NCBI GenBank assembly: GCA_014360945.1
Contig: JACIWM010000003.1
Coordinates: forward strand, 1-36,489
DNA from: Candidatus Bipolaricaulota bacterium
Lineage (GTDB): Bacteria; Bipolaricaulota; Bipolaricaulia; Bipolaricaulales; Bipolaricaulaceae
Direction of reading: 5' to 3'
DNA length: 36,489 nucleotides
The notes below the pieces were generated by a model. That model was given only the letters and a program-made list of their open reading frames with translations, ran no database searches and was not told where the DNA came from. The position numbers and the translations under genes are program-made. This document shows, piece by piece, positions 1-36,489 of the stretch; the first letter of the stretch is position 1, and the number at the start of each line of letters is the position of its first letter.

Positions 1-567
1 GCTGAGACCCAAGTAGATCGTTATTCCACAGGAAGCAACGCACGGCGCCGCACAAGCAGGGCACCGATAAAGCTTCACGTACGGGGTGCACCAGGAGATT
101 GCACAGGACTTGGAAGAGGGACCCCAGCATCCGAAGAAAAAGAACGGGAAGAAGCAGCACGGCTGGCAACAATCGGGCCGGGCCACGATCTTCACGGTGT
201 TTTCATACTCGCCCGTGGTTGTGGATACGATGATCTTGTAAAAACCGGGCTCCACAGGATTGCCATTGACATCCACCTGCTTCCATACCCATTTCCCCGG
301 AGCCACCGGTGCGGGAAAGACCTCCTGGTACACGACATTCCCGTCCAGGGTGGCCACGCGCCATCCTGTGACTTGGATTTGTGGACCGGTACAGCAGCAA
401 CAAAAAAGGCCAAACGGAACAACCAGTTCAAAACAAACGTCCTCACCCTGCCAGAATGCTGTGTAACACGGAGGCTCCGTGGTGGTAACGCAAGGGGCAC
501 ACCATTGCCCTGTGCCCAATACCCCTAACGCCGCCACCCCCAACACCATTGCCAAGACCGTCCTCAT
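1..567 (-). CDS. Cys-rich secreted protein with FlgD-Ig-like core, C-terminus runs off window start (partial)
   Basis: Open frame from ATG at 567 through position 1 (189 codons, no stop; absent from the ORF track because it is partial). Reads MRTVLAMVLGVAALGVLGTGQWCAPC...FCCCCTGPQ...GKWVWKQVDVNGNPVEPGFYKIIV...DCCQPCCFFPFFFFGCW.... N-terminal signal peptide, about 19 Cys, and upstream SD GGAAAGGAGGTG. Confidence 0.75.
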   Translation of the reverse strand, partial: MRTVLAMVLGVAALGVLGTGQWCAPCVTTTEPPCYTAFWQGEDVCFELVVPFGLFCCCCTGPQIQVTGWRVATLDGNVVYQEVFPAPVAPGKWVWKQVDVNGNPVEPGFYKIIVSTTTGEYENTVKIVARPDCCQPCCFFPFFFFGCWGPSSKSCAISWCTPYVKLYRCPACAAPCVASCGITIYLGLS

Positions 568-598
568 TTCCCACACCTCCTTTCCTTCAGTTTACACC

Positions 599-626
599 GG
601 AGGGCAGCCGTGAGTTTCAGCCCTCC
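599..626. repeat. Inverted repeat GGAGGGC-N14-GCCCTCC in the putative 5' UTR of the Cys-rich gene
   Basis: Perfect 7-bp arms at 599-605 and 620-626. Confidence 0.5.
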
Positions 627-629
627 TTC

Positions 630-657
630 ATGGTATGTGGAATAGTCCCAAGGTCAA
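630..657 (-). promoter_or_regulatory. Putative sigma70-type promoter TTGACC-N16-TACCAT for the Cys-rich gene
   Basis: On the minus strand, -35 at 657-652 and -10 at 635-630; lies between the 2-HADH stop and the Cys-rich gene's SD. Confidence 0.45.
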
Positions 658-667
658 GTGATGCTCG

Positions 668-1657
668 TTACGCTTGCGCGCTTAAAGTCTCCCAAGCTTC
701 CGGGTTGACCAAGGTGGGAGGGCGACGGCCGGACAACGCGGCAAGGACGTTGTCCACGGCTAACGAAGCCATCCTTCTCCGGGTAGCCCAAGTGGCCGAA
801 CCAATGTGCGGGGTGAGGACTACGTTTCGCAGCGTCAAGAGCTCCGGATGCACCTGAGGTTCGCGCTCAAATACATCCAGGCCCGCAGCGAGGATGCGTC
901 CCTCTTTTAGGGCCTGGGCCAGAGCCGCCTCATCCACCACCGGACCCCGGGCCACGTTCACCAAAATTGCCTCCCTTTTCATCAGGGAAAGCTCACGGGC
1001 ACCAATGAGGTGATACGTCTCCTGGGTCAGGGGAACGCACAGCACCACAAAATCGCTTTCTCTAAGGAGCTCGTCCAGTGAAACGTAGCGTGCGCCCAGA
1101 TCTTTCTCGGCCTCGGGTTTTCTGGTGCGGGAGTGATAGAGGATGGTCATGCCAAAGCCGCGGCCCCGGCGAGCCACGGCTTGACCGATGCGCCCAAACC
1201 CCACCACTCCCAAAGCTCGCCCATACACATCCACCCCCATGTGCTTGGGCAGAAAGGTCCAGCCCGGAAAGCCCTCGCGCCGAAGATCTTCATCCGCTTC
1301 GACAATGCGGCGAGCCGCAGCCAAAAGGAGGGCCCAGGCCAGATCCGCCGTGGCCTCGGTAAGGACCTCGGGCGTGTTGGTGACAAGGATTTTTCGACGC
1401 GTGGCGGCGTCGATATCGATATTGTCAACCCCGACCCCCAAATTGGCCACAATCCGCAGCTTCGGAAGAGCCTGTAGAACTTCCTCATCGATGCGGTCTA
1501 CCAAAAGGATGATCAACGCTTCCGCGTCTTTGGCGAACTCCACAAGCTCGGCCTTGCTCAAAGGTTTTCCCTCATGAACGCGGACCTCGTGCCCGGCTTC
1601 TTTGAGCCTTTCAAGTTCCTCCGGAAAAAACCTCGTGGTGATCGCAACTTTTCCCAT
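668..1657 (-). CDS. D-isomer-specific 2-hydroxyacid dehydrogenase (glyoxylate/hydroxypyruvate reductase-like)
   Basis: Start revised to MGKVAITTRFFPEE. NAD-binding GVVGFGRIGQAVARR, NVARGPVVDEAAL and TPHIGSAT motifs. Confidence 0.9.
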   Translation of the reverse strand: MGKVAITTRFFPEELERLKEAGHEVRVHEGKPLSKAELVEFAKDAEALIILLVDRIDEEVLQALPKLRIVANLGVGVDNIDIDAATRRKILVTNTPEVLTEATADLAWALLLAAARRIVEADEDLRREGFPGWTFLPKHMGVDVYGRALGVVGFGRIGQAVARRGRGFGMTILYHSRTRKPEAEKDLGARYVSLDELLRESDFVVLCVPLTQETYHLIGARELSLMKREAILVNVARGPVVDEAALAQALKEGRILAAGLDVFEREPQVHPELLTLRNVVLTPHIGSATWATRRRMASLAVDNVLAALSGRRPPTLVNPEAWETLSAQA

Positions 1658-1679
1658 TGTTCCCCCTTCCAGGGCAAGT

Positions 1680-2582
1680 CTAACCGAAACGAGAAAGAAG
1701 AAAGAGGGTGAGGGAAAGGGTGCCCAAGGAGAAGGCCGTGGAAAGAAGCAGACTTGCGGCGGCCAAGTCTGGCTTGTGCCGGTACTGGGCGGCAAGGATG
1801 TAAGCATTGACGGCGCTGGGCACACTACCCTCGATGATGAGGCTGGCCCGGATCAGACGGTCCCCCGTAAACAGGAAGGCCAAAGGCCAAGCCAACGCCG
1901 CGCCCAGGATCAGCCGGGCCCCGGCCAAAATCAGCGCCGGCCTGGCCAAAGCTTTGAAGTCCACCGCCGCTAGTTCCAGCCCCAAAAGAAGAAGGAACAC
2001 GGGTATGGCAGCTTGAAAAAGAAGTTGAGTGGCTTGAGCCAAAATCCCCGGCCAAGCCTGGGTCACTCGCATAAGTGCTCCAAGTCCCACGGCGTACAAC
2101 CAGGGTGCACCCAATATGTTTTTTCCAAAATCTCGCCAGCGCCCCTTTCCCTGCCAAGAAGCAATTCCCACTCCCAATGTGGCCAAAAGAACGGTGTTTG
2201 TGGCAAGAAAAATCACACCCACGTCCATGGCCCTTCGGCCGTAGGCGAAGTAAAGGATGGGCAATCCAAGATTTCCGCAGTTTCCGAAGGTCAGAAGAAG
2301 GCTAGTTACACGCTGACCCCCAAGATCGCCCGGAAATAACACGCGGCCAGCAACCAATGAGGCAAGGAACATCAGACCGTAGTGGACAAGCACGAACAGC
2401 GCTACGAGTCCGGCCTCTCCAGCGGGAAGCTGGGAAGTGCGCAATGTTTCGAAGATCAGGGCTGGCGAGAGAAGCCAGAAGCTAAGCTTTACAAAGGGAT
2501 CGGTTGGAATTTTTCCGAACCGGCCCAGGGCATAGCCCACGGCCACCAAAAGAAACGTGGGACCAACGGCCTCGATGATCAC
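1680..2582 (-). CDS. AEC (auxin efflux carrier) family transporter
   Basis: Hydrophobic multi-TM protein, VIIEAVGPTFLLVAVGYALGRFGKI...SPALIFETL. Likely GTG start at 2582, because the upstream part of the listed ORF overlaps the divergent gene. Confidence 0.8.
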   Translation of the reverse strand: MIIEAVGPTFLLVAVGYALGRFGKIPTDPFVKLSFWLLSPALIFETLRTSQLPAGEAGLVALFVLVHYGLMFLASLVAGRVLFPGDLGGQRVTSLLLTFGNCGNLGLPILYFAYGRRAMDVGVIFLATNTVLLATLGVGIASWQGKGRWRDFGKNILGAPWLYAVGLGALMRVTQAWPGILAQATQLLFQAAIPVFLLLLGLELAAVDFKALARPALILAGARLILGAALAWPLAFLFTGDRLIRASLIIEGSVPSAVNAYILAAQYRHKPDLAAASLLLSTAFSLGTLSLTLFLLSRFG

Positions 2583-2614
2583 GGCCCTAAGCCTACGAAA
2601 AAGTAGGCAAGGTT

Positions 2615-2620
2615 TACAAT
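2615..2620 (+). promoter_or_regulatory. Putative -10 (TACAAT) 7 nt upstream of ATG 2628; leaderless candidate
   Basis: TACAAT-tgcagtg-ATG; no SD-like purine run. Confidence 0.45.
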
Positions 2621-2627
2621 TGCAGTG

Positions 2628-3140
2628 ATGAGGATCGGGATTACTGGGCATCCCGGGGTGGGAAAGACGACGCTGGTGAAAAGAGTTTTGGCGGCTGTGC
2701 CCCTTAAAGCTGGGGGCATGATCACCGAGGAGATTCGCAAGTGCGGGTATCGCGTGGGTTTTCTTTTGCGGGACGTGGCCACCGGAAAAGAGGGGCTTTT
2801 GGCCCACCGTCATCACTGCGATGGGCCGGAGTTCGGGAAATACCGGCTTTGCCTGCGGGATTTAGAGGAAATTGGGGCGGCAGCCATCGAACGGGCTGTA
2901 GACGAAGCAGAGCTAATCGTGATCGACGAGGTGGGTCCAATGGAATTGCGATCGCCGCGGTTTATTTCCGCAGTGGAGCGGGCTTTGGAAAGCAAAAAGC
3001 ACCTTCTGGTTACGGTGCACCGCGCCTCAAACCACCATCTTGCTTATCGAATCCGCCATGAGGTCGATCACTTGATCCGTCTAACCAAGAGCAATCGAGA
3101 GGAGAAGATCCAGGAGGTTATTCGGCTTTTTTCGGGCTAA
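2628..3140 (+). CDS. THEP1-like nucleoside-triphosphatase (NTPase)
   Basis: MRIGITGHPGVGKTTLVKRV Walker A; GGMITEEIRKCGYRVGFLLRDVATG and IDEVGPMEL are typical of THEP1. Confidence 0.9.
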   Translation: MRIGITGHPGVGKTTLVKRVLAAVPLKAGGMITEEIRKCGYRVGFLLRDVATGKEGLLAHRHHCDGPEFGKYRLCLRDLEEIGAAAIERAVDEAELIVIDEVGPMELRSPRFISAVERALESKKHLLVTVHRASNHHLAYRIRHEVDHLIRLTKSNREEKIQEVIRLFSG

Positions 3141-3834
3141 TCCACACCGGCCCGGGCAGGTTATAAAAATCCTTGTAAAACTGACGAAAAACGTGCTCCA
3201 GCTCACGCATAATCCGATCCACATCCTCCTCCTCACGGAGGTTTGGATCGGGAAGAATGGGGGAGGCGAAATGCACGGCGATCCATCGTTTCTTCAGGGT
3301 CTGCCAAAGGGCATGAGGAAACCCTCGCCAAATCGGAAGGTTCTCCGCTCCCGGCTCGTAAATCAGGGCGTTCTCCAGGCCCACAGGGATGAGGGGAACC
3401 CCTGCTCGTCTGGCCAAGAGGGCGGCACCTTGGTAAAGGCGACGTTCCCAGAATTTGTCTCCCTCTGGGAAGACCATGAGGGACCCGCCCCTTTTTAGAT
3501 ATTGCACAGCTTTCTCCAGAGTTCTCGAGTTCACCGCGTGCTTGCGCAGGGGATCCTGGGTAACCCCGAACCGCCAAAACGCTCGACAGAGGAAGCGCAC
3601 TATGGGATTGGGCCAGTCCATGCTATACAAGGCCCAGCCACGCCAGTGGCCGCTTGCCCTGGTGACGAAAAGTGGCTCGAACCCGCCCACATGGGTCACG
3701 GCCAATACACAGGGCCGCGATGGCCTTCGACCAATGCGCTTTGTTTTCACCACTGTGGTGATGAGGAAAGTAAAAAGAATGTATAAAAGCCAAAAAAGCT
3801 CAAGAACGGGCCGGGCCAAAATTTCTGTGATCAT
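3118..3834 (-). CDS. Lysophospholipid/1-acylglycerol-3-phosphate acyltransferase (PlsC-like)
   Basis: THVGGFEP (HX4E variant of HX4D), MVFPEGDKF and GVPLIPVGL blocks; N-terminal TM. Confidence 0.8.
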   Translation of the reverse strand: MITEILARPVLELFWLLYILFTFLITTVVKTKRIGRRPSRPCVLAVTHVGGFEPLFVTRASGHWRGWALYSMDWPNPIVRFLCRAFWRFGVTQDPLRKHAVNSRTLEKAVQYLKRGGSLMVFPEGDKFWERRLYQGAALLARRAGVPLIPVGLENALIYEPGAENLPIWRGFPHALWQTLKKRWIAVHFASPILPDPNLREEEDVDRIMRELEHVFRQFYKDFYNLPGPVWISPKKAE

Positions 3835-4554
3835 TCAGACTTGGCGCACAAGCCGCCAATAGTCTTCAGCGGTGAGGCGTCCGCGACGCAAAGCCACATC
3901 CAGCCAGAACCAAAACGCCAAAAATCCTGCCTTCCACCGGAGCTTGACGAACCGCCTGTTTGATGTGTAACAAACCATATTCGGCACGAATCGAACCTTC
4001 CCAATTTTTTTGAGGTTCAAGGAAAGCCAAAAGTCCGGGGAGGCGAGGTGCCCGAACTTTTCATATCCGCCAACCTCGATATACGCCTCTTTATGAAACC
4101 CGAAATTTGCGGCGCCGGTAAGGTGAACCCCAAAAAGCCTGGAAAAGATGGCCAAAACACCATAGCCAAAAGCCTCCAGCTCTTTTAACGGCGTGGGGCT
4201 TTCTCGAAACCCCATGGGGCCGTAGGCAGCAACGGTACCTGGCTTACTAAGGGCGCGCACCATTTTCGCAAGCCAGGTAGGAGGGTAGATGGTATCGGCG
4301 TCGGCGCCGGCCAAGAACTCCCCACGGGCCGAAAGAAATCCGCGATGCATGGCCCACACTGCCCCGCGCCGCTCCTCAAAAAGAACTAGATCCGCATGCT
4401 GACGAGCGATCTCCAGGCTTCTATCGGTGCTGCCGTTGTCCACTACAATGAGCTCGTAATCCTTAAATGTCTGGGCTCGCAAAGATTCTAAAGTAGTCCG
4501 AAGGTTTTCCTCCTCGTTGAGCACGGGAACAACTACGGTGATTATGGGCCTCAT
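3835..4554 (-). CDS. Glycosyltransferase family 2
   Basis: Start revised to [31 protein letters not shown] and GADADTIYPP motifs; ATGA overlap with the upstream GT. Confidence 0.88.
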   Translation of the reverse strand: MRPIITVVVPVLNEEENLRTTLESLRAQTFKDYELIVVDNGSTDRSLEIARQHADLVLFEERRGAVWAMHRGFLSARGEFLAGADADTIYPPTWLAKMVRALSKPGTVAAYGPMGFRESPTPLKELEAFGYGVLAIFSRLFGVHLTGAANFGFHKEAYIEVGGYEKFGHLASPDFWLSLNLKKIGKVRFVPNMVCYTSNRRFVKLRWKAGFLAFWFWLDVALRRGRLTAEDYWRLVRQV

Positions 4555-5681
4555 GCTCTTTCTCGCCGGGCTTTGTGCCAAGTTTGACTTTTGGTGAAGG
4601 CGTTGACAAATGAAATAAGAATAAGGGCTTGGATCCAAAGATGGACAAAAACGAGGCCGATCAGGGTGTTGACCAATGCCTCCTTCCATGGCGGGATGTC
4701 AAGGTAGTAGGAAAGGACTACTCCCAAATACAACGCCGCTAGGTACCCAGGAAGAACGAAGGGGACAAGAAGCCACCTTCCCAACCCAAGATCCGCCCAT
4801 AACAAAAGCCACGGGAAGTATATGACCAAAGCCAAAAGGGTCATGAGCAAGAGGTAGTTTAAGTGACCACGCTTGATCTCTTTCACCATTTCCCGAATTC
4901 CACCGGTAAACCAGCGCAAAAATTGGCGAAAAAGATCGGAGAAGCCGGGCGCATACTGAATGAGGCAGAAAGGGCCGCGCACAAATTTCGCAAAAATTCC
5001 GAGTTTGGCCAACCGCGTTCCCAACTCGAAGTCGTCCACTAAGGAATTGGGATCGAATTCTCCGGCTTTCTCCAAAACTTCGCGGCGTATAAACAGCCCA
5101 CATGTGGTGAATACTGGACGCCAAAAAATCCCGGAGAAAACATAGGCTCTCGATAAAGAAAAAAACAATTCCTGAAAAATTATGGCCAACGTCCGCCTTG
5201 CGTTGTATGCCATGAAATCCCCAAAGATCACGGGGTTTTTAGGGTGGCTCGCCAACGCATGATAGAAACGGAGGGCTTCGGGCGTAAGCCTGGCATCAGC
5301 ATCTAAGAAAAGAACCACGTCGCCGGTCGCGTGTTTGAGAGCATAATTCAAAGCTGCGGGCTTTCCACGTCGATAAGGATCGGGAAGAACCAAAAGCTGC
5401 GGGATCTCCTGTTTTAACCGGGCGAGAATTTCCGGGGTGTGGTCTGTGGAGGCATCCACCACGATGATCTCCGCGTCCGGCGCAGCCTGGGCCAGAGAAC
5501 ACACGGTTTTTTCAATCACCGCCTCTTCGTTGTGGCTGGCGATGATCACCGAAAGCTTTCCCGGCGGGGCCGTATGGTTCACCGCCTCTTTAAGAGTGCG
5601 AAAGTTTCGCCAAAGGGCGAGAAAGGCAAGAATAACTCCTACGAAAGCCCCAGAAAAAAGGCTCACTAAACTTGGGTTCAT
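4551..5681 (-). CDS. Membrane-anchored glycosyltransferase family 2
   Basis: N-terminal [50 protein letters not shown]-terminal TMs. Confidence 0.88.
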
Positions 5682-8563
5682 CTGGCCACAATGGACACGA
5701 GCTTTTCCGGAACAGCAATGACCCGCTCGATCTTTTTCCCCTCAAGACGCTTTTGTACCTCCGGGTCAGAGAGGACCAATTCTTCCAGGACCTTGGGGTC
5801 AGCAGCTTTCGTCCGAGCCAAACGCAAACGCAGCCGGACCTTACCGTTGATCTGCACAGGGATCTCCACCTCCGCCTCCTCCAAAGCCCGAGGGTCATAT
5901 TCCGGCCACGGCGTTTCCAGCACGGATTTTCCCTCTCCCAACCTTTGCCAGAGCTCCTCACAGATGAACGGGGTGAATGGGGAAAGAAGTAAGATCAAAT
6001 CGCGCAAAGCTCGGCGCAAAAGCTTCGGATCGGCTTTGGGGGCCTCTAGATAAGCGGAAAGATCGTTGGTGAACTCCATGATTGCGGCGATGGCCGTGTT
6101 GAGAGCGAGCCGCCCCTCGAACTCCGCGGTCACCTTTTTGATTGTGGCATGAAGCTTGGCCCATATAGCCCGGTCCTCGCTTCTGAAGCTCTGAGGATCG
6201 GGGTCTTCGCGGATCTGCCCGGCTCGATCGATTATGTCCAAAGCCATGTTCCAAAACCGGTTCAAAAAGCGCCAGCATCCCCGCACACCTTCCTCACTCC
6301 ACTCGATCTCTTTCTCCGGAGGGCCCATAAAAAGGGTATAGAGCCGTTCCGTATCCGCTCCGTACTCTTCAATGAGCTCGTCCGGGGAGACCACATTCTT
6401 TTTGGACTTGGACATGGCCACCACGGAAACGACGAGCTCTGACCCGCACTTGGGGCAGCGATTGCCCGGCTGCACCTCCTTGGGAGGAATCCAGTGGTGG
6501 GTGGGACACCAATAGGCGGGATAGGTAACCATCCCCTGGGTGAAAAGCTTTTTGAACGGCTCATCGAAGGATAGGAGACCCAAATCATGGAGGAATTTGG
6601 TGATGAATCGGGCATAGAGGAGGTGAAGAATAGCGTGCTCCACACCGCCCACATAAAGATCCACGGGAAGCCATTTGTTCACGAGCTCCGGATCAAACGG
6701 TCGCTCCGTGTCCTTTGGGGAGACGAACCGCAGGAAGTACCAAGACGAATCCACAAATGTGTCCATGGTGTCCGTGTCGCGCCGGGCGGAACCGCCGCAG
6801 CGAGGGCATTGAGTGGGGATGAACTCCGGAATGTCCGCAAGCCCAAGCTTTCCGATGCGATTTACCTCGGGAAGGAGGACAGGAAGATCCTTCTCCGGCA
6901 CGGGAACGATCCCGCATTTCGGGCAATGGATCATGGGAATCGGTGCTCCCCAATAGCGCTGCCGGGAGATGAGCCAATCCCGGAGCTTGTAGGTCACCGT
7001 TCCCTTCCCCAAACCTTTTTCCGCAAGCCATTCCACAGTTCTTTTCACCGCTTCCGTGCCGGGGGTGCCGGAAAGCGGGCCGGAGTTGATCATTTCTTCG
7101 TACTCCGCGTGGAAAAGAAAGGCCCGAAGATGCGGCTCATCCCAAAAGATTTCGGCCACTGTGCGTTTATCCTTAAATTTCGGCGCAACGCTTTGCAATT
7201 TGGCCAAGGCACGACGTTCTTCAGCAATGCTTCCGATATTGATCACCTCGTCCGGGAAAACGACGTGCCAGCCTCGACCGATTACGAAAGCCCACCCGCT
7301 GGGGACTAGATGCTTTTGCAAAAGGCTTAAGACCTGCGAAATATTTTGGGCAGCGCCAGCGATAAGAAGGGCCCCATCTTTCTCGTCAACGTACACCTCA
7401 AGCTCTTTTAAAGCGGGCTCGAGAGAGGAATGGAAGCTCTGAGCTGGCACAACGGCGCGGAATTCTTGGGAAGGATGAGCGATGACCGGAATCACGGGAA
7501 GGCCGTATTTCAAGGCAAACTGGAAATCGCGCTCATCGTGGGCAGGAACGCCCATGACGGCCCCGGTTCCATAGCCCATGAGGACATAATCAGCAATCCA
7601 AATGGGGATACGTTCACCGGTTGCGGGGTTGACCCCATAAGTCCCTAAAAAGACACCGGTCTTCTCTTTCTCCGTGGAGGTGCGCTCCACCTCGGTCATG
7701 CGCTCCGCTGCCGCGCAATAGGCCTTTACCTCTTCCGCCCTCTCTGGCGCGGTCAATTGCGGCACAAGAGGATGCTCCGGAGCCAGCACAAGGAAGGTCG
7801 CGCCCCAGAGCGTGTCCGGCCGGGTGGTGAAGACCTTGATTTCAGGGCCCTTTTCCGTGGGGAAAAGGATTTCCGCCCCTTCCGAGCGGCCGATCCAGTT
7901 CTCCTGCATCTTCTTTACGTGTTCAGGCCAATCGAGCTTCTCCAAGTCCCGCAAAAGCCGCTCGGCGTAGGCGGTGATACGGAAATACCATTGTTCAAGC
8001 TCGCGCTTTTCCACAAGGGAATTGCAACGCCAGCACCGGCCGCCGATCACCTGTTCGTTGGCCAGCACCACCTCGCAATGCGGGCACCAGTTGACCTTGC
8101 CCTTGGCCCGATAGGCCAGGCCCTTTTCGTAAAGTTTCAAAAAGATCCACTGGGTCCATTTGTAGTAATCCGGCTCGCAGGTGGCGATCTCTCGATCCCA
8201 GTCGTATTCCACGCCCCAAGCCCGAAATTGCCGTTTGAACTCTCGAATGTTTCGCCAGGTCCAGTCACGAGGATGCACACCTTGTTCGATGGCCGCGTTC
8301 TCCGCAGGAAGCCCGAAGGCATCCCAGCCCATGGGGTTGAGAACGTTCCAGCCCCGCATGAGGAGAAAACGCACAATGGCATCGCCGAGGATGTAGTTCC
8401 GGCCATGCCCGGCGTGAAGCTTCCCCGAGGGATAAGGGAACATGTTGAGGTAGTAGAACTTCTTGCGGGCATCGTGGATTTTGGCCTTGAAAAATCCGCG
8501 TTCCCGCCAAAAATCCCGCCATTTTTCCTCGATCGCTTTGTGGTCGTAGGGAGGGCGGCTCAC
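5678..8563 (-). CDS. leuS: Leucyl-tRNA synthetase with large CP1 insertion
   Basis: [21 protein letters not shown], Zn-type CPHC...[32 protein letters not shown]. Confidence 0.97.
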
Positions 8564-10011
8564 AGGAGACCTCCTTTCACCAGGTTTTCCGCAGCAGCCA
8601 AAACTTTCGCCACCTCTTTGGCGTCATCCATCTCACAATAAAGACGAAGGATGGGCTCTGTCCCGGAGGCCCGGAAAAGGACCCAGCCTCGGTCGAACCG
8701 CAATTTTATTCCGTCCAAATCTTCCACAGTTTTCACCACATGACCGGCCAGCTCTTCCGGGGGTTTTTTCGCAAGCTTTTCCATCACGGCCAGTCTATCG
8801 GGAAGGTGCAGGTCCCGACGAGAATAGTAATGAGGACCAAAGCGCGCGAAAAGCTCTTGAATGAGCGCGGATAACGGCTTTCCGGTGACGGAGACCGATT
8901 CCAAAAGGAGGAGGTTAGACAGGATTCCATCCCGTTCGGGCAAATGCCAGGAATATCCGTAGCCGCCGGACTCCTCCCCGCCAAACATGGCCTGGCCCGT
9001 GACCAATCCCTCCACAGCCCATTTGAACCCGATCTTTATCTCGTGGCAAGGCACGCCTTCTTCCTCCGCGATTTTTTTGACCATATCCGTAAGAGCAAAG
9101 GATTTCAGGACCGGTCCGCGAATTTTTCGGTGGTGGAAGAGATGCCAAAGGAGGAGGGAGGCGGTGCGGTGGGTGTCCACAAACTCCCCGGTTTCGTCCA
9201 TGGCCGCGGCGCGATCGCCGTCGCCGTCGGTCACAAGGCCCACGATGATGCGTCCGCGTACCCGCCCGCGCATTCCTCGGATCACCGCCCGCAATGGTCC
9301 CATGTTCTCTGCGATGGGTTCCGGCTTTTTTCCGCCAAAGAGGGGATCGCGACCGGCACGAATGGCCAAGAACGGAAGGCGAAGCTCCCGCAAAATCTCG
9401 ACCAGATACCCCCGAGCCGAGCCGTACATGGCATCCACTACGGGGAAAAGCGGAGCCCGTCGAATCGCCCCCAAATCCACGGCCTTCCTGATTTTCTCCA
9501 AATAGGCTTCACGAATGGATTGGGTTGGGATCGTATTGTCAACAAGGGGAGGCGGAGAAGGAGGAAGGCGGGCCTCGATCTCCTTCGTGATCTCCTCGGT
9601 GGCGGAGCCGCCGTATTCCGGCTTGAACTTGACCCCGTTGTATTCCGGAGGGTTGTGGGAGGCGGTGATCATCACCCCGCCAGCCAGGCCTTCTTGGCGC
9701 ACGAAAAAGGAAAGGGCCGGGGTGGGAACGGGCTCAGCGGTGATCCACGCCGGCACTCCACCCGCAATTAAAGCGCGAGCAAGTTCTGTCGCAAATTCTC
9801 GGGAAAGGAAGCGCGTATCGTATCCCACCAGGACCCCGGCCTCCGCGGGCCGCCACGTAACCCCCCACTCCCGATAGACCCGCATCTCCTTCCGCTGCGG
9901 ATCGCGAAGATAGGCGGCCAAGGCTGCTCCGACCCGGCCCACATTGGCGAACGTGAAATCCCGGGCGATCACGCCCCGCCATCCATCCGTCCCGAACTTG
10001 ATCTCGCTCAT
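8560..10011 (-). CDS. Phosphoglucomutase/phosphomannomutase family protein
   Basis: [60 protein letters not shown]. Confidence 0.93.
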
Positions 10012-10244
10012 CGCCGCGCCTTTCTCCTCAAGCTCCCCAAATCAACGCGCTCCACATGCGGGGGAATCTTCACCCCATCGCTTTCCAAAAGTTCGACGAT
10101 GAGTTCCACGGGAATCGCCGTCTCCAGCCAAAGGTCCTCCACCCGCACTACACCGTTTCGCACCGGAACCCGCTCCAGTGCCCGTTCCAGAGCCTTGCAA
10201 TAGCTCTCCCGAAGCCGGGCCAACTCCTCTTCAAGCTCCGCCAT
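10008..10244 (-). CDS. Small hypothetical protein (78 aa)
   Basis: MAELEEELARLRESYCKALERALERVPVRNGVVRVEDLW...; start coupled to the upstream stop (TGATG) and ATGA overlap with the downstream gene. Confidence 0.65.
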   Translation of the reverse strand: MAELEEELARLRESYCKALERALERVPVRNGVVRVEDLWLETAIPVELIVELLESDGVKIPPHVERVDLGSLRRKARR

Positions 10245-11425
10245 CAGTAGCTCCACTCCACCGTGTATTCCACGGAAACCTCGTCTTTCGGGGGCACGTG
10301 GACCGCGAATTTTATCCGCTGGGCGTCAAGGATTTCATAAGGCGCGGTGGCATGCACAATCCGCCAGTAACCGGAAAGCGTCTCGATCACTTCCACCTCC
10401 GCCTCGTTTTCCTTGGCCGAGCGCAGCGTGATCCGCCACGTCTCGCGGTACACGTTTTCCCCAAGCTTTTCCCGAAGTAGTTGAGTCCGATGGCCTTGGA
10501 GGTCGAACGCCACTCCAACAGCAATTTCCGCCGTTTCACCCTTTGTTAGGGATTTTATCTCCCCGGCTCCAACAAAAAGGCCGTCCGAGTAGACCCGCAT
10601 TTCTCCGCCGGGAAGGACCACATCGGTGGTGAAACGCACCCATACTTCCACGTTTGTCCCGGAAAACCGATAGAACTTTTGGGCGGGAAAAGTAGCGCTC
10701 ACCAAGGGCAGGATGGTCAAGCCGGGAGGAAGATCCCATCGGCCGGGAAGGTCGTAACGGTAGTATTCGAAGGCCGCTGCGGGCGAGCCTTCCGGCGCGA
10801 GGGCCAGCGTCCGCACCTCGGTTTTTGGAGTGTAAATTTCCCCGGCAACCAAGGAGATATTTGCAGCTTGCCAAAAGCATCCGGTCTCGTTTTGAATCGC
10901 GGCTTTCCCGAAAACGTGCAATTCCGTGTCTGTCAATTCCGCGTCATATCCGATGCGCCACGAAAAACCTCGCGCCAAATACCGAAAACGCAGGTCTTTT
11001 TCCCCGGTTTCCTGGGCGCAGTAGCGCAGATGGGCCTGGGCCGGGGAGGCCGGGCCTGAAAGCCACGCATATTCCCGCACGATGACCAAGGAACCATTCG
11101 TTTCCAAAACCAAACCGGCGTTGGAGATCGCCCGCAGGATCCCGCGGAACGTGTCCTGTCCAGTGTAGACAGTGACTTCCTTGCCCAAAAGGGCTTCAAG
11201 CTGCCGTCCTCGAAGGGGAAGGAGGGAAAGGACCTCGACTCCCTCCACCACGAGGGTTTCCCAGAGGGTGTCTTGAGGGAAATCCCGTAGCTCCAAAATC
11301 CCTTCGTGAGCAACCGAGAACTTTCGGATCTCCTCGACCAGGGCCAACCCGGAGGAGTATATGACCAGGTTGGTCTGGCCCAGGGCGCCAAGGCTCAAAA
11401 GCACCAAAGCCAGAAAAATACGCAT
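10244..11425 (-). CDS. Secreted DUF4139-like protein
   Basis: Signal peptide MRIFLALVLLSLGALGQ; LRYLARGFSWRIGYDAELTDTELHVFGKAAIQNETGCFWQAANISLVAGEI resembles the DUF4139 core. Confidence 0.7.
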   Translation of the reverse strand: MRIFLALVLLSLGALGQTNLVIYSSGLALVEEIRKFSVAHEGILELRDFPQDTLWETLVVEGVEVLSLLPLRGRQLEALLGKEVTVYTGQDTFRGILRAISNAGLVLETNGSLVIVREYAWLSGPASPAQAHLRYCAQETGEKDLRFRYLARGFSWRIGYDAELTDTELHVFGKAAIQNETGCFWQAANISLVAGEIYTPKTEVRTLALAPEGSPAAAFEYYRYDLPGRWDLPPGLTILPLVSATFPAQKFYRFSGTNVEVWVRFTTDVVLPGGEMRVYSDGLFVGAGEIKSLTKGETAEIAVGVAFDLQGHRTQLLREKLGENVYRETWRITLRSAKENEAEVEVIETLSGYWRIVHATAPYEILDAQRIKFAVHVPPKDEVSVEYTVEWSY

Positions 11426-11429
11426 AAGT

Positions 11430-11645
11430 TCACTCTCCAAGTTCTTCAAGTTCCCGCCTCACCGCGGCGATCTCGTCCTCCAAGTCCTTCTTGTATCGTT
11501 CGAGCTCCTCCAGATATTCGCGGAGGAAGCGGCGGTACTCCTCACGGCTCCACCACGGCCCAAAGCGGGTGGGACCGAACCGAAAGAAGAAAAACGGGGG
11601 AAAACCAAACCCAAACGTCCCGTAGCGCCACCACCGCACGGGCAT
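11430..11645 (-). CDS. Small aromatic-rich / coiled-coil protein (DUF5320-like organisation)
   Basis: MPVRWWRYGTFGFGFPPFFFFRFGPTRFGPWWSREEYRRFLREYLEELERYKKDLEDEIAAVRRELEELGE; sits in the gene run between hflX and the DUF4139-like gene. Confidence 0.6.
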   Translation of the reverse strand: MPVRWWRYGTFGFGFPPFFFFRFGPTRFGPWWSREEYRRFLREYLEELERYKKDLEDEIAAVRRELEELGE

Positions 11646-11656
11646 CACCTCCAAGA

Positions 11657-12847
11657 TCAATGATACCCGCTTACCGTGGCGGCCGATGTCTTTTGCCGAA
11701 GGTTTTGGGCCAAAAGCTTACGGAATTCGTCCAGGTTCTCCCCGGTTTTGGCAGAGATGAGCATCCCCGGCTGGGCCTCGGCCAAAAGCTGTTCGGCCCG
11801 GGACCAGGCAACGCTCGTTTCAAGAAGGTCGAGCTTATTGAGGGCATAGACAACAGGAGGACGGGGATCCTCCGGCCGAAAGATCTCGGAGAACAGGACC
11901 TCGCGCACGACCCGCAAGTGCTCAAAAGCCGCGGGCGAGGCGGCATCGACGACGATCACGATGAGGGCTGCCTCCCGCACCTCTTCCAGAGTGGCGTGGA
12001 AGGCGGGGATGAGTTGAGGTGGAAGATCACGGATGAAACCCACAGTGTCGGTGACGAGGGCGATTTGTCCGGTGGGCAGGAAGGCGCGGCGGACTTTGGT
12101 ATCCAGGGTGGCGAAAAGTTGGTTTGCCACCAAAGCATCCCCGCGGGTGAGAGCGTTGAAAAGTGTGGATTTGCCGGAGTTGGTGTAGCCCACGAGGACG
12201 ATCTCCGGAGGGCCCAAGCGGCGACGTCGAGCCCGGCGCACCTCCCGAGCACGCTTTGCTTCCCGAAGCTCCCGCTCCAGGGCTTGGATGCGGCGGCGGA
12301 TGGCCCGTCGCCCCTGTTCCAGACGAGTTTCGCCCGGCCCCATCGTTCCTACAATCCCGCCCGGGTCGGAGAGGGCATGGCCCCACCCCCGCAGCCGCGG
12401 AAGAAGATACTGAAGCTGGGCCAGCTCCACCGCCAACGCTGCCTCCTTCGTCCCCGCATGCAGAGCAAATATGTCCAGAATGAGCTGGGAACGATCGATG
12501 ATTTTAAGGCCCGTGAACTCCTCGAGGTTTCGGGCCTGAGCAGGGGTGAGTTCCACCCCAAAAATGAGGGTATCTGCGTTTTTCTCTCGGGCCTTAGCCA
12601 GGGTCTCGAGGACCTTGCCTTTGCCGATGTAGGTCGCAGGATCAGGTTTTTCCCGACGCTGGACGAGTACGTCCAAGACCACCGCTCCCGCGGTGTTGGC
12701 CAAAGCTGCGAGTTCGGAGAGCCTTTCCTGCGGATCCACGCCGGGCGGAACGACCTCCACAAGGATGGCCTTCTCCCCGCCTTGGAGGCGTACGCGCTGG
12801 CCTAGGTAGTCCTCGATGACGAGCCGGCTCAGTCCCCTTCTTCCCAT
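11657..12847 (-). CDS. hflX: GTPase HflX
   Basis: VGYTNSGKSTLFNALT, DTVGFIRDLPPQLIPAFHATLEE, YIGKGKVLET. Confidence 0.95.
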   Translation of the reverse strand: MGRRGLSRLVIEDYLGQRVRLQGGEKAILVEVVPPGVDPQERLSELAALANTAGAVVLDVLVQRREKPDPATYIGKGKVLETLAKAREKNADTLIFGVELTPAQARNLEEFTGLKIIDRSQLILDIFALHAGTKEAALAVELAQLQYLLPRLRGWGHALSDPGGIVGTMGPGETRLEQGRRAIRRRIQALERELREAKRAREVRRARRRRLGPPEIVLVGYTNSGKSTLFNALTRGDALVANQLFATLDTKVRRAFLPTGQIALVTDTVGFIRDLPPQLIPAFHATLEEVREAALIVIVVDAASPAAFEHLRVVREVLFSEIFRPEDPRPPVVYALNKLDLLETSVAWSRAEQLLAEAQPGMLISAKTGENLDEFRKLLAQNLRQKTSAATVSGYH

Positions 12848-14073
12848 ACCTTAGCCCCAAGCCTTCTCAATTTTTCCCCGAAGCTTTCGTAGCCGCGGCG
12901 CAGGTGGTGCTCACCACGCACGTAGCTTTCGCCGGGAGCGGCGAGGGCGGCCAAAACCAAAGCCGCACCCGCACGGATATCAGTGGCCTCCACTGCGGCC
13001 GGCCGCAACTGCTCCACCCCTTCCACCACCTGGACGTTTCCGCTCACCTGTATCTTAGCGCCCATCTGAAGGAGAGGCTCAACGTGGCCAAAGCGCGCGG
13101 CATAGACGGTCTCGGTCACGGTGGAGCGGCCCTCGGCCAGGGTAAGGAAGGCCACCATGGGCGGCTGAAGATCGGTGGGAAAGCCGGGATACGGCCAGGT
13201 CCGAAAATCCACGGGTTTCGGACGTGTGGGACCGCGCACCTCCACCCAGTTTTCTCCGAACTCCACCTCACAGCCGGCCAGGGAAAGGCGGTCCAAAAGG
13301 GCAGCCAGATGGCGGGGCTTCGCGCCAATAGTCCGCACCCGACCATGCGTGATGGCCCCGGCAAGGAGATAAGTTCCGGCCTCGATGCGGTCGGGAATCA
13401 GGGTATGTTCCGCCCCGCCCAGGGTCTCCCGTCCGCGGATCCTTACTCGATCGCCGTCCCAAGCCACCTCCGCCCCCATTTTGCGAAGAAGCTCGGCGAG
13501 GTCCACTACTTCCGGCTCCCGGGCCGGGTTGATCACCACCGTCTCTCCTTCAGCCAACGCTCCGGCCAAAAGGAGTTGTTCCGTGGCCCCGACGGAGGGG
13601 AAATCCAGGTAGACCATGTGGCCTCTAAGCCTCGCGGCTTCGGCCACAACCGCCCCATCCTTCACGATTATGGATGCGCCAAGCTTGGCTAGACCATAAA
13701 GATGGAAGTCCACGGGGCGTGGACCGAGGGCGCAACCGCCGGGCATGGCCACTTTCGCTTTTCCTGCCCGGGCCAAGAGGGGGCCAAGGCAAAGAAAGGA
13801 GGCCCGCATCCTTTGCACAAGCTCCGCAGGGGCCTCCCAGCACAGCTCCTCCCCGCCGCGGATCTCCAACGTTTCCGCCCGCCAAACGACCTCTTTGCCC
13901 AGGTTCCGAATGAGATCTAGCGCGGTCTCCACGTCTGCCAGCCGCGGAACATTGTGGATGATCACGGGTTCCGTAGTGAGAAGGCTTGCGAAGATCGCGG
14001 GGAGAGCAGCGTTTTTAGCCCCGGAGATCGGAACTTCCCCGCAAAGCCTTTCTCCGCCGCGGACCTTGATCAC
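12829..14073 (-). CDS. murA: UDP-N-acetylglucosamine 1-carboxyvinyltransferase
   Basis: ISGAKNAALPAIFASLLT, MPGGCALGPRPVDFHLYGL (active-site Cys retained), YPGFPTDLQPPM. Confidence 0.96.
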   Translation of the reverse strand: MIKVRGGERLCGEVPISGAKNAALPAIFASLLTTEPVIIHNVPRLADVETALDLIRNLGKEVVWRAETLEIRGGEELCWEAPAELVQRMRASFLCLGPLLARAGKAKVAMPGGCALGPRPVDFHLYGLAKLGASIIVKDGAVVAEAARLRGHMVYLDFPSVGATEQLLLAGALAEGETVVINPAREPEVVDLAELLRKMGAEVAWDGDRVRIRGRETLGGAEHTLIPDRIEAGTYLLAGAITHGRVRTIGAKPRHLAALLDRLSLAGCEVEFGENWVEVRGPTRPKPVDFRTWPYPGFPTDLQPPMVAFLTLAEGRSTVTETVYAARFGHVEPLLQMGAKIQVSGNVQVVEGVEQLRPAAVEATDIRAGAALVLAALAAPGESYVRGEHHLRRGYESFGEKLRRLGAKVWEEGD

Positions 14074-14891
14074 GGAAGGAGAGGCCGGGGATCCACAGGC
14101 GTGCCGAGCTGGCGGACCTCAAAGTGCAGGTGAGGCCCGGTGGAAAGCCCGGTGTTTCCGGAAAGAGCAATGGTGTCCCCGGCAGAAACCATCTGGCCTG
14201 GGCTTACAAGGAGCTTGGAGAGGTGTCCGTAATAAGTCTCGTAGCCATTCTCGTGGTCGATGACCACGAGGAGACCAAACCCGCTTTCCCAGCCAGCGAA
14301 GGTCACGCGACCCGCGGCGGCCGCTCGCACCGGCGTGCCCTCCGGCACGGCAATATCGATCCCGGTGTGGAAAGAGGGAATGCCGTAGATCGGATGGATG
14401 CGCGGGCCAAAGGAAGAAGAGATCTGACCTCGCACCGGCCAAACAAATCCCTGGATTGCAGCGGATGCGGTTAGCGGCACGGTTTTCGGCTCCGGAATGA
14501 ATAGGCGCATTCCCGGCTGAGGTTCCCCGGAAAGCCCGTTGGTCTTGCGTACGAGATCCTCGGAAACTCCGTAGGCGGCGGCTATTTGGGCCAAGGTCTC
14601 CCCGGTCTTCACCGTGTGCAGGACCCCATCTTTGGGAATGAGGAGCTTTTGTCCGGGGTAAATGGTGGTGGAGGAAAGACCATTGGAAGCGACGATCCAA
14701 GAGACAGGGACATCATAACGGGCAGCGATGGCAGAAAGGGTGTCACCGGAACGGACCTCGTACAGAAGGGCCATGCTTTGCCAAGCGCTTAAAGTTTGGG
14801 ATGGACCGCCGATCTCCGGGGAAAGGGTCAAGGAAAAAAGAACAAGGGGCACGCACAGGGCCAACACTGCGAAAACCCACAGGTTACTCAC
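14070..14891 (-). CDS. LysM-domain M23 family metallopeptidase
   Basis: Two LysM repeats (YEVRSGDTLSAIAARYDV, HTVKTGETLAQIAAAYGV), then FHTGIDIAVPEGTPVRAAAAG and GPHLHFEVR. Confidence 0.95.
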   Translation of the reverse strand: MSNLWVFAVLALCVPLVLFSLTLSPEIGGPSQTLSAWQSMALLYEVRSGDTLSAIAARYDVPVSWIVASNGLSSTTIYPGQKLLIPKDGVLHTVKTGETLAQIAAAYGVSEDLVRKTNGLSGEPQPGMRLFIPEPKTVPLTASAAIQGFVWPVRGQISSSFGPRIHPIYGIPSFHTGIDIAVPEGTPVRAAAAGRVTFAGWESGFGLLVVIDHENGYETYYGHLSKLLVSPGQMVSAGDTIALSGNTGLSTGPHLHFEVRQLGTPVDPRPLLP

Positions 14892-16131
14892 TGTTCATCA
14901 GCTCCAGGAATTGTTTGTTGGTTTTGGTGCGCTCCATGCGCTGTTTTATGAACTCCAGGGCCACCCCTGGATCCGGCATTTCCGAGATGAGCTTACGCAG
15001 GATCCATACTCGTCGAAGGACATCTGGCTCAAGGAGGAGTTCCTCTTTTCTTGTCCCGGACTGGATGAGATCGATGGCCGGAAAGATCCGGCGGTTGGCG
15101 AGATCTCGGTTGAGCACAAGCTCCATATTTCCCGTGCCCTTGAATTCTTCAAACACCACCTGGTCCAAACGGGAGCCGGTGTCGATGAGAGCGGTGGCGA
15201 TGATGGTGAGGGAGCCGCCTTCCTCGATGTTCCGAGCCGCGCCAAAGAATTCCTTGGGCTTGTACAGCGCCGTGGGGTCAATCCCGCCGGAAAGGAGTTT
15301 CCCCGAAGGGGTGACGGAGAGGTTGTAAGCCCGCGCAAGACGCGTAAGGGAGTCCATGAGGATCACCACGTCGTACCCGACCTCTACGAGACGTTTGGCC
15401 TCGGCGGTCACGAGCTCCGCAAGCTTCGTATGGTGATGGGGTTCCATGTCGAAGGTGGCCGCGACTACCTCCGCCCGCTTCACCGAGCGCCGGAAATCCG
15501 TGACCTCCTCCGGCCGCTCATCTACAAGGAGGATAAGAAGTTTTATGTCCGGGTAGTTGGCCTCTAGTCCCTGGGCGATGTGTTTAAGAAGCGTGGTCTT
15601 TCCCGCCTTAGGAGGGGATACGATGAGCCCGCGCTGGCCCTTCCCTATGGGCGCAAAAAGGTCGATCATGCGGGTGGAAAGCTCCTCCGGATCGTGCTCG
15701 AGGACGTACTGTTGATTGGGATGAAGCGGGGTGAGCTGGGAGAAATCTTTGCGCCTTTTCACTACCTCTGGATCAAGGCCGTCCACCTCCTCCACGCGAA
15801 GGAGGGCGAAGTACCGCTCTCCTTCCCGGGGCGGCCGCACCGGCCCCTTCACGATATCCCCGTCCTTCAGGGCGAACTTGCGAATCTGGGAGGGAGAGAC
15901 GTAGACATCGTAGCGGCTGGGAAGGCAGGATTTGTCCCGGAGGAATCCGTAGCCGTCGGGCATGATCTCCAGTATTCCGGTGACGGTGAGCTCCTGGCGG
16001 TCAGCCAAGGCCCGAAGGACCGCCATCTCCAACTCCGCTGGGGAGAACTCCGCGGAGCCGTCTATGCCCAGCTTCTCCGCCAGCTCCAGGATCTTCTCAT
16101 GCCCGAGGGCTCGGACTTCACTGATTTCCAT
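14884..16131 (-). CDS. rho: Transcription termination factor Rho
   Basis: GILEIMPDGYGFLR, GKGQRGLIVSPPKAGKTTLLKHIA, LLVDERPEEVTDFRRSVKRAEVVAATFD, DSLTRLARAYN. Confidence 0.98.
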   Translation of the reverse strand: MEISEVRALGHEKILELAEKLGIDGSAEFSPAELEMAVLRALADRQELTVTGILEIMPDGYGFLRDKSCLPSRYDVYVSPSQIRKFALKDGDIVKGPVRPPREGERYFALLRVEEVDGLDPEVVKRRKDFSQLTPLHPNQQYVLEHDPEELSTRMIDLFAPIGKGQRGLIVSPPKAGKTTLLKHIAQGLEANYPDIKLLILLVDERPEEVTDFRRSVKRAEVVAATFDMEPHHHTKLAELVTAEAKRLVEVGYDVVILMDSLTRLARAYNLSVTPSGKLLSGGIDPTALYKPKEFFGAARNIEEGGSLTIIATALIDTGSRLDQVVFEEFKGTGNMELVLNRDLANRRIFPAIDLIQSGTRKEELLLEPDVLRRVWILRKLISEMPDPGVALEFIKQRMERTKTNKQFLELMNSE

Positions 16132-16151
16132 GGCTCACCACCTCGCTAAGT

Positions 16152-16787
16152 TCAGAATCGCCGGAATATTGAACGCACAATATTGGCGTACATCTTCAGC
16201 CGCTCAATAAAGCCCTGCCAAAACCCACGCTTTTCTTCCTTGCGCACATGGCTCACGCCCTCCCAAACCACTGTTTTTTGCCGCCAGCCTTCACGAAAGG
16301 CGAGTTTGGTCAAGGCCATCTCGATTCCGAAATCTTCCGCTTGTGTCAAGGCCTCGGCCCTCTCCCAGAGTTTTTTGGGCATGATCCGTTGTCCGGAGAG
16401 GAAAGGAACGATCATCTGGGAGAGATCCGTGGCCGCGCGCCCTTTGCGGAACACGGCGATCACCACCTCCGCCTCGCCCTCCTTATAAGCGCGGACCAAA
16501 TCCTCCACGTGCTGGGCGGTGAGCCCCGTAAGATCAGCGTCTAAAAAAAGAAGTGTATCTCCGGAGGCAGCCCGGACGCCTGCGGCCATGGCTGCTCCCT
16601 TTCCCCGATTCTCCGCAAGGCGCACAACTTTCACCCCATATCGGCGGGCCACTTCAGCGGTGCCATCGGTGGACCCATCGTCCACCACGATGACCTCTGC
16701 CACCGAGGGTGCGGCCAAAAGCGGTGTCAAAACAGCGCCGATTCGTGCGGCCTCATTGTATGCGGGAACAATGGCGGAGATTTTCAT
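16152..16787 (-). CDS. Glycosyltransferase family 2 (DPM/GpgS-like)
   Basis: MKISAIVPAYNEAARIGAVL, DDGSTDGT, NRGKGAAMAAGVRAASGDTLLFLDADL. Confidence 0.88.
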   Translation of the reverse strand: MKISAIVPAYNEAARIGAVLTPLLAAPSVAEVIVVDDGSTDGTAEVARRYGVKVVRLAENRGKGAAMAAGVRAASGDTLLFLDADLTGLTAQHVEDLVRAYKEGEAEVVIAVFRKGRAATDLSQMIVPFLSGQRIMPKKLWERAEALTQAEDFGIEMALTKLAFREGWRQKTVVWEGVSHVRKEEKRGFWQGFIERLKMYANIVRSIFRRF

Positions 16788-16837
16788 GCGCGCAAGGGAT
16801 TAACAACAATGCAATATAACGCTGGGCGCGGGAAACG

Positions 16838-18565
16838 TCAAGCCCTGGCACGTTCCAGGAGTTCCCGCACCTTTTCCACAACAGCCTTGGGCTCGGCAGA
16901 GACGGCAAACTTGGCGCCGTCCGCGCGGCGTTCCAGCTCCACCTGATTCTGTTTAGCGGCCCGCGGCCCCACCACCAAAAGCACGGGAATCCCCCAAAGC
17001 TTCGCGTCGTGGAACTTCTCCCCGGCGCTTTGGTCCCGGTCATCAAGGAGCACCTCAAACCCAGCTTCGTCCAGGGCGCGCGCCAAATCCTCGCCAAGAC
17101 GAAGAAGCTCATCGTGGTCGGGGTTCAATACGCTCACCACCACCTGGAACGGCGCAAGATGGGCGGGCCAGATGATCCCTTCTTCATCGTGGTGGGCCTC
17201 GATCACCGCGGCCAGAAGTCTTCCCACCCCAATCCCGTAGCAGCCCATGATGAGGGGCCGGGGCTTCCCTTCCCGATCGAGGAAGGTGGCGCCCATGGCC
17301 TCGGAATATTTTGTGCCGAGCTTAAAAATGTGGCCAAGCTCGATGGCCCGTTGAATCCGGAGGCGGCCCCCACAGCGGGGGCAACGGTCGCCTTCCCGGG
17401 CCATGGCCACATCGGCCACGATGTCCGCTTGAAAGTCCCGCGGGAAATTGACGTTTCGAAGATGAAAACCTTCGCGATTCGCCCCGGCCACAAGGTTGCG
17501 GGCCTTGGGAATGGAATCGTCCACCACCACTTTTACCCCGTTCCGGCGAATCCCAATGGGCGAGGCATAGCCGGGAACGGCCCCGCACGCGGCGATCTCC
17601 TCCTCTGTAGCCGGCCAGATCTCCCCAGTGCCCAAGGCCCGGGCAAGCTTGGCCTCATTCACCTCTAGATCCCCACGAATCACCACGAACACCAACTCCT
17701 TCGGGGTCCGGTAGAACACGGCCTTGGCCGTCTTCCGCGTGGGAACGCCCAAGAAGTTGGCAACCGCTTCGATGGTGTAACAGCCGGGCGTGGCCACCTC
17801 CTCCACGGGAAGGAGGGGCTCGGGCGGATCCTCATCCTTTAGGCTTACCGCGCCTTCCAAATTTGCAGCGTAATCGCCGTTCTCGCACTGGATGAAGGAA
17901 TCCTCGCCATAGGGGTTGGGAAGCATGAACTCATGGGACTCCGAGCCGCCCATGAGGCCGGGATCAGCCTCCACCACCACGACCGGAAGCCCGCAGCGGT
18001 GGAAAATGTTAAGGTAGGCCTGATAGATCTCGCGATAGAACCGGTCCAAATCTTCCTTGGACTCGTGGAAGCTGTAGCCATCCTTCATGGTGAACTCGCG
18101 GGCTCGAATCAATCCGCCTCGCGGACGGGGTTCGTCGCGGAATTTCGTCTGGATCTGGTAGAACACGAGGGGAAGCTGACGCCAAGACCGGATCTCCCGT
18201 CGGGCAATATCGGTGATGACTTCCTCATGGGTGGGGCCGAGGACCATCTCTCTGCCGGCTCGATCGCGGAAGCGCCCGAGAATCGGCCCGAAATCCTGAA
18301 GCCTTCCGGTCTCCGCCCAGAGCTCCGCGGGATGGATCATGGGCATGGTGATCTCCATCCCACCGATGGCGTCCATCTCCTCGCGGATAATCCCCTCAAT
18401 CCTGTGCAGGACTCGCCGGGCCAGGGGAAGATATGTGTATATTCCCGCCGCCAGTTTACGGATCATCCCCGCCCGGAGCATCAATTTGTGGCTGGGAAGC
18501 TCCGCCTCCGCCGGATCTTCCTTCCACGTGGGCAAAAAGTAGCGGCTTGCACGCACCAGGGCCAT
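16838..18565 (-). CDS. proS: Prolyl-tRNA synthetase (bacterial type with YbaK-like INS editing domain)
   Basis: Start revised to MALVRASRYFLPTWKEDPAEAELPSHKLMLRAGMIRKLAAGIYTYLPL; GPTHEEVI, KFRDEPRPRGGLIRAREFTMKD. Confidence 0.96.
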   Translation of the reverse strand: MALVRASRYFLPTWKEDPAEAELPSHKLMLRAGMIRKLAAGIYTYLPLARRVLHRIEGIIREEMDAIGGMEITMPMIHPAELWAETGRLQDFGPILGRFRDRAGREMVLGPTHEEVITDIARREIRSWRQLPLVFYQIQTKFRDEPRPRGGLIRAREFTMKDGYSFHESKEDLDRFYREIYQAYLNIFHRCGLPVVVVEADPGLMGGSESHEFMLPNPYGEDSFIQCENGDYAANLEGAVSLKDEDPPEPLLPVEEVATPGCYTIEAVANFLGVPTRKTAKAVFYRTPKELVFVVIRGDLEVNEAKLARALGTGEIWPATEEEIAACGAVPGYASPIGIRRNGVKVVVDDSIPKARNLVAGANREGFHLRNVNFPRDFQADIVADVAMAREGDRCPRCGGRLRIQRAIELGHIFKLGTKYSEAMGATFLDREGKPRPLIMGCYGIGVGRLLAAVIEAHHDEEGIIWPAHLAPFQVVVSVLNPDHDELLRLGEDLARALDEAGFEVLLDDRDQSAGEKFHDAKLWGIPVLLVVGPRAAKQNQVELERRADGAKFAVSAEPKAVVEKVRELLERARA

Positions 18566-18578
18566 CTTGGCCTGGAGA

Positions 18579-20810
18579 TTACCGAAAGATTTGGCGAACA
18601 ACAACTTCCAGGTCCGCGGGACTGTCGAGGAATACGGGCTTAACAGGCAGAGCCGAAAGAAAAGCTTTTCCGTAAGAGCGAAAGGCAATTCTTGGATCGG
18701 CGATAAGGATGAGCCCGCGGTCCGTGGGAGTGCGCACAAGCCTCCCCAAGCCCTGCCGAAGCTTCAGCACGGCCAAAGGCAGGGAAAGCTCCCAAAAATC
18801 GCTTTTCCCCTGAGCCCGCAGCCTTTCAGCCTCCGCCTCGAGCACCGGTTCCGCCGGATGAGGGAAGGGAAGACGAGCGATGACCAGGATCTCCAAATCC
18901 TCGCCGGGAAGATCCACCCCTTCCCAAAAACTTTCCAGTCCCAGAAGGATCGCGGGCGGAGACATGGCCCGGAATTTCTGGAGGAGCTGGTCCCGCTCCC
19001 CATCCACTCCCTGGGCAAGGCAGGAAAGATCCTTGAGTTTTTCCCATACGGTCAAGAGAGCCCGTTTGGCGGTGAAAAGAACCAGGATCTTGGCCGGCAC
19101 CATTTCCCAAAGGCGTCGGAGCACCGAAGCCAAGCGCGCAGGATATTCAGGCTCGTCAGGCTGGGGAAGGCCCCGCATGATGCCTATCCGCACCCGCTCA
19201 TAGGAGAACGGTGCTGGCCACGATCGGAAACGCGCTTCTTGAGGAAGGCCCAAACGGGAACGCAAGAAATCCGGGGTTCCCTGTACAGCGAGCGTGGCCG
19301 AGGTCAAAACAGCGGCGTGCAAGCTTGGCCAAAATTCCTGGGAAAGCTGCGAGGCCAGATCAAGAGGAGTCAAGCCCAGAATGAGCTCATCCTCGTGGTT
19401 GAACCACTGCACCCACTCTCCAGGGCCCGGGGATAGGATGCGGCGCAGGCTTTCCCGATAGGCGCGAACGCTTCCGATCAGTTCTTCTTCCCCACCCTCC
19501 GCCTCGAGCTTACGGAGGAGCTCGTCCAAGGCGGCCAGGAAGGCCCCGGCGTTTCCCAAAATGAGGGCGGAAACTTCCTGGGAGAGCCTTCCCCGGCTAG
19601 AAGGCAGAAGAACCCGCACCATCTGCCAAAAATCCTGATGCAGCTCCTCCACTTTCGCCGCGACCTTTTTGTCATCCAGCGCGCGGGAAACTTCTCCAAG
19701 GATCAGGGGGAGGTCCGTGGGACGAGCCTCCACGCTCAAAGCTTCCCGAAGAGCGTGAGGAAGAGCATGAGCCTCGTCCACGATGAGGTAGTCGTAATCC
19801 CCAAGAAGGGCGTTTCCTGCGGCCAGATCCGCACCAAGGATGGCGTGGTTCACCACCACGAGTTGCGCGTTTCGTGCGCGTTCACGCGCCCGCCGGGACG
19901 GGCATTGGCTTCCATGGCGACAGTACCGGCTAAAACACCGCCAGGGACGATCCCGAAGGTCCTCGATGAGCCAGGTTTCCCCTAAAAACGCAGCCTCATC
20001 CAGGTCCCCATTTCGGGCGGCTAAAACGCGCAAGGGAATGAGAACATCCTCGGGAAGGAGGCGATTCTCCCAATCGACCAGGCGTTTCAAGCACAGATAG
20101 TTTTCCCGGCCCTTGAGGAGGGCCCGCTCCACCCGCAAGCCCATCTTTTCTTCCAGCCAAGGTAGGTCCTTTTTCCAGAGCTGGTCTTGGAGGGTGCGGG
20201 TACGCGTGGCCACCACGGCCCGCCCGCCCTGCCGGAGGGCCAAAAGAAGGGGGATGAGGTAACCAAAGGTCTTTCCCGTGCCAGGGCCGGCCTCAAGGAG
20301 GACGATTTCCCCTTGGCTTAGGGCCCGGGCCACCTCTTCCGCGTACTCCCGCTGGGCTTTCCGCAGGTCAAGGCCCAGTTCTTCCAGGCGTCGGAAGGCC
20401 GCGGCCAGGTCTTTCGGCGGTGCGGGTCTTGGCCGCGGCCGCGAAGGGGGAAGGTGCCAACCCTCCGGAAGGGCCCGCGCCAGCTCCCTCCGGGCCGAGC
20501 CCGGCCACTTTTCCACCTCCTCCCACGCTAAAAGAAGGAGCTCTCCTAACGCCTCCGCCCGGACCCACGGATCAGGGGCATCCAGAGGAAGACCGGTTTT
20601 CTTCTGCAAAACCTGGAGATCAACAGTATCGGGCCACACAGCCCTGACAATCACGGCCAGATCCAGCACGTCCTTTCTTTTCGCGTCCCAGGAAACCTTG
20701 GGAAGATCCGGCCAAGGTTCCTCAGGGGAAAGGCGGCGCGCAGGGCCCAGGGAGGAAAAAACCACGCGGGCCAAGATCTCCGGTGTTTCCACAAAAACGA
20801 GGAATTCCAC
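18579..20810 (-). CDS. dinG: DinG-like ATP-dependent helicase (XPD-type, putative Fe-S cluster)
   Basis: LEAGPGTGKTFGYLIPLLLA Walker A, IVDEAHALPHAL DEAH box, CxxxxC..C-type Cys cluster (RCFSRYCRHGSQC), ESFWEGVDLPGE; GTG start overlaps the CBS gene stop. Confidence 0.88.
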   Translation of the reverse strand: MEFLVFVETPEILARVVFSSLGPARRLSPEEPWPDLPKVSWDAKRKDVLDLAVIVRAVWPDTVDLQVLQKKTGLPLDAPDPWVRAEALGELLLLAWEEVEKWPGSARRELARALPEGWHLPPSRPRPRPAPPKDLAAAFRRLEELGLDLRKAQREYAEEVARALSQGEIVLLEAGPGTGKTFGYLIPLLLALRQGGRAVVATRTRTLQDQLWKKDLPWLEEKMGLRVERALLKGRENYLCLKRLVDWENRLLPEDVLIPLRVLAARNGDLDEAAFLGETWLIEDLRDRPWRCFSRYCRHGSQCPSRRARERARNAQLVVVNHAILGADLAAGNALLGDYDYLIVDEAHALPHALREALSVEARPTDLPLILGEVSRALDDKKVAAKVEELHQDFWQMVRVLLPSSRGRLSQEVSALILGNAGAFLAALDELLRKLEAEGGEEELIGSVRAYRESLRRILSPGPGEWVQWFNHEDELILGLTPLDLASQLSQEFWPSLHAAVLTSATLAVQGTPDFLRSRLGLPQEARFRSWPAPFSYERVRIGIMRGLPQPDEPEYPARLASVLRRLWEMVPAKILVLFTAKRALLTVWEKLKDLSCLAQGVDGERDQLLQKFRAMSPPAILLGLESFWEGVDLPGEDLEILVIARLPFPHPAEPVLEAEAERLRAQGKSDFWELSLPLAVLKLRQGLGRLVRTPTDRGLILIADPRIAFRSYGKAFLSALPVKPVFLDSPADLEVVVRQIFR

Positions 20811-21241
20811 TACAGCCGGGAAAGAAGGTCGATCCTGCGCACCACACCCACGAGGCGCCCCTGCTCGTCCACCACCGGCAATTGTTTCAGTCCCTTGCGG
20901 AGCATGAGGTCGGCCACATGAAGATCGTTGTCCTCCAGGCGGGCCACCACCACTTCCTTCGTCATGTATCGGGCCACGGGGTGGGCGGCGATTTCCTTAA
21001 GCCTTTTTGTCAGCCGGTCCAAACTGGGCAAAAAGGAAGCGGAGTGGAGCATGTCCATGTATTCGGGCACAAGGGCTCGGATGATGTCCCGCTCGGAAAC
21101 AATCCCCACCACCCTTCCTTCCTCGTCCACCACGGGCAGGGCGGAAAGGCCGGAGTTCTCCAGAAGTTTTATAGCGTGAAGGACGGAGCTGTCCGCCTCC
21201 ACCGCGGTCAAATCGCGGCGCAAAAAGTCCCGCACCTTCAT
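20810..21241 (-). CDS. Tandem CBS-domain protein
   Basis: Two CBS motifs: GLSALPVVDEEGRVVGIVSERDII and GLKQLPVVDEQGRLVGVVRRIDLL. Confidence 0.93.
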   Translation of the reverse strand: MKVRDFLRRDLTAVEADSSVLHAIKLLENSGLSALPVVDEEGRVVGIVSERDIIRALVPEYMDMLHSASFLPSLDRLTKRLKEIAAHPVARYMTKEVVVARLEDNDLHVADLMLRKGLKQLPVVDEQGRLVGVVRRIDLLSRL

Positions 21242-22206
21242 GGCTTACCCTTATACTGCACCTCAATCAGCTCCATTTTTTCCGCGATCTTCTCCCGTTC
21301 AAGGCAGAGTTTTTCGTCCACTTCCGCCGCGGCCTCTGCCGCAGCCATTCCGTATTTCACCGCCTCCACCAAGTCCTTTCCCTGGCTCAACCCCACGAGG
21401 ATCCCGCCCACCAAGGCATCGTCGGCTCCGATCACGTTTCGAAAAGCCGCCGGCGAAACTTTCGCCTCGAATTTCCAGATCCCGTCAGGAGAGAACAGGA
21501 AGTCGCCGGTGAGGTGATGGGAGACGAGGCAGGCGTGGGCTCCCAAGCTCAAGGCCTTCCGGCCGGCGGAGAGAACCTCTTCCTCCGTGTGCATGGGCAT
21601 GTCCCCAAAGCATGCCACTTCCCGCACGTCCGGCTTCACCAAAAATGGACCTTCCGCGACGGCGCGGAGCATCGGCTCCCCGCCGGCATGAAGGATCACC
21701 GGCACCCCCCGTTCCCGCGCGGCCCGGGCCAGTTCCCGATAGAAGTCTGGGGAAAGCCCGGGCGGGAGAGCGCCACCCAGCACCACGTAGCTGGCGCGGG
21801 AGAGCATGCGTTGATATTTGCGCCAAAAAATTTGCAAGGCATCGGCATCGACGCGCGGCCCGGCCTCGTGGATATGGATGGGATGGTAACCCTTCCCCTG
21901 CACAATAAGTACGACGTTCACCCGGTTTTCCTCTTCGATCCACACGAAATTCGTGCTCACCCCGCGGGAGAGAAGATCCCGCAGGATGATCTGGCCGGTG
22001 TGCCCGCCGAGGAAGCCCATGGCCACGGTCTCGATCCCATGCGCGGCAAGGAAAACAGAAACGTTGATCCCTTTCCCGCCCGCGGAGGTTAGGGACTTCT
22101 CGGCACGGATGGAGCTTCCCTCCTCGGTCAGGCCCAAATCCTCGGGAAGGCTTCTCAGCCAATAAAGCTTGTCCAAGGCGGGGTTGGGGGTAACGGTGAG
22201 GATCAT
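21238..22206 (-). CDS. PfkB-family sugar kinase, 1-phosphofructokinase-like
   Basis: MILTVTPNPALDKLYWL, SAGGKGINVSVFLAAHG; C-terminal motif reads GADD instead of GAGD. Confidence 0.9.
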   Translation of the reverse strand: MILTVTPNPALDKLYWLRSLPEDLGLTEEGSSIRAEKSLTSAGGKGINVSVFLAAHGIETVAMGFLGGHTGQIILRDLLSRGVSTNFVWIEEENRVNVVLIVQGKGYHPIHIHEAGPRVDADALQIFWRKYQRMLSRASYVVLGGALPPGLSPDFYRELARAARERGVPVILHAGGEPMLRAVAEGPFLVKPDVREVACFGDMPMHTEEEVLSAGRKALSLGAHACLVSHHLTGDFLFSPDGIWKFEAKVSPAAFRNVIGADDALVGGILVGLSQGKDLVEAVKYGMAAAEAAAEVDEKLCLEREKIAEKMELIEVQYKGKP

Positions 22207-23504
22207 GCTACGGGCTCCTTTACTCCGCCGAGGAGGGCTGCGGGCGTGGCACCCGTGACCTCCACTTCCACCAGCTTCCCCACCAGCTCCGGCCCACCGG
22301 GCGCCAACACGGTCCGAAAATCTCGGGTCTTCCCCATCACCATCCCCTTTTTCGGAACGTACTCCTCCACCAAAATCTCCACCGTCCTTCCCAACCGCTC
22401 TTTGTGCAGCTCCATCGCGATCTTACGGGTAAGAGCGAGAACTTCCTGAAGGCGTCGAGATTTCTCCGCGGGAGAGATGGGATCGCCCAAGGGTGCTGCG
22501 GGAGTGTCTGGCCTAGGGGAATACGCGGCCACGTAAACCGTGCCGAACCGGGCTTCCTCGATGAGGGAGAGGGTCGCGAGAAAATCCTCCTCTTCCTCCC
22601 CGGGAAAGCCCACGATGACGTCGGTGGTGATGTTCACCTCCGGAATGGCCTTGCGAATTTTCTCCACCAGGGTCAAAAACCCTTCCCGCGTGTATCCGCG
22701 GCGCATGGCCCGCAAAATTTTGTCGCTTCCGGATTGCACCGCCAAATGCACGTGCTCACAGATATTTCCCTCCTCGGCGATGGCGGCGATGACCTCCTCC
22801 GTCATGTAAGCGGGATGAGAACTGGTGAAGCGGACCCGAGGGATCGGAATTTTTCCGATTTCCCGCAGAAGTCGAGCGAAGTTCGTGCCATCCCGAAGAT
22901 CCAGGCCGTAAGCATCCACGTTTTGGCCAAGAAGGGTGACCTCCAAGTAGCCGGAGTCCGCAAGTTCCCGGACTTCGGCCACGATCTCCCAAAGCGGCCG
23001 GGAACGGAGGGGACCGCGAACTTTGGGGATCACGCAGTAGGCACAGGAATGGGAGCAACCTTCAGCGATGGTGACGTATGCCTGGAATCGGCTTTTTCGT
23101 AAGACCGGAAGGCGTTCAAGCTCACGCGGTTCTGGAAGGAACACGGGCCGCTCTCCCCCTTGGGCCTGGGAAATGAGCTCGGGAAGGTAGCGGAGGCCGG
23201 TGGTGCCGAAGGCGAAGTCCGCAGCCGGGCAAAGGGTGAGGATCTCCGACCCCCTTCCCTGGGGCATACACCCGCCCACGCCGATGAGGACCGGCCGCTT
23301 CCTCTTCAGCCGGGCAAGCTCGTTCAGGCGACTCACCACCTTGTCCTCGCTTTTTTGCCGGACCATGCAGGTGTTGAGAATGATCACATCCGCATCCTCA
23401 GGCTTCTCCACAATGGCGTACCCGGCCGCGGCCAGGACCCCGGCGATCTCCTCGCTCTTATGGTGATTGAGCTGGCAGCCCCAGGTCAAGATACAGGCTC
23501 GCAT
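22203..23504 (-). CDS. miaB: tRNA-2-methylthio-N6-dimethylallyladenosine synthase-like radical SAM methylthiotransferase
   Basis: Start revised to MRACILTWGCQLNHHKSEE; radical SAM GCSHSCAYCVIP; LLGQNVDAYG; C-terminal TRAM-like region. Confidence 0.93.
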   Translation of the reverse strand: MRACILTWGCQLNHHKSEEIAGVLAAAGYAIVEKPEDADVIILNTCMVRQKSEDKVVSRLNELARLKRKRPVLIGVGGCMPQGRGSEILTLCPAADFAFGTTGLRYLPELISQAQGGERPVFLPEPRELERLPVLRKSRFQAYVTIAEGCSHSCAYCVIPKVRGPLRSRPLWEIVAEVRELADSGYLEVTLLGQNVDAYGLDLRDGTNFARLLREIGKIPIPRVRFTSSHPAYMTEEVIAAIAEEGNICEHVHLAVQSGSDKILRAMRRGYTREGFLTLVEKIRKAIPEVNITTDVIVGFPGEEEEDFLATLSLIEEARFGTVYVAAYSPRPDTPAAPLGDPISPAEKSRRLQEVLALTRKIAMELHKERLGRTVEILVEEYVPKKGMVMGKTRDFRTVLAPGGPELVGKLVEVEVTGATPAALLGGVKEPVA

Positions 23505-23557
23505 CGCTTTTTTGATCCTATCCGGTTTCCGTTCCGCCACAACCCGCGCCCTTCGGG

Positions 23558-23563
23558 TATCAT
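23558..23563 (+). promoter_or_regulatory. Putative -10 (TATCAT) 6 nt upstream of GTG 23570; leaderless candidate
   Basis: GGGTATCAT-ccagcc-GTG; no SD. Confidence 0.45.
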
Positions 23564-23569
23564 CCAGCC

Positions 23570-26500
23570 GTGCAGATTCTCCTGGATCGGTACATACTGC
23601 GCGAGATCATTCCGCCATTTTTTGTGGCCCTCTTGGCCTTCCTTGTGTTCATAAGCCTTGAGCTGGTCCTTTCCCTTTCCGATGCCCTCTTTGCCCGAGG
23701 AATCTCCGCCGCCGTTATGCTGCGCCTTCTTTCCTACAAGGTCCCCAACATCCTCACCCTGGCCGCGCCGGCCGGTGTTCTCCTTGCCACCTTCCTCGCC
23801 TTGGCACGGCTTGCTTCCGATCGGGAACTCCTGGCCTTGCAGGCCCTGGGATTCTCCCTACGCCGGATCCTCTTGCCCTTCTGGGTCTTTGGCCTCCTCA
23901 TAAGCGCCCTTTCTTTCCTGTTTTCGGAGTTCGTCGTTCCCAAAGCGGAGGCGATGTACCGCCGGGAGCTTCTCACCCTTCTTTATCGCGGCCCGGCTCC
24001 GCTGGTTCAAGAGAACGTGTTCTTCCGCGGCCCCCAGGGTGCCTTGTTCTATGTGGAGCGCTACAGCGGCGATAAGGTGGAAGGGGTCGTGGTCTACGAT
24101 CTTTCTGGAACCCTCTACCCTCGCAGCTCCTTCCCCGCTATGGTCACCGCCAAGGAAGGGGTTTTTTCCTCGGGGTTACTTCTTCTCCGCGAGGGCCGGG
24201 TCCTTCACTTCGGCCAAGGAGGAGAGCTCACGGAAATCCTGGGCTTTCAGGAATTGGCCATGGAGGTGGGTGAGAAGGTTGAGGAGGCGATCATCGGCGG
24301 GCGCACGCCAAGCGAGATGTCTGCCGGTGAGCTTCGGGAGCGCATCGAACTTTTGCAAAAAGCCGGGCGGGATGTTCGGGATCTCCTGGTGGAGTATCAC
24401 GGGAAGCTCGCGATATCCGCAGCGGCTTTTGTGTTCGTGCTCTTTGGGGCGCCCTTGGGTGCTATCCTCGGCCATCGCGGCCGGGCCACAGGAATGGTAG
24501 TGGGATTCCTCCTTGCCGCCGGAGCTCAAGCTCTTTTCCTTTGGGCGAGAACCTTGGCCAGAAGGGGCTTCCTTCCCCCGTTTTTGGGCGGATGGCTTCC
24601 CCATCTTGTGTTTGGGAGCCTTGGCCTCCTCCTTTTCCTGAGCGCTGATCGTTTGCGCTTCCGCGGCCTCCTTCTCCTTTTTGCCTTGAGTACCGTTGGC
24701 CTGGCCGCTCCGCCCCTCACCGAGCTTTCCGCCGAGGAATTGGTGGTAGAGGCCGAAGGAAAAGTCCTCTTAGCTACCGAGGCCCGGGCGGTGGTGGGCA
24801 CGCATCAGATCTCCGCACGTCGCCTGGCCCTGAGGGAGGAAGACGGGTGGGTTCTGGAGGCCTGGGAGGCCACCGTTCTCTCCGGCGAGGCCCGACTCCA
24901 GACGGCCTTTCTCCGGGCCATCCTTAACCCAGACGGCGTTCTCAAAGAAGCCGAGCTCCGGGATTTCTCCGGAGAGACCCGTTTTTCCGGGCCGGAAAAG
25001 GAGGAAAACCTCATCTTCTCCGCGGAGGAGGGAAAGGTTTGGTTCTCAGGGGAGGAGATCGCCCAGGCCTCTGGGAAAAACGTGGTGTTTACCACTTGTC
25101 CTTGTCTTGCGGGCGCACCGTATTTAGTGCGAGCTCAGGAATTCTGGCTCATTCCGGAGGAATGGCTTTTTGCTCGAGGGCTCGTGGTGGAATCCTTTGG
25201 TTACACCATCGTTTGGCTTCCCGTTTATGCCGCGCGGCTCGGGAAGGAAAGCGTTCCGTTCCTGCCGGAGGTGGGCCACTCCGCCCTCGGCCTTTTTTTG
25301 CGGTGGTCTATTCCCTGGACCCTGGCCCAGGGGTCGGTGGGCGCTCTTGTCCTCACCGTCTACCCTCAGGCCGGCCGGGTGGACCCGGCGCTCTGGACCT
25401 TTTGGGACACGGGAAGCCTTTTTCTGTCCGGGGAGCGGGCTACTTTGCGGTTCCGCGGCGAGCTCTTCGGCGCCCCGTGGAGCGTTCAAGGTCGTTACGA
25501 CACCCAAGGACTTGTTTTTTCCCTGACCGGAGCCGCCCAAGGCTGGCAAGTGCGTGTGAACGCCGGTTTTGTTGATGCCGAAAAACCTTATTCGCGCTTG
25601 CCCGAGATCTCCATTTCGCGAAGCTTCTCGACTTTGGGCGGAGAATTAAGCTTCAGGTGGGGGTTCGGTCGCTATCGGGAAGAGGGAAAGGAAGGATGGC
25701 GCACAAGCCTTGGGGCGAGTTGGTCCTGGTCCACGCGTATCTCGTTCCTTTCCGCTCAGCTTCCCCTGGAATTTGGGCTGGATCAATATCCCGGCACAGC
25801 CCGAGCCTACGCCGCGATCCAGCCTAGCCTCTCCTTTGGGGGCCTCAGCCTTTGGTACCGCGGACAGGTCAGCCTTGGCCGCTCCATTTTCTCCTTTGAC
25901 GCCACCCCTAGCCAAAGCCAAGTCGGGATAAGCCTTTCTGCCTCGGCCTCCGGCCTAAAACAGACCCTCACCGCAGGGTGGGACCTCGTCGAGAACGTCC
26001 CCCTTCCTCCTCGTTGGACCCTGGAGGGCCCCAATTTCCGAGCAAGCTTCCAATTCCAAGCTCAGCCCCTTCAGTTAGCCCAGGCGCGGTGGGAGGGAAG
26101 GCTTCAGGGCCAAAATTGGTTTCTGAATCTATCCGGCGGGGTCAGCGCCGGAACGTGGGAAGATCTGATTCTCCGCGGGCAGATGGGAAGTGAGGACTGG
26201 TCGGCGACCGGCGGAGTACGTCTCAGCCTACCGGCATTTTTCGCAAAGCGCGCATTCTTCCAAGTCCAAGGGAAGGCCGGAGCGGACTGGAGCTGGTCAC
26301 TCGCCGGAGAGTACGACTTCCTTTCGCAGTCCTTTGTGCAGTGGGAAACCTATGTGTATCGTACTTTTTTGGGGTGTCTTCGGGTCGGGCTTGGCCTTTA
26401 TCCCGGCGGCTTCCGCGTGAGTCTTGATGTTCCCGCGTTTCCTGAGGCGCGAGTGCAATTCGCCCCCTTGGACGAGGGTCTTCGCCTTGGCGGGCTATAA
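23570..26500 (+). CDS. LptF/LptG-family permease fused to LptA-like jellyroll and LptD/OstA-like beta-barrel (976 aa)
   Basis: aa 1-360: six TMs with a periplasmic jellyroll-like loop between TM3 and TM4. aa 361-382: RLRFRGLLLLFALSTVGLAAPP. Then an OstA-like region and an LptD-like block VVFTTCPCLAGAPYLVRAQEFWLIPEEWLFARGLVVESFGYTIVWLPVYAARL, followed by alternating beta strands. Confidence 0.88.
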   Translation: MQILLDRYILREIIPPFFVALLAFLVFISLELVLSLSDALFARGISAAVMLRLLSYKVPNILTLAAPAGVLLATFLALARLASDRELLALQALGFSLRRILLPFWVFGLLISALSFLFSEFVVPKAEAMYRRELLTLLYRGPAPLVQENVFFRGPQGALFYVERYSGDKVEGVVVYDLSGTLYPRSSFPAMVTAKEGVFSSGLLLLREGRVLHFGQGGELTEILGFQELAMEVGEKVEEAIIGGRTPSEMSAGELRERIELLQKAGRDVRDLLVEYHGKLAISAAAFVFVLFGAPLGAILGHRGRATGMVVGFLLAAGAQALFLWARTLARRGFLPPFLGGWLPHLVFGSLGLLLFLSADRLRFRGLLLLFALSTVGLAAPPLTELSAEELVVEAEGKVLLATEARAVVGTHQISARRLALREEDGWVLEAWEATVLSGEARLQTAFLRAILNPDGVLKEAELRDFSGETRFSGPEKEENLIFSAEEGKVWFSGEEIAQASGKNVVFTTCPCLAGAPYLVRAQEFWLIPEEWLFARGLVVESFGYTIVWLPVYAARLGKESVPFLPEVGHSALGLFLRWSIPWTLAQGSVGALVLTVYPQAGRVDPALWTFWDTGSLFLSGERATLRFRGELFGAPWSVQGRYDTQGLVFSLTGAAQGWQVRVNAGFVDAEKPYSRLPEISISRSFSTLGGELSFRWGFGRYREEGKEGWRTSLGASWSWSTRISFLSAQLPLEFGLDQYPGTARAYAAIQPSLSFGGLSLWYRGQVSLGRSIFSFDATPSQSQVGISLSASASGLKQTLTAGWDLVENVPLPPRWTLEGPNFRASFQFQAQPLQLAQARWEGRLQGQNWFLNLSGGVSAGTWEDLILRGQMGSEDWSATGGVRLSLPAFFAKRAFFQVQGKAGADWSWSLAGEYDFLSQSFVQWETYVYRTFLGCLRVGLGLYPGGFRVSLDVPAFPEARVQFAPLDEGLRLGGL

Positions 26501-26501
26501 T
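26496..26501 (+). promoter_or_regulatory. Putative -10 TATAAT overlapping the upstream stop codon, 8 nt upstream of ATG 26510
   Basis: GGGC(TATAAT)agaaagcgATG; the stop TAA at 26498-26500 lies inside TATAAT. Confidence 0.55.
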
Positions 26502-26509
26502 AGAAAGCG

Positions 26510-27049
26510 ATGGGAAAGAAGGAGCGCCTTCCCGATTGGCTTACAGCGAGTCGGGTTCTTGTGGCCTTAGCTATCCTGGCCCTCATCCCTGCGGGGCCAA
26601 AAGCGTTGGCCGCCGTGGCCGGTCTCCTCCTTTTGGGCTGGACCACGGACATGGTGGACGGCCGCCTCGCCCGCCGCCTGGAAAAGGGCCCTACCTGGCT
26701 TGGCGAGCACGACTTCCAGATCGACATGCTCATGGTCCTCGCCTCCGCGGTGTTCCTCACCGCCACCGGCCTCGTGCCCCCGGAGGTAGGCGTTCCATAC
26801 ATGTGCGGGGCCGTCCTCATCTCCCTCTACACCTTGCGCTTCCGGGACTTCCTAAAGTTCAAGTCCGTGACCATGCTTTTGGCCTTTCCCTGGGTGTTTA
26901 CTCCCTTCATTCTCGCCCTTTTCCATGCGCCGGTGGCAGCATATGCTGGCTTGGTGTGGATGATCCTCGCCCTTATTCTTGATTGGCGGCGGTTCTTAGG
27001 GGTGGTCGGCGATTTCCTCACCGGAGCTCGCGCGTACTTCCGCCACTAA
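26510..27049 (+). CDS. CDP-alcohol phosphatidyltransferase family protein
   Basis: [26 protein letters not shown] matches D-x2-DG-x2-AR-x8-G-x3-D-x3-D spacing apart from the G; multiple TMs. Confidence 0.85.
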
Positions 27050-28047
27050 AGGAGTCGAGGAAACGGCCGACTCAGATGGGCGTAGGCCCGCTCCGTGGCC
27101 ATGCGGCCCTGTGGTGTTTTCCTGATGAACCCCAGAGCGATGAGGTAGGGCTCGTAGAGCTCAGCGATGGTGTTCGGATCCTCACCCAACGCCGCGCTCA
27201 ACGTCTCCAGTCCCACCGGTCCGCCATCGAACCGATCAATCACCACCTCTAAAATCCGCCGATCCAGTTCGTCCAGACCCTCTTCATCGATCCCCAGCAT
27301 CCGCAGGGTTTCCTGGGCTACAGCCAAAGTGATGGTGTTCAGTCCCTGGACCTGGGCCACGTCTCGAGCGCGGCGCAGAAGTCGCAGGGCGATGCGTGGC
27401 GTTCCCCGAGCCCTAGTCCCCAGCTCCCGGGCCGCCTCCGGTTCGATCTCCACTCCGAGTCTTGGGGCGGCGCGGCGCACGATCTCCGCCAACTCTTCCG
27501 GCCGGTAAAACTCCAGCCGGAACACGACCTCGAATCGGTCCCGTAGAGGGGTGGTGAGAAGGCCCTCCCGGGTGGTGGCGCCAATGAGAGTGAACGGCGC
27601 CAAGGAAAGCTCGATGCATCGGGCATGTGGCCCCTCACCGAGGACAATGGGGAGCTTCCAGTCCTCCATGGCCGGATACAGGATCTCCTCCACCTGGGGC
27701 CGCAGGCGATGGATCTCATCCACAAAAAGGATGTCGCCCGGGGAAAGATGGGTGAGGATAGCCGCCAGGTCCCCCGGCCGTTCCAAAGCTGGCCCGGAGG
27801 ATACCTTTATTTGCACGCCCATTTCATTGGCGATGATGTGGGCCAACGTGGTTTTCCCTAACCCCGGAGGGGAAAGAAGAAGAACGTGATCCAGCGGCTC
27901 TCCCCGGGCCTTGGCCGCTTGAATGTATACCCTGAGCCGCTCCTTCACCTTCTCCTGGCCCACAAACTCATCGAGGGTGCGGGGGCGGAGGGTGCGCAAC
28001 TGCGGCTCCACCACATCCGGCCGGAGATTCCGCCAATGAGAAGCCAT
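27046..28047 (-). CDS. ruvB: Holliday junction branch migration DNA helicase RuvB
   Basis: Start revised to [82 protein letters not shown]. Confidence 0.97.
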
Positions 28048-28090
28048 GTTCGTTCGCCATTGTACCGAAAAAGCGCGGGTGCGATCCAGT

Positions 28091-28119
28091 TTGTCTTGGC
28101 CTTTCCTTTCCCCTAAAAT
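28091..28119 (+). promoter_or_regulatory. Putative promoter TTGTCT-N17-TAAAAT, -10 ending 8 nt upstream of ATG 28128
   Basis: -35 at 28091-28096, -10 at 28114-28119. Confidence 0.5.
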
Positions 28120-28127
28120 GGCTAACG

Positions 28128-28934
28128 ATGCGTGCTTTCTGTTGTGCCATTTTGATCTTTGGCCTTGCCGCTTCCGCTCAAGTATTCCATCTTTCCGCCC
28201 TCGACTGGTCCCCGGATGGCACACGCCTTCTTCTCGTCACAAACTTTCAGCTTTTTTTGGCCGAGGACGAGAGCTTGCGAAAATTGACACCTATTTACGC
28301 AGAGACGTGGACGGATTGGGCCCGCTTCGGATCCGACGAGTGGTTCGTCTTCCCCTCCCCGCTCGCCGATGGTTTTGGTCTTTGGCGGGGATTTCTCGAC
28401 GGCCGAGAACCGGAGCTTCTCCACCGGAGCGAAAAACCGATCCTCTGGCCCACGGTGTCGGCTGATGGCACGAAGATCGCGTTTGTTGAGGACTGGAACG
28501 ACTTAGTGATCCTGGATCTTTCTCGGGGGGAGGCACGGACGGTACTGGGCGGGGATTGGCCCAAGGCCACCCCGGAGTTCCTCCCGACTGGCCAAGCCCT
28601 GCTCTTTGCGGGCTTTTGGGCCCGTGACCATGAACCAAACTGGGAGATCTTTTACCTGGACCTCGCCACCCTCAACCTGATCCAGCTCACGGCCGACCTC
28701 TTCTTCGACTGGTGCCCCCGCATCTCTCCCGATGGCCTTTGGATCGCGTTTGTCTCCAACCGCGGTGGGACCGGAGATATCTGGATTATGCCCCTTTTCG
28801 GAGATACCCCGTTCCCGGTCACGGAGGACCCCTGGGACGACGCGTTTCCCGCGTGGTCCCCGGACGGGAGCACATTGGGCTACGCCTCTTTCCGCCTGGA
28901 GGGCTGGGAATTTCGGCGGACTGGAACCCATTGA
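28128..28934 (+). CDS. Secreted TolB-like/PD40 beta-propeller protein
   Basis: Signal peptide; repeats [63 protein letters not shown]. Confidence 0.85.
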
Positions 28935-29821
28935 CGGCCGTGCCCCGGGTCGTTGCCGTCGGCCGCTTTGACGGAGTGCATCTCGGCCACCGCCACCTTC
29001 TTTCCCACGGGAGAGATTTGGCCCGCGCGCGCGGCTGGTCCCTTTTGGCCTACACCTTCCCCCCGGAGTTCCCCGCCCTTCTTCCCCTTCCCGCAAAGAT
29101 TCGGATCCTTCAAGAGCTCGCCGACGAGGTGGAAGTGGTTGACTGGAAAAGGGTGCGAGAACTTTCTCCCGAGGATTTTTTGCGTGAGGAGATTGTGGGG
29201 CGGCTTGGGGGCCGGGCCTTGGTGATGGGGAGGAACCACCGCTTCGGCCGGGACGCGGCCGGAACCCCGGAGCTTGCCAGAAAGCTCGGGGAAAGTCTGG
29301 GACTGGAAGTCCACGTTGTCCCGCCCTTCCTTTTAGGCGGGGAGATGGTGAGCTCTCAGCGTATCCGGGAGCTGGTGCAATCCGGCGAGGTGGAGCGGGC
29401 CGCGGAACTTTTGGGCCGTCCTCCGATCCTCGTGGGCAATGTGGTACGGGGTGCGGGCCTGGCCCGAAAACTCGGATTTCCCACACTGAATTTGGAGATC
29501 GACCCGGTCCTGATCCGGCCGCGGGACGGGGTATATGTGGCCTGGGCCTTCTGGCCCAAGGGAGGCGGACCCGCCCTCTTTTACCACGGAAAACGCCCGT
29601 CTTTTCCGAACTTGCCCCCATCAGCGGAACTACATCTTCTTTCGGCTCCTCTAAAATCCCCGCCCACCCATGTGGAAGTTCATCTTTTGCGATTCCTCCG
29701 TGCGGACACTTCCTTTCCCTCCCCGGCAGCACTGGCGAAGCAGATAGAAAAAGATTTGGAACAAGCACAAGGGATTCTGCTTTCCCTTTCCCCACCCAAG
29801 CCCATCTTGACCGGGCTATAA
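28931..29821 (+). CDS. ribF: Bifunctional riboflavin kinase/FAD synthetase
   Basis: VVAVGRFDGVHLGHRHLL, MGRNHRFGRDAAGT, SSQRIRELVQSGEV, GAGLARKLGFPTLNLE. TTG start overlaps the upstream TGA (TTGA); GTG at 28940 is an alternative. Confidence 0.9.
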   Translation: MTAVPRVVAVGRFDGVHLGHRHLLSHGRDLARARGWSLLAYTFPPEFPALLPLPAKIRILQELADEVEVVDWKRVRELSPEDFLREEIVGRLGGRALVMGRNHRFGRDAAGTPELARKLGESLGLEVHVVPPFLLGGEMVSSQRIRELVQSGEVERAAELLGRPPILVGNVVRGAGLARKLGFPTLNLEIDPVLIRPRDGVYVAWAFWPKGGGPALFYHGKRPSFPNLPPSAELHLLSAPLKSPPTHVEVHLLRFLRADTSFPSPAALAKQIEKDLEQAQGILLSLSPPKPILTGL

Positions 29822-29822
29822 T
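29817..29822 (+). promoter_or_regulatory. Putative -10 TATAAT overlapping the ribF stop codon, 6 nt upstream of GTG 29829
   Basis: CGGGC(TATAAT)cgcgccGTG; 11-nt identity CGGGCTATAAT with 26491-26501. Confidence 0.55.
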
Positions 29823-29828
29823 CGCGCC

Positions 29829-30470
29829 GTGTACACGCTTGCCATCGAAAGTGCCGGCCCTTTAGGTGGAGTGGCCCTTTGGAACGAGACGGAGGCCCAC
29901 GAGATCATCGTCCCCCTGGGCCCCGGACGCGGAGAAGTTCTTCCGGAGTTGATCAAAGAGCTCATGCGGCAGGCCAAAGTTAGCTGGGAAAAGATTTCCC
30001 TCATCGCGGTGGACGTCGGACCGGGCTCATTTACCGGCCTTCGGGTTGGGCTGAGCCTGGCCAAGGCCTTGGCCCAGGTGCGCGGCCTTCCCGTGGTTCC
30101 CGTGCGGCAAACGGAGGCTGTGGGCTTTCCTCTCGCCCGGTTTTGGCCCGGCCGCGTGTGCGTGTGGATCCACGATCGCCGGGATTACGTGTACATGGGG
30201 TGGGTGGAGGAGGAGCGGGCCGGGACCGAACTCGTCCTCACGTTTTCCGAGGCGCTCGGCCGGGTGCGGGAACACACGGGAGTGCTTCTTGCGGGAACCG
30301 GAGCGGTGCGCTTCGCCCAGGAAATCAAAGCCCAAGCAGAACAAATTGTCCTGGCACCAGAGACTTTTTCCCATCCCCGGCCGCTGGTGGTGGCGCAGAT
30401 CGGATACGCTCGTTATACTCGTGAAGGCCCTGTGGATTTGCTGAAACTAGAGCCGCACTACGTGCAATAA
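29829..30470 (+). CDS. tsaB: tRNA threonylcarbamoyladenosine biosynthesis protein TsaB
   Basis: MYTLAIESAG, VDVGPGSFTGLRVGLSLAKALA. Confidence 0.93.
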   Translation: MYTLAIESAGPLGGVALWNETEAHEIIVPLGPGRGEVLPELIKELMRQAKVSWEKISLIAVDVGPGSFTGLRVGLSLAKALAQVRGLPVVPVRQTEAVGFPLARFWPGRVCVWIHDRRDYVYMGWVEEERAGTELVLTFSEALGRVREHTGVLLAGTGAVRFAQEIKAQAEQIVLAPETFSHPRPLVVAQIGYARYTREGPVDLLKLEPHYVQ

Positions 30471-30480
30471 GGAGGCAAAA

Positions 30481-30669
30481 ATGGCGAGGGTTTGCGAGAT
30501 CTGCGGTCGCGGTCCTGATTATGGGCATAGCGTCTCCCACTCCGGCAAGCGCACACGGAAGGTACGGGCACCGAACCTCCAGCGGGTGCGGGCGGTGATA
30601 AACGGGGTGCACCGGCGGATCCGCGTCTGCACGCGATGCCTTAAGGCAGGAAAGGTCCAAAAGGCTTAG
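30481..30669 (+). CDS. rpmB: 50S ribosomal protein L28 (Cys-containing form)
   Basis: MARVCEICGRGPDYGHSVSHSGKRTRKVRAPNLQRVRA...RVCTRCLKAGKVQKA; strong SD AAGGAGG. Confidence 0.96.
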   Translation: MARVCEICGRGPDYGHSVSHSGKRTRKVRAPNLQRVRAVINGVHRRIRVCTRCLKAGKVQKA

Positions 30670-30698
30670 AAATGCCTGAAAATCTAGCCCGTTTTTCG

Positions 30699-30732
30699 GC
30701 TGGCACCATGGACGCGCGGTGCCAGCTTTTTT
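30699..30732 (+). terminator. Intrinsic terminator downstream of rpmB
   Basis: Perfect 9-bp stem GCTGGCACC (30699-30707)/GGTGCCAGC (30718-30726) followed by TTTTTT. Confidence 0.9.
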
Positions 30733-30744
30733 GTGCCTGATAGC

Positions 30745-31170
30745 ATGATTGAGAAATTTCCCGTGGGCGAGGTGGTTCGGGCCAAGGTAACGGAAATTTT
30801 GCCCAACGGGGCGGTGGTGGAGCTCGAGGAAGGGAGCGAGGGTTTCCTGCCCGCCGCGGAAAGAGATGGAGAGCTTGAGGTGGGAGCGGAGGTGGTGGCC
30901 AAAGTTATCGCCTACGACCGCTCCGGCCGGCCGGTCCTTTCCCAACGCCGTGTCTCCCCTGCTGACCTGGAGGAGGCCGAGTTTCACCGCGAGGTTTTAG
31001 AGTTCCGTTCTGTTCTTTCCAACCGGTCCATTTCTGTCAATATTCCAGAGGCGCAGCTCCAAAAGGAGCGGGTCGAATGGCGCCTGGCCCGGTGGCTTTC
31101 CCAAGCGGAAACCCTGCTTCGGCGCCGCCAGGGAAGGCCCTCCCTTCTTGAGAGGCTGGAAAAGGAGTGA
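30745..31170 (+). CDS. S1 RNA-binding domain protein
   Basis: MIEKFPVGEVVRAKVTEILPNGAVVELEEGSEGFLPAAE...GRPVLSQRR; alternative GTG at 30733 immediately abuts the terminator T-tract. Confidence 0.8.
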   Translation: MIEKFPVGEVVRAKVTEILPNGAVVELEEGSEGFLPAAERDGELEVGAEVVAKVIAYDRSGRPVLSQRRVSPADLEEAEFHREVLEFRSVLSNRSISVNIPEAQLQKERVEWRLARWLSQAETLLRRRQGRPSLLERLEKE

Positions 31171-31172
31171 GG

Positions 31173-31400
31173 ATGCCAAAAGGGTTTGTGGTCATCGACA
31201 AGGAACGTTGTAAAGGGTGCGGGCTATGCGTGGCCGCTTGTCCCTTTGGGGTTTTGGCCATCACATCGGAATTGAACCCTTACGGATATGCCGTGGCCGG
31301 CGTCATCGCTCCCGAGAAGTGCACCGGGTGCGCGATGTGCGCCCAGATGTGCCCGGATGTGGCCATTGAGGTGTATCGGGCGGTGAAGGAGGGCGTATGA
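31173..31400 (+). CDS. 2x[4Fe-4S] ferredoxin-type delta subunit of 2-oxoacid:ferredoxin oxidoreductase
   Basis: CKGCGLCVAACP and CTGCAMCAQMCP; directly precedes the alpha subunit. Confidence 0.92.
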   Translation: MPKGFVVIDKERCKGCGLCVAACPFGVLAITSELNPYGYAVAGVIAPEKCTGCAMCAQMCPDVAIEVYRAVKEGV

Positions 31401-32449
31401 AAATTCTCATGCGCGGGAACGAGGCCATGGCCGAGGCGGCCATTCGCGCCGGTTGCCGTTGCTATTTCTGCTATCCCATCACTCCCCAAGGGGAGCTTGT
31501 GGAGTACATGGCCCGCCATCTTCCCCGCCACGGCGGCGTTTTTCTTCAGGCGGAAAGCGAGGTGGCTGCCATCAACATGGTCTATGGTGCCGCCGCAGCC
31601 GGTGTGCGCACCATGACCTCCTCCTCTTCCCCAGGCATCTCCCTCAAAATGGAAGGCATCTCTTACCTTGCCGGAGCTCGGCTTCCCGCGGTGATCGTGA
31701 ACGTGATGCGCGCCGGACCGGGCCTGGGAAATATCGCTCCCGCCCAGGGCGATTATTTCCAGGCCACGAAGGGCGGGGGGCACGGCGACTACCGCCTCAT
31801 CGTCCTTGCTCCCTCCACGGCCCAGGAGGCCGCGGAGCTCGTGATGCTCGCCTTCGATCTTTCCGACCGCTATCGTGTTCCAGCCATGGTCCTCGCCGAT
31901 GGGATGCTCGGGCAGATGATGGAACCGGTGGAGCTTCCTGAGCCCATCCCGCCCGAGAAGATCCCGGAAAAGCCCTGGGCTCTTACCGGCGCGAAAGGCC
32001 GGTCTCCAAACGTCGTCTCCAGCTTCGACCTCGACCCTTACCGGTTTCGGGAGGTTCTGCGGGCCCTCTGGCAAACCTATCGCGAAATAGAAAGGAACGA
32101 GGTGCGGTGGGAGGAGTACCAGGTGGAGGACGCGGAGCTTCTTCTTGTGGCCTACGGGACCATGGGCCGGATCTGCCGGACCGTGGTGCGTAAGGCCCGG
32201 AAGGAGGGACTCAGAGTGGGCCTTTTCCGCCCCATCACCCTCTGGCCCTTCCCTTACGAACCCCTACGAAAACTCGCGGAGAAAATCCCGGTGCTCCTCA
32301 CCGTGGAACTTTCCGCAGGTCAGATGTGGGAAGACGTGCGGCTGGCCGTGGAGGGCCGGGCGAAAACCCCGTTCTACGGGGAGCTTGGGGGCGTGGTCCC
32401 CACTCCTGATGAGATTTTAAGCGAGGTGAAAAAGCATGTCCGTGACTGA
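31397..32449 (+). CDS. 2-oxoacid:ferredoxin oxidoreductase alpha subunit (VorB/KorA-like)
   Basis: GNEAMAEAAIRAGCRCYFCYPITPQGELVEYMA, AESEVAAINMVYGAAAAGVRTMTSSSSPGISLK. Confidence 0.93.
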   Translation: MKILMRGNEAMAEAAIRAGCRCYFCYPITPQGELVEYMARHLPRHGGVFLQAESEVAAINMVYGAAAAGVRTMTSSSSPGISLKMEGISYLAGARLPAVIVNVMRAGPGLGNIAPAQGDYFQATKGGGHGDYRLIVLAPSTAQEAAELVMLAFDLSDRYRVPAMVLADGMLGQMMEPVELPEPIPPEKIPEKPWALTGAKGRSPNVVSSFDLDPYRFREVLRALWQTYREIERNEVRWEEYQVEDAELLLVAYGTMGRICRTVVRKARKEGLRVGLFRPITLWPFPYEPLRKLAEKIPVLLTVELSAGQMWEDVRLAVEGRAKTPFYGELGGVVPTPDEILSEVKKHVRD

Positions 32450-33206
32450 GGTGAAGGTTCCGGCGGGATATGTGCCGGTGTACACCAAACCAAAATCCCT
32501 CTCGGAAGCGCGCTTCACTTATTGCCCCGGATGCCATCACGGGATCATCACCCGCCTGGTGGCCGAAGCCATCGATGAGCTGGGTATCCAGGAACGCACG
32601 GTAGGAATCGCTCCCGTGGGCTGCGCCGTTTTCCTCTCCGATTTCTTCCGCTGCGATTTTGTTCAAGCTGCTCATGGCCGGGCCTGCGCCGTGGCCACCG
32701 GAATAAAGCGCGCCAATCCCGACCTCATCGTCTTTTCCTATCAAGGTGATGGGGACCTGGCCGCCATCGGCACCGCGGAAACCGTTCACGCCGCTAATCG
32801 CGGGGAAAACATCACCGTGATCTTTGTGAATAACCAGATCTACGGGATGACCGGCGGGGAAATGGCGCCCACCACCCTTCCCGGGATGCGCACTGTGACC
32901 ACCCCCGAAGGTCGGGACGTGCGCACCACCGGATATCCCTTGCGCATGTCGGAGATGCTCGCCCAGCTTGATGGTCCTTCCTATATCACCCGCCAAGCCG
33001 TGTTCGACGTGCGCCATGTCCAGATGGCCAAAAAAGCCATCATCAAAGCCTTCAAAAACCAGATCGAGGGCAAAGGTTTTTCCCTTGTGGAGATTGTGGC
33101 GGCCTGCCCCACGAACCTTCGGGTGAGCCCTGTGGAGGGAAACAAGTGGGTGGTCGAGCAGGCCCTCAAATATTTCCCGCTTGGGGACCTCAAGGTGCGG
33201 GACTGA
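32436..33206 (+). CDS. 2-oxoacid:ferredoxin oxidoreductase beta subunit (TPP-binding)
   Basis: [55 protein letters not shown]-like motif. Confidence 0.94.
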   Translation: [256 protein letters not shown]

Positions 33207-33216
33207 GGGGGAAGAT

Positions 33217-33753
33217 ATGGAGACGGGCGTGATCTTTGCCGGGTTTGGCGGGCAGGGAATCCTCTTGGCCGGAAAAATTCTGGCCCGAGCCGCGATGGAA
33301 AAAGGGTTTGAGGTCACCTGGCTTCCAAGTTACGGCCCGGAGATGCGCGGCGGGACAGCGAACTGTACGGTGGTTATCGCTGACGAACCCGTGGGCTCGC
33401 CCATTGTGGATTCTCCCTACGTCCTTGTGGCCATGAACGGGCCGTCCTTCGCGCGGTTCCTGCCCCGCGTGGCTCGCGGAGGGACGGTGATCGCTAATTC
33501 TTCCCTTATCTCCGAAAGGAAAGAGCGCCCGGATGTGCGAGTGGTATGGGCTCCAATGAATGAAATCGCCCAGGAACTTGGGGAGCCGCGGTGTGCGAAC
33601 ATGGTGGGATTGGGCGCGGCGGTCAAGGCCCTCGGGATTTTGCCGTTGGAGGCGGTTATTTCCGCCATGGAGGAGGAGCTTGGCGCTCGCGGCCGGGAAA
33701 AGCTTGTGGAAGTCAATCGCCAAGCTCTCCTGCGTGGCTACGCTCTTGCTTAG
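33217..33753 (+). CDS. 2-oxoacid:ferredoxin oxidoreductase gamma subunit
   Basis: METGVIFAGFGGQGILLAGKILARAAMEKGFEVTWLPSYGPEMRGGTANCTVVI. Confidence 0.94.
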   Translation: METGVIFAGFGGQGILLAGKILARAAMEKGFEVTWLPSYGPEMRGGTANCTVVIADEPVGSPIVDSPYVLVAMNGPSFARFLPRVARGGTVIANSSLISERKERPDVRVVWAPMNEIAQELGEPRCANMVGLGAAVKALGILPLEAVISAMEEELGARGREKLVEVNRQALLRGYALA

Positions 33754-33775
33754 GCCCGCCCTGCCCGGATAAAAT
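33746..33775 (+). promoter_or_regulatory. Putative promoter TTGCTT-N18-TAAAAT for the HEAT-like/SBP genes
   Basis: -35 at 33746-33751, -10 at 33770-33775. Confidence 0.45.
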
Positions 33776-33878
33776 CGAGTGAAAACTGAAGAAAGGAGGT
33801 GATGACGGCGAAAAGAAAGTTCTGGTCAGCGTAAATCGTTTTTGTGGTTGTTTTTGCTGGTCCACGAAGGAGGGGTGA

Positions 33879-34664
33879 ATGAAGAAAGCTGGTTTGTTAG
33901 CAGCTGTGGTTCTATTGGCGGTTCCGGTGTGGGCTGGGCTCACGGTGGCCGATCTTGAGCGCATGGCCACAAAGGACATTGTTCCCGAGATCCGCTTGGC
34001 CGCCGGCTATGCCCTGGTGACTCATTACGCGGCCACAAAGGACGAAAGCGAACTCCGCACTCTGGCGGAGACGGGAGCCACGGAGGCTGTGCGCCTGGCC
34101 GCCTCGTTGGCCCTGAGCCAGAAGCTCCTGGCTGCTAAAAAGACCCGGGAGGAGCTCATGGCCCTCATCACGGAGGGCGCTACCCCCGAGGTGCGAGCCG
34201 CGGCGGTGCCGGCCTTGATGGAGGTGCTCATCGGGGATGAAGCCGATGCGCTTCTCAACCTCGCCACCACTGCGGCCACCGAGGAGCTCCAGTATGCCGC
34301 AGGGAAGGCTTATCTCCAGAAGATCCGGGCCAAACTCGATCGGGCTCAGTTGGAGTCCATCTGCGCCGACGAGTCCCTGCCCGCAGGCTATCGCAAGGCC
34401 GCCGCGGAGGTTTTGGCCGGGTACTATCTCTTTCCTGCCCAGACTGCCCTCTCTCGCCAACAGCTCGAGGAGCAGGCCCTGACCAACTCCAACCAGTATT
34501 TGCGCTATGCCGCAGCTTTCGCCTTGGTGAACTTCCTTGTGGAGGATTCCACGGATGTCCTGTATAAGAAAGTCGTGGCCCTCTTCCTCGCTCCGGGCGT
34601 GAGCGCGGAGTATCGCTGGGCCTACGCGCGGGCCTTGGGGATCAAGTGGGCCAGCAGCCTTTAA
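33879..34664 (+). CDS. Secreted HEAT-repeat-like protein
   Basis: Signal peptide MKKAGLLAAVVLLAVPVWA; repeated helical units (PEIRLAAGYALV, EAVRLAASLALSQKLL, PEVRAAAVPALMEVL, EELQYAAGKAYL, QYLRYAAAFALVNFL); SD AAGGAGGGG. Confidence 0.8.
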   Translation: MKKAGLLAAVVLLAVPVWAGLTVADLERMATKDIVPEIRLAAGYALVTHYAATKDESELRTLAETGATEAVRLAASLALSQKLLAAKKTREELMALITEGATPEVRAAAVPALMEVLIGDEADALLNLATTAATEELQYAAGKAYLQKIRAKLDRAQLESICADESLPAGYRKAAAEVLAGYYLFPAQTALSRQQLEEQALTNSNQYLRYAAAFALVNFLVEDSTDVLYKKVVALFLAPGVSAEYRWAYARALGIKWASSL

Positions 34665-34680
34665 ACAAGGAGGTGTGGGA

Positions 34681-36447
34681 ATGAAAAAGTTCGGGGCGTT
34701 GTTGGCGTGTGTTGCCATTTTAGCTGGGTTCGTCATGGCCCAAGAGTACAAAGTTGTGCCTCTTGGCCAGGACGAATGGAAAGACTTCACGATCGGAAAG
34801 TACGGTGGATACCTGGTGATCGGCACGCTGGATAACCCCAAGACCTTCAACCATCACATTGCTCAGGAAACTTCCTCCACTGATATCACCGGGATGCTTC
34901 ATGCTGGACTCACCGAGGTAAACCCCATCACGGACATGGTGGAGCCCGCTTTGGCCAAGTCCTGGGAGATCTCCGAGGACGGCCTCACCATCACGTTCTA
35001 CCTCCGCCAGGGACTCCAGTGGTCTGATGGTCATCCGTTCACTGCCGACGACGTGGTGTTTACCTTTAACGGCGTGATCTTTAATGAGGACGTGCGCACG
35101 GACTACCGCGACGTGCTCATGGTGGAGGGCAAACTCCCCACCTGCGAGAAGGTGGATGACTACACGGTGCGGTTCACCCTGCCTGCGCCGTTCCGGCCGT
35201 TCCTCCGGCAGATCGGCGGAGCCATCTACCCGGCCCATAAACTCCAGCACCTTTCCCGCGTGTACAACCCCGATGCCGATCCGGAGGCCCTCAACTCCGT
35301 GTGGGGTGTAGACACCCCGCCGGAGGAGATCGTGGGCATGGGTCCGTTCAAGCTCAAGGAGTTCATCCCTGACCAGCTCGTGGTCCTCGAGCGCAACCCC
35401 TACTATTGGAAGGTCGACCCCGCTGGAAACAAGCTTCCTTACCTCGATGGAATCAAGTACGTGGTGGCCTTCTCCCAAGACACGATCATGCTCAAGTTCC
35501 GCAACGGCGAGCTTGATGTGTATGCGCCGCGGCCGGAGGACATCGCCACCCTCAAGGCCGAGGCTGCCCAGAAGGGGATTAAGATCATGATCGACCCGAC
35601 AAAGCCGCTCTTCGATACCACCTGGATCGCCTTCAACCAGGACTGCCCGAACGAGAAGCTCCGGGAGTACTTCCGCATGGTGGAGTTCCGCCGGGCCATG
35701 TCCCACTTGGTTGACCGCAAGACCATCATCGAGAACGTCTATCTCGGGCTGGGTGTACCCCAGTGGAGCCCGGTGTCCATGCTCTCCCCGTTCTACTATC
35801 CAGATGTGCCCAAGTACGACTATGATCCGGAGGCCGCGGCTCGCCTGCTTGACCAGATCGGCCTCATTGACCGCAACGGCGACGGCTGGCGCGACTTCCC
35901 CGATGGCACCACCTTTGAGTTCGAGCTCAACACCAACGTGGGCAACACCGTCCGTGAGCAGACCTGCCAGATCTTCGTGGCCGACTGCGCCAAGGTCGGG
36001 ATTAAGGTGAACTTCAACCCCATCAACTTCAACGCCCTGGTCACCAAGCTCCTCGGTGGACAGTACGAGGCCTGCCTCCTTGGCCTCACTGGCTCCTCTG
36101 AACCCAATAACGGGGCCAATGTGTGGCGCTCCTGCGGTGGTCTCCACTTCTGGAGGTACTCGGAATGCGAGGACCCGACCCCGGTGGCCAAGCGCATCGA
36201 CGAGCTCTTCGACCTTGGTGTCAAGACCTATGACTTCAACGAGGCCTACGAGTACTACAAGGAGTTCCAGATCCTCGCTGCAGACAACCTCTTCCTCATC
36301 TACACGGTGAACATGCTCTTCCGCTACGCCTACTACGAGAACCTCCAGAACACCGCAGGGTTCAGCCCGTTGGCCCGAGCCCTGGGGTTCGCGGAGGTCC
36401 TGTGGAAGAAGAACCCCAACATGGTGGGCAACCAGGTGGTCGGATAA
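34681..36447 (+). CDS. ABC transporter substrate-binding protein, family 5
   Basis: Signal peptide; MVEPALAKSWEISEDGLTITFYLRQGLQWSDGHPFTADDVVFTF; FRRAMSHLVDRKTII; SD AAGGAGGTG. Confidence 0.95.
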   Translation: MKKFGALLACVAILAGFVMAQEYKVVPLGQDEWKDFTIGKYGGYLVIGTLDNPKTFNHHIAQETSSTDITGMLHAGLTEVNPITDMVEPALAKSWEISEDGLTITFYLRQGLQWSDGHPFTADDVVFTFNGVIFNEDVRTDYRDVLMVEGKLPTCEKVDDYTVRFTLPAPFRPFLRQIGGAIYPAHKLQHLSRVYNPDADPEALNSVWGVDTPPEEIVGMGPFKLKEFIPDQLVVLERNPYYWKVDPAGNKLPYLDGIKYVVAFSQDTIMLKFRNGELDVYAPRPEDIATLKAEAAQKGIKIMIDPTKPLFDTTWIAFNQDCPNEKLREYFRMVEFRRAMSHLVDRKTIIENVYLGLGVPQWSPVSMLSPFYYPDVPKYDYDPEAAARLLDQIGLIDRNGDGWRDFPDGTTFEFELNTNVGNTVREQTCQIFVADCAKVGIKVNFNPINFNALVTKLLGGQYEACLLGLTGSSEPNNGANVWRSCGGLHFWRYSECEDPTPVAKRIDELFDLGVKTYDFNEAYEYYKEFQILAADNLFLIYTVNMLFRYAYYENLQNTAGFSPLARALGFAEVLWKKNPNMVGNQVVG

Positions 36448-36460
36448 ACCTACGATGGAG

Positions 36461-36489
36461 AAGGGGGCGGCCCTTGTGGCTGCCCCCTT
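36461..36489 (+). terminator. Hairpin at window end, probable terminator (truncated by window)
   Basis: AAGGGGGCGGCC-cttgt-GGCTGCCCCCTT, one G:T wobble; begins 14 nt after the SBP stop. Confidence 0.65.

Follow-up and report, generated by a model that had tools for sequence, protein, structure and literature searches.

One open reading frame of a Candidatus Bipolaricaulota bacterium joins a full LptF/LptG permease to a full LptD, and thereby couples the inner- and outer-membrane ends of the Lpt lipid-export machine. The frame begins with GTG and runs through 976 codons without a stop (Table 1). It lies in a window of 36,489 nucleotides, the whole stretch of contig JACIWM010000003.1 that was analysed (genome G000). 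The product is probably a fused precursor, in which an internal signal peptide would direct cutting by signal peptidase I into LptFG and LptD.

Table 1. Position of the fusion gene and of its parts within the window.
Feature	Residues	Position	Strand	Evidence
LptF/LptG permease fused to LptD, single ORF	1-976	23570..26500	+	Open frame in 76/92 Bipolaricaulota genomes with a match
LptF/LptG permease domain: six TM helices and a periplasmic beta loop	1-360	23570..24649	+	PF03739 (E 3.3e-80), AlphaFold, Foldseek
Coupling-helix motif, E86 and G94, contact to the ATPase LptB	86-94	23825..23851	+	Both invariant among 37 relatives
Basic cytoplasmic linker RLRFRG, n-region of the putative internal signal peptide	361-366	24650..24667	+	Net positive in every relative tested
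Hydrophobic segment LLLLFALSTVGLA, putative internal signal peptide; predicted cut A379/A380	367-379	24668..24706	+	Alignment of 63 relatives, site scan, pLDDT
LptD N-terminal beta-taco	~385-556	24722..25237	+	Strands in AlphaFold models; PF03968 LptD_N in 9/37 relatives
Cys510 and Cys512, FTTCPC motif, putative disulfide partners	510, 512	25097..25105	+	C510 in 38/38 and C512 in 35/38 relatives
LptD C-terminal outer-membrane beta-barrel	~567-964	25268..26461	+	AlphaFold mean pLDDT 90.3 (C-terminal half); Foldseek
Cys936 near the barrel end, putative disulfide partner	936	26375..26377	+	38/38 relatives

The permease half is recognised directly. The Pfam family LptF_LptG (PF03739) matches residues 7-357 across almost its entire profile (positions 1-352 of 353; 270 bits against a cut-off of 27.9). 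A Foldseek search with the full-length AlphaFold model retrieves both LptD and LptG, the latter (6mit_G) with a TM-score of 0.81 by target length. The E86/G94 motif agrees with the coupling-helix consensus of LptF/G (PMC5082905). This domain is about equally similar to LptF and to LptG, and neither of the NCBIfam equivalog cut-offs is reached. Exactly one LptF/G copy scores over cut-off in each of the 26 sampled Bipolaricaulota genomes that have any, and the pair of LptF and LptG paralogues that a heterodimer calls for is absent from all 26. Since each genome has a single copy, LptFG probably pairs with itself and works as a homodimer on LptB2.

The C-terminal half is LptD by three kinds of evidence: profile; fold; and conserved cysteines. 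The Pfam LptD family itself gives 11.5 bits (E 0.18), below its cut-off, and no other Pfam match to this part exceeds a cut-off. A full-length profile of 37 relatives, run against PDB sequences with hmmsearch, finds LptD chains (best E 6.8e-6, profile positions 396-815), as does a profile of the C-terminal part alone (E 1.8e-4). When the C-terminal half is modelled with AlphaFold, the best 38 Foldseek matches are all LptD chains (top E 2.8e-19). Among 38 relatives the three cysteines of Table 1 are invariant or nearly so, and a second C-terminal cysteine, compared with the second disulfide of the C31-C724 type in E. coli, is present in 12. The FTTC sequence aligns with FTSC of the solved enterobacterial LptD 4n4r, and C936 adjoins the SCCYAIRVG segment of that protein. 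We take the places of C510 and C936 to be those of the C173-C725 disulfide in E. coli LptD; a putative C510-C936 disulfide would thus tie the LptD N-terminal domain to the barrel. The LptD part of a Thermotoga fusion contains exactly two cysteines, at these same places.

A sequence-only reading of this DNA had described the uninterrupted 976-codon frame, a permease at residues 1-360, and an LptD-like block followed by about 400 beta-rich residues, all of which is borne out. It had also marked off a separate OstA/LptA-type jellyroll (residues ~383-500). Because profile, fold and cysteines all match LptD, this region is instead the ordinary N-terminal beta-taco of LptD. Few relatives, G072 among them, encode LptD as its own frame with an N-terminal signal peptide; in the window LptD is fused.

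On the upstream side, a gap of 29 bases (23541-23569) separates the fusion from a divergent methylthiotransferase-like gene (22203-23540, minus strand), and no clear ribosome-binding site was seen upstream of the GTG start. Downstream, a CDP-alcohol phosphatidyltransferase gene (26510-27049, plus strand) begins 10 bases past the fusion stop and is possibly co-transcribed with it; a motif scan for such a gene conserved beside the fusion returned no matches.

The window derives from a fragmented metagenome assembly of 187 contigs, and a stop codon lost between two genes through an assembly or sequencing error would yield a frame of this kind. The probability of such an artefact is negligible. 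Dozens of independent assemblies contain this single frame as well, among them G004 and G005, each one contig, and many single-contig Thermotogota genomes have single frames of fusion length. With this agreement between independent genomes, a fault of one contig does not account for the fusion. The sequence-only reading had named two observations that would count against it, two ORFs split by an indel and relatives always encoded as two adjacent genes. Neither was found: the independent assemblies agree, and the relatives are fused. The co-linear homologues that it had proposed to look for are common to two phyla, not peculiar to one genome.

Among 100 sampled Bipolaricaulota genomes, 92 have the gene, and 76 of these hold it as a single frame of at least 950 residues, the length at which a fusion was counted. 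Among the other 16, three are genuinely split where the two parts meet: in G043 and G044 lptFG and lptD are adjacent, and in G072 they are unlinked. Another short frame, that of G099, is ended by the edge of its contig. In a close relative (L013, genome G018), the frame is broken within the LptD part, such that residues 2-589 lie in one frame and 801-976 in another; this may be a frameshift or an assembly error. Several Bipolaricaulota (G040, G041, G042, G045 and G079-G082) have no LptF/G over cut-off, yet Omp85 is present; apparently these have lost the exporter and retained the outer membrane.

In a scan of 393 genomes, those outside the Bipolaricaulota mostly have two LptF/G copies among the matches listed. 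Re-examination of 30 of these outside genomes, 18 of them single-copy, revealed two fusions (G294 and G148), both in the Thermotogota. The phylum is identified by a PhoU gene beside one of these fusions, which matches PDB 1sum over its full length (E 9e-149); 1sum is, we take it, T. maritima TM1734. The permease is present in 103 of 104 Thermotogota genomes, and 90 of the 103 have a frame of fusion length (at least 900 residues). The longest of these frames has 1494 residues, and the check for LptD covered those whose sequence was read wholly or partly. The LptD profile built from Bipolaricaulota detects the Thermotoga fusion with an E of 7.4e-17. Among the matches listed, no LptD fusion was found in 75 further genomes of other families; overall, about 100 LptF/G genomes outside the two phyla were checked, and none showed the fusion. 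Other long frames were rejected as candidates: many are LptF-LptG tandems, and that of G168 (1269 residues), outside the two phyla, is LptF with a spurious upstream extension. Nearly all other Thermotogota are fused, whereas G398 has two adjacent, unfused LptF/G copies (L210/L238) with no LptD beside them; elsewhere this genome encodes a protein of about 600 residues with repeated LptD_N matches (L233). Locus L114 (DYGJ01000087.1), titled 'Thermotoga sp.', contains a fusion that shares 45% identity with the Bipolaricaulota query along almost the entire length; this metagenome-assembled genome may be mislabelled.

A quick tree of 97 LptFG domains, rooted at its midpoint, groups the Bipolaricaulota and Thermotogota apart from 56 others (SH-aLRT 98). 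Each phylum is monophyletic, and the split genes of G072, G043 and G044 are nested within the Bipolaricaulota. Since both phyla share one permease clade with the splits nested inside it, these sequences suggest that there was probably one ancient fusion, followed by rare later fissions.

LptF and LptG end in the cytoplasm after six helices. The LptD half therefore needs one further membrane crossing, and attention turns to the junction. Here a basic linker leads into a short hydrophobic stretch, which is usually followed by a small-x-small site. Linker net charge is positive in all relatives, with means of +3.2 (family f1), +3.9 (other Bipolaricaulota) and +2.8 (Thermotogota). In the alignment of 63 Bipolaricaulota junctions, many relatives have sites such as AWA/QE, VRA/QE, AHA/QD and AFA/QD (the slash marks the predicted cut); Thermotogota examples include HAQA/AT and VWA/AE. 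The window protein reads LLLLFALSTVGLA/AP; like several f1 relatives, it departs from the ideal site or carries proline at +2. The AlphaFold model has pLDDT below 50 at residues 362-379, and the helix there spans only 8 residues (367-374).

Cleavage sites were scored with a matrix set by hand, because expectation-maximisation training on N-termini from three genomes gave a matrix that shifted into the hydrophobic core and had to be abandoned. At the best site, position -1 is A or G in 63/63 Bipolaricaulota and A, G or S in 32/32 Thermotogota, residues for which the scan itself selects. The median score of the Bipolaricaulota junction is 4.3, as against -3.5 for TM1, 1.5 for TM3, 2.8 for TM5 and 3.3 for N-terminal signal-peptide candidates; that of the Thermotogota junction is 2.1, below TM5 (2.8), which is alanine-rich. 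Junctions shuffled at constant composition reach the observed score in 28% of cases (Bipolaricaulota) and 39% (Thermotogota). The site score separates the junction from the transmembrane helices only moderately. A small residue before the first polar residue was rejected as a junction marker, as TM2 meets this rule even more often.

The strongest evidence for an internal signal peptide comes from comparison with the split relative G072. Its LptD begins with a signal peptide of its own, MRAIAAVAAVVCAVLAPVVLA/ADEVPF, which ends (VVLA/ADEVPF) at the position aligned to AWG/DEIPV of fused relatives; its LptFG terminates in a remnant of the hydrophobic segment.

The sequence-only reading had offered either a covalent bridge or a cleaved precursor. 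The signal-peptide-like junction and the signal peptide of G072 favour the latter, and the former now looks doubtful. An uncut chain would use the hydrophobic segment as a seventh transmembrane helix, and the one polypeptide, seated in both membranes, would itself be the path for lipid. Retention of a single frame in two phyla is consistent with this, as are the weak cleavage sites at several junctions and the failure to detect a stand-alone LptA in the sampled Bipolaricaulota; there is also a precedent in the trans-envelope MlaD of Veillonella, whose TM/MCE part lies in the inner membrane and whose barrel lies in the outer one (PMC10665443). The segment, however, is short and poorly ordered in the AlphaFold model, and so few residues separate it from the taco that the membranes would have to be held about 10 nm or less apart. 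This short tether argues against an uncut bridge unless the periplasm is narrow. Moreover, the natural splits in G072, G043 and G044 indicate that the covalent link is dispensable. Should the chain stay whole after all, which we think improbable, two copies with six or seven helices each would sit on one LptB dimer as a covalent trans-envelope lipid exporter in LPS-free bacteria of both phyla.

LptD might also, or mainly, be made from a start codon within the junction. In-frame ATG, GTG or TTG codons do occur there in 56 of 63 relatives, but their position is conserved nowhere, only 17 of the 63 have ATG and only 6 an SD-like motif, and the window junction offers just two TTG codons without SD. 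On these codon patterns, an internal start is very unlikely.

For the cleaved precursor, we infer the following course. The LptFG half would insert its six helices into the inner membrane, leaving its C-terminus in the cytoplasm, where the basic linker and short hydrophobic segment would act as an internal signal peptide and send the LptD half into Sec export. The most likely cut by signal peptidase I would fall after ...VGLA-379. The freed LptD would pass to the Bam machinery for insertion into the outer membrane; LptFG would remain in the inner membrane and pair with itself on an LptB dimer. Together with LptC it would lift the lipid cargo and hand it over to the taco and barrel of LptD. Made as one chain, the inner- and outer-membrane ends would be assured of a 1:1 ratio and would arise in the same place.

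Several other components that this scheme calls for were found. Signal peptidase I was found in 41 of 43 genomes, G000 included, and Omp85 in 36 of 36. Other lpt genes, which the sequence-only reading had proposed to locate, proved to be lptB and an LptC-like gene, alongside the single LptF/G. Of 29 genomes, 24 have an LptB that exceeds the cut-off; the one in the genome of the window lies away from the fusion (G000:C165, 267.7 bits against a cut-off of 240). An LptC-type gene sits between pyrG and lptB; it is confirmed by Pfam in G060, G066 and G053, whereas in G000 its assignment comes only from its place beside lptB and from a weak match (E 3e-5). In G043 and G044, where LptD is separate, the gene order is LptC-like gene, lptB, lptFG, lptD. 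A search of limited sensitivity found no stand-alone LptA in the sampled Bipolaricaulota; LptA-like frames are present in Thermotogota.

The search for lpx genes, made with LpxC, found none in 43 genomes of both phyla, although positive controls were detected; this agrees with PMC6092417 and PMC5007114. As no LpxC was found, the cargo is probably not classical LPS; perhaps it is a glycolipid.

The literature searched yielded no description of an LptFG-LptD fusion. Parts of the Thermotoga Lpt system may already have been noted: PMC10353723 mentions, citing Putker 2015, Lpt orthologues in Thermotoga maritima, which lacks LPS. A survey of outer-membrane genes places lptD only in 'true' LPS diderms and leaves the Thermotogae without nearly all such genes except bamA (PMC8871954), and Ran1, the first genome of the phylum Acetothermia (Bipolaricaulota) to be closed, is said to be without LPS-associated genes (PMC6092417). 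Contrary to these accounts, both phyla carry LptD, joined to the permease, as well as Omp85, and lptB and an lptC-like gene are found in the Bipolaricaulota in addition. With this, inferences on how the outer membrane evolved in such deep-branching groups change. The Lpt machine appears to have had its two ends coupled since ancient times, and stably so; the findings also point to a non-LPS cargo.

The lipopolysaccharide exporter of E. coli and its relatives, made up of LptB2FGC, LptA and LptDE, shares with the fusion system a coupling-helix permease with a beta-taco loop, and separate genes for LptB and an LptC-like protein. E. coli LptD likewise combines an N-terminal taco with a barrel in the outer membrane and has conserved cysteines in its N- and C-terminal parts. 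The fusion system differs in having LptFG and LptD in one ORF; a single LptF/G instead of a pair; no LpxC found alongside; and no LptA of its own detected in the Bipolaricaulota sampled.

For a cleaved polyprotein the closest parallel is FbcH, the cytochrome b/c1 precursor of Bradyrhizobium japonicum, in which an internal signal sequence connects a polytopic membrane protein to an exported one, and which is cut in two, as shown experimentally. The layout is the same; FbcH belongs to a respiratory complex and its cleavage is demonstrated, whereas that of the fusion is predicted.

Other diderms share single traits with the fusion system. The Negativicutes and Halanaerobiales also have one LptF/G homologue; there it is not described as fused, no clear LptD is reported, and these bacteria make LPS (PMC5007114). 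The trans-envelope MlaD of Veillonella parvula and other diderms likewise unites, in one polypeptide, an inner-membrane transporter part and an outer-membrane beta-barrel; it belongs to the MCE family, serves Mla lipid traffic and has one N-terminal TM, and excerpts of PMC10665443 describe no internal junction resembling a signal peptide. Borrelia burgdorferi resembles the fusion system in having Lpt machinery without LPS, for which a glycolipid cargo is proposed (PMC10353723), but there every Lpt component is a separate gene, and LptF and LptG are distinct.
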